64,000 nucleotides of DNA from Nevskiales bacterium (GTDB lineage Bacteria; Pseudomonadota; Gammaproteobacteria; Nevskiales; Nevskiaceae): contig JAQVDP010000016.1 in assembly GCA_028698335.1 (NCBI GenBank), positions 1-64,000 on the forward strand, read 5' to 3'. A program made the translations under genes and the position numbers. Below, one piece after another: positions 1 through 64,000 of this stretch. Numbering within the stretch: position 1 is the first letter of the stretch; each line of letters begins with the position of its first letter. Under the pieces are notes generated by a model, which was not told the origin of the DNA, ran no database searches, and saw only the letters and a program-made list of their open reading frames with translations.

Positions 1-149
1 CTGGGCAGAAAATGCCCGGTAACGGCGAAATTCAGCACAGGTGCGCGCCCAAAATCGTCAGAACTATCAAAAATCAAATCAACGCGTCTACACGCGCCAA
101 TATTCCGCAGTTACGCAGCGGTCTCCGTCCGGGTGCCATGCAGCGACAT

Positions 150-191
150 GCCCGCCCGGGCCTGCGGCGATTGCGGCAGGCCCGGGCGGGC
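150..191. repeat. GC-rich perfect inverted repeat downstream of the DUF962 gene
   Basis: Two perfect 16-base arms (150-165 and 176-191) flank a 10-base loop. The hairpin lies about 35 bases past the stop codon of the leftward DUF962 gene. It has no T-run on either side, so it may be a transcript-stabilising or Rho-assisted 3' end rather than a classic intrinsic terminator. I see no gene in bases 1-224. Confidence 0.6.
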
Positions 192-224
192 GAAGCGGGA
201 ATACCGCAGCGCCGAGGGCGCGGA

Positions 225-725
225 TCAGGCCCGCAGGCGAGGCTGGATGCTGCCGGTGGTGATCAGGCGGACCAGCTTCTCGTGCACGAACAGCGGCCCG
301 ATCAGCAGGAACACGAGGTCGTCGAAGAACGAGGGCTTCGCGCCTTCGATCTTGTGGCCGTAGATCTGCACGACCCAGGCCACCAGCCACGCGGCCGCGC
401 AGGGGATCAGCAGCGAAACGCCGGCCGACTGCAGGGCGAAGCAGGCCAGGCCGGAGCTGAGCATCCACAGCAGGCCGGTGACGAGGGTCGGCAGGCCGAG
501 CATCGTGTAGTAGATCGCGATCGGCACCGCGACGACGGTGGCGAGGTTGAACCAGCCGTCGGAGTCGAAGCCGGCGATCGGGACCAGCCGGTCCAGCGGC
601 ACGCTCCACAGCAGGCCGGTGCTGGTGAAGAAGATGATCGGCACGCAGATCATGTGGATGATCTGGTTGGTGATCTGGGAATGGCTGGCGGCGTATTCCT
701 GCATCAGGGCCTGGCGACTGCGCAT
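225..725 (-). CDS. DUF962 / Mpo1-like multi-pass membrane protein
   Basis: This 166-residue hydrophobic protein carries the pattern of the DUF962 (YGL010w/Mpo1-like) family. The N-terminal segment has His15, Asn20 and His24 just before the first membrane helix, and the C-terminal part has a GHKIEG motif followed by a proline-rich hairpin and a last hydrophobic stretch. Fungal Mpo1 is an iron-dependent dioxygenase that alpha-oxidises 2-hydroxy fatty acids; the bacterial members are mostly uncharacterised. The start at 725 is chosen because a strong GAGGAG box lies 8 bases upstream; an upstream in-frame ATG at 770 lacks one. It reads alone, convergent with nothing in the window. Confidence 0.82.
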   Translation of the reverse strand: MRSRQALMQEYAASHSQITNQIIHMICVPIIFFTSTGLLWSVPLDRLVPIAGFDSDGWFNLATVVAVPIAIYYTMLGLPTLVTGLLWMLSSGLACFALQSAGVSLLIPCAAAWLVAWVVQIYGHKIEGAKPSFFDDLVFLLIGPLFVHEKLVRLITTGSIQPRLRA

Positions 726-827
726 GCTGTTCTCCTCGAAAAGGATCAGGGCTTCTGATCGATGCGGCATTGTCGGGCCCGCTGCGTCGGGTGTCTGTCA
801 ATTCGCCGACAGTCGCCGGGCATGCGT

Positions 828-1565
828 CTACAGCCCCTGGGCGTCGAGCACCGCGCCGCCGCCGGTCGCCCGCACCTCGCGCCGCAGTGCCGGGATGTCG
901 GTCAGGGTGATGCGCCCGCGCTGCAACTGCAGCCAGCCGCGGCTCTGGAACTGGCGCAGCTCCTTGTTCACGCTCTGGCGGGTCAGGCCGAGCATGCGGG
1001 CCAGTTCCTCCTGCGGCAGGCTCAGATCGATCAGCACGCCGTCGTCGGCGGGGCGGGCGTAGGCGGCGGCGAGGTCGAGCAGGCGCAGGCCCACCCGCGC
1101 CGACACCGGCAGCGTCGTGCTTTCGATGTGGGTCAGCGCCATGCGCAGCTTGTGTGACAGCACGCGGGCGAAGTCGCGATACCACTGCGGGTGTGCGTCG
1201 AGCAGCTCAAGCAGGCGCTGCCCCGGCACGATCAGGACTTCGGTCTCGCCGACGGCGACGGCGTCCCCCGGGCGCGGCAGCCGGTCGAACAGCGACATCT
1301 CGCCGAACCAGCTGCCCGGGCGGTACAGCCCGAGCAGGCCCTCGTAGCCGTCGGGGGTGATGCCGACGATGCGGATCAGGCCGGACACGACGCCGATCAG
1401 ATCGGTTCCCGTCTCGCCGCGGCCGTACAGCTGCTCGCCGCTGGCCAGCATCCTGCGGTGTCCCAGCCCGGCCAGTGCCGCGCTGAGCTCGGGGCTGACG
1501 ATGCTGCTCCAGTTCTCGCTCCACAGCGCCCGCGGCGCCGCGGGCGTCCCCGGATCAGGCGACAT
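828..1565 (-). CDS. Crp/Fnr-family transcriptional regulator
   Basis: The 245-residue protein has a cyclic-nucleotide-binding beta-barrel (about residues 25-145, including GEQLYGRGE and PGSWFGEMSLFDRLPR), a long dimerisation helix and a C-terminal winged HTH (about 181-220, LPQEELARMLGLTRQSVNKE). It contains no cysteine, so it is not an iron-sulfur oxygen sensor of the FNR type; the ligand may be a cyclic nucleotide or none. The start at 1565 overlaps the end of the DUF1272 gene by 11 bases, so the two are probably co-transcribed and translationally coupled. Targets are unknown. Confidence 0.88.
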   Translation of the reverse strand: MSPDPGTPAAPRALWSENWSSIVSPELSAALAGLGHRRMLASGEQLYGRGETGTDLIGVVSGLIRIVGITPDGYEGLLGLYRPGSWFGEMSLFDRLPRPGDAVAVGETEVLIVPGQRLLELLDAHPQWYRDFARVLSHKLRMALTHIESTTLPVSARVGLRLLDLAAAYARPADDGVLIDLSLPQEELARMLGLTRQSVNKELRQFQSRGWLQLQRGRITLTDIPALRREVRATGGGAVLDAQGL

Positions 1566-1755
1566 CGACGGCCGGCTTGGGATGGCGCCGGGGCCGCGGC
1601 AGCAGTTCGCCGCCGCAGTTCGGGCAGCTGCCTTCGAGCGGGTCCCGGGCGCAGTCGGCGCAGAACGTGCACTCGAACGAGCAGATCCGCGCGGCGTCGG
1701 AATCCCTCGGCAGTTCACGGCCGCAGCGTTCACAGGCGGTGCGCATCTCGAGCAT
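1555..1755 (-). CDS. DUF1272 cysteine-rich small zinc-binding protein
   Basis: The 66-residue protein matches DUF1272. It has three cysteine pairs: CERC near residue 8, CSFECTFCADC around residues 25-35, and CPNC around residue 45, followed by a basic proline-rich tail. The pattern suggests one or two bound zinc ions. No function is established for the family. A GAGGAG box 8 bases upstream supports the start at 1755 over the internal ATG at 1746. The end overlaps the start of the Crp-family gene. It is divergent from the patatin lipoprotein gene. Confidence 0.85.
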   Translation of the reverse strand: MLEMRTACERCGRELPRDSDAARICSFECTFCADCARDPLEGSCPNCGGELLPRPRRHPKPAVDVA

Positions 1756-1877
1756 CGAAGCGTCTCCTCAACGGTGGTTCCATGCGCGGCGGCTGGCCGC
1801 GCTTCATGCCCGGACAACATGCTGAAGCCGGATACGTCGCCACGCAACAGACGGCTGCGGGCGGTGAAGGCTTGTCC

Positions 1878-1883
1878 TATGCT
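1878..1883 (+). promoter_or_regulatory. -10-like hexamer 6 bases before the patatin start (possible leaderless transcript)
   Basis: TATGCT ends exactly 6 bases before the ATG at 1890, and no Shine-Dalgarno sequence lies between. If this is the -10 element, transcription would begin at or next to the start codon. The same TATGCT-6-ATG arrangement occurs at the sirtuin gene and TACAAT-6-ATG at dapF. No good -35 box is visible. Confidence 0.4.
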
Positions 1884-1889
1884 CCGCCC

Positions 1890-3263
1890 ATGACCGGATT
1901 GCGACGCAGCGTGCGCGGGGACCGGCTGCGGCGGACCGCGGCGGCTGCGCTGGCACTGGCGACGGTGCTGGCGAGCGGCTGCGCGAGCTACAGCACGATC
2001 CGCAACCGACCGATTACCAACGGCGCCGATCGCGCCGGATACGTCATCGCCACGCCGGGCGCCGACGATCTGCGTTCCGGCGATGTCACCCTGATCCTGG
2101 CGTTCTCCGGCGGCGGCGCCCGTGCCGCCGCGCTGGCCTACGGCGTGCTGCTGGAACTCAGGGATACGCCGGTTCGCCTGCAGGGGCGCTCCCGCCGCCT
2201 GCTCGACGAGGTGGACGTGATCACCTCGGTGTCCGGCGGCAGCTTCACCGCCGCGTATTTCGGCCTGTACGGCGACCGGACCTTCGAGACCTTCGAGCAC
2301 GATTTCCTGCGCCGCAACGCGGCGGCCGAGATCCGCCACGCGCTGTTCAATCCGCTGTTCTGGTTCTCGCGCCGCAGTCGCAGCGAGCTGGTGGTCGACT
2401 ACTACGAGCGTGCGGTCTTCAAGGGCGCGACCTTCGCCGATCTGCAGCGCGCGGCCGGTCCGCGCATCGTGATCAACGCTACCGATCTGGGGGGCGGCGT
2501 GCGGTTCTCGTTCACCCAGGAATACTTCGACCTGCTGTGCTCGGATCTGGCCAGCTTTCCACTGGCGCGCGCGGTGACCGCGTCCTCGGCGGTGCCGGTC
2601 CTGTTCACGCCGGTCGTGGTCGAGAATTTCGACGGTTGCGGGACCGCGGGTTTCGAATGGCTGGACCGCATGCGCCGGCGCGTGGCCGGGTCGCCGGATC
2701 TGAGCGAGGTGATCCAGGGCCTGCGCAGCTATGCGGACAAGGACCGGCGTCGCTACATCCACCTGATCGACGGCGGGGTCACCGACAATCTCGGCTTGCG
2801 CGCGCTGTACGAGTACATCGAGGTCGGTGGTGGCATCGAGACCGTGCTCCAGCGCATGGAACGCAAGCCGGCGCCGCGTTTCGCGATCATCTCGGTCAAT
2901 GCCTCGACCCGGCCGGCGACGCAGATGGAGGCCAGCGCGCGGGCGCCGACGCTGGAGCAGACGATCGATGCGGTGACCGATGTGCAGTTGCATCGCTACA
3001 ACGCCGCGACGCTGGAGCAGATGCAGGCCAGCATGCACCGCTGGTCGGAGGCGCTGTCGACGCCGTCGCTCACGGTCGAACCCTATTTCGTCCGCATCGA
3101 CTTTTCCGGCATCCCGCAGACCCACCGGCGGCGCTTCCTCAACCAGATCCCGACCAGCCTGTCGATCGAGGGCGATCATGTCGACGCGCTGATCCAGGCC
3201 GGCCGCGAACTGCTGCGCGACAACGCGGAGTTCCGGCGATTCGTTGCTGATCTCGGGCGCTGA
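1890..3263 (+). CDS. Patatin-like phospholipase, predicted lipoprotein
   Basis: The 457-residue protein has a lipoprotein signal (basic N-terminus, hydrophobic core, LASGC with the lipidated Cys at residue 31). The patatin domain follows. The oxyanion-hole glycines are at residues 74-76 (FSGGGARA), the nucleophile Ser115 lies in S-V-S-G-G, and the dyad aspartate is about residue 294 (LIDGGVTDNLG). This predicts a membrane-anchored, periplasm-facing lipid acyl hydrolase. The start at 1890 gives the complete signal peptide; the longer reading frame upstream runs antisense through the Crp-family gene. It is convergent with the TetR gene at 3297. Confidence 0.88.
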   Translation: MTGLRRSVRGDRLRRTAAAALALATVLASGCASYSTIRNRPITNGADRAGYVIATPGADDLRSGDVTLILAFSGGGARAAALAYGVLLELRDTPVRLQGRSRRLLDEVDVITSVSGGSFTAAYFGLYGDRTFETFEHDFLRRNAAAEIRHALFNPLFWFSRRSRSELVVDYYERAVFKGATFADLQRAAGPRIVINATDLGGGVRFSFTQEYFDLLCSDLASFPLARAVTASSAVPVLFTPVVVENFDGCGTAGFEWLDRMRRRVAGSPDLSEVIQGLRSYADKDRRRYIHLIDGGVTDNLGLRALYEYIEVGGGIETVLQRMERKPAPRFAIISVNASTRPATQMEASARAPTLEQTIDAVTDVQLHRYNAATLEQMQASMHRWSEALSTPSLTVEPYFVRIDFSGIPQTHRRRFLNQIPTSLSIEGDHVDALIQAGRELLRDNAEFRRFVADLGR

Positions 3264-3296
3264 TCCCTGGCTCCCTGAGCCCGAAGACGTATCGCC

Positions 3297-3905
3297 TCAG
3301 TCCAGGATGCCCGCGTACATCTTCGCGGCCACCTCCGCCGCGGCTGCGTCATCTAGTCCGGTGCCGGTCAGATTCTCCCAGGTCCGAAGATCCAGGATCA
3401 CCGAGGCGGCGGCATGCGCCCGGCGGCGGCTCGAAGCATTCAATCCGCCTGGAACGAGGATGCGGCCGAGCTGGCGCATGATCGGAAACCAGCCGTTGTC
3501 GAGGATGTCCTGTAACGCCGGGAGCAGCGGTGCGTCGCGCAGGATCCTGCTCATCATCGGGTGTGCCTCCCGGAAATACGGGTACAGGCGGCCGAGCACG
3601 CATCGGGTTCGCTGTTCCGGGTCCCGGATTTTCGCGCAGTCCGAAAAGTCGGGCGGCGGGTGCTCGGCGGCCCAATGTGCGCTGCAGGCGCGAAAAAGAT
3701 CGGCCTCGGTGGGGAAGTGCTTGTAGACCGTTACCCGTCCGACGCCCGCGCGCTCGGCGACCTCGCTGACGGTGGTGCCGGCGGGGCCGGCCGTTTCGTG
3801 CAGCTCGACGACCGCCTTGGTGATGCGCTGTCGTGTCAGCGCCTGCTGATCGGCTCTCGCCTTGAGGCGGTACGGACGTCGTCGGTTGTTATTTTCAGTG
3901 GACAT
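3297..3905 (-). CDS. TetR/AcrR-family transcriptional regulator
   Basis: The 202-residue protein has a basic N-terminus and a TetR HTH at about residues 25-70 (TRQRITKAVVELHE ... VSEVAERAGVGRVTVYKHF). The helical ligand-binding C-terminal domain is divergent. It is transcribed away from the hydroxylaminobenzene-mutase-like gene, with a 172-base intergenic region between them that contains an imperfect palindrome, so it probably represses itself and that neighbour. The ligand is unknown. Confidence 0.87.
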   Translation of the reverse strand: MSTENNNRRRPYRLKARADQQALTRQRITKAVVELHETAGPAGTTVSEVAERAGVGRVTVYKHFPTEADLFRACSAHWAAEHPPPDFSDCAKIRDPEQRTRCVLGRLYPYFREAHPMMSRILRDAPLLPALQDILDNGWFPIMRQLGRILVPGGLNASSRRRAHAAASVILDLRTWENLTGTGLDDAAAAEVAAKMYAGILD

Positions 3906-3956
3906 GCTGTATGCCGAATATTGACACGGCCCGCAGTCACCGTCTACGATCAGCCA

Positions 3957-3977
3957 ATCGATAAACATTGTGTATAT
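3957..3977. promoter_or_regulatory. Candidate operator between the TetR gene and the HAB-mutase-like gene
   Basis: The AT-rich intergenic stretch contains an inverted repeat with CGATA and TATCG half-sites separated by 11 bases (3957-3977). It sits in the shared promoter region of two divergent genes, where an autoregulating TetR protein would bind. The half-sites are short, so the assignment is tentative. Confidence 0.3.
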
Positions 3978-4077
3978 CGAAATCAAGAAACCATATCGCG
4001 ATGCGGGCGCCGTTTTCCGGAACATGCCCTCAGCGATTGGGGATGATGGACATCGTTGTATGGATGGAGATCGGTCG

Positions 4078-4560
4078 ATGACGCAATTCCGAAACGGGGC
4101 AGGCGACACGCAGAGCCGGCGCCTGCTGCAGCTGGGGACCCTGCTGTTTGTGCTGGGGCTGTTGACCGGGTTCCTGTTGCCGGCGATGGCCAATCCGCGC
4201 ATGGGGCTGTCGAGCCATCTCGAAGGCGTGCTCAACGGCCTGGTGCTGATCGTGCTCGGACTGCTGTGGACGCGGCTGGTGCTGGGCGCGGGCATGCGGC
4301 GGGCGGCGCTGGCGCTCGCGGTCTACGGCACCTACGTGAACTGGTTCGCGACCCTGCTGGCCGGTTTCTGGGGCGCCGGCGGCGCGATGATGCCGCTGGC
4401 CGCGCCGGGCCACGCCGGCAGCGCCCTGCAGGAGGGGCTCATTGCGTTCGCGCTGATCTCGTTGTCGCTGTCGATGCTCGCGGTCGGGGCCATCGTGCTG
4501 TGGGGCCTGCGCGCCGACGCCGCGCCGCGCGCGGTCGCGGAGCCGGCAGGCCGCAGCTGA
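4078..4560 (+). CDS. Hydroxylaminobenzene mutase-like four-helix membrane protein
   Basis: The 160-residue protein has four hydrophobic segments and the signature of the HabA/HabB group: NPRMGLSSHLEGVLNG, a YGTYVNWFATLLAGFWGAGG segment, then QEGLIAFALISLSLSM. HabA/HabB of Pseudomonas rearrange hydroxylaminobenzene to 2-aminophenol in nitroarene degradation; most family members are only inferred isomerases. The start at 4078 has GGAGA 7 bases upstream; in-frame ATGs at 3970 and 4060 are less likely. The adjacent TetR gene suggests inducible expression. No nitroreductase or ring-cleavage gene is nearby, so the substrate is open. Confidence 0.78.
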   Translation: MTQFRNGAGDTQSRRLLQLGTLLFVLGLLTGFLLPAMANPRMGLSSHLEGVLNGLVLIVLGLLWTRLVLGAGMRRAALALAVYGTYVNWFATLLAGFWGAGGAMMPLAAPGHAGSALQEGLIAFALISLSLSMLAVGAIVLWGLRADAAPRAVAEPAGRS

Positions 4561-4593
4561 ACGCCCGGGCGGTGGCGCGGAGGGTTCCCGGCG

Positions 4594-6618
4594 TTACGGC
4601 GCCGAGGGGTTGCCGCCGTTCGCCGCGGGTCGGTACCCCACCATCTGCAGACGTGGCGGTGGGTGGGAAGGGCGATACGGTCTGAGTTTGCGCTGGACCG
4701 GTGGCGGCAGCAGAGGCGACCGGTCGTAATACCGTGCCTGGGTGTAGTGGGGCAGCGAAGTCGGTCCCACGCCCTCTGGGCTGTCCTGGGCATACGTGCG
4801 GATCTCGAACCAGACGACCCCATCGCCGTCCGACCGCATCGGATGGATCTCGCGGCGGTCGTAGATCACGCAGTCGGCGTCGGTCTCCAGGTTGCAGTCG
4901 TACTGGTCGGTGGCGTAGATCCAGGTTCGGATCGCGACCAGGGTGGTGGGCGATTCCAGCGTCCAGTGGATCTGGTCCTCGGGTCGGTTCCCGGTGCGCT
5001 GGAGGTAGCGGACGCCGTCGGGCCGTTCGTAATACGTGTCGTCCGAGTAGTAGCCGCCGTGATCGGCGGCGAAGTTCAGCGTGAAGCCCTGGACGGGGTC
5101 CTGCGGGTTGGTTTCGTCGCCGTATCCGAACTGGAAATAGGTTCCGGGCACGTCCTGTTCGGCGAACGTCCAGTCGCCGCTCTCGAAGAACAGGCCGAAG
5201 TCCGCGTACTGTTGCTGGCCCTGGCGGATCTCTGCCAGCCACAGCGTGGCCTCGTCGGTGACCTGTGTCCTGAGCTTGCGGTAGGCGGCCTGGGCGCCAT
5301 TGGCGAAGGTGATCTGCAACCGGCCGGCCGCGAAGGTCCAGGCGAAGGCGTCGTTGAACAGCAGCCCGGTGCCGGTGCCGTTTGCGTAAAAGCTCAGCAG
5401 ATTGGGCGCGACATGCAGCGACCTGTGATTGCTCGCATCGGTGTAGACCGGAACCGATACGGTCCGGTCGGCGAATGCGACCGATGCCGCCGGTTCGAAG
5501 TCGTCGTCGGACAGGCGCGTGTAGACGACCATGTCGGCGCTGTAACGCACCGGCGAGCTTGGGCACTGCGAGGTTTCGCGGATGTCGCGGAAGACCACGA
5601 CATGGCGCGGTCCCAGCGCGGCAATGCGGTAGCGGATGTACTCCCCGGTCACCGTCAGATACAGGGACGCGCCGTAGGATTCGCAGTCGACATACTCGCT
5701 GAATTCGAACGCATCCGGGTCCGCCGGTTCGCTGACCAGATAGCCCGTCGCATCCAGGGACCAGCTCGTCGCGGAATGGAAGTGGTTGTCGTAGACCGAT
5801 CCGGTGCCGCCGCTCGCGAAGCTCAGCCCCAGCGGGGTGCTGAGCTGCGTGCTGACCTCGTAGGCAAGTTGCGGCACGTTCGCGACCAGCAGCTGCGACG
5901 GCACGTCGGCCGGGGTGAACGTCCCGAATGCCGCCTGTTGCTGAACGACCGTCAGGCGGGCCGCGCTCCAGTCGTCCGCATGATTGCGCTTGAGGTCCTG
6001 GACATAGGCCTTGCGGCTGTCGGCATCGCCGGCGAACGCGAAGGTGTCCGCGGTGTTCTGCGGAAGAGCGTAGGCCGGATTGTGGATGATCAGATCGAGC
6101 GCCGTCGCCACGTCGATGACGGCGTCGAAGTCGAGGCTGTAGCGTTTGCGGTCGAGCGTTTCGCCGGTGAGGGTGGACAGCGCGTCGCCGGCATCGATGA
6201 TCGCGGCTTCGGCGGTGCTGATCGGGGTCGGCACCAGGCGCATGTTCCCGGTCACGTCGAGGATGCCGTCGGTGCCGGCCTGCGCCAGCAGCTCGGTCGC
6301 CGAACCGAGATAGCTCGCAAGCCTGACCGAAGGCGCGCCATCGGCGGTCGCGAAGATGCTGACGATCCGGCTGCGGTCGGCGGGGATGCCGGCCAGGTCG
6401 ACCGAGAAGCGTCCGTCGCCGTCGGCCCGGGCTTCGGTGCGATAGTCGCCGATGCCGACGACCACCGTGGCATCGGCAAACGCCGGGTCGGCGATCGCGC
6501 CTTTGAGCACCAGTTCGGCGCCGGGGCCATCGATACCGGAGGTGCCGCCGCCGCAGGCCGACAGCAGCAGAACGGATGTGATCAGCGCGCCGCTGCGCAC
6601 CAGGTTCGAAAGCCGCAT
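4594..6618 (-). CDS. Large predicted lipoprotein of unknown function
   Basis: The 674-residue protein begins with a lipoprotein signal peptide (LLLSAC, lipidated Cys22) followed by a Gly/Ser linker. A region at about residues 35-120 (LVLKGAI ... DGRFSVDLAGI) reads like a beta-sandwich domain of the carboxypeptidase-regulatory-like type. The rest is Tyr/Phe- and Asp-rich and looks mainly beta. Its C-terminal 40 residues are proline- and arginine-rich. A GGGAGGGA box precedes the start. I recognise no catalytic motif and no family. It lies between convergent and same-strand neighbours without an obvious operon partner. Confidence 0.75.
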   Translation of the reverse strand: MRLSNLVRSGALITSVLLLSACGGGTSGIDGPGAELVLKGAIADPAFADATVVVGIGDYRTEARADGDGRFSVDLAGIPADRSRIVSIFATADGAPSVRLASYLGSATELLAQAGTDGILDVTGNMRLVPTPISTAEAAIIDAGDALSTLTGETLDRKRYSLDFDAVIDVATALDLIIHNPAYALPQNTADTFAFAGDADSRKAYVQDLKRNHADDWSAARLTVVQQQAAFGTFTPADVPSQLLVANVPQLAYEVSTQLSTPLGLSFASGGTGSVYDNHFHSATSWSLDATGYLVSEPADPDAFEFSEYVDCESYGASLYLTVTGEYIRYRIAALGPRHVVVFRDIRETSQCPSSPVRYSADMVVYTRLSDDDFEPAASVAFADRTVSVPVYTDASNHRSLHVAPNLLSFYANGTGTGLLFNDAFAWTFAAGRLQITFANGAQAAYRKLRTQVTDEATLWLAEIRQGQQQYADFGLFFESGDWTFAEQDVPGTYFQFGYGDETNPQDPVQGFTLNFAADHGGYYSDDTYYERPDGVRYLQRTGNRPEDQIHWTLESPTTLVAIRTWIYATDQYDCNLETDADCVIYDRREIHPMRSDGDGVVWFEIRTYAQDSPEGVGPTSLPHYTQARYYDRSPLLPPPVQRKLRPYRPSHPPPRLQMVGYRPAANGGNPSAP

Positions 6619-6785
6619 GCGTCCCTCCCAGGATCTGTGTCTCACCGCTTGCGGCGGCGACCGGTGTGCGGTGTGGCGGCGCGCCGTCACGGTCGGCACC
6701 GCTGCGTCCGACAGTAGCCGAACCGGCGCGGCGCGTGAAGCGCCGCCGGGCGGATCGCGCCGCGCCATCAGACGCGGTCGGCGTC

Positions 6786-7760
6786 TCAGGGCAGCAGGAT
6801 CGTCGAGCCGGTGGTGCGGCGGGCTTCGAGGTCGCGGTGTGCCTGCGCCGCGTCGGCCAGCGGGTAGCGCTGGCGCACGTCGACCCTGACCTTGCCACCG
6901 GCCACGACCGCGAACAGATCCGCCGCCATCGCTTCGAGGTCGTCGCGCCGGGCGGTGTAGTCCATCAGCGACGGGCGGGTCACGTAGAGCGAGCCGCGGC
7001 TGGCCAGTTCGCCGAGCGAGAACGGGGCCACCGGCCCCGAGGCGTTGCCGAAGGAGACCATCATTCCCAGCGGTGCCAGGCAGTCGAGCGAGCCGATGAA
7101 GGTGTCCCTGCCGACGCCGTCGTAGACCACCGCGACGCCGCGGCCGCCGGTCAGCTCGCGGACCCGCTCGACGTAGTTCTCGGTTTGGTAGTTGATCGTG
7201 TGGCTGCAGCCGTGGGCGCGTGCGACGGCGGCCTTTTCGTCGGAGCCGACGGTGCCGATGACCTCGGCGCCGAGCGCCCGCGCCCACTGGCAGACGAACA
7301 GGCCGACCCCGCCGGCCGCGGCGTGGAACAGGATCGTCTGGCCGGGTTCGACGCGGAACGTGCGCCGCAGCAGGTACTGCGCGGTCAGGCCCTGCAGCAT
7401 CATCGCCGCGGCGGTCTCGAAGTCGATGCCATCCGGCAGCTTGAGCAGGCGGTCGGCCGGAATCAGCCGCGTGTTGGCATAGGCGCCGATCGGTCCGCCG
7501 GCGTAGGCCACACGGTCGCCGGGGCGCAGATGGTGGACGCCTTCGCCGACCTCGACGACGGTGCCGGCGCCCTCGACGCCGAGGCCGCCCGGCAGTGGGC
7601 GCGGGTACAGGCCGTTGCGGTGATAGACGTCGATGTAGTTGAGCCCGCAGGCGGCCTGTTCGATCCGGGCCTCGCCCGGGCCCGGCGCGCCGACCGCAAT
7701 GTCGGTCCATTCCATGACGTCGGGGCCGCCGACGTCGGCGATTCTGATGGCCTTGGCCAT
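6786..7760 (-). CDS. qor: NADPH:quinone oxidoreductase, zeta-crystallin family
   Basis: The 324-residue medium-chain dehydrogenase/reductase lacks zinc ligands and matches the zinc-free quinone oxidoreductase group. It has the N-terminal GroES-like fold with CGLNYIDVYHRNGLYP, the Rossmann segment AAAGGVGLFVCQWARALGA near residue 145, and the C-terminal TTGSTIL end. It would transfer electrons from NADPH to quinones or reduce activated alkenes in the cytoplasm. The start at 7760 has GGAGAC just upstream and a TAGCAT -10-like box further up. It is divergent from the sirtuin gene. Confidence 0.92.
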   Translation of the reverse strand: MAKAIRIADVGGPDVMEWTDIAVGAPGPGEARIEQAACGLNYIDVYHRNGLYPRPLPGGLGVEGAGTVVEVGEGVHHLRPGDRVAYAGGPIGAYANTRLIPADRLLKLPDGIDFETAAAMMLQGLTAQYLLRRTFRVEPGQTILFHAAAGGVGLFVCQWARALGAEVIGTVGSDEKAAVARAHGCSHTINYQTENYVERVRELTGGRGVAVVYDGVGRDTFIGSLDCLAPLGMMVSFGNASGPVAPFSLGELASRGSLYVTRPSLMDYTARRDDLEAMAADLFAVVAGGKVRVDVRQRYPLADAAQAHRDLEARRTTGSTILLP

Positions 7761-7840
7761 ATGCGCGTCTCCACTGTGCTGCGAGCCGGAGATGCTAGCG
7801 CGGCGACGGCAGGCTGAACATCGAGCGGCCGGTGCTGGTC

Positions 7841-7846
7841 TATGCT
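7841..7846 (+). promoter_or_regulatory. -10-like hexamer 6 bases before the sirtuin start
   Basis: TATGCT is followed by exactly 6 bases and then the ATG at 7853, with no Shine-Dalgarno sequence between. This is the same arrangement as at the patatin gene and suggests a leaderless transcript. Confidence 0.4.
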
Positions 7847-7852
7847 CGCGCG

Positions 7853-8668
7853 ATGGATACCGACGCCCTGCGCGCATTCGTCGACCGCCATCCGCGCCTG
7901 TTCGTGCTGACCGGTGCGGGTTGCAGCACCGATTCGGGCATCCCCGACTACCGCGATGCGGATGGGGGCTGGAAGCGGACGCAGCCGGTCACCTACCAGG
8001 CCTTCGTCGGCGACGCGGCGGTGCGCCGCCGCTACTGGGCCCGCAGCCTGGTCGGCTGGTCGTTGCTGGGGCGGGCCCGCCCCAACGCGACGCATCTCGC
8101 GCTGGCGCGTCTGGAGCAGGCGGGCCGGATCGGGCAACTGGTCACGCAGAACGTGGACGGACTGCACCAGGCTGCCGGCAGCCGCCGCGTGATCGATCTG
8201 CACGGGCGGATCGACCAGGTCCTGTGCACCGCCTGCGGCCGGCGCACGTCGCGCGGCGATCTGCAGGCCGAACTGCTGCGTCGCAATCCGGACTGGGCGC
8301 CGAGGGCGGCCGGCGTCGCGCCGGACGGGGACGCGGATCTGGAGGCGGCGGATTTCCCGGATTTCGACGTCGCGCCCTGTGCCGACTGCGGCGGCATGCT
8401 CAAGCCCGATGTCGTGTTCTTCGGCGAGAACGTGCCACCGTCGAGAGTCACCGCGGCGATGGATGCGTTGGCGGCCGCCTCCGCGATGCTGGTGGTGGGC
8501 TCCTCGCTGATGGTCTATTCCGGCTATCGCTTCGCCCTGACGGCGGTGCGACTCGGCAAGCCGATCGCCGCGGTGAACCTGGGGCGCACCCGTGCCGATC
8601 CTCTGCTGCAGCTCAAGGTGCGCCGACCTTGCGGTGAAGTCCTTGCGGCCTTGACCTCGCCGCGCTAG
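7853..8668 (+). CDS. cobB: NAD-dependent protein deacylase, sirtuin family (SIRT4-like)
   Basis: The 271-residue protein has the complete sirtuin core: NAD-binding GAGCSTDSGIPDYR (residues 21-34), TQNVDGLH, the catalytic histidine in DLHG, two zinc-binding cysteine pairs (CTAC and CADC) and the late GSSLMV segment. The GIPDYR form and the insert after the first cysteine pair resemble class II (SIRT4-type) enzymes. It would remove acyl groups from lysines with NAD consumption in the cytosol. With so much acyl-CoA metabolism nearby, acyl-lysine removal would be useful, but that link is only inference. The start at 7853 is the first ATG before the core. Confidence 0.92.
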   Translation: MDTDALRAFVDRHPRLFVLTGAGCSTDSGIPDYRDADGGWKRTQPVTYQAFVGDAAVRRRYWARSLVGWSLLGRARPNATHLALARLEQAGRIGQLVTQNVDGLHQAAGSRRVIDLHGRIDQVLCTACGRRTSRGDLQAELLRRNPDWAPRAAGVAPDGDADLEAADFPDFDVAPCADCGGMLKPDVVFFGENVPPSRVTAAMDALAAASAMLVVGSSLMVYSGYRFALTAVRLGKPIAAVNLGRTRADPLLQLKVRRPCGEVLAALTSPR

Positions 8669-8764
8669 AGGCGGAGGCTGCGCGGCGGGCGGTGTGCCGC
8701 TTGGTGGAGGCAGCGGCGCGCGGCTTGCCCGGAAGCGAACAAGAACCGTGAGGAGATCCGGACG

Positions 8765-10090
8765 ATGAAAATCCAGACCCTGCAGGATCGACCGGGGCTG
8801 CAGCGCCGCCGTGGCTGGCATCCGGGATGGCTGCTGGCATTTCTGTGCCTGTCCGCCCAGGCTGCCCCCGGCGATCCGCTCACTGCGCCAATCGCGGTTT
8901 CCGACGGGACTGCGGCGCCCTACCTGTATTCGGCGGTGGCCCGTGCCGGCGACGGCACTGCCGTGGTGGTGTACGACAGCGTGCTGGGTGTGCTGGCTCG
9001 CCGGTTCGACGCGGGCGGGGCTCCGCTAGGGGGTGACGTGCTCGTCAACCAGACGTCGGGCGCCCGCCTGCCCGACGTGGCCGCGAATGCCGCCGGTGAT
9101 TTCATCGTGTCTTGGTCGCATCTGAGCGGCGACGATGCGCCGGCGATCCTGGCCCGGCGCTTCCACGCCGACGGCGTTGCCGCGGGGGGCGAGTTCGTCG
9201 TTGCGCCACCGCTGGAGACACCGCTGGGCGAGCAGTCCTGGGCGGTGTCGGCTGTTGCGGCCGACAACGACGGCGATTTCGCCGTGGTCTGGAACCAGGG
9301 TCGCTATCTCGCCTACGGCAGCCCATTCGTCTGCGAGTCCGGGATTGGGCTGTGCATCGATCTCGGCGCCTATACGGTGCAGTTACAGCGTTACGACGCC
9401 GCCGGCGCCGCGGTGGGCAGCGCGCGTGTGCTCATGCGCTCGGCCGATGCCGAGGTGCAGGCGCTGGGCGTCCCGCTGCTGGCTGGCAGTGAACCGGACA
9501 ACGTCGACATCGCGATGGCGCCGAATGGGGCGTTCGTCGTGGTGTGGAACCGGCTCGGTTACGCGCTTGCGCCGCTCTCCGGAACCTATGCACAGACCTT
9601 CGACGCCGAGGGCCATGCCGGTCTGAGGCGAGTCGTCAGCCTGCAGCAGGGCAACCAGTCGTTTCCGGCGGTGGCTGTCGATGCCGGTGGCAGTTTCGTC
9701 GTCGCGTACCGCCGCGAGTCGCGCCGGCTCAACGACTATTCGAACGGTGTCTACGCACGCCTGTTTCCGCGGGCCGGCATCGGTGGGGGCGAGTTCAGGA
9801 TCGACGACGGGACCGAGAGTGATGTGATGCAGCCGGCGGTGGCGATGGACGCGGCGGGCGATTTCGTTGTGGCGTGGATGTCGCTGCAGCCGCTGCAGCA
9901 GCGCCAGATCAGGGCGCAGCGCTACGCCACCGGCGGCCATGCGCTCGGGGGCAACTTCCGCGTGAATGTTCCCGTGCCCCTGGTCAGCGCCCAACGGGCG
10001 GCGGTGGCGATGGATGCGGGCGGTGACTTCGTCGTCACCTGGGCGGAAGACTCCGCGGTGATCGAGGCGCGTTTCTACGACGGCCCCTGA
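8765..10090 (+). CDS. Secreted protein with seven ~55-residue repeats, probable beta-propeller
   Basis: The 441-residue product has a Sec signal peptide ending AQA-AP near residue 34. The mature part consists of seven units. Each has a GDFVVxW-type strand (for example GDFIVSWSH, GDFAVVWNQ, GAFVVVWNR, GDFVVAWMS, GDFVVTWAE), then an ARRFDAxG-type strand (ARRFDAGG, ARRFHADG, LQRYDAAG, AQTFDAEG, ARLFPRAG, AQRYATGG, EARFYDGP). Seven copies of both strands suggest a seven-bladed propeller. No active site is visible. A GAGGAG box precedes the ATG. A terminator-like hairpin follows. Confidence 0.8.
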   Translation: MKIQTLQDRPGLQRRRGWHPGWLLAFLCLSAQAAPGDPLTAPIAVSDGTAAPYLYSAVARAGDGTAVVVYDSVLGVLARRFDAGGAPLGGDVLVNQTSGARLPDVAANAAGDFIVSWSHLSGDDAPAILARRFHADGVAAGGEFVVAPPLETPLGEQSWAVSAVAADNDGDFAVVWNQGRYLAYGSPFVCESGIGLCIDLGAYTVQLQRYDAAGAAVGSARVLMRSADAEVQALGVPLLAGSEPDNVDIAMAPNGAFVVVWNRLGYALAPLSGTYAQTFDAEGHAGLRRVVSLQQGNQSFPAVAVDAGGSFVVAYRRESRRLNDYSNGVYARLFPRAGIGGGEFRIDDGTESDVMQPAVAMDAAGDFVVAWMSLQPLQQRQIRAQRYATGGHALGGNFRVNVPVPLVSAQRAAVAMDAGGDFVVTWAEDSAVIEARFYDGP

Positions 10091-10125
10091 AGCCGGCTTC
10101 GCACATACCGGTCTGCAGATCGTAG

Positions 10126-10162
10126 AAAGGGCGTGCCGGAACGGTTCCGGAACACCCTTTTT
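10126..10162 (+). terminator. Rho-independent terminator-like hairpin
   Basis: An imperfect stem (AAGGG at the base, CCGGAA/TTCCGG at the tip, two mismatches) is followed by a short T-run, 36 bases after the stop codon of the repeat-protein gene. It would end that transcript before the TonB-receptor promoter region. Confidence 0.65.
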
Positions 10163-10451
10163 GCGCTTTCCCGTTCTGCGTCCTGGGTTCCGCTCAAGCC
10201 TCAGAACCGGCGGGGAAAAATGCCGATCCATAGAGAAATTTGGGCTCGGCATCTTATGTGTCAATAGTATTACAAACTTCATCGAACTGAAGTCGAAGCG
10301 AAAAATCCCGCCACTAGCGTTGCGTCCCGGAATTCGAGCGGACGCAGCGCCGGTCGTGGACGGCACCGAACAGGGCTTCGGTGACCGGTCCCGATGATCG
10401 CTGCGCCCGCGCTCCACAGGGCAGTGATTCATCGATCATCGGGGATTAATT
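10163..10451 (+). other. AT-richer leader/promoter region of the TonB-dependent receptor
   Basis: This gene-free stretch is clearly less GC-rich than its surroundings. It holds the first copy of the recurring ATCCATAGAGAAA motif, and directly after it a TTGGGC ... AATAGT pair with 17-base spacing that could be the promoter. The remaining 200 bases to the GTG start would be a long 5' leader. I found no recognisable riboswitch (no cobalamin-box sequence). Confidence 0.5.
10226..10238 (+). promoter_or_regulatory. Recurring motif ATCCATAGAGAAA, copy 1
   Basis: This exact 13-base sequence also occurs at 14989 and 15769. All three copies are on the same strand, in front of units of the organophosphorus island. 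Here it abuts a -35-like TTGGGC, the position expected for an activator such as the LysR protein encoded at 14072. Confidence 0.6.
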
Positions 10452-12623
10452 GTGAGATCTACGCAGAAGAGCCGCCGCTACCGCGGCATGGTGGGTGCGC
10501 TGGCGATCGCCGGCGCTGTCGTCGCCGACCCGGCGCTGGCGCAGGACGCCGACGCACAGGCCGCGACGCGCGAGGCGCCGGCCAAGGACAAGGTCGAGCT
10601 GGTCGAGGTCGTCGGCCGTCAGACCGAAGGTGAGCTGGCGGTCGACCTGGGCCAGTACGGCAACAAGGTTCAGATCATCGACTCGGCGCAGATCGAGGCC
10701 GGCGGCTTCACCAACATCGCCGAGGCGGTGCAGGGCCTGGTCCGCGGCGCCAACATCGGCTATTCGCCGGACGAGGGCGAATACACGCTGCGCCTCGACG
10801 GCGGCGGCGACCGCGACACCCTGGTTTTGCTCGACGGCATTCCGCTGTTCGACCGCGGTCCGGCGCTGGAGACGATCTGGGGCGCGACCATCGTCGACGT
10901 GCACATGATCGAGCGGATCGAGGTCTACCGCGGCGGCCAGAGCCTGTACTTCGGCAGCAACGGCGGCATCGGCGTGATCAACCTGATCACCAAGCAGCCG
11001 GACGGCAGCGAGAAGGGCGACTTCGGCGTCAGCTACGGCGACTTCAACACCCGCGAGCTGTGGGGCAACGTCTCGTTCCCGATCGGCGCCAGCGGCCATC
11101 ACAGCCTGATGCTGTACGGCAGCTCCAAGTCCACCGACAGCCCGCGCATCTTCAATCCGGCGGACTTTGTTGACAACATCGCCCGCGCCGGCGCGATCCA
11201 CGAGTATCCGCTCAACCGCAACAACCTGGGCCTGAAGTACCTGTGGGCGATCGACGACACGTCTGAGCTGCGGGTCAACGCGCAGTACGCGCAGATCGAG
11301 TTCCGCGACGCGTTCCCGCATACCACGGTGTACGCGCCGAACACCACGCAGTACCCGATGGTCGACGCCAGCTTCCGCAAGAGCTGGTCCGACAGCTGGG
11401 AGACCGAGGCCGAGGTCTATTACACCAACCCGCAGCTGTTCAACACCGAGCTGTATCCGGTGGTCTGTGAGATCGAGGCCGGTTGCGTCGATGCCAACGA
11501 TCCGGGCAACACCGTGCCCTACGGCCAGTGGACCGGTGCGGTCGAGCCGTATCGCAACCAGGGCTTCGAGGACATCAAGGGTGGTTACGAGGAGCTGACC
11601 GCGTCGGTGCGCAACCGGATCTACTTCGGCAACGCGCTGCAGATGGTCCTCGGCATGCAGTCGGTGAACTACCGCAACGATTCGGATCCGGTGTTCCCGA
11701 TCGACAACGACGTCGCCTCGATCAACGGCGTCTACGTCGACCTGCGCCCGACGCTGCCGTTCAGTCCGTCGACCTCGATCTCGCTGGCCGGCCGCATCGA
11801 CTTCTCGGATTCCTTCGATTCGAAGACGATCTACAAGTTCGGCGTGCGCCAGCCGTTCGCCGGCAGCTTCTACGCCCGCGTCAACGGCGGTACCTCGTAC
11901 AGCCTGCCGCGGACCAACGAGCTGTACGCGAACACCGAGACCTTCGTCGGCAATCCGAATCTGGAGCCCGAGGAGACCGAGACCTACAACTACGGCATCG
12001 GCTTCGACGGCGACGTCGGCGGCCGTCGTCTGCAGGCGGAGATCGGCGGCTTCCGGACCGACATCACCGATCGCATCCGCAACACCACCGCGCTGGAGCC
12101 GAACACCCCGTACAACGATCCGGCGGTCACGGAGATCCGTGGCATCACCGCCGACATCGAGTACGCGATCAACGACAACTGGTCGGGCTCGCTGAGCTAC
12201 ACCCAGGTCGACGCCACGCCGGAGAACAGCGATCTGCAGATCGACCAGCAGGCCGAGTACTTCCTGATCGGCAATCTGACCTATCGCTCCTCGGACGACC
12301 GCTATCATTTCAACCTGCTGCCGCGCCTGCAGGGACCGGAGTGGGCGTCGGGTGGTGGTCTGCGCTTCAACTACGGCGACTACTTCCTGCTCAACGCGAC
12401 GATGGGCTACTGGGCCGGCGAGGAACGCCAGCACCGCTTCCAGCTCCGCGTCGTCAACGTGCTCGACGAGGACTACGCGGAACGCGGCGGCATCGGCGAC
12501 CAGCGTTACGGCGAGGCCTACATCACCGGCCAGATCACGCGCGACGATCCGGAGTACCGCTTCCCGTACGTGTTCGAGGGCAAGCCGCGTTCGTTCTTCG
12601 TGCAGTACTCGTACCGCTACTGA
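10452..12623 (+). CDS. TonB-dependent outer-membrane receptor
   Basis: The 723-residue protein has a signal peptide (to about residue 31, ALAQ), a TonB-box-like KVELVEVVG, a plug domain (about 45-165, including LRLDGGGDRDTLVLLDGIP and SLYFGSNGGIGVINLIT) and a 22-strand-type barrel ending in YSYRY with a terminal aromatic residue. It should import a specific ligand across the outer membrane using TonB energy. The gene starts at GTG with GGGGA upstream; an internal ATG at 10488 would truncate the signal peptide. It is followed 34 bases later by the PHP hydrolase gene. The shared promoter motif links it to the PhnDCE-type transporter, so a phosphorus compound is the inferred cargo. Confidence 0.92.
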   Translation: MRSTQKSRRYRGMVGALAIAGAVVADPALAQDADAQAATREAPAKDKVELVEVVGRQTEGELAVDLGQYGNKVQIIDSAQIEAGGFTNIAEAVQGLVRGANIGYSPDEGEYTLRLDGGGDRDTLVLLDGIPLFDRGPALETIWGATIVDVHMIERIEVYRGGQSLYFGSNGGIGVINLITKQPDGSEKGDFGVSYGDFNTRELWGNVSFPIGASGHHSLMLYGSSKSTDSPRIFNPADFVDNIARAGAIHEYPLNRNNLGLKYLWAIDDTSELRVNAQYAQIEFRDAFPHTTVYAPNTTQYPMVDASFRKSWSDSWETEAEVYYTNPQLFNTELYPVVCEIEAGCVDANDPGNTVPYGQWTGAVEPYRNQGFEDIKGGYEELTASVRNRIYFGNALQMVLGMQSVNYRNDSDPVFPIDNDVASINGVYVDLRPTLPFSPSTSISLAGRIDFSDSFDSKTIYKFGVRQPFAGSFYARVNGGTSYSLPRTNELYANTETFVGNPNLEPEETETYNYGIGFDGDVGGRRLQAEIGGFRTDITDRIRNTTALEPNTPYNDPAVTEIRGITADIEYAINDNWSGSLSYTQVDATPENSDLQIDQQAEYFLIGNLTYRSSDDRYHFNLLPRLQGPEWASGGGLRFNYGDYFLLNATMGYWAGEERQHRFQLRVVNVLDEDYAERGGIGDQRYGEAYITGQITRDDPEYRFPYVFEGKPRSFFVQYSYRY

Positions 12624-12657
12624 TCTTGATCCGAGAACGGACGGGAAAGGGACGCAG

Positions 12658-14058
12658 ATGACGTCTTCATGGAAAACCCGCCTGGGCGGCCTGCTGCTGA
12701 TCTTCAGCAGCATGGCCGCCTCCGGGCACGGCGGACACGCCGGACCCGGCGAGGGCACGCCCCCGAAACAGCCGTATTTCAAGGGTATCCGCGGCGACTA
12801 CCGCGCCGACGAAGCCCGCTGGTGGAAGGGCAATACCCACACGCACACCTGGTGGAGCGACGGCGACAGCCCGCCGGAGACCGCCGCGGCCTGGTACCGC
12901 GAGCATGGCTACCAGTTCCTGGTGCTCAGCGACCACAACCGCATGCAGGCCGGTGCGATCGCCCGCGGCAATCTCGCGCTGCACTACACGCAGTGGTACC
13001 CGATCGAGGACGAGGCGCGGGCCGCGGCACTGGCGATCTACCGCGAGCACTTCGGTCCGGACTGGGTCGAGGAACGGGTGGTCGACGGCGTGACCCAGGT
13101 CCGGCTCAAGGCCCTGGACGAGTTCCGCGGCCTGTTCGAGGCGCCGGGCGAGTTCACCTTCGTGCCCGGCGAGGAGATCACCGACCGTTTCGAGTCGCAT
13201 CCGATCCACGTCAACGCGGTCAACATCCAGGATCCGATCGCGCCGCGCGGCGGTGAGACGCCGACGGCGATCATCCAGAACACCCTCAATGCCGTGCTCG
13301 ACCACGGGCTGAGCAGCGGCCGCGAGGTACTGGCACATCTGAACCATCCGAACTTCCGCTATGCGCTGACCGTCGAGGACCTGGTGCCGCTGCGCTACCG
13401 GACCGGCGAAGGCTTCTTCGAGCTGTACAACGGCCATCACGGGGTCGAGAACTACGGCGACGGCGAGCATCCCGGGATCGAGCGGATGTGGGACATCCTG
13501 CTGGCCAAGCGCATCGCCGAGGGCGACGGCACCATTCCCTACGGCATCGCCAACGACGACGCCCACCGCTTCACGACCTGGCGCGTCGGCAAGGATTCCA
13601 ACCCCGGCCGCGGCTGGGTCATGGTGCGGGCGCGCCGCCTGACGCCGGACTCGATCGTCGCGGCGATGAAGCGGGGCGACTTCTACGCCAGTACCGGCGT
13701 CACCCTCGGCCGCCTCGAGCGCGGCGGCGACACCCTGGCGCTGGCGGTCGATCCGGAGCCCGGCGTCGATTACACGATCGAGTTCATCGGGACGCGGCGC
13801 GGCGCGGAGCTGGGTGCGCATCCGCGCGAGCCGGCGCCGGACGGACGCGCGTCGCAGCGCTATGACGACGCCATCGGCGTCGTGCTCAAGACCGTGCGCG
13901 GCACCGAGGCGCGCTACGTCGCGCGCGGCGACGAGCTGTACGTGCGGGCGCGGGTGACCTCGACGCAGCCGCATCCGAACCCGTTCCGGGCCGGCGACGT
14001 CACGATGGCGTGGACCCAGCCGCTGGTGGTCGCCGCGCCGCAGGGGCGGACGCCCTGA
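12658..14058 (+). CDS. Secreted PHP-domain phosphoesterase-like hydrolase
   Basis: The 466-residue product has a signal peptide (to about residue 22) and a full PHP metal-binding set: NTHTHTWWSDGD near residue 60, LSDHNR near 95, an EEITDRF plus HPIHVN pair near 175, LAHLNHPNF near 220, and NDDAHRF near 300. PHP enzymes use two or three metals to cleave phosphoesters, including histidinol phosphate and nucleic-acid or organophosphate substrates. Export plus linkage to a TonB receptor suggests periplasmic processing of an imported phosphoester. The reaction itself is not evident. It is convergent with lysR, with only 13 bases between stops. Confidence 0.85.
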   Translation: MTSSWKTRLGGLLLIFSSMAASGHGGHAGPGEGTPPKQPYFKGIRGDYRADEARWWKGNTHTHTWWSDGDSPPETAAAWYREHGYQFLVLSDHNRMQAGAIARGNLALHYTQWYPIEDEARAAALAIYREHFGPDWVEERVVDGVTQVRLKALDEFRGLFEAPGEFTFVPGEEITDRFESHPIHVNAVNIQDPIAPRGGETPTAIIQNTLNAVLDHGLSSGREVLAHLNHPNFRYALTVEDLVPLRYRTGEGFFELYNGHHGVENYGDGEHPGIERMWDILLAKRIAEGDGTIPYGIANDDAHRFTTWRVGKDSNPGRGWVMVRARRLTPDSIVAAMKRGDFYASTGVTLGRLERGGDTLALAVDPEPGVDYTIEFIGTRRGAELGAHPREPAPDGRASQRYDDAIGVVLKTVRGTEARYVARGDELYVRARVTSTQPHPNPFRAGDVTMAWTQPLVVAAPQGRTP

Positions 14059-14071
14059 CGGCGGCCGGGAT

Positions 14072-14983
14072 TCAGGCGATGACCGGATCGGATTCGGCGG
14101 CTGCCTCCGCCAGGCCGGCGCGGACGGCGTCGAGCTGGTCGATGAAGGCGGCGACGAGGCGCGACTTGAGGCGCTCGCGCAGGCAGATCACATGCGCGTA
14201 GCTGTGCACGTTCAGATCGCTGATCGGCAGCTGCCGCAGGCGCGGGTCGGGAACGTAGGCGATGTCGGAGACCACACCGAGGCCGAGTCCGCAGGCGACC
14301 GCCTCGCGGATCGACTCGCGGCTGCCGATCTCCATCGTCGTGCGCACGCGCACGCCGGCTTCGGCGAGGGCCTGCTCGAACACCTTGCGGGTGGTCGAAC
14401 CGTTCTCGCGCACGACCATCTCGACGCCGTCGAGGTCGGCCAGGGTCAGCGCTGTGCGCTGCGCCAGCGGATGGTTCCGGGGTGCGAACACGACCAGGCG
14501 CTGGCGGCGGAACGGAATGCTGTGGACGCGCTCGTCGCGGACATCGTGCACGAGCACGCCGACGTCGGCCTGATAGTTCAGGACGCGCTCGACGATCTGA
14601 GAGGAATCGCCGACCGACAGCGTCACGAAGATGCGGGGATAGGCCTTGCGGAAGGTCGCGAGCATGCGCATCACGTTGTACGGGCCGACCGCGCTGATGC
14701 GCAGGTGCCCGCGCTGCACGCCCTGGGCGTCGGTCATCAGCTCGCGCGCCTCCTCCTCCAGCTCGAACAGGCGATTGGTCAGCACCAGGATCGATTCGCC
14801 GAATTCGGTCAGCACCAGGCGGCGGCCGACCTGCGCGAACAGCTGCACGCCATAGCGCGTCTCCAGCGCGCCGATGTGCGCCGAAACCGTCGGTTGGCTC
14901 ACGCCCATCGCCTGCGCCGCGGCGGTCGTGCCGCCGCAGCGGGCGGTGTAGTGGAAGGCGCGCAGCCCGGTCAGAAAGCGCAT
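14072..14983 (-). CDS. LysR-family regulator, aminoethylphosphonate-associated type
   Basis: The 303-residue protein has an N-terminal LysR HTH (residues 3-62: LRAFHYTARCGGTTAAAQAMGVSQPTVS) and a periplasmic-binding-like effector domain. Its N-terminus FLTGLRAFHYTARCGG and its position beside PhnD-PhnC-PhnE-type genes fit the LysR regulators linked to phosphonate catabolism. The start at 14983 is chosen because it begins just before the HTH. The recurring 13-base motif lies 6-18 bases upstream of this ATG, inside the divergent region shared with the HAD gene, where LysR proteins normally bind. Confidence 0.9.
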   Translation of the reverse strand: MRFLTGLRAFHYTARCGGTTAAAQAMGVSQPTVSAHIGALETRYGVQLFAQVGRRLVLTEFGESILVLTNRLFELEEEARELMTDAQGVQRGHLRISAVGPYNVMRMLATFRKAYPRIFVTLSVGDSSQIVERVLNYQADVGVLVHDVRDERVHSIPFRRQRLVVFAPRNHPLAQRTALTLADLDGVEMVVRENGSTTRKVFEQALAEAGVRVRTTMEIGSRESIREAVACGLGLGVVSDIAYVPDPRLRQLPISDLNVHSYAHVICLRERLKSRLVAAFIDQLDAVRAGLAEAAAESDPVIA

Positions 14984-14988
14984 CGGGA

Positions 14989-15001
14989 ATCCATAGAGAA
15001 A
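14989..15001 (+). promoter_or_regulatory. Recurring motif ATCCATAGAGAAA, copy 2
   Basis: This copy lies in the 91-base divergent region between lysR and the HAD gene, 74 bases before the HAD start. With one flanking base on each side it matches copy 3 over 15 bases (AATCCATAGAGAAAA). It overlaps the translation-initiation region of lysR, so binding could also repress lysR. Confidence 0.65.
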
Positions 15002-15074
15002 ACCAACAGGCCGGGCAGTTGAGCAGAGCAATCTTGCATGCCGATGAAGCGGCACAGAACAACAAAGGCACCAC

Positions 15075-15758
15075 GTGAAGGTTCAATCCGAATTGCGGTA
15101 TCGCTGCATCGTCTTCGATCTCGACGGCACGCTGCTGGATACCCGCCCCGCGATGCTCGCGGCGATCAACGCCCAGCTCGCGAAGCTGTCGCGGCCGCCG
15201 GTCGCCGCCGCGCAGCTCGAACACGCGACCCATCAGGGCCTGCCGGCGATGTGGCTGCGCGCGCTCGACGAGACCGGCCGCCTGCCGCCGCCGGAGCAGA
15301 TCGCCGCGACCCAGGCCGAACTGAGGCAGCGCTACCTGCGCGCCGCGGCGCAGGGGGTGATGCCGTTCCCGGGGGCGCTGGCATTGCTCGACGCGCTGCG
15401 CGAGCGCGGCGTGTGGATGGCGATCTGCAGCAACCAGAACCAGGACAGCGTCGTGCAACTGCTCGATCTGTTCGACCTGCGCCGCTATTTCCGCGAGGTC
15501 GTCGGCGGCGACACCTTCGTCGAGCGCAAACCCGATCCGATGGCGCTGCGCTGGCTGATGCTGTGCGCGCGCAGCGCGCCGGAAACGACGCTGATGGTCG
15601 GCGACAGCGCGCTGGACGGCGAGTGCGCAGAACGCGCCGGCGCCGAGGTGGTGCTGATGGGGCATGGCTACGGCGGGCCGAAGCTGGCATCCCGGTTCGC
15701 CATGCTGCCGGGCTTTGCGGAGCTGCATCGCCAACTGTTCGGCGCGCCGCCGTGCTGA
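15075..15758 (+). CDS. HAD-superfamily phosphatase, Gph-like
   Basis: The 227-residue protein has the four HAD motifs: the nucleophile in VFDLDGTLLDT, a SNQ threonine/serine-type motif II (ICSNQNQD), the lysine in ERKPDP, and motif IV in MVGDSALDGE. The alpha-helical cap resembles phosphoglycolate phosphatase. The DxDGT motif marks it as a phosphomonoesterase, not a phosphonatase (those have DWAGT). It starts at GTG with AAAGG 6 bases upstream. It stands between lysR and phnD and probably releases phosphate from the imported compound. The true substrate is unknown. Confidence 0.85.
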   Translation: MKVQSELRYRCIVFDLDGTLLDTRPAMLAAINAQLAKLSRPPVAAAQLEHATHQGLPAMWLRALDETGRLPPPEQIAATQAELRQRYLRAAAQGVMPFPGALALLDALRERGVWMAICSNQNQDSVVQLLDLFDLRRYFREVVGGDTFVERKPDPMALRWLMLCARSAPETTLMVGDSALDGECAERAGAEVVLMGHGYGGPKLASRFAMLPGFAELHRQLFGAPPC

Positions 15759-15768
15759 GCGTCCGCCA

Positions 15769-15781
15769 ATCCATAGAGAAA
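15769..15781 (+). promoter_or_regulatory. Recurring motif ATCCATAGAGAAA, copy 3
   Basis: This copy lies 10 bases after the stop of the HAD gene and 99 bases before the phnD start. It is followed by AAACGC-G-GCGTTT, a small palindrome, and a TAGGCT -10-like box at about 15841. It indicates that phnDCE can be transcribed from its own regulated promoter. Confidence 0.62.
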
Positions 15782-15879
15782 ATCGATGCAGAGATCGGAA
15801 AAACGCGGCGTTTCTTCACTGCCATGCAACACCCCGCCGCTAGGCTGACCGCCCCGATTCGCAGGACAGGAGTCTGAAC

Positions 15880-16845
15880 ATGCCGCTCGCCCCCAACCAT
15901 GCCGCCGCGTGGATCCGTCGCGGCTGCCGCGCCGTCGCCGCGATGCTGATGGCGCTGACGGCAACGGCCGCGACGGCCGGCACGGGCGGCGGTGCCGGTA
16001 CCGCGGCGCATCCGCTGCGGGTCATGCTGATTCCGGCCGACGGCGGCACCGCCAGCGGCACCAAGGCCGACTTCGCCCCGCTGTTCAACGCGGTCAGCCG
16101 CAGCACCGGTCTGCACTTCGACCTGCGCGTCGGCCAGAGCTACTCGGCGGTGATCGAGGCGATGAAGAGCCGGCTGATCGACATCGCCTGGTTCGGCCCG
16201 GTGTCCTACGTGCAGGCGCGCGCGGCCGGTGCCGCCGAGCTGCTCGCGGTGTCGGTGGTCCACGGCGAGTCGGTGTACTACGCCGGAATCTTCGTGCCCA
16301 GCGACGCGCCGATCCGGACGGTTGCCGATCTCAAGGGCAGGCGCGTCGCCTTCGGCGACATCAACTCCAGCTCCAGTTTTGCCTACCAGGTGGCGATGAT
16401 GCTCGACGCCGGCCTCGATCCGTCGCGCGATCTGGCGTCGATCCGCATGACCGGCAGCCACGCCGCGAGCCTGTCGGCGCTGGCCGAGGGCATGGTCGAC
16501 GCGGCCTGTCTGAGCTTCGAGTCCTACATGCGCGCGGTCAATCGCGGGGCGATCGATCCGCAGCGCTTCCGCGTGCTCGCGCGCAGCGCGCCGATTCCGA
16601 ATCCGCCGATGGCGCTGCATCCGGCGCTCGCGCCGGACCTCAAGGCCACGCTGCGCACGGCCTTCGCCAGGGTCAACGAGGATCCCACGATCACGCCGGA
16701 CATGATTCGCGGTTACGGCGGCAAGCGCGTGGACCGCTACGACGCCGCGTTCCCGGAATCGGCGTTCGACCAGCCGGCACAGACCCTGGCGCGGATCGGC
16801 GACGCGCTGCGCGCGGCGATCCTGCGCAAGGCCGCCGCGCCGTGA
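15880..16845 (+). CDS. phnD: Phosphonate-type ABC transporter substrate-binding protein
   Basis: The 321-residue PhnD-family protein has a signal peptide (to about residue 33) and the family landmarks ADFAPLFNAVSR, YSAVIEAMKSRLIDIAWFGPVSY and LKGRRVAFGDINSSSSF. PhnD proteins bind phosphonates, phosphite or phosphate esters in the periplasm. An AGGAG box lies 8 bases before the ATG. The stop overlaps the phnC start (GTGA), so the transporter genes form one operon. Ligand specificity cannot be told from sequence. Confidence 0.9.
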   Translation: MPLAPNHAAAWIRRGCRAVAAMLMALTATAATAGTGGGAGTAAHPLRVMLIPADGGTASGTKADFAPLFNAVSRSTGLHFDLRVGQSYSAVIEAMKSRLIDIAWFGPVSYVQARAAGAAELLAVSVVHGESVYYAGIFVPSDAPIRTVADLKGRRVAFGDINSSSSFAYQVAMMLDAGLDPSRDLASIRMTGSHAASLSALAEGMVDAACLSFESYMRAVNRGAIDPQRFRVLARSAPIPNPPMALHPALAPDLKATLRTAFARVNEDPTITPDMIRGYGGKRVDRYDAAFPESAFDQPAQTLARIGDALRAAILRKAAAP

Positions 16846-17657
16846 GCGATGCCGAGGCGATGCTGCGCCTGCACGGCGTCGGCGTGCGTTACGCCGACGG
16901 CACCGTCGCGCTGGACGCGGTCGAACTGAGCGTGCCACGCGGCCAGTTCTGCGTGCTGCTGGGATCGTCCGGCGCCGGCAAGTCGACCCTGCTGCGCGCG
17001 GTCAACGGTCTGATCGTCCCGAGCTCGGGCGTGGTCGAACTCGACGGCCAGGCGCTGCGGCCCGGCGACCTGCGCTCGCGCGGGCGCAAGATCGCGACGA
17101 TCCACCAGGGCATCGATCTGGTGCCGCGGCTCAGCGTGCTCGACAACGTGCTGTGCGGCGACATCGCCGCGCTGCCGCTGTGGCGCGCATTGCTCGGCCG
17201 CTTCGGCCGCGCGCGCCAGCGTGCCGCGTGCATGCTGCTGGCCGAGGTCGGACTCGACGAGTCGCAGCTCTACCGCCGCGCCAGCGAGCTGTCCGGCGGC
17301 CAGCAGCAGCGCGTCGGCATCGCCCGCGCATTCATCAGCCGCCCGCCGCTGGTGCTGGCCGACGAGCCGGTTGCGAGCCTCGATCCGCGGATCAGCCGCG
17401 ACATCCTCGCGCTGCTGCGCCGCTCCGCGCGGATGCACGGCGCGACGGTGCTGTGCAGCCTGCATCAGATCGAACTGGCACGCGAGTTCGCCGACCGCAT
17501 CGTCGGCATGCGCGGCGGGCGCATCGTGCTGGACTGCGCGCCGCAGCAGCTCGACGATGCGCGCCTCGCGGCGCTGTATCAGCGCGGCACCAGCGACGCC
17601 GCCGTCGCCGCGGCGCCGGCTGCAGCGGCGATCGAGATCGAAGGACTGCGGGCATGA
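16842..17657 (+). CDS. phnC: Phosphonate-type ABC transporter ATP-binding protein
   Basis: The 271-residue ATPase has Walker [10 protein letters not shown] (about residue 44), the Q-loop IHQGIDLV, the signature [15 protein letters not shown], Walker [15 protein letters not shown] and the H-loop CSLHQ. It powers import by PhnD/PhnE at the inner membrane. The start is GTG at 16842, overlapping the phnD stop by 4 bases; the next in-frame ATG (MLRLHG) is six codons later and also possible. A 15-residue alanine-rich tail extends the usual length. Confidence 0.9.
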
Positions 17658-18676
17658 GCGCCAGCGACAGCGTCGTCGCCGCGCGCCCGCCGCAGCAGTG
17701 GGCGCTGCGGCCGTGGCTGCGCACCCGCACCCTGCTGCTGCTCCTGCTGCTGGCGGCCCTGGCGCTGGTGTCGGCGCGGCGCACCGAGATCGACCGCATG
17801 TTCGCGCTCAGCGCCGAGGCGGTCGCCGTCGGCGTCGGTGGCGAGGGGCATTCGCAGGTGCTCGACGGACTGGCGCGCATCGTCGGCCACCTGTGGCCGT
17901 TGCAGCTGTCGGAAACGCGGCCGGTCTCGAGGATCGAGAACTTCGACCGCGCGCAGCTGCCCTGGGGCAGCCATCTGGAGGTCGAGCGGCGGCGCGAGCA
18001 ACACCTGGATCCGGACACGCTGCAGATGACCGAGACCACGGTCGAGCGCGAGGTGCTGGTCGAGCCCTACGGCTATCTGCTGCACGTGCTGTGGCTGATG
18101 GTCGAGACCCTGGAGATCGCGGCCTGGGGCACCCTCATCGCGATCGTGCTGGCCGCTCCGCTGGCGGTGCTCGGCGCGCGCGGCTACAGCCCGAATCGGG
18201 CGGTCTACGCGCTGACGCGCGGCATCAGCAGTCTGCTGCGCGCGATCCCCGATCTGGTCAGCGCGCTGTTCCTGGTGCTGGCCTTCGGCTTCGGCCCGAT
18301 CGCCGGCGTGCTCGCGCTGGGGCTGCACACCGCCGGCTTTCTCGGCAAGTTCTTCGCCGAGGATGTCGAGAACGCGCCGCGCGGGCCGCAGGATGCGCTG
18401 CGCGCCGCCGGTGCCGGCCGGCTCGAACTGCTGCGCTATGCGGTGTTGCCGCAGGTCCTGCCGTCGTACATCGGCTACATCCAGTACATCCTCGAACGCA
18501 ACATCCGCACCGCGACGGTCATCGGCATCGTCGGCGCCGGCGGCATCGGCCAGGAGCTCAAGGGCCGCTTCGAGATGTTCGATTTCCAGCACGTCGGCAC
18601 GATCCTGGTCGTGATCTTCCTGACCGTGGTCGCGCTCGAACTCATCACCGGACGGATGCGCGCACGCCTGATCTGA
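17654..18676 (+). CDS. phnE: Phosphonate-type ABC transporter permease with an enlarged periplasmic loop
   Basis: The 340-residue protein has a first helix at about residues 25-43, then the permease core from about residue 140 (ETLEIAAWGTLIAIVLAAPLAVLGARGY) with the EAA-like loop APRGPQDALRAAGAGRLELLRYAVLPQVLPSYIGY and the IGIVGAGGIGQELKGRFEMFDF segment of PhnE. Between them is a charged stretch of about 95 residues, roughly 60 more than in typical PhnE. The ATG overlaps the phnC stop (ATGA). It completes the importer. Confidence 0.9.
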   Translation: MSASDSVVAARPPQQWALRPWLRTRTLLLLLLLAALALVSARRTEIDRMFALSAEAVAVGVGGEGHSQVLDGLARIVGHLWPLQLSETRPVSRIENFDRAQLPWGSHLEVERRREQHLDPDTLQMTETTVEREVLVEPYGYLLHVLWLMVETLEIAAWGTLIAIVLAAPLAVLGARGYSPNRAVYALTRGISSLLRAIPDLVSALFLVLAFGFGPIAGVLALGLHTAGFLGKFFAEDVENAPRGPQDALRAAGAGRLELLRYAVLPQVLPSYIGYIQYILERNIRTATVIGIVGAGGIGQELKGRFEMFDFQHVGTILVVIFLTVVALELITGRMRARLI

Positions 18677-18704
18677 CGCGGCCGCCCCCCATCGGAGTCC
18701 TGAC

Positions 18705-20807
18705 ATGAACACGACCAACCGGCGCGACTTCCTGCGCCTGGCCGCCGGCGGCACCGCGCTGGCGCTGCTGCCGCCGAGCATCCGCCGCGCCCTCGCCGTA
18801 CCCGCCGCGGTCGAGTCGCGCACGATCGAGGACGTCAAGCATGTGGTGATCCTGATGCAGGAGAACCGCTCGTTCGATCACTACTTCGGCACGCTGCGCG
18901 GCGTGCGCGGCTTCGGCGACCGGTTCCCGGTGCCGCTGGAGAGCGGCCACCCGGTGTGGATGCAGTCGGACGGCACGCGTGAGATCCCGCCCTACCATCT
19001 CGACAGCGAAACCATGAACGCGCTGCTGGTGCCGGACACGCCGCATTCGTATTCGGACGCGCAGGCGGCCTGGAACCAGGGCAAGTTCGGTTTCTGGCCC
19101 AAGTACAAGACGCCGTACTCGATGGGGCATTACCGCCGCGACGACATTCCGTTCCAGTTCGCGCTGGCCGAGGCGTTCACGCTCTGCGACGCCTATCACT
19201 GCTCGATCACCTCCGGCACCGATCCCAACCGCATCGTGTTCTGGAGCGGCAGCAACTTCAGCCCCGAGCTGCGGGCGCGCGGCGTCAACAGCACCGACGC
19301 GGACTCCGAGCCGGACAATCTGCGCTGCTGGGTGACCGGGCAGATGCCGGAACCGGGCTATACCTACAAGGCCAATGCGCTGACCTGGCCGACGATTCCG
19401 GACGTGCTGCAGGATGCCGGGATCGGCTGGCGCATCTATCAGGACCCCAACGACAACTGGACCGGCGCGATGCACGGCGGTCTGGCGTTCCGGAGCTTCC
19501 GCGGCGCCGAGCCGGGTTCGGCGCTGTACGAGCAGGGCCTGTCGCACTGGTCGCTGGAGGACCTGCGGCGCCACGTCGAGGCCGGCACCTTGCCGCAGGT
19601 CAGCTGGATCCTGCCGAACCGCATGCAGTCCGAGCATCCGGGGGCGCCGTCGAGTCCGCGCCAGGGCGGTCACTTCACCGCGCAGGTGCTCGACGCGCTG
19701 ACCGCCAATCCGGACGTGTGGAGCCGCACCGCGCTGTTCCTGACCTTCGACGAGAACGACGGTTTCTTCGATCACCTGCCGCCGCCGGCGGTGCCGTCCT
19801 ACAACGCAGACGGCAGCCTCGCCGGCGGGGCGACGCTGGATCTGGCCGGACACTATTTCGACGACCGCGAGCGCAGGCATCTGCGCGACGACGACACGGT
19901 CAGCGGCCGGGTGCGCCCGTGGGGGCTCGGCCCGCGCGTGCCGATGTACGTGATCTCGCCGTGGAGCCGCGGCGGCTGGGTCGATTCGGAAGTGGCCGAC
20001 CACACCTCGGTCGGACGCTTCCTGGAAGCCCGTTTCGGCGTGCGCATCCCGGCGATCAGCCCGTGGCACCGCGCGGTCTGCGGGGACCTGACCCGGGCCT
20101 TCGATTTCGAGCATCCCAACGAGCGCGCGTTCCCGCGCCTGCCGGACATGCGCGACTTCGCCGCGGTCGAGCAGGCCCAGCGCAAGCTGCCGGACCCGGC
20201 GCCGCCGAAGGCCGCGCAGCCGCTGTTCCAGGAGCCGGGCAGCCGGCCCTCGCGCGCGCTCGGCTATGTGCTGGACGTCGACGCCCACCGCGACGGCGAG
20301 CGGGTCGAGCTGAGCTTCGTCAACGCCGGCACCGTCGGCGCGGTGTTCCACGTCTACGACCGTCGCCGGCCGCAGGCGATCCCGCGACGCTACACGGTCG
20401 AGGCCGGCAAGCGCATGGCGGATCACTGGCCGGCGCGCGACGGTGCCGAGCTGTGGGTCCACGGTCCCAACGGCTTCGTGCGCCGCCTGCGTCTTGATGC
20501 CGCGGCGCCGGCGCTGGAGGTCCGTGCCAGGGCCGGCGCGCGCGGCGGGATCAGCCTGGAGGCGCACAACCGCGGGGCGCATCGGCTGCGGATGCAGGTC
20601 CGCGACGCCGCATACGGCGGCGGGACGTGGACGCTGGAGGTGGCGGCGCAGTCACAGGCGTCGCGGCACTGGGCGCTGACCGACAGCGCGCAGTGGTACG
20701 ACCTGATCGTCAGCGTCGACGGCTTCGAGCAGCGCTTCGCCGGTCGCGTCGAAACCGGCGAACCCGGTTTCAGCGATCCGGCGATGGGGGCCGCACCGGC
20801 GGGTTGA
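18705..20807 (+). CDS. Phosphocholine-specific phospholipase C / acid phosphatase family, Tat-exported
   Basis: The 700-residue protein has a Tat signal (NRRDFLRLAAGGTALAL at residues 4-20), then the PLC/AcpA catalytic domain with MQENRSFDHYFGTLRGVRGF near residue 46, YHCSITSGTDPNR near 165, and FLTFDENDGFFDH near 345. Two C-terminal beta domains (about 500-690) match the non-haemolytic PlcN architecture. Such enzymes cleave phosphatidylcholine-type lipids and release phosphoryl headgroups. It follows phnE by 28 bases with GGAG before the ATG, so it probably belongs to the same regulon and feeds phosphorus compounds to the transporter. Confidence 0.92.
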   Translation: MNTTNRRDFLRLAAGGTALALLPPSIRRALAVPAAVESRTIEDVKHVVILMQENRSFDHYFGTLRGVRGFGDRFPVPLESGHPVWMQSDGTREIPPYHLDSETMNALLVPDTPHSYSDAQAAWNQGKFGFWPKYKTPYSMGHYRRDDIPFQFALAEAFTLCDAYHCSITSGTDPNRIVFWSGSNFSPELRARGVNSTDADSEPDNLRCWVTGQMPEPGYTYKANALTWPTIPDVLQDAGIGWRIYQDPNDNWTGAMHGGLAFRSFRGAEPGSALYEQGLSHWSLEDLRRHVEAGTLPQVSWILPNRMQSEHPGAPSSPRQGGHFTAQVLDALTANPDVWSRTALFLTFDENDGFFDHLPPPAVPSYNADGSLAGGATLDLAGHYFDDRERRHLRDDDTVSGRVRPWGLGPRVPMYVISPWSRGGWVDSEVADHTSVGRFLEARFGVRIPAISPWHRAVCGDLTRAFDFEHPNERAFPRLPDMRDFAAVEQAQRKLPDPAPPKAAQPLFQEPGSRPSRALGYVLDVDAHRDGERVELSFVNAGTVGAVFHVYDRRRPQAIPRRYTVEAGKRMADHWPARDGAELWVHGPNGFVRRLRLDAAAPALEVRARAGARGGISLEAHNRGAHRLRMQVRDAAYGGGTWTLEVAAQSQASRHWALTDSAQWYDLIVSVDGFEQRFAGRVETGEPGFSDPAMGAAPAG

Positions 20808-20816
20808 GCCGGCTTT

Positions 20817-21572
20817 TCAGCGCTGCGGCAGCAGCGCGCGTTCGATCACGCCGCCGCCACCGAGCTGCCAGCAGCGCGCCGCCGCCGGTTCGGCGAGGGT
20901 CAGCGCGCCGCCGTCGAGATAGCCGCCGGTGTCGAGGAACAGGCGGTTGCCGGTCCAGATCCAGTCGTGCATCGGCGTGTGGCCGCTGAGCAGCAGCGAC
21001 AGCCCCGGAACCCGGAGGACCTCGCCGCCGCGCGCGCGGCGCGCGCCGGCGCGGCTCCACAGCAGCGCGCCGCAGACCGACGGCGTGTCGGGCAGGGCGT
21101 CGCGTCCGGCCGAGAACGCGGCCGTTGCCAGCGTCGGCCAGGCGCGGTCGTCCGGCGGATCGGCATGCACCACGCCGATCGGATCGGCATCGGGCTGCGC
21201 GATCTCGATCGTCAGCGGCAGCGCCGCGGCCCGTTCGACGAGGCGTGCCTGCGTGGCGGCGTCGACGGCGTCGAACCATTGCCCGCCGTTGTCGCGCCAG
21301 CGTGCGCGGACCGCGGGATCGCGGCCGCCGTTGGCGAGCATCGCCTCGTGATTGCCCATCACCGCGTGGAACCAGTCGGCGTCGGCCTGCGCCAGCAGCA
21401 GCTCGGCGCTGGCCGGGCCGCGGTCGACAAGGTCGCCGACGCTGAACAGGCGGTCGCGCCCGCGGTCGAATCCGGCCGCGTCCAGCAGCGCGTACAGGCG
21501 GTCGGCGTGACCGTGCACGTCGCCGACGAACAGGTCGCGACCGGTGCGGTTGGCGGGCAGCCGCAGCATCAT
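20817..21572 (-). CDS. PPP-family (PrpA/ApaH-like) metallophosphatase
   Basis: The 251-residue protein has the three PPP metallophosphatase motifs in order: GDVHGH (residue 17), GDLVDRG (about 45), GNHEAM (about 72), followed by LSGHTPMH with the late metal-binding histidine. Bacterial relatives are serine/threonine protein phosphatases or diadenosine tetraphosphatases. Length suits a protein-phosphatase type. The first of two adjacent ATGs is used. It starts 9 bases after the stop of the cytochrome gene and is the last gene of that operon. Confidence 0.87.
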   Translation of the reverse strand: MMLRLPANRTGRDLFVGDVHGHADRLYALLDAAGFDRGRDRLFSVGDLVDRGPASAELLLAQADADWFHAVMGNHEAMLANGGRDPAVRARWRDNGGQWFDAVDAATQARLVERAAALPLTIEIAQPDADPIGVVHADPPDDRAWPTLATAAFSAGRDALPDTPSVCGALLWSRAGARRARGGEVLRVPGLSLLLSGHTPMHDWIWTGNRLFLDTGGYLDGGALTLAEPAAARCWQLGGGGVIERALLPQR

Positions 21573-21580
21573 CGCCGGGC

Positions 21581-22849
21581 TCAGCGCCGCCGCACTTCGG
21601 CGGGCGCCACCGCGGGTGCGGCGTTGCCCCAGCTGGCGCGGATGTAGCTCAGCACCGCGGCCAGTTCGGTGTCGTCGAGCCGGTGCGCGTAGGGCGGCAT
21701 CCCGTAAGGGCGCGGGTTGCCCGCGGTGCTGGGCGCGAAACCGCCGAACAGCACGCTCTGGATGGCGTTGTTCGGCGACGCCGCCGTGACCAGCGGGTTG
21801 CCCGCCAGCGCCGGGATCGCGAACGGCCGGCCCTGCCCGTCGTCGCCGTGGCAGTCGCGGCAGTGCGTCCGGTACAGCGTCGCGCCCCGCGCCAGGAACG
21901 GATCGTCCGGATTCGCGGCCGCGCGCACCGGCGCCGCGGCCGACGCCGCACGCCGCGGCAGCCGGCGCAGGTAGTCGACCATCGCGGCGATGTCGTCGTC
22001 GCGGAGGTACTGCAGGCTGTGGAACACGACCTCGGCCATCGGCCCGCTGACCGCGCCGCGCGCCGAGACGCCGGTGCTGAGCAGGCTGCGCATCTGCGCG
22101 GCGTCGGCGTCGCTCATCGGCGCCTCGCGGGTCAGCGGCAGCGCGTCCCAGTTCAGGCTCGGAATCGGACCGCCGTCGTAGTCGGCGCCCGCGCGCAGCC
22201 CGCCGAGCGGCCCGCGCGCGGTGTGACAGGCATTGCAGTGGCCGAGGCCCTCGACCAGATAGGCGCCGCGCTCGTTGGCGGCGAGCGTGTCGAGGCCGCC
22301 GTCCCCGGCCTGCGCCGGAGCCGGATCGAAGTACAGCGCCCGCCACACCATCAGCGCCAGCTGCGTGTTGTACGGGAAGCGCAGCTCGGGTGGCGGGGGC
22401 GCCCGCCGCACCGGCGGCAGCGACTGCAGGTACGCGAAGATCGCGTCGGCGTCGCGGCGCGTGACCTGTGTGTAGTTCGGGTACGGGAAGGCCGGATACA
22501 GGCGGCGGCCGTCGCGCGAGCGGCCGTGATGCAGCGCCCGATAGAAGTCCTGCTCGGTCCAGTCGCCGAGGCCGGTGGCCGGGTCGGGCGTCAGGTTGGT
22601 GCTGTAGATCGCCCCGAACGGGGTGCCGATGCGGCGCCCGCCGGCGTATTCCGGGCCGCCCTGCGCCGTGTGGCAGGCCACGCAGTTGCCGGCGCGGGCG
22701 AGGTAGCGGCCGGCCTCGATCCGCTCCGCCAGCGGCCGCGTGTGCACGGACGGCGGAATCCCGTCCTCCATCCAGTCCGGGAGCAGCAGCCAGCCGATCC
22801 CGGCGACGAGCAGGGCGGCGGCGACCAGGGTGATGCGCAGCCGCTTCAT
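21581..22849 (-). CDS. Membrane-anchored triheme cytochrome c
   Basis: The 422-residue protein has an N-terminal anchor or signal helix (residues 6-24) and three CxxCH heme sites: NCVACHT (about 57), HCNACHT (about 205) and HCRDCHG (about 335). The spacing matches the cytochrome subunits of membrane alcohol, gluconate and aldehyde dehydrogenases, which pass electrons from periplasmic oxidation to ubiquinone or an oxidase. No dehydrogenase subunit lies beside it, so its partner is elsewhere. Its ATG overlaps the stop of the diheme cytochrome gene (ATGA). Confidence 0.9.
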   Translation of the reverse strand: MKRLRITLVAAALLVAGIGWLLLPDWMEDGIPPSVHTRPLAERIEAGRYLARAGNCVACHTAQGGPEYAGGRRIGTPFGAIYSTNLTPDPATGLGDWTEQDFYRALHHGRSRDGRRLYPAFPYPNYTQVTRRDADAIFAYLQSLPPVRRAPPPPELRFPYNTQLALMVWRALYFDPAPAQAGDGGLDTLAANERGAYLVEGLGHCNACHTARGPLGGLRAGADYDGGPIPSLNWDALPLTREAPMSDADAAQMRSLLSTGVSARGAVSGPMAEVVFHSLQYLRDDDIAAMVDYLRRLPRRAASAAAPVRAAANPDDPFLARGATLYRTHCRDCHGDDGQGRPFAIPALAGNPLVTAASPNNAIQSVLFGGFAPSTAGNPRPYGMPPYAHRLDDTELAAVLSYIRASWGNAAPAVAPAEVRRR

Positions 22850-23586
22850 CGCGCCGCCTCCGGGATCGATCCGCAGGCCAGCGGCAGCGTCGTCGGCGCC
22901 ACGGGCAGCCGTTCGGGGCGGTGTTCGGCCGGCAGCGGCCGGCTCGCGATCCACGCGGTGACGGCACCGACCTCGGTGGCGTCGAGCTTGCGGGCGATCT
23001 GCAGCATGCAGTCCGGCGCCGCGGCATGGCGGACGCCGGTCTGCCACGCGCCGATCTGCGCCGCCAGATATTCCGGCGGCAGTCCGAGCAGGCCGGGAAC
23101 GGCGGCGTCGCTGCCGTCGACGCTGAATCCGAGCAGCGACTCGCCGTGGCAGGCGCCGCAGGGCGGCAGCTCGCGCGCCGGATCGCCGTCGACGACCAGG
23201 CGCCGCCCCTGTTCCAGGGTCGCGGCCGGCGCGGTGCCTGAGCGGGGCGTGGTCGCGGCGTCCTGGGCGGCGTAGTACGCGGCGATCTCGCGCAGGTAGG
23301 CGTCCGACAGCCAGGCCAGCATCGACGCCATGATCGCGTGCGGACGCCGGCCGTCGCGGAAGTGCGTCAGCTGCGCGTACAGGTACGCCGCGGGTTTGCC
23401 GGCGATCGACGGGTAGTAGTCCTCCGCGGCGGAGCGTCCGGCCTCGCCGTGGCAGGCGGCGCAGGCGGCGACGCGATCGTGCAGGTCGTCCCGGTCTGCG
23501 GATGTGGCATGCGCCTGCAGCGGCAGCCAGCAGGCCAGCACGGCCAGCGCGCGCCGCCAGCGGGAATGCGGTGAAGTCTGGAACAT
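22846..23586 (-). CDS. Diheme cytochrome c (c4/c553-like)
   Basis: The 246-residue product has a signal peptide (to about residue 29, QAHATS) and two CxxCH motifs: CAACHG near residue 42 and CGACHG near residue 150. Each heme domain has a distal methionine region, as in cytochrome c4. It would carry electrons in the periplasm, probably together with the triheme protein encoded downstream. The start at 23586 gives a clean signal peptide. Upstream in-frame ATGs at 23628 and 23682 exist; the latter lies inside the long inverted repeat. None has a strong ribosome-binding site, so the start is uncertain. Confidence 0.83.
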   Translation of the reverse strand: MFQTSPHSRWRRALAVLACWLPLQAHATSADRDDLHDRVAACAACHGEAGRSAAEDYYPSIAGKPAAYLYAQLTHFRDGRRPHAIMASMLAWLSDAYLREIAAYYAAQDAATTPRSGTAPAATLEQGRRLVVDGDPARELPPCGACHGESLLGFSVDGSDAAVPGLLGLPPEYLAAQIGAWQTGVRHAAAPDCMLQIARKLDATEVGAVTAWIASRPLPAEHRPERLPVAPTTLPLACGSIPEAAR

Positions 23587-23651
23587 CTGCGGTCGGAGCG
23601 TGGGGGAAGGGGAACGGGGGAACGACATGGTGCGAGAAGCGGCCGTCGGAT

Positions 23652-23750
23652 GCCATCCGCAGGCGGGGGGCGCAAAACGCATAACAGATTATATCGGCTC
23701 GGGCTAACTCCGGATCTGTTATGCGTTTGGCGAACGCGCCTGCGGCTGTC
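23652..23750. repeat. Long inverted repeat in the divergent region between cytochrome operon and DUF2970 gene
   Basis: A perfect 15-base inverted repeat (AAACGCATAACAGAT at 23675-23689 and its complement at 23714-23728) is separated by 24 bases. Similarity continues imperfectly outward, giving arms of about 38 bases (23652-23689 and 23714-23750). The centre is AT-rich and contains TATAAT on the minus strand. It could be a paired operator for two divergent promoters, a large hairpin, or a relic of a duplicated sequence. Confidence 0.75.
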
Positions 23751-23805
23751 CGCGGGATCGGCGCGGCGGCAGGCTGGTGTTGCCCACACCGATGAGGAAC
23801 TGCCG

Positions 23806-24042
23806 ATGCGCGATCCCCGTGAAACCCCGCCCGCCACCGATCCGTCCGCGGCGCCGGGCGCGGTCGAGGTGCTCAAGAGCGTCGCCTGGTCCTTCTTCGG
23901 CGTGCAGGACGCCCGCACACGGACGCGCGATTTCACCCACGGCCGGCCGCTGCCGTTCGTCGTCGCGGGTGTCGCGATGACGGCGATGGTGGCGCTGCTG
24001 TTCTACGCCGCGGCGCAGCTGATGCTGCACCTGTACGGCTGA
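23806..24042 (+). CDS. DUF2970 small membrane protein
   Basis: The 78-residue protein fits DUF2970: a hydrophilic N-terminus, VLKSVAWSFFGVQ near residue 23, a basic stretch, and one transmembrane helix at about residues 50-74 (PFVVAGVAMTAMVALLFYAAAQL). The function of the family is unknown; members are inner-membrane proteins. A GAGGA box 9 bases upstream decides the start at 23806 over the longer frame. It is convergent with the MocR gene, 4 bases from its stop. Confidence 0.83.
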   Translation: MRDPRETPPATDPSAAPGAVEVLKSVAWSFFGVQDARTRTRDFTHGRPLPFVVAGVAMTAMVALLFYAAAQLMLHLYG

Positions 24043-24046
24043 GGCG

Positions 24047-25477
24047 TCAGCGCCCCGCCGCCGCGTCGATCTGCGCGGCCGCGAGCCGGCCCAGCGTCCG
24101 CAGGGCGCGGTTGATGCGGCGGTCGTCGGGGTGGCCGTAGTTCAGGCGCAGGCAGTGCGAGAAGTCGTCGCGGGCTGAGAACAGCGCGCCCGGCGCGATG
24201 CTGATGCCCTTGTCGAGGGCGTCGCGATGCAGGCGCAGCGTGTCGACCGCGCGCGGCAGTTCGAGCCACAGGAAGTAGCCGCCCTGCGGCCGGGTGACGC
24301 GGGTGCCGTCCGGGAAGAAGTTGCGGACCGCCGCGATCGTCGCGTCGCGGTTGCCTTCCAGCGCCAGCCGCAGGCGCCGCAGATGGCGGTCGTAGCCGCC
24401 GCCACCGAGGTAGTCGGCCAGCGCCAGCTGTGACGGCAGCGCCGCGGACAGCGTCGAACCGAGCTTGAGGCGGCGTACCGCGTCGCCGTATCGCCCCGGC
24501 GCCGCCCAGCCGATGCGGTAGCCCGGGGCCAGGCACTTGGAGAACGAGCCGCAGTGCAGAACCTGGCCGGCGCCGTCCCAGGCCTTGGCCGGGCGCGGCC
24601 GGGCATTGCCGAAATACAGTTCGCCGTACACGTCGTCCTCGATCAGCGGCACGCGGTGGCGGGCCAGCGTCTCGACCAGACGGCGTTTGTGCGGATCGGG
24701 CATCCGCGCGCCCAGCGGGTTCTGGAAGCTCGGCATCAGCCAGCACGCGGCCGGGCGCTGGCGCTGCAGCATCGCCGCCAGGGCGTCGAGGTCGACGCCC
24801 TCGGCCGGGTCGGTCGGGATCTCGATGGCGCGCAGACCCAGACGTTCGAGGGCCTGCAGGGCGACGTAGAACGTCGGCGATTCGATCAGGACCGCGTCGC
24901 CGGGGCGGGTGACCGCCTGCAGGCACAGATTCAGGGCCTCGATGGCGCCGTCGGTGATGACCAGGTCGTCGGGGTCGATGTCGATGCCGTCGAGGCGGTA
25001 GCGCACCGCGATCAGACGGCGCAGCTCGCGGTTGCCCGGAGTCAGGTCGGTGACGGTGCGCCACGGGTCGCATGCGCGCGTCGCGCGATTCAGGGAGCGC
25101 TGCAGGCGCGCCAGCGGAAACAGCTGCGGGCTCGGGAACGCCGATCCGAGCGGAACGACGCGGGTCTTCTTGCTGGCCTCGAGCACCTGGTAGATCAGCT
25201 CGCTCTTGTCGACCGCCGTCGAGCGCCGTTGCGGGCGCGACGCCGCCGGTTGCGGCGGGCGCTCCTGCGCCGGCCTCGCCACGAAATAGCCCGACCGCAT
25301 GCGGGCGACGATCAGGCCCTGCGCCTCGAGCAGGTGATAGGCCTTGAGGACGGTCATCTCGCTGAGGCCGCGGCGACGGCTGGCGGCGCGGACCGACGCG
25401 ATGCGCTCGCCCGGTTGCAGCGCGCCGCCGTGGATCGCCGCGGCGACCTCGTCGGCGTAGCGGCGGTACAGCGTCAT
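24047..25477 (-). CDS. MocR-type GntR/aminotransferase-fold transcriptional regulator
   Basis: The 476-residue protein joins an N-terminal GntR winged HTH (residues 1-70: YADEVAAAIHGGALQPGERIASVR) to a PLP-dependent aminotransferase class I fold (about 110-470). The PLP lysine lies in CGSFSKCLAPGYRIGW, and the EDDVYGELYF aspartate/tyrosine pair is intact. Such regulators sense an amino compound through PLP. The ATG overlaps the stop of the upstream GST gene (ATGA), so the two form an operon; MocR proteins are more often divergent from their target. Confidence 0.9.
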   Translation of the reverse strand: MTLYRRYADEVAAAIHGGALQPGERIASVRAASRRRGLSEMTVLKAYHLLEAQGLIVARMRSGYFVARPAQERPPQPAASRPQRRSTAVDKSELIYQVLEASKKTRVVPLGSAFPSPQLFPLARLQRSLNRATRACDPWRTVTDLTPGNRELRRLIAVRYRLDGIDIDPDDLVITDGAIEALNLCLQAVTRPGDAVLIESPTFYVALQALERLGLRAIEIPTDPAEGVDLDALAAMLQRQRPAACWLMPSFQNPLGARMPDPHKRRLVETLARHRVPLIEDDVYGELYFGNARPRPAKAWDGAGQVLHCGSFSKCLAPGYRIGWAAPGRYGDAVRRLKLGSTLSAALPSQLALADYLGGGGYDRHLRRLRLALEGNRDATIAAVRNFFPDGTRVTRPQGGYFLWLELPRAVDTLRLHRDALDKGISIAPGALFSARDDFSHCLRLNYGHPDDRRINRALRTLGRLAAAQIDAAAGR

Positions 25478-26238
25478 GCCGGGCGGGCAGCGGCCGCCGG
25501 AGCGCGGTGGCGATGGGTGCGGTACTGCTCCCGCACCCACGCGCAGACGGGGTGCCCGGCGTAGGCGTCGACCAGCGCGCGGATCTCGGGGTCGGGGATC
25601 TGGGGCCACGGCATCGGGTGCTCCGGCGGCATCACCAGCAGCGACAGCATCGCCGCGACGCTCAGATCGGCGCGGCTGAAGCGGTCGCCGACCAAATACG
25701 GCGACTCGCCGACCCGCGCGGACAGGCGCGTCATCGCCGCATCGAAGCGCTCGCGCGCGGCGGCGACCGCGGCGTCGGAGCCGACGTAGACCTCGTGGAT
25801 CTTGCGCCGCAGGGCCGGGTACATCAGCGTGAACGCCAGCTGCCTGGCGCGCGGCAGCGGGTAGGTGAAGCAGTACCGGATGAAGTCCGGATAGGCCAGC
25901 AGGCGGTGGTACAGGATGCTGCGCAGGGTGACGCCGAGATCCCGTTCCATCTCGCGCTCCAGCGCCAGGCACTGCGCGCGGGCCTCGGGGGCCTCCGGCA
26001 GCAGCGGGGTTCCGGGGTGTTGCCGTTCGAGGTGGTCGAGGATGCGGTCGGAGCCCTGGATCGCGTTGCCGCCGTCGATCAGTACCGGCACCGAGGTGCC
26101 GGGGCCGTAGCGGCGCACCGTGATCATGTGGACACCCGGCAGGATCGCGACCGGGGTATGGGCGACGCCGTGGTGGTCGAGTGCCCAGCGTGCCTTCTCG
26201 CAGAAATGCGAATGTGGAAAGACGAGCAGACGGGTCAT
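25474..26238 (-). CDS. Glutathione S-transferase family protein
   Basis: The 254-residue protein has an N-terminal thioredoxin-like domain with SHFCEKARWALDHHGV, the cis-proline region TSVPVLI and the GSDRILDHLE glutathione-binding segment, and a C-terminal helical domain with YLVGDRFSRADLSVAAML. It would conjugate or otherwise use glutathione on an unknown electrophile. It is the first gene of a two-gene operon with the MocR regulator. The start at 26238 is the ATG directly before the thioredoxin-fold strand. Confidence 0.87.
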   Translation of the reverse strand: MTRLLVFPHSHFCEKARWALDHHGVAHTPVAILPGVHMITVRRYGPGTSVPVLIDGGNAIQGSDRILDHLERQHPGTPLLPEAPEARAQCLALEREMERDLGVTLRSILYHRLLAYPDFIRYCFTYPLPRARQLAFTLMYPALRRKIHEVYVGSDAAVAAARERFDAAMTRLSARVGESPYLVGDRFSRADLSVAAMLSLLVMPPEHPMPWPQIPDPEIRALVDAYAGHPVCAWVREQYRTHRHRAPAAAARPA

Positions 26239-26400
26239 GGCGGGGCGCGGTTCCGGATGGCGCGTCGGGCGCCGACGCGGCGTTACGATACCGGAGCGCG
26301 GCGATCGGGGCGCTCCGGCCCGGCGCCGGCGGCGGCTCACCCGTTTGAATCAGGCGGCTTTTCGGGGCGGGCAGCTAAGGTTGCCGGGCCCGGTTCCGGA

Positions 26401-26418
26401 GCGGCACGGCCGTGCCGC
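26401..26418. repeat. Perfect 18-base palindrome upstream of the DUF35 gene
   Basis: GCGGCACGGCCGTGCCGC is self-complementary over all 18 bases. It lies 40 bases before the first gene of the large acyl-CoA operon and could be an operator or a leader hairpin. In such GC-rich DNA some chance palindromes are expected. Confidence 0.35.
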
Positions 26419-26458
26419 GCCCTTCGGGGATCTCCATTTCTTTCAGGCCCTACATCCG

Positions 26459-26887
26459 ATGAGCACACCGACCGACACCGCGCCCAAACCGACGCGCATC
26501 GCGCCGATCGTCACGCCCGACGCCAAGTCGTTCTGGGCAGCCGCCGACGAGGAGCGGTTCGTCGGCCAGAAATGCGGCGACTGCGGCCGGTTCACGTTCC
26601 CGCCGCGTCCGATGTGCCCGCACTGCCACAGTCTCAAGCGCGAGGAAGTCGAACTGAGCGGCTACGGCACGGTGCATTCGTGGACGGTGCCGCGCCATCC
26701 GCATCCGTTCGGGTTCAGGGAAGCGCCGGTCGTCGCGGTGATCCAGCTCGATGAGGGCATCCGCATGGTGTCCAACGTCGTCGGCGTCGCGCCGGAGGAC
26801 ATGAAGATGGACATGGCGGTCGAGGTCGGCTTCGAGCCGACGATGAACAATCACAAGGTGCCGGTGTTCAAGCCGCGCGCGCAGTAA
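26459..26887 (+). CDS. DUF35 OB-fold protein with zinc ribbon, partner of thiolase-like aldolase
   Basis: The 142-residue protein has a helix-forming N-terminus, a rubredoxin-like zinc ribbon (CGDC ... CPHC, residues 40-60) and an OB-fold acyl-CoA-binding domain (about 63-140) with the DUF35 pattern ELSGYGTVHSWTV. Proteins of this type form complexes with SCP2-thiolase-like proteins; in actinobacterial steroid side-chain degradation the DUF35 part of ChsH2 joins Ltp2 to make a retro-aldolase. Here it is 10 bases upstream of exactly such a thiolase-like gene. The start follows immediately after a gene-free region. Confidence 0.87.
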   Translation: MSTPTDTAPKPTRIAPIVTPDAKSFWAAADEERFVGQKCGDCGRFTFPPRPMCPHCHSLKREEVELSGYGTVHSWTVPRHPHPFGFREAPVVAVIQLDEGIRMVSNVVGVAPEDMKMDMAVEVGFEPTMNNHKVPVFKPRAQ

Positions 26888-26897
26888 GGGGAACAGC

Positions 26898-28064
26898 ATG
26901 ACACGCACCTTCACCGAAGCCGCGATCGCGGGTATCGGCGCCACCGAGTTTTCCAAGGAATCCGGCCGCAGCGAGCTGCAGCTCGCCGCCGAATGTTCGC
27001 TGGCCGCCTGCGAGGACGCGGGCGTCAACCCGCAGGACATCGACGGCATGATCACCTTCACGATCGACAACAGCGACGAGATCGGTCTCGCGCGCTGCCT
27101 CGGTGTGAAGGATCTGGCGTACACCACGCGCATCCCGGGCGGCGGCGCCGCGGCGGCGGCGACGATCTACCAGGCGATGGCGCTGGTCAACGCCGGGCTG
27201 TGCAAGAACGTGCTGATCTGGCGCGCGATGAACGAGCGCAGCCAATATCGGTTTGGGCAGAACCCGAACAACATGCAGGGCTATACCGGCGGCCACGGCA
27301 CCGGCTCGCTGCTGTGGTGCATTCCGTACGGCGCGATGACGCCGGCCAGCTGGGGCGCGCTGCAGGGCGCGCGCTACATGCACACCTACGGTATCAGCAA
27401 CCGCGACCTCGGCTACGTCTCGGTGCAGCAGCGCGCCTATGCCGCAACCAATCCCAAGGCGTGGTTCTACGAGCGCCCGATCACCCTGGAGGATCACCAG
27501 AACTCGAAGTGGATCCAGGAGCCGTGGCTGCGCCTGCTCGACTGCTGCCAGGAATCCGACGGCGGGGTCGCGATCCTGGTCACCAGCCTCGAACGCGCGC
27601 GCGATCTGAAGCAGCCGCCGGTGAAGATCGCCGGCGCCTGCCAGTCGATTCCGTACAACGTCGAGGTGATCTCCAACTACTACCACGACGATCTGACGGT
27701 GATGCCGGAAGCCTGGGGTACAGCCAAACGCCTGTACGCGCAGACCGGCTTCAAGCCGACCGACATGCAGGCGGCGATGATCTATGACGCGTTCACGCCG
27801 CAGGTGTTGATGCAGCTCGAAGCCTTCGGCTTCTGCGGCAAGGGCGAGGGCGCGGCCTTCGTCAAGAGCGGCGCGCTGGCGATCGACGGCCAGCTGCCGA
27901 CCAACACCCACGGCGGTCTGCTCGGCGAGGCCTACATCCACGGCATGAACAGCATGGCCGAGGGTGTGCGCCAGGTCCGCGGCAGCGCGGTCAACCAGGT
28001 CAAGGACGTCACCAACGTGCTGGTGTCGTCGGGCATGGCCGGCGCGATCCTCAGCAAAGCCTGA
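26898..28064 (+). CDS. SCP2-thiolase-like protein, probable Ltp2-type acyl-CoA retro-aldolase
   Basis: The 388-residue thiolase-fold protein lacks the usual thiolase nucleophilic cysteine: the segment that should carry it reads RIPGGGAAAAATIYQAM. AMNERSQYRFG, MIYDAFTP (about residue 295) and GGLLGEAYIHGMN (about 340) resemble the Ltp2 aldolases, in which tyrosines at two such positions are catalytic. It therefore probably cleaves a beta-hydroxyacyl-CoA by a retro-aldol reaction in complex with the DUF35 protein rather than acting as an acetyl-CoA acetyltransferase. Assignment of the tyrosines is by pattern only. GGGGA precedes the start. Confidence 0.85.
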   Translation: MTRTFTEAAIAGIGATEFSKESGRSELQLAAECSLAACEDAGVNPQDIDGMITFTIDNSDEIGLARCLGVKDLAYTTRIPGGGAAAAATIYQAMALVNAGLCKNVLIWRAMNERSQYRFGQNPNNMQGYTGGHGTGSLLWCIPYGAMTPASWGALQGARYMHTYGISNRDLGYVSVQQRAYAATNPKAWFYERPITLEDHQNSKWIQEPWLRLLDCCQESDGGVAILVTSLERARDLKQPPVKIAGACQSIPYNVEVISNYYHDDLTVMPEAWGTAKRLYAQTGFKPTDMQAAMIYDAFTPQVLMQLEAFGFCGKGEGAAFVKSGALAIDGQLPTNTHGGLLGEAYIHGMNSMAEGVRQVRGSAVNQVKDVTNVLVSSGMAGAILSKA

Positions 28065-28072
28065 TCGTCCGC

Positions 28073-29032
28073 ATGCGCAGCCTGCCGCTGAAGCTCGACG
28101 TCGCGGTCGAGCTGCCGGGCGAAGCGTCGGCACAGATGGCGGCGACCCTGTGGTTGCCGGAGACACCCGCCGCCGCGTCGCGCGTCTGGTGCTGCCTGCC
28201 CGGCGGCAACATGAATCGCGGCTACTACGACCTGCGCCCGCCCGCAGCGGCGGACGACGACAGCTACAGCTTCGCCGCGCAGATGACCGCGCGTGGCGAT
28301 CTGGTCGCGGCCTTCGACTATCTGGGCATCGGTGGCAGCACGCGACCCGAGGACGGCTACGCGCTGACGCCGGATCTGCTGACCGCGGCCAATGCGCAGG
28401 CGGTCGGCGCGGTGCTTGGGCGGCTGCGCGGCGGGCAGTACGAAGGGGTGCCGGCGCTGCCGCATCTGCGCGCGATCGGCCTCGGCCACTCGATGGGCGC
28501 GATGATGACGGTGCTGCTGCAGGCCGCCGCGCAGCCCTACGACGCGGTCGCGCTGCTGGGCTTTTCGACCCGCGGTCTTCCGGAGTATCTGAGCCCGAAA
28601 ATGCGCGAGCTGGCGCAGGACGTGCCGGCGGTGCGCGCGCAACTGGTCGGGCTGTGCAAGACGATGTTCCCGGTGCCGTATCCGGTGATCAAGTCCTCGG
28701 GCAACGGCGCCGAGCTGTACGGCAGCGCCAGGGCCGAGCCGGCCGGCGTCGCCGCGCTCAAGGCCGCGACCGAACATGTGCTGGCGGTGCCGGCGTTCCT
28801 GTCGATGCTGCCGGGCAATGTCGCGCCGGAGGCGGCGCAGATCGACGTGCCGCTGTTCCTGGGCCTAGGCGAGCGTGACATGGCCGGCCCCACGCACCAG
28901 ATTCCGGCGGCGTTCCCGGCCAGCCGCGACGTCACCCTGCAGATCCTGCCCGAGACCGGCCACAGCCACTTCCTGTTTCCGGCGCGCGAACAGCTGTTTG
29001 CCCGCCTCGATCACTGGATCGGGGGCGTCTGA
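28073..29032 (+). CDS. Alpha/beta-hydrolase fold protein
   Basis: The 319-residue protein has the hydrolase nucleophile elbow GLGHSMGAMM (Ser about residue 141), an oxyanion region CLPGGNMNRGYYD, and a late histidine in ETGHSHFLFPAREQ. The family contains esterases, thioesterases and lactonases. Within this operon, hydrolysis of a CoA thioester or an ester of the catabolised lipid is plausible but unproved. It starts 8 bases after the thiolase-like gene. Confidence 0.85.
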   Translation: MRSLPLKLDVAVELPGEASAQMAATLWLPETPAAASRVWCCLPGGNMNRGYYDLRPPAAADDDSYSFAAQMTARGDLVAAFDYLGIGGSTRPEDGYALTPDLLTAANAQAVGAVLGRLRGGQYEGVPALPHLRAIGLGHSMGAMMTVLLQAAAQPYDAVALLGFSTRGLPEYLSPKMRELAQDVPAVRAQLVGLCKTMFPVPYPVIKSSGNGAELYGSARAEPAGVAALKAATEHVLAVPAFLSMLPGNVAPEAAQIDVPLFLGLGERDMAGPTHQIPAAFPASRDVTLQILPETGHSHFLFPAREQLFARLDHWIGGV

Positions 29033-29095
29033 ACCCGGCGCACGCTGCGCGCGGCCTTGCTAGGCTTTGCGGTCTGTCAGCGTCGGGAAATCACC

Positions 29096-29818
29096 ATGGC
29101 CGCTACCTCCGTGCAGTACGAACTGGATCAGGGCATCGCCGTCATCCACATGGACGACGGCAAGCGCAATGCCCTGTCGCCGTCGATGTTCAAGGCGCTC
29201 AATGGCGCTCTGGACCGGGCCGAGCGCGACGGTGCCGTCGTCATCCTGACCGGCCGCGACGAGGTGTTCTCGGCCGGCTTCGATCTCAAGGTGATGAAGT
29301 CCGGCGGACTCGGCGCGCTGCGCATGCTGCACGCGGGGTACTCGATCACGGCGCGGGTGCTGAACCATCCGTATCCGGTCATCGCCGCCTGCAACGGGCA
29401 CGTCCTGGCCATGGGCGTGTTCCTGATGCTGTCGTCCGACTACATCGTCGGCAGCCGCGGCGACTTCAGGATCTCGGCCAATGAGGTCGCGCTGGGCCTG
29501 ACCATGCCGCGGGTCGCGGCGGCGATGCTGCAGCACCGGCTGACCCCGGCGGCGTTCCAGCGCGCGGTGACGCTGTCCGAATATTTCCCGACCGAGTCGG
29601 CGCTGCAGGCCGGCTTCTTCGACGAACTGGTGGTGCCGGACGCGCTGATGACCCGGGCCATGGCGTGCGCGCGCGAGTTCGCCAAGCTCGACATGACGGC
29701 GCATGCGGCCTCGAAGCAGCGCATCCGGGCGGCGCTGACCGGGCACATCCGCCGCAGCGTCGCGCTGGATGTGAAGGATGCCGCGATGATGGGCCTGCGC
29801 GGACGTCGTCCACGCTAG
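29096..29818 (+). CDS. Enoyl-CoA hydratase/isomerase (crotonase) family protein
   Basis: The 240-residue protein has the crotonase oxyanion regions (VFSAGFDLKVMKSGG and ACNGHVLAMGVFLMLSSDY). The first catalytic glutamate of classical hydratases, normally in the GxELAL segment, is absent (phenylalanine-leucine here), while a glutamate remains in SANEVALGLTM. One acidic residue suggests an isomerase or another crotonase reaction rather than standard hydration. It lacks the C-terminal part of longer hydratases. A TAGGCT -10-like box at about 29061 may give a promoter of its own. Confidence 0.85.
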   Translation: MAATSVQYELDQGIAVIHMDDGKRNALSPSMFKALNGALDRAERDGAVVILTGRDEVFSAGFDLKVMKSGGLGALRMLHAGYSITARVLNHPYPVIAACNGHVLAMGVFLMLSSDYIVGSRGDFRISANEVALGLTMPRVAAAMLQHRLTPAAFQRAVTLSEYFPTESALQAGFFDELVVPDALMTRAMACAREFAKLDMTAHAASKQRIRAALTGHIRRSVALDVKDAAMMGLRGRRPR

Positions 29819-29986
29819 GTCGGGTGCGGGGCCGTGGTGCCCGCGGGGTCGCGCTGCTTCCGCGCGATCTCATGCAAGTGGACGGGGTTGCCGGACGGCG
29901 CCTCGCTTAAAGTCCGACCATACTTCCGGGGCCGCGCGTATGCGGCTCCTCGAATGGCAGAACCTGGATTTTCTGGAGAACGATCG

Positions 29987-30304
29987 ATGGCGATGACGGC
30001 CCTCAAGCCGGGAGCGCGCTTCAAGAGTGCGGTCAGCGATGCACAGGTCATGGTGATCAAGGCGCCCGCGGGCGAACACGAACTCAGCTGCGCCGGCGTG
30101 GCGATGCTGGCCGGTGCCGACACCGCGCCGGACGGCGTGCAGGCCGATGCCGCCGACAGCGGTGAGACGCTGATCGGCAAGCGTTACGTCAACGAGGACG
30201 AGTCGCTGGAACTGCTGTGCACCAAGGGCGGCGCCGGCACGCTGGCGCTCGACGGCACGCCGCTCGAGATCAAGCAGGCCAAGCAGCTGCCGTCTTCGGA
30301 CTGA
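29987..30304 (+). CDS. Conserved small protein of unknown function next to acyl-CoA ligase
   Basis: The 105-residue acidic protein has no signal, membrane helix or metal motif. Visible blocks are LKPGARFKSAVSDAQVMVIKAP, LSCAGVAM, GKRYVNEDESLELLCTKGGAGTL and a KQLPSSD terminus. The pattern looks mostly beta and is like small proteins I associate with acyl-CoA ligase neighbourhoods in other bacteria, but I cannot name a family. GGAGA lies 8 bases before the ATG at 29987; the longer in-frame start at 29834 has none. The ligase gene begins 36 bases later. Confidence 0.72.
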   Translation: MAMTALKPGARFKSAVSDAQVMVIKAPAGEHELSCAGVAMLAGADTAPDGVQADAADSGETLIGKRYVNEDESLELLCTKGGAGTLALDGTPLEIKQAKQLPSSD

Positions 30305-30340
30305 TGGGTCGGGGCGCGCCCCGGATACGAAGCCAAGCCA

Positions 30341-31846
30341 ATGAACATTTCCACCATTCTCGACATGGCCGCCGAGGCCTTCGGCGAGCGCGTCGGCGTC
30401 GTCTGCGGTGAGACGCGCCTGAGCTACGCCGAGCTGCGGGCGACCGCCTATGCCGCGGCCGAGCGCATCAAGGCCAGCGGTGCGGCTTACGTGGTGCTGC
30501 TCGACGTCAGCAGCCCGGCGGCGTCGGTCGCGGTGTTCGCCGCCGCCTATGCCGGCGTGCCCTACGTGCCGATCAACTACCGCCTGACGGCGGACGAGAT
30601 CAACGCGCTGGTCGAACGCGCGTCGCCGGCCTACCTGATCACCTCGGGCGAGCTGCGCGACAAGCTCGCGCCGCGCGACGACCTGACCGTCGTCGACCGT
30701 GCCGATTTCCTCGCCGCGCGGGCCGGCGAAGATGCGGTGCCGACCGAGGTGGGCGACGATCCGCGTGCGGTCGCGGTGCAGCTGTTCACCAGCGGCACCA
30801 CCGGCAAGCCCAAGGCCGCGATCCTGCGCCACGAGAACCTGATGTCCTATATCGTCGGCACCGTCGAGTTCGCCGCCGCCGACGAGGACGACGCGATCCT
30901 GGTGACGGTGCCGCCGTATCACATCGCCGGCATCTCGTCGGTGCTGTCGTCGACCTACGCCTGCCGCCGCGTCGTGCAGATGCCGAACTTCGACGCCGCC
31001 GGCTGGCTCAGGCTGTGCCGCGACGAGAATGTCACCAACGCGTTCCTGGTGCCGACGATGCTCGCGCGCATCGTCGAGCATCTGGCGGCGACCGGCGAGA
31101 CGCCGGAGCTGCCGCGCCTGCGGGCGCTGGCCTATGGCGGCGGCAAGATGCCGCTGTCGGTGATCCAGCAGGCGGTGCGCCTGTTCCCGAACGTAGACTT
31201 CACCAATGCCTACGGCCTGACCGAGACCAGCTCGACCATCGCCGTGCTCGGTCCGGACGATCACCGTGCTGCGCTGCAGAGCGACGATCCCTACGTGCAG
31301 AAGCGCCTGGCGTCGGTCGGCAGGGCCACCGGCGCGGTGGAGATCCAGATCCGCGACGAGGACGACGGTGTGCTGGGGCCCGACCAGGCCGGCTACGTGT
31401 TCGTGCGCGGCCCGCAGGTATCCGGCGAATACAAGCAGCAGGGCAGCCAGCTCGATGCGGACGGCTGGTTCCCGACCCGCGACCGTGGCTGGCTCGACCG
31501 CGACGGCTATCTGTTTCTCGAGGGGCGGGCCGACGACGTCATCGTCCGCGGCGGCGAGAACATCTCGCCGGGCGAGATCGAAGACGTGCTGCTGAGCCAT
31601 CCCGCGGTGGCCGACGTCGCCTGCGTGGCGATGCCGGACGAGCAGTGGGGCGAGGCCGTCGCCGCGGCGGTGGTGCTCAAGGACGGCGCGCAGGCCAGCG
31701 CCGACGAACTGCAGGCGCTGGTCAAGGGGCAGCTGCGCTCGTCGCGGGTGCCGCAGTCCATCGTGTTCAAGGACGCGCTGCCGTACAACGAGACCGGCAA
31801 GCTGCTGCGGCGCCTGGTGCGCCAGGAATTCGCGACGCCGGACTGA
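30341..31846 (+). CDS. Acyl-CoA synthetase (fatty-acid/aromatic-acid CoA ligase)
   Basis: The 501-residue ANL-family enzyme has the P-loop TSGTTGKPKAA (about residue 150), the YGLTETSS motif (about 290), the adenylation hinge GRADDVIVRGGENISPGEIE (about 395) and the late catalytic lysine in NETGKLLRR. It activates a carboxylic acid to its CoA thioester using ATP. It is shorter than classic FadD and lacks a membrane anchor. Its place in the operon suggests it activates the acid that feeds the retro-aldolase and crotonase steps. Confidence 0.92.
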   Translation: MNISTILDMAAEAFGERVGVVCGETRLSYAELRATAYAAAERIKASGAAYVVLLDVSSPAASVAVFAAAYAGVPYVPINYRLTADEINALVERASPAYLITSGELRDKLAPRDDLTVVDRADFLAARAGEDAVPTEVGDDPRAVAVQLFTSGTTGKPKAAILRHENLMSYIVGTVEFAAADEDDAILVTVPPYHIAGISSVLSSTYACRRVVQMPNFDAAGWLRLCRDENVTNAFLVPTMLARIVEHLAATGETPELPRLRALAYGGGKMPLSVIQQAVRLFPNVDFTNAYGLTETSSTIAVLGPDDHRAALQSDDPYVQKRLASVGRATGAVEIQIRDEDDGVLGPDQAGYVFVRGPQVSGEYKQQGSQLDADGWFPTRDRGWLDRDGYLFLEGRADDVIVRGGENISPGEIEDVLLSHPAVADVACVAMPDEQWGEAVAAAVVLKDGAQASADELQALVKGQLRSSRVPQSIVFKDALPYNETGKLLRRLVRQEFATPD

Positions 31847-31887
31847 CTCGCGCGGCGCGATCGGATCCTTTCAGACTGGAGCGGGGC

Positions 31888-32352
31888 ATGGCCTTCATCA
31901 TCGACCGGACCCTGGAGATCGACGCGCCGGCGGCGATCGTATGGGAAGTGATCTCCGATCTGCCGCGGTATCGCGAGTGGAATCCGTTCTGCCTCGAATG
32001 CAGCTCGACGCTCAGGCCGGGCGATCCGATCGACATGAAGGTGCAGTTGCTCGCGCGGCCGCAGAGGCAGCGCGAGTGGATGCTCGAATGCGACGAGGGC
32101 ACCGGCTTCGCCTACCGCATGAAACCGGTGCCGGCCGGTGCGCTGTCGAGCCGGCGCTCGCACGCCATCGAGGCGATCGGGCCCGGGCGCGCGCGCTACC
32201 ATTCCCACTTTGAACTGAAGGGGTGGTTGATGCCGCTGGTACGGGGATTGCTCGGGCGCAAGCTCGAGGCCGGATTCGGCAACATGAGCGCAGCGGTCAA
32301 GCAGCGCGCCGAACTGCTGTGGTCGCAGCGCCAGACCCACGCGGCGGCCTAG
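31888..32352 (+). CDS. SRPBCC (START/Bet v1-like) hydrophobic-ligand-binding protein
   Basis: The 154-residue protein has the SRPBCC beginning (DRTLEIDAPAAIVWEVISDLPRYREWNPFC) and a C-terminal helix. The fold makes a hydrophobic cavity used for lipids, polyketides or cofactors. No catalytic residue can be assigned. GGAGCGGGG precedes the ATG. It lies between the acyl-CoA ligase and a CoA-transferase gene and may bind or shuttle the lipophilic substrate. Confidence 0.8.
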   Translation: MAFIIDRTLEIDAPAAIVWEVISDLPRYREWNPFCLECSSTLRPGDPIDMKVQLLARPQRQREWMLECDEGTGFAYRMKPVPAGALSSRRSHAIEAIGPGRARYHSHFELKGWLMPLVRGLLGRKLEAGFGNMSAAVKQRAELLWSQRQTHAAA

Positions 32353-33743
32353 CGGCGCACGCCCCGACGCAGGCCCCTGGCGAGCAGGCGCTGGCGGGCG
32401 ACTATGCGCGGTCGCTGCTGTCATCTCTCGGCATCGCCGTCTCCGAAGACCTCGCGCCCGCAGCCGAACATCCGGCGATCGCCGCCGCGCGCGGCGGCCT
32501 GACCGTTCTCAGCGGCTGCGCCGACGGTCCCGCGCGACTGTGCCCGCTGCCGCTGGCGAGCTGCGCCGACGGCGCACTGGCCGCGCTGGCCGCACTGGCC
32601 GGATCCCGGCGCGCCGCCTTCGACGATCTGCGCGGTTCCGATCTGCTGGGCCTGCGCGCCGCGTTCAACGGTCTGGGTCGCAACGGCGCCATCGCGCCCG
32701 GTGGCAGTTGCCACCTGCTGCCGACCGCCGATGGCGCGATCGCGCTGAACCTCGCCCGAGACGATGACTGGGACCTGCTGCCGGCCTGGCTCGAAACGGC
32801 GGTCGCGCCGGACTGGCATGCGGTCGCCGCGGTGGTTGCGGGGCGCACGATGCACGACTGTGTCGAACGCGGTCGCGAGCTTGGCATGGCGGTGGCGCCG
32901 CGGGTGCCGGTGCCGTCCCGGCCGCCGCCGTGGGTGCGCGGCATCGAGGTCTGGCACGAAGCCGCACCGCCGCTGTCCGCGGCGCGCCGCCCGCGCGTGG
33001 TGGATCTGTCGTCGCTGTGGGCCGGCCCCCTGTGCAGCCATCTGCTGCAGCGCGCCGGCGCCGAGGTCATCAAGGTCGAAAGCACGCACCGTCCCGACGG
33101 CGCGCGCTCGGGGCCGGCGGCGTTCTTCGACTGGCTCAACGCCGGCAAGCGCAGCGTCGCGCTGGACCTGCGCAGCGATCCGGGACGCCGCGCGCTGCGG
33201 GCGCTGGTCGCGAGCGCCGACATCGTCATCGAGGCGTCGCGGCCGCGGGCGCTGCGTCAGCTCGGCATCGACGCCGAGGCGCTGGTGCGGGCGCGGCCGG
33301 GGCTGACCTGGATCAGCATCAGCGGCTATGGCCGCGCCGAGCCGCAGGCGCAGTGGGTCGCATTCGGCGACGACGCCGGCGTGGGCGCCGGCCTGTCGGA
33401 GCTGATGCAGCGGCTGTACGGCGAGACGCTGTTCGTCGGCGATGCGATCGCCGATCCGCTGACCGGCGTGCACGCCGCGCTGGCGGCCTGGGCCGGCTGG
33501 TGCCGGGGCGGCGGCGGGCTGCTGGCGCTGGCCCTGTGCGACGTGGTGCGCCACTGCGCCGGGTTCGATCGGCCGGCGGATGCCGGCGCCCTGCACGCGC
33601 GGCTGCAGCGCTGGCAGGCACGGGTCGAGCGCGCGGGGCTGCAGCCGCAGTTGCCGGCGCCGCCGCGCGTGGCGGAAGCGGCCGCCGCGTTGGGTGCCGA
33701 TACCGACGCCGTGCTCGCCACGCCGGCGCACGCCGCATGCTGA
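32319..33743 (+). CDS. CaiB/BaiF-family (class III) CoA-transferase with unusual domain order
   Basis: The class III CoA-transferase core motif (RVVDLSSLWAGPLCSHLLQRAGAEVIKVES) normally opens the protein, but here it begins near residue 225. The first half carries blocks that normally come after it: a PTADGAIALNLARDDDW segment and a GRTMHDCVERGRELGMAVAP segment. The protein therefore looks permuted, or like a fused pair with a degraded first Rossmann domain. The probable catalytic aspartate is in FGDDAGVG. The start is unsure: the only in-frame start codon near the previous stop is GTG at 32319, overlapping the SRPBCC gene by 34 bases. Confidence 0.75.
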   Translation: MVAAPDPRGGLAAHAPTQAPGEQALAGDYARSLLSSLGIAVSEDLAPAAEHPAIAAARGGLTVLSGCADGPARLCPLPLASCADGALAALAALAGSRRAAFDDLRGSDLLGLRAAFNGLGRNGAIAPGGSCHLLPTADGAIALNLARDDDWDLLPAWLETAVAPDWHAVAAVVAGRTMHDCVERGRELGMAVAPRVPVPSRPPPWVRGIEVWHEAAPPLSAARRPRVVDLSSLWAGPLCSHLLQRAGAEVIKVESTHRPDGARSGPAAFFDWLNAGKRSVALDLRSDPGRRALRALVASADIVIEASRPRALRQLGIDAEALVRARPGLTWISISGYGRAEPQAQWVAFGDDAGVGAGLSELMQRLYGETLFVGDAIADPLTGVHAALAAWAGWCRGGGGLLALALCDVVRHCAGFDRPADAGALHARLQRWQARVERAGLQPQLPAPPRVAEAAAALGADTDAVLATPAHAAC

Positions 33744-35203
33744 TCCGCGATGCCGAGATCGCGTTCGATGGCGCCACCGTCGATCTGCGGGTCGACGCCG
33801 GGCGGATCGTCGAGATCGCGCCGGCGCTGCGTCGGCTCGCCGGCGAGCCGGTCATCGAGGCGCGCGGTCGCGCACTGATCCGCAGCCTGCGCGATCACCA
33901 CCTGCATCTGTGCGCGGCGGCCGCCGCGCGCGCATCGGTGCCCTGCGGTCCGCCCGCGGTGGACACCCCGGATGCGCTGTCCGCGGCGCTGCGCGATGCC
34001 GATGCGGCCGCGCCGCCGGGACAGTGGCTGCGCGGGGTCGGCTATCACGACAGCGTGCTTTCCGGCACGGACCCGGATGCCGGGCTGGACCGCGACTGGC
34101 TCGACCGCTGCGTGCCGTCCCGTCCGCTGCGGCTGCAGCATCGCAGCGGGCGCCTGTGGATTCTCAACACGGCCGCCTTGCGGGCGCTCGGCGTCGATCC
34201 CGAATCCGCCGCGGACGATCCGCTGGAGCGCCGCAACGGCCGCGCCACCGGCCGCCTCTACGATGCCGACGCGTGGCTGCGCGCACGCCTGCCGTCGCAG
34301 CGTCCGCATCTGCGTACGCTGAGTCGCGCGCTGTGGCGCCACGGCATCACCGCCGTCACCGATACCAGCCACGACAACGGCCTCGAAGCGGCCGCGCACT
34401 TCGCCTCGGCGCAGGCCGCCGGCGAACTGCTGCAGGATGTGCGGGTCATGGGCGATGCCGAGCTCGACGCGATGGCGGATGCGGTGGGGGCGCATGGTCA
34501 TCGGCTGTGGCGCGGCGCCCACAAGTTCCACCTGCACGACCACGCGCTGCCGGAGTTCGGTGAACTGTGTACGCAGATCCGGCGCGCGCACGCCGCCGGC
34601 CGCAACGTCGCGTTCCACTGTGTCAGCCGCACCGACCTGGTCTACGCGCTGGCGGCGCTGCGCGAGGCCGGGACGCGTCGTGGCGACCGGATCGAACATG
34701 CCTCGATCGCGCCGCCGGAGCTGGTCGAGGCGGTCGCGGAGCTGGGCCTGTGCGTGGTGACGCAACCGGGCTTCGTCGCCGAGCGCGGCGAGGCCTATCG
34801 CCGCGAGGTCGACGCCGACGATCTGCCGTGGCTGTACCGCCTGCGTGCCTGGCTCGACGCCGGTGTCGATCTGGCCGGCAGCAGCGACGCGCCCTACGTC
34901 GATCCCAATCCCTGGCGGTCGATGCAGGCGGCGGTCGACCGCCGCAGCGCCGGCGGGCACTGCATCGGGCCCGACGAACGCCTTGATCCGCTCACGGCGC
35001 TGCGGCTGTGGCAGGGCGAGTTGCACGCGCCCGGACATGTGCCGGCGCTGCGCGTCGGCGCGGACGCGGATCTGTGCCTGTTGCCGGCGCCGTGGGCCGG
35101 GCTGTGCGGCCGGCTCGATCAGGTCGAACCGCTGCTGACGCTGAAGCGGGGGCGCGACGCGGCGTCGGACGAGGTACCGACGGCGGCGGCGCTGCGGGCA
35201 TGA
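33737..35203 (+). CDS. Amidohydrolase family 3 (YtcJ-like) metal-dependent hydrolase
   Basis: The 488-residue protein has the amidohydrolase layout: an N-terminal beta domain, the metal motif DHHLHL (about residue 55), later histidines in AFHCVSRTD (about 293) and EHASIAPPE (about 318), and the active-site aspartate in SSDAPYVDPNPW (about 382). YtcJ-like proteins hydrolyse amides or cyclic compounds of mostly unknown identity. The ATG overlaps the CoA-transferase stop by 7 bases, indicating coupled expression in the acyl-CoA operon. Confidence 0.87.
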   Translation: MLIRDAEIAFDGATVDLRVDAGRIVEIAPALRRLAGEPVIEARGRALIRSLRDHHLHLCAAAAARASVPCGPPAVDTPDALSAALRDADAAAPPGQWLRGVGYHDSVLSGTDPDAGLDRDWLDRCVPSRPLRLQHRSGRLWILNTAALRALGVDPESAADDPLERRNGRATGRLYDADAWLRARLPSQRPHLRTLSRALWRHGITAVTDTSHDNGLEAAAHFASAQAAGELLQDVRVMGDAELDAMADAVGAHGHRLWRGAHKFHLHDHALPEFGELCTQIRRAHAAGRNVAFHCVSRTDLVYALAALREAGTRRGDRIEHASIAPPELVEAVAELGLCVVTQPGFVAERGEAYRREVDADDLPWLYRLRAWLDAGVDLAGSSDAPYVDPNPWRSMQAAVDRRSAGGHCIGPDERLDPLTALRLWQGELHAPGHVPALRVGADADLCLLPAPWAGLCGRLDQVEPLLTLKRGRDAASDEVPTAAALRA

Positions 35204-35667
35204 GCCGGGACGAGACGGCGCGCCCCGCGGTGACGCGGGCGACGCTTGCGGATCTGCCGCTGCTGGTGCCGCTGTTCGATGCCTATCGCCGCTTCTACGG
35301 CCAGGCGGCCGATCCGGCGGCGGCTGCGGCTTTCCTGCAGCAGCGCCTGCGGCACGGCGATTCGGTGCTGCTGCTGGCGCGGGGGGACGACGGCGAGCCC
35401 GCCGGTTTCGTCCAGCTCTATCCGGGCTTCTCGTCGGTCCGGATCGCCCGGACCTTCGTCCTCAATGACCTGTTCGTCGTGCCGTCGCAGCGCCGGCGCG
35501 GCGTGGCGCGTCTATTGCTCGAGGCGGCGGAAGCGCAGGCCCGCGAACTCGGTGCCGTCAGCCTGTCGCTGTCGACTGCGGTCGACAACCATGCCGCACA
35601 ACGGCTCTACGCGTCGGCGGGCTGGGTGCGCGATACCGCGTTCGAGGTGTTTCGCCGCGCGCTCTGA
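35200..35667 (+). CDS. GNAT-family N-acetyltransferase
   Basis: The 155-residue protein has the GNAT acetyl-CoA-binding motif VVPSQRRRGVARLLLEAAEAQA (about residues 93-114, R/Q-x-x-G-x-G/A type) and the motif B region YASAGWVRD near the end. It would acetylate a small amine or a protein. The start overlaps the amidohydrolase stop (ATGA), so it ends this operon. It is convergent with the HAD gene, 7 bases away. Confidence 0.87.
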   Translation: MSRDETARPAVTRATLADLPLLVPLFDAYRRFYGQAADPAAAAAFLQQRLRHGDSVLLLARGDDGEPAGFVQLYPGFSSVRIARTFVLNDLFVVPSQRRRGVARLLLEAAEAQARELGAVSLSLSTAVDNHAAQRLYASAGWVRDTAFEVFRRAL

Positions 35668-35674
35668 CCGGCGC

Positions 35675-36472
35675 TCAGACCAGGCGGTCGATCAGGGCAT
35701 GCAGCTCGTCGAGGCTGCCGACGACGGCATCCGGCACGTGCGGATGACGCACGGTGCCGGGAAAGATCTTGTCGATCCACTGGCGGTCCCAGCCGGCACC
35801 GTTGTAGAAGATCGCGGTGACGCCGGCGCGGCGTGCGGCGATGACGTCGGTGGTGCTGTCGCCGACGTACCAGCAGCTCAGCGCGGCCGATTCGCCGAGC
35901 TCGTCCAGCGCCCGATGGATCAGATCGGGGTGCGGTTTGCGGCGTTCGACGTCGTCGCCGCAGACGATGGTCTCGAACAGCTCGTGCCAGCCGTCGCCGT
36001 CGACGGTGTAGACCTCGTGTGCCATGAAGCGCCGCTGCCGGTTGGTCAGCACGCCGATGCGCAGGCCGCGCGCCTGCAGTGCCTCGAGCCGGCTGCGCGC
36101 GTCGGCTTCCATCGGGCGGACGATGCCGAAGTGGCGCGCGTAGCTTTCGTCGAAGGCGCGATGGGCCGTGGCCTTGGCGTCCTGGTCGTCGCCGAACAGG
36201 ACTTCGAAGATGTCGGTGCGCGAGACCTTGCGTTCGGCCTTGAGCTTGGGGTGCAGCCTGGCGTGGTCGCGGACGTACTTGACCAGCTTGGCGTCCTCCA
36301 GCGTCTTGGACTGCGCCGGCGCGACCAGACGATCGATCAGGCCCAGCGCGACGAGCCGCGGGAGCACGTCCTCGAGGGCGTAGTACATCGCGTCCATGGT
36401 GTCGACCAGCGTCGCGTGCCAGTCGAACAGCAGCACGCGCGGACGCGCACGGGGGAACTGCAGGATGCTCAT
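35675..36472 (-). CDS. HAD-superfamily hydrolase with variant nucleophile motif
   Basis: The 265-residue protein has a HAD core: motif I LLFDWHATLVDT, motif II VLTNRQRR, the lysine in ERRKPHPD and motif IV WYVGDSTTDVIAA. Motif I is DWHAT instead of DxDGT, so the usual acid/base aspartate is a histidine. Phosphonatases (DWAGT) also lack the second aspartate, so the reaction may not be ordinary phosphomonoester hydrolysis. A long helical cap lies at about residues 25-115. The start at 36472 is the ATG next to the first beta strand; an upstream frame to 36553 is unlikely. Confidence 0.85.
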   Translation of the reverse strand: MSILQFPRARPRVLLFDWHATLVDTMDAMYYALEDVLPRLVALGLIDRLVAPAQSKTLEDAKLVKYVRDHARLHPKLKAERKVSRTDIFEVLFGDDQDAKATAHRAFDESYARHFGIVRPMEADARSRLEALQARGLRIGVLTNRQRRFMAHEVYTVDGDGWHELFETIVCGDDVERRKPHPDLIHRALDELGESAALSCWYVGDSTTDVIAARRAGVTAIFYNGAGWDRQWIDKIFPGTVRHPHVPDAVVGSLDELHALIDRLV

Positions 36473-36582
36473 CTTCCGAAGACGACCTCCATGCCGGCTT
36501 GTGTGGACGACGCTAGACCCGCCGGGTCCGGGACGCAAGCGTCCGTGCGGCACGCGGCGGCCACGCCGTGACTGGCGGCAAA

Positions 36583-36634
36583 GTTGGGGATTTGGGATGC
36601 GCCGTCGCGCATCGGCGGCGCATCCCTAACTTTT
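36583..36634. repeat. Interrupted inverted repeat in a 275-base divergent intergenic region
   Basis: GGGATGCGCCG (36594-36604) is mirrored at 36616-36626, and outer AAAGTT/AACTTT segments pair after an 8-base bulge. The region 36473-36747 otherwise holds no gene. The hairpin lies between the divergent HAD and acyl-CoA ligase genes and may be an operator or a transcribed leader structure. Confidence 0.45.
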
Positions 36635-36747
36635 GACTGGGGGGTGTGATCGGGAGGCGGCCATAGGATCGCCAGGCGACCGGACGCCCGTGCGAAGACC
36701 CCGCGGTGGGGCGGCACGGGCCCGTCAGATCAGAGGAGAGCCGTTTC

Positions 36748-38310
36748 ATGATGCCCTTTCGCGCCTACAGCGCTTTCGATCGCCACGCCGTGGCGCTTGC
36801 CGACCAGCCGATGGTCGAGACCGAGTCCGGCAGCCTGAGCTACCGCGAGGCGGCGCGCGAGGTCAACCGCCTGCTCAACGGATTCGCGGCGCTCGGCATC
36901 GGGCCGGACGATCGCGTCGCGCTGGTCGCGAAGAACCGCGCCGAAGTGCTGCTGATGCTGCTCGCCGCGCTCAAGGGCGGCCCGGTGGTGGTGCCGGTGA
37001 ATCACCGTCTCGCGCCGGAGGAGATGGCCTGGATCATCGACGACGCCGAATGTGTGGCGATGTTCGCCGAGCCCGAATTCGTCGAGCGTCTGGCATCTGC
37101 GGACCTGCCGCGGATTCCGCAGGCGCGGCGTTTCGTCGTCGGCGGCAGCGCGGACGGCTGGCGGCGGTTCGACGACTGGCTGGTCGAGCAGTCGGCCGTG
37201 GCGCCGCCCGCGAGTCCGGACCTCAAGCCGGCCTATCTGCAGATCTACACGTCCGGCACCACCGGACGGCCCAAGGGCGTGCAGCTGGGGGAGGCCAACT
37301 GCCTCGCCCACCAGATGGCGATCATGTCGTCGACCGACGTCGAGCTCGCCGCCGGTCAGCGCATGTACGGTGGCCTGCCGCTGTTCCACGTCGGCGGCGT
37401 GTTCGCGGCGCTGTGGGCGGTCCAGCGCGGCACGACGCTGCTGTTCCGGCGGGACTTCAATCCGGTCGAGGTCAATCAGCTGCTCGGCAGCGGCGAACTC
37501 GACCACGCGGCGATGGTGCCGGCGATGATCCAGGCCTGCGTCGCGCAGCCCGCCGATCCGGGGCATTCGTACGAGCGCCTGCGCACGATGATGTACGGCG
37601 CATCCCCGATCGCGCCGGCGCTGTTGCGCAAGGCGGCGGAGCGGTTCGGTTGCGGCTTCCTGCAGGTCTACGGCATGACCGAGACCCACAGCGTGATCTC
37701 GACGCTGTGCGTGCAGGACCACGCCGCGGCGCTGGCTGCCCGTCCGGAGCTGACGATGTCGGCGGGGCGGCCGGTGGCCGGGTGCCACGTCCGCATCGTC
37801 GACGAGAACGGTCGCGAGCGCGGTGTCGGCGAGGTCGGCGAGATCTGCGTGCGCGGTCCGCAGGTGATGTCGGGCTACTGGAAGCGCCAGGACGCGACCG
37901 ACGAGGCGATCCGCGACGGCTACATGCATACCGGCGACGCCGGTTACATCGACGCGGACGGCTATCTGTTCATCGTCGACCGCATCAAGGACATCATCGT
38001 CTCGGGTGGCGAGAACGTCTCGTCCAGCGAGGTCGAACACGCGTTGCTGGCCCATCCGAACGTGGCCGACGCGGCGGTCATCGGCGTGCCCGATCCGCGC
38101 TGGGGCGAGGCGGTCAAGGCGATCGTCGTGCCCCGGGGCGAACTCGATCCCGACGCGCTGATCGCGCACTGCCGCGGCTCGCTCGGCGGTTTCAAGGTGC
38201 CGCGTTCGGTCGACGTCGTCGACGCGATTCCGCGCAACGGCGCGGGCAAGATTCTCAAGGCCGTGCTGCGCGAACCGTACTGGCAGCAGCAGCGCCGCCG
38301 GGTTGGTTGA
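36748..38310 (+). CDS. Acyl-CoA synthetase, second copy in the cluster
   Basis: The 520-residue ANL enzyme has the P-loop YTSGTTGRPKGV (about residue 172), the VYGMTETHS motif (about 305), the hinge VDRIKDIIVSGGENVSSSEVEHALL (about 422, cited in part) and the final lysine in NGAGKILK. It activates a carboxylic acid with ATP and CoA. An AGGAG box lies 9 bases before the ATG at 36748. It begins a unit with a dienoyl-CoA-reductase-like SDR and a SnoaL-like protein. Confidence 0.92.
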   Translation: MMPFRAYSAFDRHAVALADQPMVETESGSLSYREAAREVNRLLNGFAALGIGPDDRVALVAKNRAEVLLMLLAALKGGPVVVPVNHRLAPEEMAWIIDDAECVAMFAEPEFVERLASADLPRIPQARRFVVGGSADGWRRFDDWLVEQSAVAPPASPDLKPAYLQIYTSGTTGRPKGVQLGEANCLAHQMAIMSSTDVELAAGQRMYGGLPLFHVGGVFAALWAVQRGTTLLFRRDFNPVEVNQLLGSGELDHAAMVPAMIQACVAQPADPGHSYERLRTMMYGASPIAPALLRKAAERFGCGFLQVYGMTETHSVISTLCVQDHAAALAARPELTMSAGRPVAGCHVRIVDENGRERGVGEVGEICVRGPQVMSGYWKRQDATDEAIRDGYMHTGDAGYIDADGYLFIVDRIKDIIVSGGENVSSSEVEHALLAHPNVADAAVIGVPDPRWGEAVKAIVVPRGELDPDALIAHCRGSLGGFKVPRSVDVVDAIPRNGAGKILKAVLREPYWQQQRRRVG

Positions 38311-38344
38311 GGCGTCGGTCCGACATACGCAGTGGAGTAGGCCC

Positions 38345-39166
38345 ATGGCTGTTGCCAGCCCCGTGTTCGCCCCGTCGCTGTTCCGCGGCAGGACGGTATT
38401 CGTCGCCGGTGGAACCAGCGGCATCAATCTCGGCATCGCCCGGCGCTTTTCGTCGCTGGGCGCGGCGCTGTTCGTCGTCAGCCGTTCCGAGGACAAGGTC
38501 GCGACCGCGGTCGCCGAGCTGCGTCACAGCGGCCCGGCCGACGGCGCCGTCGCCGACGTGCGCGACTTCGACGCGGTGCAGTCCGCGATCGGCAAGTGCA
38601 TCGAGCGCTTCGGCGCCATCGACATCGCGGTGTCCGGCGCGGCCGGAAATTTCGTCGCCCCGGCAGCGGAACTGTCACCGAACGGCTTTCGCACCGTGGT
38701 CGACATCGATCTGATCGGCTCGTTCCATGTATGCCGCGCGGTGTATCCGTATCTGCGCAAACCGGGCGCGTCGATCATCAACATCTCGGCGACGCAGGCT
38801 TTCACGCCGCTGCCGGGTCAGGTGCACGTGTGCGCGGCCAAGGCCGGCATCGACGCGATGACCAAGGTGCTCGCGGTCGAGTGGGGGCCGGAGGGGGTGC
38901 GCGTCAACGCGATCGCACCGGGACCGGTCGACGGTACCGAGGGCATGGCGCGACTGACGCCGACGTCCGAGCACCGTGAGCGGTTGACGCAGACGATCCC
39001 GCTGCGCCGCTATGCGACACTCGACGAGATCGCCGATACCGCGGTATTCCTGTGCTCCAGCGCCGGCGCCAATTTCAACGGCGAGGTGCTGGTCTGCGAC
39101 GGCGGCCAGTCGGTGCTCGGCGGCGGCGGTTTCGCTGCGGCGTGGGCGTCGGCCGCGCCGGGCTGA
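38345..39166 (+). CDS. SDR oxidoreductase, 2,4-dienoyl-CoA reductase-like
   Basis: The 273-residue Rossmann protein has VFVAGGTSGINLGIARRF at the nucleotide-binding loop, DVRDFDAV and SGAAGNF. The usual YxxxK is replaced by HVCAAKAG, and LAVEWGPEGVRVNAIAPGP with GTEG follows. Peroxisomal and bacterial 2,4-dienoyl-CoA reductases also lack the tyrosine and share this block, so reduction of an unsaturated acyl-CoA with NADPH is the best guess. GGAG precedes the ATG by 8 bases. Confidence 0.85.
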   Translation: MAVASPVFAPSLFRGRTVFVAGGTSGINLGIARRFSSLGAALFVVSRSEDKVATAVAELRHSGPADGAVADVRDFDAVQSAIGKCIERFGAIDIAVSGAAGNFVAPAAELSPNGFRTVVDIDLIGSFHVCRAVYPYLRKPGASIINISATQAFTPLPGQVHVCAAKAGIDAMTKVLAVEWGPEGVRVNAIAPGPVDGTEGMARLTPTSEHRERLTQTIPLRRYATLDEIADTAVFLCSSAGANFNGEVLVCDGGQSVLGGGGFAAAWASAAPG

Positions 39167-39200
39167 GCGCCCATCCATCCTACCGGGGAGATTTCTCCAG

Positions 39201-39605
39201 ATGAGCCAAGATTCGACCGTTGCCGGGCTGCGGGCTTGGCACCAGGCCGTGGCCAACAAGGACGTTGCGGCGCTCGACGCGCTGATCGCCGACGATGCGG
39301 TGTTCCATTCGCCGGTGGTGCACCGGCCCCAGGTCGGCAAGGCGCTGACCCGGATGTATCTGTCGGCGGCGTTCCAGGTGTTCTTCAACGACGGCTTTCG
39401 TTACGTGCGGGAGATCGTGCAGGGGGCGCACGCGGTGCTTGAGTTCGAGGTCGAGATCGACGGCATCCACGTCAACGGCGTGGACATGATCACGTTCGCG
39501 GACGATGGCCGGATCGCCGAATTCAAGGTGATGCTGCGGCCGCTCAAGGCGATCAACCTGATCCACCAGAAGATGGCGGCGATGCTGGAGCAGTTCAAGC
39601 CATAG
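39201..39605 (+). CDS. SnoaL/NTF2-like protein
   Basis: The 134-residue protein has the NTF2-like pattern: an N-terminal helix pair (LRAWHQAVANKDVAALDALIADDAVF is its extent, residues 10-35), VVHRPQVGKAL, then a curved sheet with FEVEIDGIHVNGVDMITFADDGRI. This fold makes a conical pocket used by isomerases, dehydratases and binding proteins. The role here is unknown but it is 34 bases after the dienoyl-CoA-reductase-like gene with GGGGAG nearby. Confidence 0.8.
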   Translation: MSQDSTVAGLRAWHQAVANKDVAALDALIADDAVFHSPVVHRPQVGKALTRMYLSAAFQVFFNDGFRYVREIVQGAHAVLEFEVEIDGIHVNGVDMITFADDGRIAEFKVMLRPLKAINLIHQKMAAMLEQFKP

Positions 39606-39684
39606 CCGCGCCGGCGTTCCCAGGCCCTAGTCCAAGCGGAGGAGGCAGGGCGCTCCGGGAGTTTGCGAATCTGCTTCTCGAAAT

Positions 39685-39701
39685 GGTTCCGCTGCGGAAC
39701 C
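39685..39701. promoter_or_regulatory. Candidate TetR operator
   Basis: GGTTCCGC-T-GCGGAACC is a perfect palindrome with 8-base arms, 28 bases before the start of the TetR gene that opens the P450 operon. Position and symmetry fit an autoregulatory operator. Confidence 0.5.
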
Positions 39702-39729
39702 GTCCGAGGAGGCAGGTCGACCGTCCGCC

Positions 39730-40500
39730 ATGAGCGCTCCCGATCCAGTTGCGTCCAGTGCCGCACCGGCCCCGCGCGTCGGCCGGCCGCCGCGCGTCAG
39801 CGCCGAGGCCATCGTCGAGGCGGCGGTGGAACTCGGCCTCGACCGGGTGACCCTCAAGCAGGTTGCGGATCGCCTGGGCGTTGCGGTGGCGACCCTGTAC
39901 CGGCATGTCCGCAGCCGCGACGAGCTGGTGCGCATGGCGGCATTCCGCCTGGTGCTGCAGCGGCGCATGCCGCAACCGGGCGTGGCCGGAGAAGTGCACT
40001 GGGCGCAGATCGCGGCGGGTTTCGCCGCCGGCCTGTTCGAGACCTTCGTCGCCGAGCCGCAACTGATCAGCGAAATGGCGCGCGGCCGACTCGGCCCCGA
40101 CTCCGAGGTCGACTTCCTGGAACAGTTCCTGGCCGCGATGGCGGTACACGGCATCGACGGCGCCGAGGCGGTCCGGCTGCACAACGCCCTGGCGATGCTG
40201 ACGATCGGCGCCGCCGCCGGCGCGGCTTCGATCGCGGCGGCCCGCGCCGCCGGCGCGCCGCACGAACAGGCGATGCGCGAGGTGTTCGAGCAGCGTGACG
40301 CCGACGAGCTGCCGCATCTGCGCGCCGCGCTCGAGCACACCATCAATATCGATCCCGGACAGTGGCTGACCGCCTTGCGCGATCTGCTCGTCGGCTTTGC
40401 CGCCGCGCGCGGCGAAACCTTGCCCGACGATCTGCCGCTGCTGGTGGCGATCACCAAGAACGGCCGCGATGACGGTCGCCCACGAGGAGAGACGCAATGA
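39730..40500 (+). CDS. TetR/AcrR-family regulator of the P450 operon
   Basis: The 256-residue protein has a proline-rich start, a TetR HTH (about residues 17-62: SAEAIVEAAVELGLDRVTLK ... VAVATLYRHVRSR) and a helical C-terminal domain. Its stop overlaps the P450 start (ATGA), so it is co-transcribed with the gene it probably controls. A perfect palindrome just upstream of its start is the likely operator. The inducer would be a P450 substrate or acyl-CoA; this is inference. Confidence 0.88.
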   Translation: MSAPDPVASSAAPAPRVGRPPRVSAEAIVEAAVELGLDRVTLKQVADRLGVAVATLYRHVRSRDELVRMAAFRLVLQRRMPQPGVAGEVHWAQIAAGFAAGLFETFVAEPQLISEMARGRLGPDSEVDFLEQFLAAMAVHGIDGAEAVRLHNALAMLTIGAAAGAASIAAARAAGAPHEQAMREVFEQRDADELPHLRAALEHTINIDPGQWLTALRDLLVGFAAARGETLPDDLPLLVAITKNGRDDGRPRGETQ

Positions 40501-41777
40501 GCAACGCAGGCGCAGACGGGCGTGTCGAGATCGACGCGCGGACCTTCAATCCCTATTCGCAGGACTTCATCCGCGCGCCGGATCCGGTGTGGCAGGTGTT
40601 GCTGCGCGACTACCCGATCGCGTGGCACAAGGATCTGCAGATGTGGCTGGTCAACACCCATGAGCTGTGTGACCGCATCCTCAAGGACAACCGCTTCACC
40701 CCGAATTTCCGGGCCTGGGAATTCGCGCCGCCGCCCAAGCCGGACGAGCAGAAGAACGACTTCGACCTGGCCTTCGAGAAAGGATTCTTCGCGGTCACCC
40801 CACAGGCGCACCTGCGTCTGCGCAAGCTGACGATGCCGGCGTTCTCGCGCCCGGTGATGGCGAAGATCGACGCCAAGATCCACGATCTGGTGACCGACTG
40901 TTTCGACGCGATCGGCGATGCGCCGAGCTTCGACGTCTACGATGCGCTGGCGAGCAAGATTCCGGTGCGGTCGATCGCGCGCATGGTCGGGGTGCCGACC
41001 GACCGCGAGGACTTCTTCCATGACTTCGCGGTGAACGTCATCAAGTCCACGCGCATCAACCTCGGCGCCAAGGAGCGGGATGCGGCGATGCAGGCGACGC
41101 TGCCGGGCTTCGCGTACTTCCGCGAGGAGATCGCCAGACGCCGTGCCCAGCCGGAGCCCGGCAACGACTTTCTCGGCAGCCTGATCGGCGCCAGCGACAA
41201 CGGCTCGCAGCTCGACGACTACGAGATCCTGTCGGTCGTGTTCGCGCTGATCACCGCCGGTTCCGACACCGCGACCGATCTGCACACCTATCTGCTGCAC
41301 GGCCTGCTGACGCACCCCGAACAGCTCGAGCTGTTGCGGCGGCGGCCCGAGCTGATGGAGAACGCGATCATCGAGCTGCTGCGCTACGGCTCGTTCGGCA
41401 AGATGCCGTTCTTCCGCTTCGCGACCGAGGACATCGAGTTCGCCGGCCAGCAGATCCGCAAGGGCCAGGCGGTGGGCGTCAACATCAGCGCGGCCTGGCA
41501 CGATCCGGCGCGTTGGGAGAACCCCAACAGTCTCGACATCACCCGCAAGCTCGACGGCAACATCGTCTTCGGCACCGGGGCGCATTTCTGCATCGGCACC
41601 TATCTGGTGCGGGTCCAGGGCAGCCTGATGCTCAAGACCTTCATGGAGCGCTACCCGAACGCGCGTCTGGCGCCGGGCCAGGGCGAGCTCGACTTCGAGT
41701 GGAATCACCACAACGCACGCCGGATCAACCGCCTGGTGGTCGACACCGGCCTGAATCCGGCCCGGCGCGCCGCCTGA
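40497..41777 (+). CDS. Cytochrome P450, soluble bacterial type
   Basis: The 426-residue protein has the P450 hallmarks: the I-helix oxygen-binding segment LITAGSDTATD (about residue 255), ExxR in ENAIIELLRYGS (about 290), and the heme-thiolate loop FGTGAHFCIG with Cys365. It lacks a membrane anchor and is a class I monooxygenase that needs separate electron-transfer partners. The substrate is presumably the lipophilic compound handled by the flanking acyl-CoA genes. A rubredoxin rather than a ferredoxin follows, which is unusual for a P450. Confidence 0.93.
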   Translation: MSNAGADGRVEIDARTFNPYSQDFIRAPDPVWQVLLRDYPIAWHKDLQMWLVNTHELCDRILKDNRFTPNFRAWEFAPPPKPDEQKNDFDLAFEKGFFAVTPQAHLRLRKLTMPAFSRPVMAKIDAKIHDLVTDCFDAIGDAPSFDVYDALASKIPVRSIARMVGVPTDREDFFHDFAVNVIKSTRINLGAKERDAAMQATLPGFAYFREEIARRRAQPEPGNDFLGSLIGASDNGSQLDDYEILSVVFALITAGSDTATDLHTYLLHGLLTHPEQLELLRRRPELMENAIIELLRYGSFGKMPFFRFATEDIEFAGQQIRKGQAVGVNISAAWHDPARWENPNSLDITRKLDGNIVFGTGAHFCIGTYLVRVQGSLMLKTFMERYPNARLAPGQGELDFEWNHHNARRINRLVVDTGLNPARRAA

Positions 41778-41781
41778 CTGC

Positions 41782-41798
41782 GGCCGGCGGCGCCGGCC
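41782..41798 (+). repeat. Short GC-rich hairpin between P450 and rubredoxin genes
   Basis: Seven-base arms GGCCGGC and GCCGGCC enclose a 3-base loop just after the P450 stop. There is no T-run, so it may protect the upstream mRNA or weaken read-through rather than terminate. Confidence 0.35.
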
Positions 41799-41844
41799 CT
41801 GCAACCTGTCCGCAACCTTCAACCCCGATTCTGAGTAACGACCG

Positions 41845-42009
41845 ATGAACAAATGGATATGCGTGATCTGCGGCTTCATCTACGACGAGGCCGCAGGTCT
41901 TCCCGAGCACGACATCGCGCCGGGCACCCGCTTCGAGGATCTGCCCGACGACTGGACCTGTCCGGAATGCGGGTCGCCGAAGGATTCGTTCGAGATCTAC
42001 ACCGACTGA
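41845..42009 (+). CDS. Rubredoxin
   Basis: The 54-residue protein is a complete rubredoxin: the two iron-binding loops are CVIC (residues 6-9) and CPEC (39-42), with conserved GFIYDEA and the acidic LPDDWTCP segment. One iron bound by four cysteines carries single electrons. It lies 67 bases after the P450 gene and may be its electron donor, or it may serve an alkane hydroxylase or other oxygenase encoded elsewhere. No rubredoxin reductase is in the window. Confidence 0.93.
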   Translation: MNKWICVICGFIYDEAAGLPEHDIAPGTRFEDLPDDWTCPECGSPKDSFEIYTD

Positions 42010-42028
42010 CAGGCCCGGGACGCAGACC

Positions 42029-42502
42029 ATGAAACATGCAACGACGACCCGCTTCCCGGCGCCCGCGGCGACCGTGATCCGGATGATGACCGACCGCGAT
42101 TTCCACGTGCGCAAGCTCGAGGCGCTGGGACTGGCGGAGTTCGAGGTCCTGGCGCACGACGCCGACGGCGACGATTTCCGCATCCGTATCCAGCGCAAGG
42201 TCCCGGTGCAGATGCCGGGTCTGAAGGGCGGGCACACCACGGTCATCAACGAGGAACGCTGGGACCGCGGCAGCCTCAGCGGTTCGGTGCAGGTCGAGCC
42301 GCAGGGCATGCCGGTGGAGATGGCGTGCCGTACCCGGCTGCTGGACGAGGGCGACGGCTGCGTCCAGACCTTCGACTGGGACATCCAGGCCAGGATCGCG
42401 TTGGTCGGCAAGACCCTGGAGAAGTTCATCGTCGCCGACATGGAGCAGCGCGCCGCGGAGGAAACCCGGATCACACTGGAGCTGCTCGAACAGTACCGCT
42501 GA
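42029..42502 (+). CDS. DUF2505 SRPBCC-like lipid-binding protein
   Basis: The 157-residue protein matches DUF2505 (KHATTTRFPAPAATVIRMMTDRDFHVRKLEALG at its start, shown here only in part by pattern; then a beta-rich centre and a long C-terminal helix). The fold resembles START/SRPBCC proteins with a hydrophobic pocket. It is 19 bases after rubredoxin, in the P450 operon, and may bind the substrate. No catalytic residue is evident. Confidence 0.8.
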   Translation: MKHATTTRFPAPAATVIRMMTDRDFHVRKLEALGLAEFEVLAHDADGDDFRIRIQRKVPVQMPGLKGGHTTVINEERWDRGSLSGSVQVEPQGMPVEMACRTRLLDEGDGCVQTFDWDIQARIALVGKTLEKFIVADMEQRAAEETRITLELLEQYR

Positions 42503-42767
42503 GACGGACCGGCGCGGGCGTCGGGCCGGGGCTTACTCGGTTCGGACGAGGCGCGGCCCGCATGCCGAACTACCATGGCAGCAGCCGCTTCATCGCGCAG
42601 GGCGCCGTCTCGGACGGGCGCCGTGACGCGGGATCGAGGACGGCGCTGGAGAGATCGGCGGTGCCGGCCGGACCGGGCCGCGGGAACGAATGGCGCAGCG
42701 GGCGAGGCATCGAACCCTGCTCCGAGGTTGGGATCCGATGTGTCCCTGTGCGATGAGGAGAGACTGA
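42503..42767 (+). other. 265-base intergenic region before the DUF1329 gene
   Basis: I see no gene with a convincing start or family match here. The last 15 bases hold a GAGGAGAG ribosome-binding site for the DUF1329 gene. A promoter for the following unit presumably lies inside, but no strong box stands out. Confidence 0.4.
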
Positions 42768-44138
42768 ATGAGCCTGAAGAAAGCTTTTGCGCTGTGTGCG
42801 GTGATCGGCGGCGTGGCGCTGCCGGCGCAGACCGCGCTTGCGAAAGTATCCGCGGAGAAGGCGGCGGAACTCGATGGTCCCAAGCTGACCTGCATGGGCG
42901 CGGAGCGCGCCGGCAGCGACAGCGGCGTGGCCGAATTCACCGGCAAGTACATGGGGACTTGGCCCGGGATGAAGAATCCCTACGGCTACGAGCCGGGGCC
43001 GTACGCGGACGAAAAACCGGTCCTCAAGATCACCGCCCAGAACATGTCGGAATACGCCGACAAGCTGACCGAGGGGCAGAAGGCGCTGCTCAAGGCGTAT
43101 CCGGATTCGTACTGGATGAACGTCTACCCCAGCCATCGCGACTTCACCTTCCAGGACTGGGTCTGCGACACGGTGAAGAAGAACGCGGTCGAGGCCGAGG
43201 TCGTGCATGACGGCCTGGGCATCACCGGCACCACCGGTGCGATTCCGTTCCCGTTCCCGTCCGGCGGTCTCGAGGCGATCTGGAACATCATCAACCCGCA
43301 TCGCGCGTGGACCGAAAAGGCGGTCACCGACATCGCCGACGTCTACGCCAACGGCAGCATCGCCTGGGGCCGCAACAAGTTCATGACGCTCAATCCGGGC
43401 AACGACCCGAAGAAGCGCAGTTCGTTCCAGGACAAGATCAACGCCTACTTCTACACCGGCTATCTGCTGCCGGAGCGTGACAAGGGCTTCGTCGCGGTCG
43501 GCTTCCAGCCCAACGACTTCACCGACGACGCCACGCAGTCGTGGCAGTACCAGCCGGGCATCCGTCGCGTCCGCCAGGCGCCCGAAGTCGGCTTCGACTA
43601 CCCGGTGCCGCCGGCCGGACTGCGCACGGTCGACGACGACTACGTCTTCAACGGCTCGCCGGAGCGCTACACCTGGAAGCTGGTCGGCAAGCAGGAAATC
43701 TACGTCCCGTATCACAACTTCAAGGTCAACGATCCGTCGATCAAGTACGACGATCTGATCAAGCCCAACACGATCAATCCCGAGTACGTGCGCTACGAGC
43801 TGCACCGCGTCTGGATCGTCGAGGGCTATCTCAAGGACGGTGTGCGCCACATCTACAGCAAGCGCCGCCTGTACGCCGACGAGGACACCTGGATGGCGTT
43901 GTGGGCCGACAACTACGACGCCCGCGGCGAGCTGTGGCGCGTGGCCTTCGTCAACTACTTCTACTCGCAGGAATCCAAGACCTTCCACCGCGGCGCGTCG
44001 ATCTACCACGACCTGACCGCCAAGGCCTACGAGGCGGGATATCTGGTCAACGAGCGTGGCGACGACTGGTGGCGCATCAACACGCCGCTGTCGCCGGCAC
44101 AGTTCAGTCCCGAGGCGGCTGCCCGCGGCGGGCACTGA
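42768..44138 (+). CDS. DUF1329 secreted protein (LolA-like fold)
   Basis: The 456-residue protein has a Sec signal peptide (to about residue 25, TALA-KV) and the DUF1329 body, rich in Tyr, Trp and Asp, with RRVRQAPEVGFD, YTWKLVGKQEIYVPYHN and RRLYADEDTWM blocks. DUF1329 proteins are periplasmic and usually sit beside a DUF1302 outer-membrane protein in regions for steroid, alkane or aromatic ester use, where they may move lipids to the outer membrane. No DUF1302 gene is adjacent here. GAGGAGAG precedes the start. Confidence 0.87.
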   Translation: MSLKKAFALCAVIGGVALPAQTALAKVSAEKAAELDGPKLTCMGAERAGSDSGVAEFTGKYMGTWPGMKNPYGYEPGPYADEKPVLKITAQNMSEYADKLTEGQKALLKAYPDSYWMNVYPSHRDFTFQDWVCDTVKKNAVEAEVVHDGLGITGTTGAIPFPFPSGGLEAIWNIINPHRAWTEKAVTDIADVYANGSIAWGRNKFMTLNPGNDPKKRSSFQDKINAYFYTGYLLPERDKGFVAVGFQPNDFTDDATQSWQYQPGIRRVRQAPEVGFDYPVPPAGLRTVDDDYVFNGSPERYTWKLVGKQEIYVPYHNFKVNDPSIKYDDLIKPNTINPEYVRYELHRVWIVEGYLKDGVRHIYSKRRLYADEDTWMALWADNYDARGELWRVAFVNYFYSQESKTFHRGASIYHDLTAKAYEAGYLVNERGDDWWRINTPLSPAQFSPEAAARGGH

Positions 44139-44159
44139 CCGGAGCAGGCGTTTCATGGC

Positions 44160-44186
44160 GCGGGGCCCGCAGCGTGCGGGCCCCGC
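44160..44186 (+). repeat. GC-rich perfect hairpin after the DUF1329 gene
   Basis: GCGGGGCCCGCA and TGCGGGCCCCGC form a perfect 12-base stem with a 3-base loop, 22 bases after the DUF1329 stop. There is no T-run. It probably protects the DUF1329 message end or reduces expression of the downstream SDR gene. Confidence 0.55.
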
Positions 44187-44232
44187 TGCGGGTCTGAGGA
44201 CCCGAATGCGTCAACAGGGGGAGAGTCATCGC

Positions 44233-45096
44233 ATGAAAACCGCATTCATCACCGGCGCCAACGTCGGTCAGGCCAATCTGCTGGTCAAGGCGCTGTCGCA
44301 GCGCGGCTGGCGCGTGTTCGCCGGCGTGCTGCCGGGCGCGCCGACCGATCTGAAGACCGAGGGCAACGTCACCGTCGTCGACCAGGACGTCTCCAGCACC
44401 GAGTCGGTCCAGGCCAGCGCCAAGGTCGTCACCGACGCACTCGGCGGGCAGGGGCTCGACCTGCTGATGAACGTGGCCGGTGTGGCCAACGTCGCCGTGG
44501 GCGTGCTCGAAGGGGTCGATCTGGCGCAGGCCGAGCGGCTGTTCCACATCAACACCTTCGGCCAGCTGCGGGTGATCCAGGCGTTCCTGCCGCTGCTGCG
44601 CAAGAACGCGCCGGGCTCGCGCATCGCCAACTACAGCTCCGGTGCGATCATCGCCAGCCCGGTCGGCGCGGGCATCTACAACATGACCAAGCACGCGATC
44701 CACGGCATGACGCTGACGCTGCGCAACGAACTGGCGCCGTTCGGTATCCAGGTCACGTCGATCATTCCGGGTGGTGTGCTGACCGGGATGTCGGCCAACT
44801 CGCACGAGAACACGAAGAAGACCTGGGCGCAGCAGCCGGCAGAGATGCAGAAGATCTACGAGCCGCTGCGCAACGTCATGTGCCAGGTGCTGCCCGACAT
44901 GCTGGAGAAGACCGGCAGTTCGCCGGAGCAGGCCCTCGAGGGCACGCTGAAGATTCTCGAGAAGTCCAAATGGAAGCCGATGGAGTACCTCGGCAAGGAC
45001 GTCAAGCCGATGGGTGTGCTGCGGCGTCTGCTGTCCGACAGCCAGCTCGAGACGATGATGCGCTCGAGTTTCAAGATCCCCGCGTATCGCGGCTGA
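44233..45096 (+). CDS. Short-chain dehydrogenase/reductase
   Basis: The 287-residue SDR has TGANVGQA at the cofactor loop (the last glycine of TGxxxGxG is alanine), NVAGV, the catalytic serine in NYSSGAI and the active pair in YNMTKHAI (Tyr about 155, Lys about 159). It could oxidise an alcohol formed by the P450 or reduce a ketone. It is followed 46 bases later by an aldehyde dehydrogenase gene, which fits stepwise alcohol to aldehyde to acid oxidation. GGGGGAGAG precedes the start. Confidence 0.88.
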   Translation: MKTAFITGANVGQANLLVKALSQRGWRVFAGVLPGAPTDLKTEGNVTVVDQDVSSTESVQASAKVVTDALGGQGLDLLMNVAGVANVAVGVLEGVDLAQAERLFHINTFGQLRVIQAFLPLLRKNAPGSRIANYSSGAIIASPVGAGIYNMTKHAIHGMTLTLRNELAPFGIQVTSIIPGGVLTGMSANSHENTKKTWAQQPAEMQKIYEPLRNVMCQVLPDMLEKTGSSPEQALEGTLKILEKSKWKPMEYLGKDVKPMGVLRRLLSDSQLETMMRSSFKIPAYRG

Positions 45097-45142
45097 GTTC
45101 GGGCCGGTCGCCGATGGGCGGCCCGCAGCAGGAGACCGTCAG

Positions 45143-46657
45143 ATGAACGCAGTACTCAAGGAAGCGGAAACCACCGAGGCGTCGGAGATCCGAGCGGTGT
45201 TCGACCGCGTCGCCGCACGCGCGCCGGCGCTGGTCGATACCACCGCCGAGCAGCGCGCGGCGAAGATCCGTGCCTTGCTGAAGGCGACGCTGGATGCCCG
45301 TGACGCGATCATCGCGGCCGGGCACAAGGAGCTGCGCCTGTGCGAAACGGACATCGACGCGCAGCTGCTGATGATCAAGGCCGAGGCCGAGTTCATCTGC
45401 AGGAACCTTGCGCAGTGGATGCAGCCGCAGAAGGTCCAGGGTTCGCTGATGACCCTGGGCAAGAAGAGCTACATCCAGTACCAGCCCAAGGGCGTGGTGA
45501 TCCACGTCTCGACCTGGAACGCGCCGATCGCTGAGGCCTTCGTCCCCGCGTTCGGCGCGATCGCCGCGGGCAACGGCTTCATCCTCAAGCCGTCGGAACT
45601 GGCGCCGTATTCGGCCCAGGTGCTCGCGGACATCGTCGCCCAGGCGATGCCGGCGGACGAGTTTGCAGTGGTCAACGGCGCCGCCGAGGCGGCGCAGGCG
45701 CTGCTGGCCTGTCCGTTCAATCACGCGTTCTACATCGGCGGGCATGCGGTCGGCCGCATCATCATGCGCGCCGCCGCGGACCACTTCGCGTCGGTGACGC
45801 TGGAGATGGGCGGCAAGAATCCGACCATCGTCGATGCCAGCGCCGATATCGAGGACGCCGCACGCAAGACCGCGTGGGGGCGCGTCGCCAACGCCGGGCA
45901 GGTCTGCCTGGCGCCGGACTACGCGCTGGTGCATGCGTCGGTCGAGCGCGCGTTCATCGACGCGCTGGGCAAGGCGATGGCGCAGATGTACGACGCCGAC
46001 GGCCAGGGCTTCGCCAGGTCCGCGTTCGTGCCGCGCATCGTCAACGCGCGGCATTTCGATCGCATCAAGGCCCTGCTCGATGACGCCGTGGCGAAGGGCG
46101 CCAGGATCGAATCCGGGGGTCAGACCGATGCCGACGACCTGTTCATCGCGCCGACGGTGCTGTCGAACCTCAACGCAGACATGAAGATCATGCAGGACGA
46201 GATCTTCGGTCCGATCATCTGCGTGCTGCCGTTCTCGCAGCGCGAAGAGGTCATCCGCGAGATCCGCAAGCGGCCGAAGCCGCTGGGGTCCTACATCTTC
46301 GCCAGGGATCGCGATGCGATCGACTGGTATCTGCAGCACACGACCTCGGGCAGCTGCGTGGTCAACCACAACCTGATCCAGTCCGGCACCAATCCGCATC
46401 TGCCGTTCGGCGGCGTCAACGCCAGCGGGATCGGCCGGATCGGTGGCCACTACACTTTCCTGGAGTGCTCGAACCCGCGTGCGGTGGTCGAGGAAGGCCC
46501 CCCGGTCGGCGATCCGAACCTGATGTATCCGCCGTATTCGGACAAGTACAAGAAGATGATCGGACAGCTGCTCGGCAAGGAGATCAAGATGCCGGACGCC
46601 GCGATCAATCTCATCAACGGCGTGATCAAGGTCACCAGCATGTTCAAGCGCGGCTGA
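45143..46657 (+). CDS. Aldehyde dehydrogenase, class 3-like (first of two)
   Basis: The 504-residue protein has the ALDH catalytic cysteine 255 (NAGQVCLAPDY), the general base glutamate in VTLEMGGKNPT, the cofactor segment STWNAPIAEAFVPAFGAIAA and the EIFGPI loop. The lack of a C-terminal catalytic extension of other classes and the hydrophobic C-terminus (VIKVTSMFKRG) suit fatty-aldehyde-type class 3 enzymes. It would oxidise an aldehyde to the acid used by the CoA ligases. It ends at a shared bidirectional terminator. Confidence 0.9.
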   Translation: MNAVLKEAETTEASEIRAVFDRVAARAPALVDTTAEQRAAKIRALLKATLDARDAIIAAGHKELRLCETDIDAQLLMIKAEAEFICRNLAQWMQPQKVQGSLMTLGKKSYIQYQPKGVVIHVSTWNAPIAEAFVPAFGAIAAGNGFILKPSELAPYSAQVLADIVAQAMPADEFAVVNGAAEAAQALLACPFNHAFYIGGHAVGRIIMRAAADHFASVTLEMGGKNPTIVDASADIEDAARKTAWGRVANAGQVCLAPDYALVHASVERAFIDALGKAMAQMYDADGQGFARSAFVPRIVNARHFDRIKALLDDAVAKGARIESGGQTDADDLFIAPTVLSNLNADMKIMQDEIFGPIICVLPFSQREEVIREIRKRPKPLGSYIFARDRDAIDWYLQHTTSGSCVVNHNLIQSGTNPHLPFGGVNASGIGRIGGHYTFLECSNPRAVVEEGPPVGDPNLMYPPYSDKYKKMIGQLLGKEIKMPDAAINLINGVIKVTSMFKRG

Positions 46658-46695
46658 GCCGCGGCCGGCCGCGCGCCGGCGGAAGGTCCGATAAC

Positions 46696-46725
46696 GAAAA
46701 AGGCCACCGCGAGGTGGCCTTTTTC
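46696..46725. terminator. Bidirectional Rho-independent terminator
   Basis: GAAAAAGGCCACC and GGTGGCCTTTTTC form a 13-base stem around a short GCGA-type loop, with A- and T-runs on the two flanks. It lies between two convergent aldehyde dehydrogenase genes and can end both transcripts. Confidence 0.92.
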
Positions 46726-46746
46726 TTGATCCATCCGTGCCCGACG

Positions 46747-48198
46747 CTACTGCGTCTTGAGCATGATGTTCATGACCTTCTTCTTGAAATCGGTGTACGG
46801 CGGGAACAGCAGCTTGGCGGTCATGAAGCGCGTGCGCACGACGGCGCGCTCGTGCGAGAACGCGCGGAAGCCGTGGATGCCGTGGGCGCTGCCGATGCCG
46901 GAGTTGTTGACGCCGCCGAAGGGCAGGTTGCCGTGGGCGTACTGCACGACGCAGTGGTTGATGCAGGTGCCGCCGGCGCTGGTGCGCTTGAGCGCCTTCT
47001 CGATGTTCGACTCGGTCTTGCTCCAGATGTACAGCGCCAGCGGCTTGGGCTGCGCGTTGATCGCCTCGATCACGGTATCCAGATCGCTGTACTCGACGAT
47101 CGGCAGCAGCGGCCCGAAGATCTCCTCGGACTGGATCTTGGCGTCGGCCGGAATGTTGTCGATCAGGGTCGGCTGGATGAAGCACTCGTCCTCACGGGCT
47201 TCACCGCCGCAGAGCACCCGGGCGCCGCGGTCGCGGGCGTCGGTGAGCAGGGCGTTGATGCGCTTGGTGTGCCGCTCGTTGACGACGCGCGCCAGGTACG
47301 GCGACGCCATCTGCTGGTCGGCGGATTCGCCGTAGCAGTCCTTGAGCACCTTGCGGCAGGCCTCGACGAAGGCATCCTTGACCGATGCGTGCACGAAGAT
47401 GTGATCCGGCGCGATGCAGGTCTGGCCGTTGTTGGTGTACTTGCCCCACATGATGGTGCGGGCGGCTAGTTCGATGTCGGCACTGGCGTCGATGATCGTC
47501 GGCGACTTGCCGCCGAGTTCGAGCGTGACGCTGGTCAGATGCTTGGCCGCGGCGGCCATCACGACCTTGCCGACCGCCGGCGAGCCGGTGAAGAAGATGT
47601 GGTCGAACGGCAGCGCCAGCAGCGCGGTCGAGGTGCTGACGTCGCCCTCGATCATCGCGATCTCGTTCTCCGGGAAGGTCTCCTTGATGATCTTGGCCAT
47701 CAGCGCCGACAGGTGCGGCGTCATCTCGGACGGCTTGATGATCGCGGTGTTGCCGGCGGCGATGCACGACACCAGCGGGCCGAGGCTCAGGTTGACGTTG
47801 TAGTTCCACGGCGAAACGATCAGGCAGCGGCCGCGCGGCTCGTACTGGATCCAGGACTTCAGCCCGATCGTCAGCGACGTCGGCATCACGCCCTGCGGCT
47901 TCATCCACTTCTTCAGCGCGCGCATCGCGTGCTTGGCCTCGCTGATCACCGGCAGCACCTCGGCCAGATCGACCTCGGCCGGCGGCTTCTTGAAGTCCTT
48001 GTAGGCGGCTTCGTGGAAGGCTTCGCGATGGGCCATCACCACGTCGTGCAGCTTGCGGATCTTGGCGATGCGCTCCTGCGCCGTGGACGTGCGCAGGCGG
48101 ATCGCGGTGTCGCGCTGGGAATCGAAGATGCGCTGGATCTCGGCCTCGCTGGCATTGGGATTGCCGGCAGTCGGCAGATAGGACACAACCGTGCTCAT
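46747..48198 (-). CDS. Aldehyde dehydrogenase, class 3-like (second)
   Basis: The 483-residue protein has the catalytic cysteine in NNGQTCIAPDH, the glutamate in VTLELGGKSPT, IVSPWNYNVNLSLGPLVSCIAAGN at the cofactor site and a C-terminus VRTRFMTAKLLFPPYTDFKKK typical of fatty-aldehyde/coniferyl-aldehyde class 3 enzymes. It resembles its convergent neighbour in family but the two are clearly diverged. AGGAG lies 8 bases before the ATG. A palindrome in its promoter region suggests TetR control. Confidence 0.92.
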   Translation of the reverse strand: MSTVVSYLPTAGNPNASEAEIQRIFDSQRDTAIRLRTSTAQERIAKIRKLHDVVMAHREAFHEAAYKDFKKPPAEVDLAEVLPVISEAKHAMRALKKWMKPQGVMPTSLTIGLKSWIQYEPRGRCLIVSPWNYNVNLSLGPLVSCIAAGNTAIIKPSEMTPHLSALMAKIIKETFPENEIAMIEGDVSTSTALLALPFDHIFFTGSPAVGKVVMAAAAKHLTSVTLELGGKSPTIIDASADIELAARTIMWGKYTNNGQTCIAPDHIFVHASVKDAFVEACRKVLKDCYGESADQQMASPYLARVVNERHTKRINALLTDARDRGARVLCGGEAREDECFIQPTLIDNIPADAKIQSEEIFGPLLPIVEYSDLDTVIEAINAQPKPLALYIWSKTESNIEKALKRTSAGGTCINHCVVQYAHGNLPFGGVNNSGIGSAHGIHGFRAFSHERAVVRTRFMTAKLLFPPYTDFKKKVMNIMLKTQ

Positions 48199-48234
48199 GG
48201 GGATCTCCTGATCGTTGTCGGGCCCGTGCCCTTA

Positions 48235-48250
48235 TCGAACGAATGTTCAA
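48235..48250. promoter_or_regulatory. Candidate TetR-type operator in the ALDH / WS-DGAT divergent region
   Basis: TCGAAC-GAAT-GTTCAA is an inverted repeat with one mismatch, in the middle of the 160-base region between the leftward ALDH gene and the rightward acyltransferase gene. On the minus strand TATACTT lies beside it and could be a -10 element. It may coordinate both genes. Confidence 0.5.
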
Positions 48251-48358
48251 GTATAGGCCGGGCTGCCGGAGCGGCAAATACCCTGGCCACTGCGGTCATT
48301 GTCGCGCCATCCAAGCTGTGGTCTCATCGCGGGCGCACAGAATTACGGAGGAGAGATC

Positions 48359-49822
48359 ATGAAGCGCTTAAGCCCGCTGGACGCGGCCTGGCTGTATGTC
48401 GACACCGTCGACACGCCGATGCACGTCGGCAGCCTGAGCATTTTTTCGTTGCCGAAGGGGGCTTCGCCGGAGTTCCTGCGCGATATGGTCGCGCAACTGC
48501 GCGAACAGCAGACCTTTTCCACGCCGTTCAACGTCAAGCTGCGCTCGGCGCGTCTGCGGCGCGTGCTGCCGTCCTGGGTCGAGGATCGCGACATCGATCT
48601 GGACTACCACTTCCGTCATTCGGCGCTGCCCAGCCCCGGCGGCGAGCGCGAACTCGGCGTACTGGTGTCGCGCCTGCATTCGCATCCGATGGACTTCAAT
48701 CGTCCGCTGTGGGAAATGCACGTGATCGAGGGGCTCGAGAACGATCGCTTCGCGCTCTATTTCAAGATGCATCACTCGCTGGTCGACGGGGTCGGCGGCA
48801 TGCGCATGTTGCAGCGCATGCTGTCGCCGGATGCAAAGACCGGGAAGTTCGTGGCGCCGTGGGCCATCGGTTCCGGCCGCGGCCGTGGGGCGCCGGGGGT
48901 CGGCGTGCCGGTGAGCCCGATCCAGAAGATCGTGGAGAACCTGCGCGGCCAGGCGGCGACCTTGCCCGGCGTCTCCAAGGCCCTCACCGAGGTGATGCGC
49001 GAGGCGGTGCAGCGCACCAGCCGCGAGTGGTCGCTGCCGTTCGTGGCGCCCAAGTCGATCCTCAATGGGCGTGTCTCCGGCCAGCGCCGCCTGGCGACGC
49101 AGTACTACCCGCTGGATCGTGTGCGCGCGGTGGCCAAGGCCGCCGGCGTCACCCTCAACGACGTGTTCCTCGGCCTGTGCGCTGCGGCGATCCGGCGCTA
49201 TCTGCTGGAAATCAACGCCCTGCCGGACCAGCCGCTCACCGCGGGCGTGCCGGTGTCGATCCGGCCGGCCGACGACGACGAGTCGGCCAACGCGATCAGC
49301 TTCATCATCGCCAACCTCAATACCCAGCTCGACGATCCGGTCGAACGCCTGCGGGCGATCCGGGCGTCGTCGAAGCTGGCGAAGGCCCATCTGCAACAGA
49401 TGCCACGGGACGCGATCGCCAACTACACGATGGTGTTCATGTCGCCGTTCATCCTGCAGCTGATCGCCGGGCTCGGCGGCAAGGGACGGCCGATGTTCAA
49501 CGTCACCATCTCCAACGTGCCGGGGCCGGACCGCCCGCTGTATTTCAATGGCGCGCGCATGGAGCAGATGTACCCGGTGTCGCTGCTGTCGCACGGGCAG
49601 GCGCTGAACATCACCGCGGTGAGCTACAACGGCCAGTTCAACATCGGCTTCACCGGATGCCGGGACACCCTGCCGAGCATGCAGCGTCTCGCCGTCTACA
49701 TGGGCGACGAACTGGTCGAGCTGGAGCAGGTGCTGGAACTCGACGGCAGCACCCCCGCCGCGCCGGCCAAGAGCCGCAAGCCGGCCACCAGGCGCAAGGC
49801 GAAGGCCGCAGCGGCGGCCTGA
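48359..49822 (+). CDS. Wax ester synthase / acyl-CoA:diacylglycerol acyltransferase (WS/DGAT)
   Basis: The 487-residue enzyme has the catalytic HHSLVDG (His138, His139, Asp143), the N-terminal SPLDAAWLYVDTVDTPMHVG, the PLWEMHVIEGL segment and the late NVTISNVPGPDRPLYFNGA block of the WS/DGAT family. It esterifies acyl-CoA with a fatty alcohol or diacylglycerol to make neutral storage lipid at the membrane. A lysine/alanine-rich tail of about 20 residues extends the usual end. GGAGGAGAG precedes the ATG. It links the acyl-CoA catabolic region to carbon storage. Confidence 0.93.
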   Translation: MKRLSPLDAAWLYVDTVDTPMHVGSLSIFSLPKGASPEFLRDMVAQLREQQTFSTPFNVKLRSARLRRVLPSWVEDRDIDLDYHFRHSALPSPGGERELGVLVSRLHSHPMDFNRPLWEMHVIEGLENDRFALYFKMHHSLVDGVGGMRMLQRMLSPDAKTGKFVAPWAIGSGRGRGAPGVGVPVSPIQKIVENLRGQAATLPGVSKALTEVMREAVQRTSREWSLPFVAPKSILNGRVSGQRRLATQYYPLDRVRAVAKAAGVTLNDVFLGLCAAAIRRYLLEINALPDQPLTAGVPVSIRPADDDESANAISFIIANLNTQLDDPVERLRAIRASSKLAKAHLQQMPRDAIANYTMVFMSPFILQLIAGLGGKGRPMFNVTISNVPGPDRPLYFNGARMEQMYPVSLLSHGQALNITAVSYNGQFNIGFTGCRDTLPSMQRLAVYMGDELVELEQVLELDGSTPAAPAKSRKPATRRKAKAAAAA

Positions 49823-49870
49823 TCCGCAGTCCGCGACCGGGTTCCTTCGGGGGATCCGGTTGCGGCGGGG

Positions 49871-50902
49871 TCAGGCGCCCCAGAGGTGCATGCCGTACTT
49901 CCAGTAGCCCATGACGTTGTTCAGGCGCGCGTCCTGGTCCTGCGGCAGCGGCAGGACCTCGCCCTCGAGCAGCGGCGCCAGGTACGGCGCCAGCGTTGCG
50001 CCGCCGCCGCCGGAGATGACGATCGCGTCGATGTCCCAGTCGTCGGCCCACAGCCGGTTGACCTCCTGGGCGACGCGGGTCGCCAGCTGCTGGAACGCCT
50101 GCTGGACGATGCCGGTCAGGTCGTAACGCTTGCCCTTGATCTTGATCGAGCCCTTGCTGACGCCCTCGTAGAGCCGGTACAGCTCGACGTTGACCCCGCT
50201 TTTCTCCTGCAGCAGGTTGGCGATGGCGGTATACGCGACCGCGATGCCCGAGTCGGACGACTGGCTGCCGCGCTCGGAATAGCGGGTCTTGTCGCTGATG
50301 GTGTAGTCGGCGGTGCGGAAGCCGATGTCGATCAGGCCGATCTTCTCGGAAATGAAGCGCTGGCTCGACGGCTTGCCGATGTCGGTCAGCATCAGGTTGA
50401 ACATCGCGCCGAAGGGTTGCGGGATCACCCGCACGCGCTCGATGTTGATGACCTTTTCCTCGCGCTCGCCGGTGCCGGGCTTGACCACGGTCACGGTGTG
50501 GCGCGCCGTCAGCAGCTTGGCCAGCGCGTCCTTCTGCTTGCGGAAGAAACTGATCGGCAGGCCGGTGACGACCCGCAGCGGATCACCGCTGTCGATGAAC
50601 GGCACCAGCGAGGTCAGCGCCAGCGTCTTGGCGTACTGGGTCAGGAACTGGGTCTGATCGAGGGTGAATCCGCGCCCGCGGGACTGCTGCTCGGCGAGTT
50701 CGCCGACGAAGTACGCCTGCTTGTCGACGGTGATGTGGCGCGGGTACTGCGGCACGCCGGGCAGCAGGCTTTCCCCGAACTGGGCCTCGTTGGCTTCGCC
50801 GACGACCGATTTGAAGACCTGAAACTGGCGGCCGTCGGTGGCCTTGGTGTATCCGAATCCGATATCCGCGCCGAGCACCTTCACGGTGAGCATTCCCCGC
50901 AT
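49871..50902 (-). CDS. ParM/StbA-like actin-family ATPase
   Basis: The 343-residue protein has actin-fold nucleotide motifs: GADIGFGYTKATDG (phosphate 1), IGLIDIGFRTADY (phosphate 2) and AIVISGGGGATLAPYL (adenosine). This group includes ParM/StbA filaments that segregate plasmids. Here it lies among chromosomal metabolic genes, with no ParR-like adaptor or centromere repeats beside it. Start choice is open: ATG 50902, ATG 50893, or GTG 50884, the last having GGGGA 9 bases upstream. The region upstream forms a small CCCCG/CGGGG hairpin. Confidence 0.82.
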   Translation of the reverse strand: MRGMLTVKVLGADIGFGYTKATDGRQFQVFKSVVGEANEAQFGESLLPGVPQYPRHITVDKQAYFVGELAEQQSRGRGFTLDQTQFLTQYAKTLALTSLVPFIDSGDPLRVVTGLPISFFRKQKDALAKLLTARHTVTVVKPGTGEREEKVINIERVRVIPQPFGAMFNLMLTDIGKPSSQRFISEKIGLIDIGFRTADYTISDKTRYSERGSQSSDSGIAVAYTAIANLLQEKSGVNVELYRLYEGVSKGSIKIKGKRYDLTGIVQQAFQQLATRVAQEVNRLWADDWDIDAIVISGGGGATLAPYLAPLLEGEVLPLPQDQDARLNNVMGYWKYGMHLWGA

Positions 50903-51033
50903 GATTTTTCGGGGTTTCTAGCATGCGCCCCCCGAAAACACAAAGCCGCTGCGCTGTGATTCACGGTGCCGGCATGTCCGAAATGCGCGTAGCATCCGCG
51001 CAGGCGATCTTCGACATGACACAGGGGGACGGG

Positions 51034-51921
51034 ATGAAGGTGCTCCGGACCGACGACGCGCGCTTTGCCGCGCTCGAGGGCTTTGCGTACCGGCCGAACT
51101 ACGTGCAGCTCGGCGGATTGCGCATGCATTACGTCGACGAGGGCGACCTCAAGGCGCCGCCGGTGCTGATGCTGCACGGCGAGCCGACCTGGTCGTATCT
51201 GTACCGCAAGATGATCCCGGTCTTCGTCGACGCCGGGCTGCGCGCGGTGGCGCCGGACCTGATCGGCTTCGGGCGCTCGGACAAGCCGGCGGCGATCGGC
51301 GACTACAGCTATCAGGCGCATGTCGACTGGATCGTCGGCCTGATCGAGGCACTGGACCTGCGCGACATCACCCTGGTGTGCCAGGACTGGGGGTCGTTGA
51401 TCGGACTGCGCGTTGCCGCCGAGCACGAGGCGCGCTTTTCCCGCATCGTGGTCGCCAACGGCTTTCTGCCGACCGCGGAACAGTCGGTGCCGCCGGCGTT
51501 CAAGCTGTGGCGGGCTTTCGCGCGCCACTCCCCCTGGTTTCCGATCGGGCGGATCGTCAACACCGGTTGTGTCGGCACGCTCAGTGCGGCGGAAATCGCC
51601 GCCTACGACGCGCCGTTTCCGAGTTCGGCCTACAAGGCGGGCGCACGTGCGTTTCCGCTGCTGGTGCCGACCGAGCCCGACGATCCCGCGGTTCCGGCCA
51701 ACCGCGCGGCATGGGAGGCCCTGGGGCGCTGGAACAAGCCGTTCCTGACGGTGTTCGGCACGCACGATCCGATTCTGGGCAAGGGTGACAGGCCGCTGCA
51801 GGCGCAGGTCCCGGGCGCCCGCGGGCAGGCGCATGCCCGGATCCGGGCGGGGCATTTCATCCAGGAGGACCAGGGGCCCGAGCTGGCGCGGCGGACGGTG
51901 GAGCTGATCCGGGCGACCTGA
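51034..51921 (+). CDS. Haloalkane dehalogenase, subfamily HLD-I-like
   Basis: The 295-residue alpha/beta hydrolase closely follows haloalkane dehalogenases: [17 protein letters not shown] with the halide-binding Glu/Trp region, [12 protein letters not shown], the nucleophile Asp118 in CQDWGS, the acid in FGTHDPILG and the base histidine in AGHFIQED. It would hydrolyse carbon-halogen bonds of alkyl halides to alcohols. AGGGGGAC is 5-12 bases before the ATG at 51034; earlier in-frame ATGs at 50971 and 51016 are less likely. It stands alone. Confidence 0.9.
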
Positions 51922-51939
51922 CGCGGGGAACGCGCCGGG

Positions 51940-52350
51940 TCAATCCGGCTGCGGCCGGGACAGCTGCGCCAGGGTGTGGCCGGCGTCTTCCCAGTTCCGG
52001 CCGTCGAAGTCCTCATAGTCCACGGCGTCGACCTGTGTCCGCTCCAGGCAGCGCAGGTTGACCGAGTAGCCGTCGGGGTTGGAGCGCGGCACGTAGAAGG
52101 ATTTGATCCCGCAGATCCTGCAGAACAGGTGCCGGGCGACGCCGGTATTGAAGCTGTAGGTCGTCAGATGCCCGGCGCCGCTGAGCAGCCTGAAGTCGGC
52201 CGCCGGCACGATCAGATGCTCGAAGCCGGTCATCGAGCAGATCGAGCAGTTGCAGCGCTGCACGCGCAGCCGGCGCGGGGCCCGTACCGAGTAGCGGACG
52301 GCGCCGCAGTGACAGCCGCCGAGATGTTCGACCTTCCGATCGTGGTCCAT
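51940..52350 (-). CDS. GFA-family (glutathione-dependent formaldehyde-activating-like) zinc protein
   Basis: The 136-residue protein has the GFA zinc ligands: GGCHCGAVRY near residue 12, CNCSICSMTG near 33 and FCRICGIKSF near 77. Members bind two zinc ions; only some react with S-hydroxymethyl-glutathione, so formaldehyde detoxification is not assured. The start at 52350 follows an AGGTG box and begins shortly before the fold; the longer frame to 52410 is proline-rich and unlikely. It is divergent from dapF. Confidence 0.85.
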   Translation of the reverse strand: MDHDRKVEHLGGCHCGAVRYSVRAPRRLRVQRCNCSICSMTGFEHLIVPAADFRLLSGAGHLTTYSFNTGVARHLFCRICGIKSFYVPRSNPDGYSVNLRCLERTQVDAVDYEDFDGRNWEDAGHTLAQLSRPQPD

Positions 52351-52409
52351 GGGGGCACCTGGGGGTGGAGGCGCCGGGGCCGGGGCCACAACGCCGGGGT
52401 CAAGCCGCA

Positions 52410-52415
52410 TACAAT
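52410..52415 (+). promoter_or_regulatory. -10-like hexamer 6 bases before dapF
   Basis: TACAAT is followed by 6 bases and then the dapF ATG, with no Shine-Dalgarno sequence. This is the third instance in the window of a -10-like box placed for a leaderless transcript. Confidence 0.42.
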
Positions 52416-52421
52416 ACCGCC

Positions 52422-53261
52422 ATGAAGCTGCAGTTCACCAAAATGCACGGCGCCGGCAACGACTTTGTCGTGATCGATGCCACGCGGGCGCCGTTCCGGC
52501 CGACGCCGGCGCTGTTGCAGCGCCTGACCGACCGTCGTTTCGGGGTCGGCTGCGATCAGGTGCTGGTGGTCGAGGCGCCGTCGACGCCCGATGTGGATTT
52601 CGACTACCGCATTTTCAACGCCGATGGCACCGAAGTCGGCCAGTGCGGCAACGGTTCCCGCGCCCTGGCGCGATTCGTCCGCGAGCAGGGGCTGTCCGAC
52701 CGGGATGCGATCCGCGTGCGGACGGCGACCTCGGTGCTCGAATTGCGGCATGTCGAGGACGATCAGTATCGCGTCGACATGGGAGTGCCGCGGCTCGATC
52801 CGCAGCAGGTGCCGTTCGACGCCTCCGGCCGGGCCGAGCGCTACACGCTGGTGCTGGGGTCCGACGCGGCGGTCGAAATCGGCGTGGTCAGCATGGGCAA
52901 CCCGCATGCGGTGCTGCTGGTCGACGACGTCGACACCGCCCCGGTGGCGGAAATCGGCGCACGCCTGCAGGCGCACCCGGCGTTTCCGCAGAGCGTCAAC
53001 GTCGGTTTCATGCAGGTGATCGACGCGACGTGTGCGCGTCTGCGGGTTTACGAGCGGGGCAGCGGCGAGACGCTGGCCTGCGGCAGCGGCGCCTGCGCCG
53101 CTGCGGTGATCGGGCAGCTTTGGGGGGTGCTCGGTGACGATGTGCGCATGGAGCTGCGCGGCGGCACGCTGCGCATCCAGTGGCGCGGCGAGGGTGAGCC
53201 GGTGTTGATGACCGGCCCCGCACAAACCGTTTTCAAGGGGGAACTCGAGTGGGCGAACTGA
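52422..53261 (+). CDS. dapF: Diaminopimelate epimerase
   Basis: The 279-residue enzyme interconverts LL- and meso-diaminopimelate in lysine and peptidoglycan synthesis. Both catalytic cysteines are present, in GQCGNGSRA (about residue 75) and [10 protein letters not shown] (about 221), with the N-terminal [15 protein letters not shown] motif. It heads the dapF-DUF484-xerC unit common in Gammaproteobacteria. The DUF484 start lies inside its last codons. Confidence 0.96.
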
Positions 53262-53953
53262 CTGCCAGCAAGGGCGAAGACGCGGCGCCGAAGCTCGCCG
53301 AGCGCGAGGTCGTGGCGTTTCTGAAGGCGCATCCGGACTTCATCGCGCGGCATCCCGATCTGATCGAGGCGATCGAGTTGCGTCACAAGGCCGGGTCGGC
53401 CGTGTCTCTGATCGAGAAACAGGTCGATCTGCTGCGCGCCAAGAACCAGCGTCTCGAGGACCGTATCCAGCGGATGATGGAGACCGCGCGCGACAACGAG
53501 CGGCGCGCCGAGGCGGTGCAGCGTCTGGCGCGGGTGCTGATCCGGGCGCCGTCGCTGGCGGCGGTCGCCGCCGGCCTGCGCAAGAGCATGCGCGAGGACT
53601 TCGGGATCGAGCACGTGTTTCTCGGGGTGTCGGGCGGCCAGTTCAAGCGGCACGACATCGATGGCATCGTGCCGATCGAACCCGAGGGGAAGATCGCGCG
53701 CGCCTACGAGAATTTCTTCCGTACCCGCCTGATCGAATGCGGCCCGATTGCCGAAGAACACGCCAGGCTGCTGTTCCCGAAGGCGGAGGAAGCCGTCGGC
53801 TCGGCCGCGGTGGTGCCGCTGGAGAAGGAAAAGAGCCTCGGCATGGTGGCGCTCGGCAGCGCCGATCCGAAGCGGTTCCAGCCGCGCCAGGGCAAGCTGT
53901 TCCTGGAGCTGGTGGCGGAGCTGGTCGCGGCGGCGATCCGCGCGCGGATCTAA
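53249..53953 (+). CDS. DUF484 GAF-like protein
   Basis: The 234-residue protein matches DUF484: [22 protein letters not shown] near the start, a coiled-coil helix (about residues 55-95) and a GAF-like C-terminal domain. Its function is unknown, but it is very often encoded between dapF and xerC. It starts at GTG and overlaps dapF by 13 bases, indicating translational coupling. Confidence 0.9.
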
Positions 53954-53976
53954 GGGCCGTCGCGCCGGCGGACATC

Positions 53977-54948
53977 GTGACCACCGCGGACGCCGAGCTT
54001 CCGGAAGCGGCATTCCTGCAGCCGCTGATCGCGGAGTATCTCGACTACCTGCGCTACGAAAAGCGCTACTCCCCGCATACCTGCGACGCCGCGTGTCGCG
54101 ATCTGAGGGCGTTCTCGGCGTACTGCGCGCAGGCGCGCGTCCCGTCCCTGCGTCAGATCGACACCCACTTGGTCCGCGCCTATATCGCGGCGCGACATCG
54201 TGGCGGCCTCAAGCCGGCGAGCCTGCACCGGCTGCTGTCGATCCTGCGCGGCTTCATGCGCCATCAACAGCGGGCCGGGCGCATCGACGCCAATCCCGCG
54301 CAGACCGTCCGCGCGCCGAAACTGCGGCGGACGCTGCCCCCGGTGATCGCTGCGGACACGCTGGGGCAGACCCTGGATCGCGCGCAGGCGCGACTGGCCG
54401 CCGGGGGCGATGACGCGGACGGGCAGGCGCTGCAGTGGCGCGACCAGGCCATGATCGAACTGTTCTATTCCGGCGGGCTGCGTCTGGCCGAGCTGCAGCA
54501 GCTCGACGCCGCGGCGGTCGACGCCGGGCAGACCGAGATCACCATCGCCGGCAAGGGCAACAAGGAGCGCCGCGTGCTGGTCGGTGCCCCGGCGCGCCGC
54601 GCCCTGGACCAGTGGCTGCCGCGGCGGGAGACGCTGGCGCGCGGGGAACCGGCGCTGTTCGTGTCGCAGCGGGGAACGCGGCTGTCGCGACGGGCGATTG
54701 CCGAGCGGCTGCGGCTGTGGGCGGGCCGCAACGGCCTGGGGGTCCATCTGCATCCGCACCGGCTGCGCCATTCGTTCGCGACCCATCTGCTCGAATCCAG
54801 CGGCGACCTGCGCGGGGTGCAGGAGCTGCTCGGGCATGCGCACCTGTCGACCACTCAGATCTATACCCATCTGGACTGGAAGCGGCTCGCGGCGGTCTAC
54901 GACGACGCCCACCCGCGCGCGCGGCGCAAGCCCGAAGACGCATCCTAG
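53977..54948 (+). CDS. xerC: Tyrosine recombinase XerC
   Basis: The 323-residue recombinase has an N-terminal SAM-like core-binding domain (about 12-100) and a catalytic domain with the conserved Arg ([12 protein letters not shown]), Lys (GKGNKERR), HxxR ([14 protein letters not shown]), His (GHAHLSTTQ) and the nucleophile Tyr in IYTHLD. With XerD it resolves chromosome dimers at dif. It starts at GTG 53977, 24 bases after DUF484. Confidence 0.95.
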
Positions 54949-55010
54949 TCGCGGATCCGGGGGTTTCCGGCGCGGCGTCCGCCGCTGTCGTCCGGGTGCA
55001 GGCCGGGTGC

Positions 55011-55039
55011 CTTGAATCGGGCGGGGATGCCCCCACGAT
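55011..55039 (+). promoter_or_regulatory. Sigma-32 (RpoH) type heat-shock promoter of hslVU
   Basis: CTTGAA at 55011-55016, a 13-base spacer, and CCCCCACGAT at 55030-55039 match the sigma-32 consensus CTTGAA-N13-CCCCATnT. Transcription would start about 24 bases before hslV. HslVU is a known heat-shock protease, which supports the call. Confidence 0.75.
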
Positions 55040-55069
55040 GACAGGACGATTCGACACGAGACGTCCGAC

Positions 55070-55624
55070 ATGCAGCAGTTCGATGGCACCACGATCCTGT
55101 GCGTGCGCCGCGGAGGGCAGGTCGCCCTCGGCGGCGACGGCCAGGTTTCGATGAACAACACGCGCGTGAAGAACAACGCGCGCAAGGTCCGGCGCCTCTA
55201 TGGCGACAAGGTCATCGCCGGGTTCGCCGGCGGAACCGCGGATGCGTTCACCCTGTTCGAGCGCTTCGAAGGCAAGCTCGAGAAGCATGGCGGGCAGCTG
55301 CTGCGGGCGGCCGTCGAGATGGCGAAGGACTGGCGTACCGACCGCTATCTGCGCAGGCTCGAGGCGCTGCTGATCGTGGCCGATGCCGGCACTTCGCTGA
55401 TGATCACCGGCAATGGCGACGTCATGGAGCCGGAGGAGCACGGCATCCTCGCGATCGGCTCCGGCGGATCCTTTGCCCAGGCGGCCGCCAGGGCGCTGGT
55501 CGACAATACCGATCTGTCCGCGCAGGACATCGTCGAGCGCGCCCTGCACATCGCCGCCGACATCTGCATCTATACCAACCACCACCTGACGATCGAGACG
55601 ATCGAAGGCGGCAACAGCCAATGA
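55070..55624 (+). CDS. hslV: ATP-dependent protease peptidase subunit HslV
   Basis: The 184-residue protein is the proteasome-like peptidase of the HslUV (ClpYQ) complex. The catalytic N-terminal threonine is exposed after removal of a short leader: MQQFDG precedes [25 protein letters not shown] and the [11 protein letters not shown] segment are conserved. It forms a dodecamer capped by HslU. The stop overlaps the hslU start (ATGA). Confidence 0.97.
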
Positions 55625-56988
55625 ACGATACCTCCGAAACCGCTGCGCTGAGTGCGCAGACCCTGACGCCGCGGCAGATCGTCGCGGAACTGGACCGCCA
55701 CATCGTCGGGCAGCAGGCCGCCAAGCGGGCGGTCGCCGTCGCGCTGCGCAACCGCTGGCGACGCGCGCAGCTCGACACGGCGCTGCGCGCCGAGATCCAC
55801 CCGAAGAACATCCTGATGATCGGTCCGACCGGCGTAGGCAAGACCGAGATCGCGCGGCGCCTGGCGAAGCTGGCCAACGCGCCGTTCGTCAAGGTCGAGG
55901 CGACCAAGTTCACCGAGGTCGGCTACGTCGGCAAGGACGTCGATACCATCATCCGCGATCTGGTCGATTTCTCGATGAAGATGACGCGCGAGCAGGCGAT
56001 CAGCGGCATGCGGGGGCGGGCAGAGTCGGCCGCGGAGGAGCGCGTGCTCGACATTCTCTTGCCGCCGCCCAAGGATTTCGGCGAGCCCAGTGCCCAGCGC
56101 CAGCAGGAAAACGGCGCCGCGCGCCAGGTGTTCCGCAAGCAGTTGCGGGAGGGCAAGCTTGACGACAAGGAAATCGAGCTCAAGCTCACCCAGGCCAACC
56201 CGAAGGTCGAGCTGATGGGGCCGCCGGGTATGGAGGAAATGACCCAGCAGCTGCAGTCGATGTTCGCCAACCTCGGTCAGGGGCGTTCGAAGACGCAGAA
56301 GATGAAGGTCAAGGACGCGCTCGCGCAGCTCGTCGAGGAAGAGGCCGCCAAGCTGATCGACGAGGAAGCGATCAAGACCGAGGCGCTGCGCAATGCGGAG
56401 GAAAACGGCATCGTCTTCATCGACGAGCTCGACAAGGTCTGCAAGCGTGGCGAGTACGCCGGCGCCGATGTCTCGCGCGAAGGCGTGCAGCGCGACCTGC
56501 TGCCGCTGATCGAGGGCTGCACGGTCACGACCAAGTACGGGTCGGTCAAGACTGACCACATTCTGTTCATCGCCTCCGGCGCTTTCCACCTGGCCAAGCC
56601 CTCGGACCTGATTCCGGAGCTGCAGGGGCGACTGCCGATCCGGGTCGAGCTCGATGCGCTCAAGGCCGAGGACTTCCTGCGCATCCTGACCGAACCGAAC
56701 TACGCCCTGACCGAGCAGTACCGGGCCCTGATGGCGACCGAGACGGTCGAGGTGACGTTTGCCGACGACGGCATCCGCCGCATCGCCGAGGTCGCGTGGC
56801 AGGTCAACGAGCGGACCGAGAACATCGGCGCCCGGCGCCTGCATACGGTGATGGAGCGCCTGATGGAGGAGATCGCGTTCGATGCGCCGGAACAGCCGGG
56901 TTCGCAGCTCCGCGTCGATGCGGCCTACGTCGACCAGCGCCTTGGCGCGCTGGCCGGCGACGAGGATCTGAGCCGCTACATCCTGTGA
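55621..56988 (+). CDS. hslU: ATP-dependent protease ATPase subunit HslU
   Basis: The 455-residue AAA+ unfoldase has Walker [10 protein letters not shown] (residues 68-76), the pore motif GYVG, an I-domain (about 120-230), Walker [12 protein letters not shown], the sensor segments and the C-terminal DLSRYIL tail that inserts into HslV. It unfolds substrates and feeds them to HslV. It overlaps hslV at its start and the lipase-like gene at its end. Confidence 0.97.
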
Positions 56989-57674
56989 CCGCCGCGGCGT
57001 CCGCGACGGGCACCGTCGTCCTGCTGCACGGGCTGGCGCGGACGCCGCGCTCGATGGAACCGCTGGCAAGGGTGCTGCGCGGTGCCGGCTACGGGGCCGT
57101 CAACATCGGCTATCCGTCGACGCGCGCGCCGGTCGAGCGCCTCGTCGATACCGTGCTGGCGCCGCGGGTTGCGGCGCTGGCGGGCGCCGCCGGCGAACCG
57201 CTCCACTTCGTGACGCATTCGATGGGGGGCGTGCTGTTGCGCGATCTGGTGCGGCGGCACCGGCCGGCCGGACTCGGGCGCGCGGTGATGCTGGCGCCGC
57301 CCAACCGCGGCAGCGAGCTGGTCGACCGCCTGGCCTGGCTGGCGCCATTCCGATGGGTCAACGGCCCCGCCGGCGCGCAGCTCGGGACTGCCGTGGACAG
57401 TCTGGTCAACCGGCTCGGGCCGGTCGATTTCGAACTCGGCGTGATCGCCGGAACGCGCGCACTCAACCCGCTGTATGCGGCGCTGATTCCGGGCGCCAAT
57501 GACGGTAAAGTCGCGGTTGAACGCACGCGGGTCGAAGGCATGAGTGATTTTCTCGAAGTGGCGCGGAGCCACACGTTCCTGATGCGGGCGCCGGAGGTGC
57601 AGCGTCAGGTGCTCGCGTTTCTGCGCGACGGCCGCTTCGATGTCGATCCGGTCCATGCCGGAGCCGCTCGATGA
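56985..57674 (+). CDS. Alpha/beta-hydrolase, lipase/PGAP1-like
   Basis: The 229-residue protein has [21 protein letters not shown] (oxyanion region) and the nucleophile elbow VTHSMGG (Ser about residue 75), an aspartate region in [13 protein letters not shown] and a C-terminal histidine in ARSHTFLM. The layout suits a small cytoplasmic esterase or acyltransferase-like lipase; no signal peptide is present. It starts at GTG overlapping the hslU stop (GTGA) and ends overlapping the DUF971 gene, so it belongs to the hslVU operon. Confidence 0.85.
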
Positions 57675-58093
57675 GCACGGTCGTGCCGCGGTCGATCAAG
57701 CTGCGCCGGCAGGCGCGCGAGCTTGAAGTGCAGTGGCCGGACCGGGACGCCGATCATCTGCCCTGCGAGTATCTGCGGGTGTTTTCGCCCAGCGCGGAAC
57801 TGCGCGGACACGGCCTGCCGGAGCCGATGCTGCTCGGCGGCAAGCGCGAGGTCGCGATCACCAGGGTCGAGCCGGTCGGTCGCTACGCGGTGCGTCTGGT
57901 GTTCGACGACGGCCACGACAGCGGCATCTACAGCTGGGCGGTGCTGCGCGAGCTCGCCGACGACTACGAACGCAACTGGTCGCGCTATCTTCACCGTCTC
58001 GATGAACACGGGATGTCGCGGGATCGCGACGTCGTCAAGCTGTCGGCGCTGGTCGGGCACTACACGCCGCCGTCGCGGCCCGGCAAGGATTGA
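57671..58093 (+). CDS. DUF971 protein
   Basis: The 140-residue protein has the DUF971 pattern: IKLRRQARELEVQWPD at the start, LPCEYLRVFSPSAELRGHG, then VEPVGRYAVRLVFDDGHDSGIYSWAVLREL (read here as its core). The domain also occurs at the N-terminus of gamma-butyrobetaine hydroxylases and in proteins linked to iron-sulfur assembly. It is the last gene of the hslVU operon, overlapping the previous stop (ATGA). Confidence 0.88.
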   Translation: MSTVVPRSIKLRRQARELEVQWPDRDADHLPCEYLRVFSPSAELRGHGLPEPMLLGGKREVAITRVEPVGRYAVRLVFDDGHDSGIYSWAVLRELADDYERNWSRYLHRLDEHGMSRDRDVVKLSALVGHYTPPSRPGKD

Positions 58094-58108
58094 TCGCGAT
58101 CCCGGCGC

Positions 58109-60607
58109 TCAGGCGGGGCGATCGAGGACGGCACCCAGCGGTTCGGCCCGGTGGAACAGGTGCCCCTGTGCGCGGTGTGCGCCGAGGCGCTTGAGGGCAT
58201 CCAGCGTTTCCTGATTCTCGACGCCCTCGGCGATCGCATCGATCCTGAGCTGCGCGCAGATCCGACAGATGAATTCGACGATCGTCTGGTTGATCGGATC
58301 GCTGAGCAGGTTGAGGGTATAGCCCATGTCGATCTTCAGTCCGTCGACCTCGAGCGTGCGCAGATAGTCGAACGAGGTGAAGCCGCTGCCGAAGTCGTCG
58401 AGCAGGATCCGGTAGCCACGCGAGCGCAGGTTGCGTACGAAGTCACGCGCGCGATTGAGGTTGGACAAGGCCGCGGTTTCGGTGATTTCGAAGCAGATGC
58501 ATTCCGGCGGAACCGCGTAGCGGTCGAGCATGCGCATCAGATAGCGGGCGAACTGGTCGTCGGAGATGCTCGGCCCGGTGAGATTGATCGATACGTACGA
58601 CAGCGGCAGCCTGCCGCGCAGGCGGATATGCGTCTGCAGCATCTCCAGCGTGCGGCGGACCACCCAGCGGTCGATGCGGCCGGCGAGGCCGAAGCGATTG
58701 GCCGCGCCGAGGAACGCGCTCGGGGGTGACAGCTGCCCGTCCTCCCCCTGGACGCGGATCAGGATCTCGTAGGCGGGAACGCCGTCGCCGTCGATCGGTA
58801 CGATGCGTTGTGCGAACAGTTCGACGCGGTTGTCCGCCAGCGCCTCCTCGATCCGCGAGGCCCAGTCCATGTCGGCATGGGCCTGACGGATGTCCTCGTC
58901 GCTGCCGTGGTAGAGCTGGATCCGGTTGCGTCCCCGGCGCTTGGCGATGTAGCAGGCGGTATCGGCCTGGCTCATGACCTGTTCGGCGCTGCCGGAGCTG
59001 GCATCGACGACGCTGATGCCGATGCTGGCGCCGATCTGGAAACTGCGGTCATGATGGCTGAACCGGAACCCGCGGATCGCCTGGGACACCTGCTCGGCAA
59101 TCGCCAGCGCCCTCTCCGGAAGCGTCTCGGGCAGGATCGCGGCGAACTCGTCGCCGCCCAGGCGGCACAGCAGCGCCTGCGGCGGTAACGCCACCTTGAG
59201 TTCCGGTGCGAGCGCCCGCAACAGGCGATCGCCGACCGGATGCCCGCAGGTATCGTTGATCAGCTTGAACTGGTCGAGGTCCAGATACAGCACGCAGTGC
59301 ACCGCATCGCTGCTGCGCGCGGTTTCGAGGCGGTGGGCCAGCTCGGCCTCGAACTCGCGCCGGTTCGGCAGGTCGGTCAGCGGGTCGTGGCTGGCCTGAT
59401 AGACGAGTTGGTCGGACAGCAGGCGGGTGTGGGTCAGGTCGTGGAACACGATCACGCTGCCGAGCAGGTCGCCGTGCCGGCCGTGCAGCGGCGTCAGCGC
59501 GCATTCGACCGGACGCCTGTGCCCGTCGGCGGTTTGCAGCTGGGCGAACCGTGGTAACGCATTGCCGGCGTCACCGCCGATGATGTCCGCAGTCGGGTCG
59601 GCGATGCGCGCGCCGCCGCGCTCGCCGTAGAGCCGGATGCGCGTATCGAAGGGCTGGCCGACGAGCTCGTCCGCGGCGTGGCCGATCAGGCGCGTGGCGG
59701 CGTCGTTGCAGTAGCGGATGCGGCCGCTGGCATCGCAGCGGATCACGGCGTCGGCGATACCGCTGAGGGTGACCTGCGCCAGCTCCTTTTCCTCGAACAG
59801 CGCGTCCTGGTCGCGGCGCCGCTGCGAGACATCCTGGACCTGCGAGATGAGGTGCAGGGCGGTGTCGTCCTCGGCGCGCATCAGCGAGGTGTCGACCTGG
59901 GCGTAGATGATCGCGCCGGATTTGTGCAGGTAGCGCTTCTCCTGCGTGACGCTGAGGGCGGCGCCCTGGCGCAGCAGCTCGAGCAGTTCCCGTTCTGCGC
60001 GGCGGTCGTCGACGTGCGTCAGATCGGCAACCGTCTGCTCGAGCAGGTCCTGCTCGGTGTATCCGAGCATGTCGCACAGCGCACGGTTGACGTCGTGCCA
60101 GCGGCCGTCGAGATCGATCAGGGCCAGTCCGATCGGGGCGTTGTCGAAGATCTGCCGGAACAGACGCTCGCTGGCGCGCAGGGCCAGCTCGGCGGTCTTG
60201 CGGGCCTCGATGTCGGCAAGACTGCCGATCACGCGCAGCGGCTTGCCGTCCGGGGTCCGTTCGATGATGCGGCCGCGCTCCAGGACCCATTTGTAGTGGC
60301 CGTTCCTGCAGCGCAGGCGGTGTTCGCTGTGATAGGCGTCGGCGCAGCCGGTGAGATGGTCGTCGAGCGCGGCCTCGGCCGCCGCCAGATCGTCCGGATG
60401 GACACGGGAGACCCAGACTTCGGCGGTATCGGACAGCTCGCCTTCGGCATAGCCGATGATGGCCAGATACTCACGCGAATAGGTTACCTTGTCGGTGTCC
60501 ACATGCCAGTCCCACAGGCCCAGGCCCAGCTCCTCCATCGCCCAGCGCCACAGCAGCGGATCGCTGGCGATCTGCTGCGGTGCGACGGGCCTGGAGTGGG
60601 CGATCAA
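58109..60607 (-). CDS. PAS-PAS-PAS-GGDEF-EAL cyclic-di-GMP signalling protein
   Basis: The 832-residue soluble protein has three PAS domains (about 20-140, 145-265, 280-395), a GGDEF diguanylate cyclase domain with intact CRLGGDEFAAIL (about 485) and an EAL phosphodiesterase domain. The EAL motif reads EIL (AYEILIRVQ). The other catalytic landmarks are kept: INLTGPS, CFEITETAAL, LDDFGSGFTSFDYL, LKIDM and AEGVEN. Both activities may exist. There is no membrane segment, so signals are cytoplasmic. The start is TTG at 60607; a later ATG at 60538 would cut into the first PAS domain. Confidence 0.9.
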   Translation of the reverse strand: MIAHSRPVAPQQIASDPLLWRWAMEELGLGLWDWHVDTDKVTYSREYLAIIGYAEGELSDTAEVWVSRVHPDDLAAAEAALDDHLTGCADAYHSEHRLRCRNGHYKWVLERGRIIERTPDGKPLRVIGSLADIEARKTAELALRASERLFRQIFDNAPIGLALIDLDGRWHDVNRALCDMLGYTEQDLLEQTVADLTHVDDRRAERELLELLRQGAALSVTQEKRYLHKSGAIIYAQVDTSLMRAEDDTALHLISQVQDVSQRRRDQDALFEEKELAQVTLSGIADAVIRCDASGRIRYCNDAATRLIGHAADELVGQPFDTRIRLYGERGGARIADPTADIIGGDAGNALPRFAQLQTADGHRRPVECALTPLHGRHGDLLGSVIVFHDLTHTRLLSDQLVYQASHDPLTDLPNRREFEAELAHRLETARSSDAVHCVLYLDLDQFKLINDTCGHPVGDRLLRALAPELKVALPPQALLCRLGGDEFAAILPETLPERALAIAEQVSQAIRGFRFSHHDRSFQIGASIGISVVDASSGSAEQVMSQADTACYIAKRRGRNRIQLYHGSDEDIRQAHADMDWASRIEEALADNRVELFAQRIVPIDGDGVPAYEILIRVQGEDGQLSPPSAFLGAANRFGLAGRIDRWVVRRTLEMLQTHIRLRGRLPLSYVSINLTGPSISDDQFARYLMRMLDRYAVPPECICFEITETAALSNLNRARDFVRNLRSRGYRILLDDFGSGFTSFDYLRTLEVDGLKIDMGYTLNLLSDPINQTIVEFICRICAQLRIDAIAEGVENQETLDALKRLGAHRAQGHLFHRAEPLGAVLDRPA

Positions 60608-60716
60608 GGGCGGGGGCTCCGTGATGGATCGGGATCGGTGGCCGGGGAAGGTCGCACGATAGCGACTTCGGCCATCACTGCGCCAGTACAGGCGCCCGCC
60701 GCCTGACCCCGCGGGC

Positions 60717-60722
60717 TACAAT
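60717..60722 (+). promoter_or_regulatory. -10-like hexamer of the ubiE operon
   Basis: TACAAT overlaps the in-frame ATG at 60721. A promoter here would start transcription near 60729 and exclude that ATG, supporting the ubiE start at 60754. No clear -35 box is visible. Confidence 0.4.
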
Positions 60723-60753
60723 GGCGCTCTTTGGCAGCAGTGCCCGTTCCGTC

Positions 60754-61512
60754 ATGTCATCCAAACAGAAGTCCGGCTATACCCATTTCGGTTACGAGGA
60801 AGTCCCGGTCGGCGAGAAGCAGCAACGTGTCGCCGGGGTGTTTACGTCGGTGGCGCGCCGCTACGACCTGATGAACGATCTCATGTCGTTCGGCATCCAT
60901 CGCCTGTGGAAGCGTTTTGCCGTCGATCTGGCCGGCGTCCGCGCCGGCGAGCGCGTCCTCGATGTCGCCGGCGGAACCGGCGACCTGACCCGTGCCTTCG
61001 CGCAGGCGGTCGGGCCGCGGGGCATGGTGGTGCTGTCGGACATCAACGCGGCGATGCTCGGCGAGGGGCACCGTCGCCTGCTCGACCGCGGCGTGGTCAA
61101 CGTGCCGCTGGTCCAGGCCAACGCCGAGAAGCTGCCGTTCAATGAGGGCAGCTTCGACTGCATCACGATCGGCTTCGGCTTGCGCAACGTCACCGACAAG
61201 GAGGCCGCGCTGAGGTCGATGACCCGCTGCCTGAAGCCTGGCGGGCGTCTGCTGGTGCTGGAGTTTTCCAAGCCGCTCAACGAGACCCTGGCGCGCGCCT
61301 ACGACCAGTATTCGTTCAAGCTGCTGCCGATGATGGGGCGGATGGTCGCGCGCGACGAGGATTCCTATCGCTACCTTGCGGAGTCGATCCGCATGCACCC
61401 GGACCAGCAGACGCTCAAGGGCATGATGGAGCGCGCGGGGCTCGACCGGGTGCAGGTCTACAACCTCACCGGGGGCATCGTCGCGGTGCATCGCGGATTC
61501 CGCCTCGAATGA
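60754..61512 (+). CDS. ubiE: Ubiquinone/menaquinone C-methyltransferase UbiE
   Basis: The 252-residue SAM-dependent methyltransferase adds the C-methyl group in ubiquinone synthesis. It has [21 protein letters not shown], the SAM motif [12 protein letters not shown] (about residue 67), FGLRNVTDK and a C-terminal [10 protein letters not shown]. It is the first gene of ubiE-ubiJ-ubiB. The start at 60754 fits the family N-terminus; an ATG at 60721 lies inside the likely -10 box. Confidence 0.96.
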
Positions 61513-62120
61513 CGGCGCCGGCGTTGCTGTGCGCGACCCTGGAGGTCGCGCTGAATCGGTATCTGAGCCTGGAGCCTGAGGTGCTGGGCGAATGCGAATC
61601 CCTGTCGGGAAGGGCGATCGAACTGGCCTCGACGATGCCGCCGTGGTCGCTGTACGTCGAGTTCCACCGCGGCGGGGTGCGGGTGCTGTCCGAACGCGAT
61701 GCCGGCGACGTCAGTGTCAGCGGTACGCCCGGGCAGCTGCTGCGGCTCCTCGGATCCGTCGCTCAGGGCCGCAGCGGGCTGCCCGAAGGCCTGCGGATCG
61801 ACGGCGACGTCGAGCTGTTGCGCCGGTTCAACCGGATGCTGGCCAGGGTCGGATTCGATCCGGAAGAGATCGCGAGCCGATGGCTCGGTGATGCGCCGGC
61901 CCATCGCCTGCTCGGCACCGTGCGCAGCGTGCTGGGGTGGGGGCGCCGGACGGCGGATACCCTGGCTCTGGACACCGCGGAGTATCTGCGCGAGGAGACG
62001 CGCGATCTCGCACGTGGCGCGGACGTGGACGAATGGATGGACGACGTCGACCGCCTGCGCGACGACGTGGCGCGTTTCGAGGCGCGCCTGCAACGCCTGG
62101 AGCCCGAATCAGAATCATGA
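61509..62120 (+). CDS. ubiJ: Ubiquinone biosynthesis accessory factor UbiJ (SCP2 domain)
   Basis: The 203-residue protein has an N-terminal SCP2-like lipid-binding domain (about 15-105) and a C-terminal helical/coiled segment (about 170-200), like UbiJ. It is thought to hold ubiquinone intermediates for the soluble Ubi complex. It overlaps ubiE and ubiB by 4 bases each (ATGA), showing tight coupling. Confidence 0.9.
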
Positions 62121-63754
62121 AAGCGGCGACGTTCCGGTTTTCCCGGCTGAGCCGGGTCTGGCAGATCCGGCGGGTCAGCACGCGCTACGGCCTGCGCGAG
62201 TTTCTGGACGGCAAGCCGCGAGGGGACGGGCGCCCACGGGGCGAGCGCCTGCGTCTGGCGCTGGAGGAACTCGGGCCGGTATTCATCAAGTTCGGGCAGG
62301 CCCTGTCGACGCGTCCGGATCTGGTGCCGCCGGACATCGCGGTCGAACTGGCCAAGCTGCAGGATCGGGTGCCGCCTTTCTCCGGCGAAGTCGCGCGTCA
62401 GATCATCGAATCGGAACTCGGGCGTCCGCTCGAGGAAATGTTCGACGACTTCGAGTCCGAGCCGTTGGCATCCGCGTCGGTGGCGCAGGTGCATGGCGCG
62501 CGCCTGAAGGGCGGTGACGACGGGGAGCCGGGTCTGGAGATCGTCGTCAAGGTGCTGCGTCCGGGCATCGAGGCCGTCATCCGCGACGACATCGAGCTGC
62601 TGCATACGCTGGCGCAGATGGCCCATCGCTTCTCCGCCACCGCGCGGCGCCTGCGGCCGCGCGAGATCGTCGCCGAGTACGAGAAGGTCCTGCTCGACGA
62701 GCTCGACCTGATGCGGGAGGGCGCAAACTGTTCGCAGCTGCGCCGCAACTGGCTGGGGTCGGAGCTGATCTACCACCCGCTGGTGCACTGGGACTACACC
62801 CGCACCCGGGTCCTGGTCATGGAGCGCATCCACGGGATTTCGATCCGCGAACTCGACCAGTTGCGCGAACTCGGCGTCGATTTCACCGTGCTGTCGGAGC
62901 GCGGCGTCGAGATCTTCTTCAAGCAGACGTTCCGCGACAATTTCTTCCACGCCGACATGCATCCCGGCAACATCTTCGTCGATGCCTCCGATCCGGCTCA
63001 TCCGAGCTACCTCGCGGTGGACTTCGGCATCGTCGGGCAGCTGACGCCGTCCGACCAGCGCTACCTGGCGGAGAATTTCTACGCCTTCTTCAACCGGGAT
63101 TACCGGCGCGTCGCGGAGCTGCACGTCGAATCCGAGTGGATTCCGGCGGATACCCGGGTCGAGGAGTTCGAAGCGGCGGTCCGCACGGTGTGCGAGCCGA
63201 TCTTCCAGCGTCCGCTGCGCGACATCTCCTTCGGCTTCTTCCTGCTGCGCCTGTTCCAGATCGCGCGACGTTTTGACTATCAGGTCCAGCCGCAGCTGGT
63301 GCTGCTGCAGAAGACGCTGCTGCAGATCGAGGGCTTGGGGCGACAGCTGAACCCGGATCTGGATCTGTGGAAGACCGCCAAGCCGATCATGGAAGAATGG
63401 ATGCGGCGGCGCCTCGGGCCGGCCGCGACGCTGGAACGGATGCGCGCGAACATGCCGACGCTGGCCGAGTCGCTGCCGGAGCTGGCGCATCAGGCGCTGC
63501 GGCACCTGTCGCGCGGCGAGGGCCTGGGCGGCGGCCTCGGGCGCCGCGAACTGCAAGCGCTGCAGCGGCAGATGGAACAGTCCAGCCGGCGGCAGTTGCG
63601 GATGATCGCCGCCGGGGCGCTGGCGTTCTGTTCGGCCCTGGTCTACGTGTCCGGAAAGGGCTGGATGCTGAGTGGGGTGCCGCTGCTGAGCGCGGTGCTG
63701 GCCGCCGGCGCAGTCTGGCTGGCTTATCGCGCGCTCAGGGGCGAGCGGGACTGA
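62117..63754 (+). CDS. ubiB: Ubiquinone biosynthesis protein kinase-like UbiB
   Basis: The 545-residue atypical kinase-like protein has the KxGQ motif ([16 protein letters not shown], about residue 55), the alanine-rich loop [24 protein letters not shown] and [11 protein letters not shown], and two C-terminal transmembrane helices (about 495-540). UbiB is an ATPase that assists ubiquinone synthesis, probably by extracting lipid intermediates from the membrane. The last 31 bases overlap the convergent yibQ-like gene. Confidence 0.96.
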
Positions 63755-64000
63755 GTGCCCGCTGCGGCAGCGGCGGGCAACGGCGGAATCTGACGAGGCG
63801 GTGCGGGCGGCGGGGCGTCCAGCGACGGGCTCAGGCGCAGGTGCACCGGATGCAGCGGCACGCCGCTCTCGCTGCGCGCGATGAACTCCGAGGGCGGGAC
63901 CAGTTCGATGCCGAGCTCCGCAAGGTGCGGTAGCTGTTCGGCCAGGACCGCGAGGGTTTCCGGGTGCGGATGGCCGATCGCCAGCGCTGCGCCGCGCTTC
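63724..64000 (-). CDS. Divergent polysaccharide deacetylase (YibQ-like), C-terminal part
   Basis: Only the last 91 codons are inside the window; the gene continues past the right edge. The segment [20 protein letters not shown] and [14 protein letters not shown] matches the end of divergent polysaccharide deacetylase family proteins, which are usually periplasmic and encoded near membrane-biogenesis genes. A proline/alanine-rich tail of about 35 residues follows. The stop TAA at 63724 lies inside the end of ubiB on the other strand. Confidence 0.8.

Follow-up and report, generated by a model that had tools for sequence, protein, structure and literature searches.

Three exact copies of a 13-base word, ATCCATAGAGAAA, stand in a 64,000-nucleotide stretch of a Nevskiales genome (hereafter, the window), and we put the probability at somewhat above 80% that they are operator copies for the LysR-type protein whose gene lies at 14072-14983, with PhoB-type joint control of the neighbouring uptake and hydrolysis genes. 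This is most likely an ordinary kind of gene switch, and a well-supported one; the kind itself is already known, and what appears to be new is this predicted operator and regulon. The features of the locus are collected in Table 1.

All three copies are on the plus strand, at 10226-10238, 14989-15001 and 15769-15781, and each proved to be intergenic, as the initial annotation had claimed: copy 1 follows an ORF that ends at 10090 and precedes the TonB receptor, which starts at 10452; copy 2 falls in the gap from the lysR ATG (14981-14983) to the start of the HAD gene (15075); and copy 3 comes after the HAD stop codon (15758) and before the ATG of phnD (15880). Copies 2 and 3 are indeed alike over 15 bases (AATCCATAGAGAAAA), and the sequences flanking the three copies differ. 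A longer lysR frame (14072-15055), which would take in copy 2, was rejected: the proteins of G011, G024 and H. effusa begin to match only at the residue encoded at 14983. The genome-wide tabulation proposed as a check returned exactly these three copies in 4,298,632 bases (44 contigs), none of them scattered through coding regions. Allowing one mismatch added nothing across the whole genome, nor did up to two mismatches within the 64-kb window, and the reversed pattern, searched as a control, had no match in the genome. When the window was shuffled, up to two mismatches gave a mean of 0.19 matches, with none of 100 shuffles reaching three, and the window's base composition predicts about 0.006 copies per genome on both strands, against three observed in 5.6 kb. 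Exact copies elsewhere were limited to one each in G064 and G065; with one mismatch the word is scattered through 47 of 100 genomes (own included), and from these matches in relatives only that at the G011 lysR locus was used.

Table 1. Coordinates and supporting matches of predicted regulatory elements and genes in the window.
Feature	Position	Strand	Remarks
LysR operator 1 (predicted), CCATAGAGAAATTTGGGCT	10228..10246	+	upstream of TonB receptor; left half conserved, right half degenerate
Pho-box-like 11-bp repeats ACTTCAT/CTGAAGT/GCGAAAA, receptor	10276..10304	+	putative, weak; 10 bp before -10-like hexamer
-10-like hexamer TAGCGT, TonB-receptor promoter	10315..10320	+	putative
TonB-dependent outer-membrane receptor	10452..12623	+	Pfam PF07715 Plug 58 bits, above cut-off
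PHP-type hydrolase, weakly CehA/McbA-like	12658..14058	+	NF038032 66.3 bits, below cut-off 80; no Pfam match
LysR-type regulator, near TIGR03339 phn_lysR	14072..14983	-	307.5 bits, cut-off 341.1
LysR operator 2 (predicted), CCATAGAGAAAACCAACAG	14991..15009	+	7 bp from lysR start codon; also upstream of HAD gene
HAD phosphatase, phosphoglycolate-phosphatase-like	15075..15758	+	TIGR01449 142.9 bits, below cut-off 180; HAD_2 106.5 bits, above cut-off
LysR operator 3 (predicted), CCATAGAGAAAATCGATGC	15771..15789	+	near-complete dyad upstream of phnD
Pho-box-like direct repeat TCTTCAC-TGCC-ATGCAAC, phnD	15813..15830	+	putative; PWM from pstS-like promoters of same genomes
-10-like hexamer TAGGCT, phnD promoter	15841..15846	+	putative; 10 bp after Pho-like repeat
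phnD-like phosphonate/phosphate-ester binding protein	15880..16845	+	TIGR01098 169.9 bits, above cut-off
phnC-like ABC ATPase	16845..17657	+	start codon approximate; TIGR02315 251.1 bits, cut-off 266.1
phnE-like permease	17654..18676	+	TIGR01097 251.7 bits, above cut-off
Phosphocholine-specific phospholipase C	18705..20807	+	TIGR03396 853.6 bits, above cut-off

Orthologous loci in three other genera show the 13-mer to be a half-site and spacer of a 19-bp imperfect dyad, CCATAGA-N5-TCTATGG, whose T-N11-A core gives this predicted operator the textbook form of a LysR-type site. The initial proposal that the 13-mer is a LysR site is thus supported by conservation, but the 13-mer is not the full operator, and a near-complete dyad is present at copy 3 alone. 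Copies 1, 2 and 3 keep one, three and five of the nine symmetric pairs, respectively, and the core is present in copies 2 and 3, with G in place of A in copy 1; it occurs in seven of the ten sites of our PWM. The placement is that of LysR-type operators, with copy 2 at the regulator gene and copies 1 and 3 upstream of the receptor and phnD. Operator 3 is the sole exact match to CCATAGA-N5-TCKATGS in the whole genome. With one mismatch, this pattern returned the phnD site and two others in the genome, against three forward matches and one reverse for the reversed control; we do not claim further regulon members, since these stricter matches are no more numerous than those of the control. A looser search (CCATMGA-N5-TCKATGG with two mismatches) was uninformative as a regulon search, giving 83-154 matches per genome in five genomes (reversed control, 8-25).

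The alignment in relatives that the initial annotation had called for places the dyad in corresponding positions of three other genera carrying the same LysR: before phnD in all three relatives, at the lysR start in two, and clearly before the TonB receptor in two. Across the four aligned genera the dyad holds its position, and much of the adjoining spacer differs. With leave-one-genus-out PWMs, 8 of 11 intergenic regions had a top site at shuffle p<=0.006, with scores of 11.0-22.0; the best score from 36 coding segments of 150 bp was 8.8, using the PWM from all ten sites. In the window, the leave-one-out p was 0.09 for operator 1 (the top site of its region), 0.004 for operator 2, and 0.002 for operator 3. 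The leave-one-out PWM picked out no site at lysR in G024 (p=0.30) and missed the weak receptor site of H. effusa (p=0.68). The PWMs were built without the G024 receptor dyad and with the two H. effusa copies counted once, and shuffles here, as in the distant-homologue and Pho tests, preserve base composition only. Conservation across orthologous loci supports a LysR regulon, as evidence that is not fully independent because orthologous promoters share descent. Of 85 genomes of the order, the same four, and no others, have orthologues of LysR (at least 68% identity) and of PhnD (at least 65%); this co-occurrence, together with the conserved dyad, favours the proposal that a single predicted LysR regulon takes in the receptor, the transporter, and the phosphatase.

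Similar boxes were also found before 7 of 16 distant LysR homologues (shuffle p<=0.05), one of them beside phnW-phnA. The median best score at these 16 loci was 8.0, against 3.5 at 24 control paralogues (p=3e-4), with only four of the 16 scoring above the best control, 11.4. This test was run after those sequences had been read by eye, using a PWM fixed beforehand from close orthologues, and the 16 loci include near kin (L083, L085, and L086 from one genus; L103 and L104 from another). The controls were drawn from 25 loci, L054 being dropped as too short. One set held eight LysR-match loci, two of them from H. effusa; L065, whose match begins only at residue 34, was excluded for that reason, and L066-L070 fell outside the test.

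A site of this form does not by itself tell which LysR protein binds it, since an extended consensus, CTATA-n9-TATAG, is described as common to several LysR proteins in the accessible part of one report (PMC5002191), and 19 of the 23 candidates scored in the genome matched as LysR-like. We nevertheless consider it improbable that another of these proteins, or a different regulator, binds here. The sites are grouped around this lysR gene alone, and one of them lies at its start codon; the same loci in other genera have both the orthologous LysR and the sites, and the LysR orthologues share their narrow distribution with PhnD.

Downstream of the sites there is also a Pho-box-like promoter, which was absent from the initial annotation. 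That annotation had copy 1 abutting a -35-like box; such a box, TTGGGC, is present at 10240-10245, one base past the copy, but it is not conserved in relatives (TTGGGG in H. effusa, absent from G011 and G024), and we rejected it as the relevant -35. The conserved promoter looks PhoB-type. At phnD, each of the four genera has a Pho-like direct repeat beginning 22-23 bp past the dyad, with a 10-bp gap between that repeat and TAGGCT or TAGCCT. Scored with a PWM built on the pstS-like promoters of those same genomes, the phnD pair reached p=0.001-0.022 alone and p<=0.003 in each case with spacing and -10 included. PHO boxes consist of 7-nt units repeated every 11 bp, according to the portion of the source available (PMC4415409), and the phnD promoter has two 7-nt units 11 bp apart, like the pstS-like promoter of its own genome. 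The pstS-like promoters of the same genomes resemble PHO boxes in this spacing, whereas phnD differs in having one divergent pair, the receptor in having weak repeats, and both in the LysR dyad upstream. For the receptor promoters, the pair with spacing and -10 gave p=0.07 in the window and 0.003-0.02 in three relatives, and the pair alone gave p=0.003-0.18, the window's best pair lying at another offset.

The combined test covered eight regions, those of phnD and the receptor; its Pho units and -10 filter (NANNNT) were picked by eye after the phnD alignment had been seen, and the 10-bp spacing to a -10-like hexamer occurs in only two of the four pstS-like promoters. The units were taken from pstS-like promoters because the plain E. 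coli Pho consensus was mostly not significant, reaching significance in 11 regions only at G024 phnD (p=0.01), one of four phnD regions, and at the H. effusa receptor (p=0.003). TIGR00975 had no match over its cut-off in any of the four genomes, and the pstS-like genes were picked from matches below it. Four of the seven loci were used (L130-L133); L128 and L129, which have no such repeats, were dropped, and L134, which adjoins L131, was left out.

These repeats raise the question of whether the 13-mer might be part of a PhoB operator, the genes being plain Pho-regulon members without LysR control. The genes are phosphorus-related, the same promoters carry Pho-like repeats, and even the window's HAD promoter has a pair at p=0.04, but we regard this reading as very unlikely. 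The dyad is an inverted repeat, whereas the pstS-like promoters carry direct repeats of 11 bp, and at phnD the dyad ends 22-23 bp short of the Pho-like repeat. Moreover, there is a site at the start of lysR, a position at which neither of the two relatives tested has a Pho-like pair (p=0.43 and 0.57), and the 13-mer occurs nowhere else in the genome. Chance recurrence, or a small functionless duplicated sequence, is the least probable account of all: the right halves of copies 1 and 2 are degenerate and a 13-base word is short, but the copies far exceed the chance expectation, their flanks differ, and the dyad keeps its position across genera despite the differing spacer.

The gene content of the locus is consistent with organophosphorus uptake and hydrolysis, and the phospholipase C gene is probably the last gene of the phnDCE operon. 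The phnD-like protein scored 156.7 bits against the PhnD equivalog TIGR03431, below its cut-off of 261.1. Having fallen short of the TIGR03339 cut-off, the window LysR is not filed under that family; ten other LysR proteins (L100 partial) scored 265-322 bits, all likewise below. Among them is the distant homologue L102, encoded beside phnW-phnA-phosphonoacetaldehyde dehydrogenase, whose score of 321.8 bits is similar to that of the window LysR. None of phnW, phnX, phnA, and phnY was found among the nine window proteins scanned, phnJ was found in none of five genomes (own included), and the PhnW-AepZ model had no match over cut-off in the same five.

The nearest described parallel is AepR, a LysR-type regulator beside phnWX in Pseudomonas putida BIRD-1, where joint control by PhoBR and AepR has been established genetically, as given in the accessible sections of that study (PMC9311074). 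Compared by description, both are LysR-type regulators at an organophosphorus locus, with substrate induction and PhoBR in the case of AepR and both inputs predicted here. The window differs in having a TonB receptor, a PHP hydrolase, an HAD phosphatase, and phospholipase C, rather than the phnW, phnX, phnA, and phnY genes that mark an AepR gene's neighbourhood. No mapped operator for an AepR-type regulator was found in literature searches or in the accessible passages of freely readable phosphonate papers. PhnR and PalR, LysR regulators beside phosphonate genes that need phosphonoacetate and phosphonoalanine, respectively, as substrate co-inducers, are likewise similar by description (PMC10574752, in part), and AepR is said not to be a close relative of theirs (PMC9311074). 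No Pho box was found in the phosphonatase operons of Achromobacter that carry a LysR gene, in the part of the report available (PMC11203657). As for the site, the T-N11-A lys box of PltR lies at -74 to -53 (PMC3382589, partial text); the CCATA-N9-TATGG imperfect dyad resembles such boxes in form and in its placement, both ahead of promoters and at the regulator's own gene, and differs in that copies 1 and 2 of the window amount to little more than half-sites and the phnD site adjoins a Pho-like promoter. A more tentative idea, to which we give well under even odds, is that CNATAGA-N5-TCTATNG is the ancestral operator of an entire phosphonate-associated LysR clade (the TIGR03339/AepR neighbourhood), kept from aminoethylphosphonate operons onward, and that here the regulator has been re-used, under joint control with PhoB, for an organophosphorus substrate derived from phospholipid.

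Under the LysR-operator model, the regulator would bind across the lysR start, probably for autorepression and perhaps for control of the HAD gene too, and upstream of two putative PhoB-type promoters, those of the TonB receptor and the phnDCE-phospholipase C operon. The site centres would lie at about -73 (phnD) and about -90 (receptor) from the predicted start sites, which would be near 15853 and 10327, respectively. PhoB on the Pho-like repeat next to the -10 would supply the phosphate-starvation input, LysR on the upstream site might respond to a small organophosphorus inducer, and full expression of the uptake and hydrolysis genes would need both.

The locus offers a concrete predicted operator sequence for a LysR protein close to the phosphonate-associated AepR group. 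The predicted regulon is compact and would couple outer-membrane uptake, inner-membrane uptake, and phospholipase C, and its promoter layout makes control by phosphate starvation and substrate testable element by element.

The 13-mer ATCCATAGAGAAA occurs on the plus strand at 10226-10238 (before the TonB receptor gene), 14989-15001 (between lysR and the HAD gene) and 15769-15781 (before phnD), as described in the initial annotation, with no further match in the window at up to two mismatches. Across the 4,298,632 bases of the genome, the search found these three exact copies only, against about 0.006 expected from base composition; the reversed control gave none, and allowing one mismatch added no copies. 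All three are indeed intergenic when lysR is taken to start at 14983, a start chosen because close orthologues match from that residue. The recurrence is real, and comparison of loci places it within a larger element: a 19-bp imperfect dyad, CCATAGA-N5-TCTATGG, of which the 13-mer is the left half plus spacer.

Candidate operator dyads and genes of the locus
Feature	Position	Strand	Sequence or remark
Dyad, own phnD			CCATAGAGAAAATCGATGC
Dyad, G011 phnD			CCATAGAGCAAGTCGATGG
Dyad, G024 phnD			ACATCGAGAAAATCTATGG
Dyad, H. effusa phnD			CCATAGAAGATTTTCATGC
Dyad, G011 lysR			CCATTGATCCGCTCTATGG
Dyad, H. effusa lysR			CTATCGACGTGATCTATGG
Dyad, G011 receptor			CCATAGAAGAAATCACTGG
TonB-dependent receptor	10452-12623		
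PHP-type hydrolase	12658-14058		weakly like CehA/McbA
LysR regulator	14072-14983	minus	
HAD phosphatase	15075-15758		
phnD, phnC, phnE, phosphocholine-specific phospholipase C	15880-20807		gaps short or none

Matches to the LysR protein at E<=1e-60 were found in five of 85 genomes of the order, this one included, with identities of 73% (G011), 74% (G024), 68% (Hydrocarboniphaga effusa AP103, G041, two copies) and 47% (G036). PhnD orthologues (65-71%, E<=1e-30) occur in this genome, G011, G024 and G041, with an additional match of only 32% in G042; a search of 10 further species in this genus gave nothing that reached either threshold. The receptor, PHP, LysR, HAD and phnDCE genes are collinear with the window in G011 and G024. 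In H. effusa, the locus is made up of the receptor, LysR, phnDCE and phospholipase C genes; a HAD gene lies on the far side of the receptor, and the 18 kb retrieved contain no match to PHP. On H. effusa contig NZ_AKGD01000001.1, the lysR-phnDCE-phospholipase C locus appears twice (L063/L064 and L073/L074) with identical match scores, 203,532 bp apart, an offset shared by pattern matches at 4767/208299, 45318/248850 and 194674/398206; about 200 kb is thus present twice, which may be an assembly artefact (contamination is listed as 9). In the window, the PHP-type hydrolase has a sub-cut-off CehA/McbA match only and none in Pfam. Upstream of the receptor, a 441-aa ORF (8765-10090) with recurring AMDAAGDFVVAW-like repeats matched nothing in Pfam or NCBIfam at E<=0.001.

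The dyads across genera uphold the main interpretation of the motif as a LysR binding site, with the putative operator redefined. Positions 4 and 16 form a T-N11-A in seven of the ten sites in our weight matrix (PWM), and the dyad reads CCATA-N9-TATGG against the extended LysR-type consensus CTATA-n9-TATAG, as excerpted from PMC5002191. In this genome, G011 and H. effusa, the lysR start codon is 5-7 bp away from where the site starts. When 11 intergenic regions were scanned with PWMs built without the tested genus, the top site was significant (shuffle p<=0.006) in eight: lysR-HAD and phnD here, all three in G011, receptor and phnD in G024, and lysR-phnD in H. effusa, where the lysR site ranked first (17.7) and the phnD site second (13.2). 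These eight sites scored 11.0-22.0; the maximum in 36 coding windows of 150 bp, for which the matrix was built from the full set of ten sites, was 8.8. Our own receptor region gave p=0.09, copy 1 nonetheless being its top site, and there was no significant site in G024 lysR-HAD (p=0.30) or the H. effusa receptor region (p=0.68). The latter aligns with copy 1 (CTATAGAAGGATTGGGGCTCGGCA vs CCATAGAGAAATTTGGGCTCGGCA) and so may hold a decayed or half site.

Among family models, the regulator comes nearest to TIGR03339, which describes LysR proteins associated with aminoethylphosphonate; its 307.5 bits fall short of the 341.1-bit cut-off, making it close to the model and formally a non-member. Distant homologues (37-47% identity) were drawn from genomes of the class (369) and of the phylum (398), with E<=1e-60 matches in 7 and 10, respectively (this genome and G306 counted in both), plus G036. 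In the 250 bp upstream, the highest-scoring site had a median score of 8.0 at 16 distant loci vs 3.5 at the control LysR paralogues (n=24; Mann-Whitney p=3e-4), with shuffle p<=0.05 in 7/16. Four loci exceeded the best control (11.4): L098 (18.1), L100 (17.0), L106 (14.7) and L102 (12.2). At L098, L100 and L102, the site lies about 5 bp or less from the beginning of the LysR match, as in the window. L102 neighbors phnW, phnA and phosphonoacetaldehyde dehydrogenase genes, and L098 a PsrA-type dehydrogenase and phnA; their LysR proteins (322 and 317 bits) also fall below the TIGR03339 cut-off. Since nine of the 16 loci have no convincing site, an operator common to the whole clade is a possibility and not a result. 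In G036 (L075, 5898-12734), the 47% homologue sits between a phospholipase C gene and genes for a PsrA-type dehydrogenase and the aminoethylphosphonate transporter phnS2, possibly linking the phospholipase and aminoethylphosphonate versions of the regulator.

The TTGGGC -35-like box adjoining copy 1 is not conserved: it is TTGGGG in H. effusa and absent from G011 and G024. Upstream of phnD, the four genera share two further blocks: one, TTCAC-N5-TGCAA/TGTCA, is 24-25 bp downstream of the dyad; the other is TAGGCT/TAGCCT. Pho boxes comprise 7-nt units, one every 11 bp (excerpt of PMC4415409), and all four genomes have such repeats at their pstS-like genes, which were identified from sub-cut-off matches. 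Our own pstS-like promoter (L130, contig C12, upstream of the match at 142357) has four at 11-bp spacing, TTGTCAT-CTGCAAC-GCTTCAT-TTGGCAA, then 10 bp and CAGACT; G024 has a pair, 10 bp and TAGTGT, and the G011 and H. effusa repeats have no -10-like hexamer at 10 bp. A Pho PWM of 14 units, chosen by eye from these promoters, placed its best pair 22-23 bp after the phnD dyad in all four genera (p=0.022, 0.015, 0.001 and 0.002), always 10 bp before TAGGCT/TAGCCT; p was <=0.003 in each once spacing and -10 were included. At the receptor, a Pho-like repeat is suggestive only (p=0.07, 0.02, 0.007 and 0.003 with spacing and -10; 0.04, 0.18, 0.14 and 0.003 for the pair alone, the window's best pair lying elsewhere). 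Since these promoters are orthologues of one another, none of the phnD and receptor p values can be treated as independent. PhoB co-control is a likely addition to the LysR reading.

Our genome-wide phosphonate search covered PhnJ and PhnW-type transaminases only. PhnJ was absent from all five genomes searched, and PhnW-type proteins stayed under the cut-off there, just as they did in each of the 14 control genomes. The inducer therefore seems more likely to be a phosphate ester, for example a head group that phospholipase C frees from a phospholipid, than a phosphonate. PhoB bound next to the -10 would impose phosphate-starvation control, LysR at about -73 (phnD) and about -90 (receptor) relative to the inferred starts would bring in substrate control, and by binding at the start codon of its own gene it would regulate itself. 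In Achromobacter phosphonatase operons no Pho box was found, according to an excerpt of PMC11203657. The proposed scheme is the same as one already known from Pseudomonas putida BIRD-1, where genetics established that the LysR-type AepR, important though not essential, and PhoBR are both needed for full phnWX expression under phosphorus limitation (excerpt of PMC9311074).
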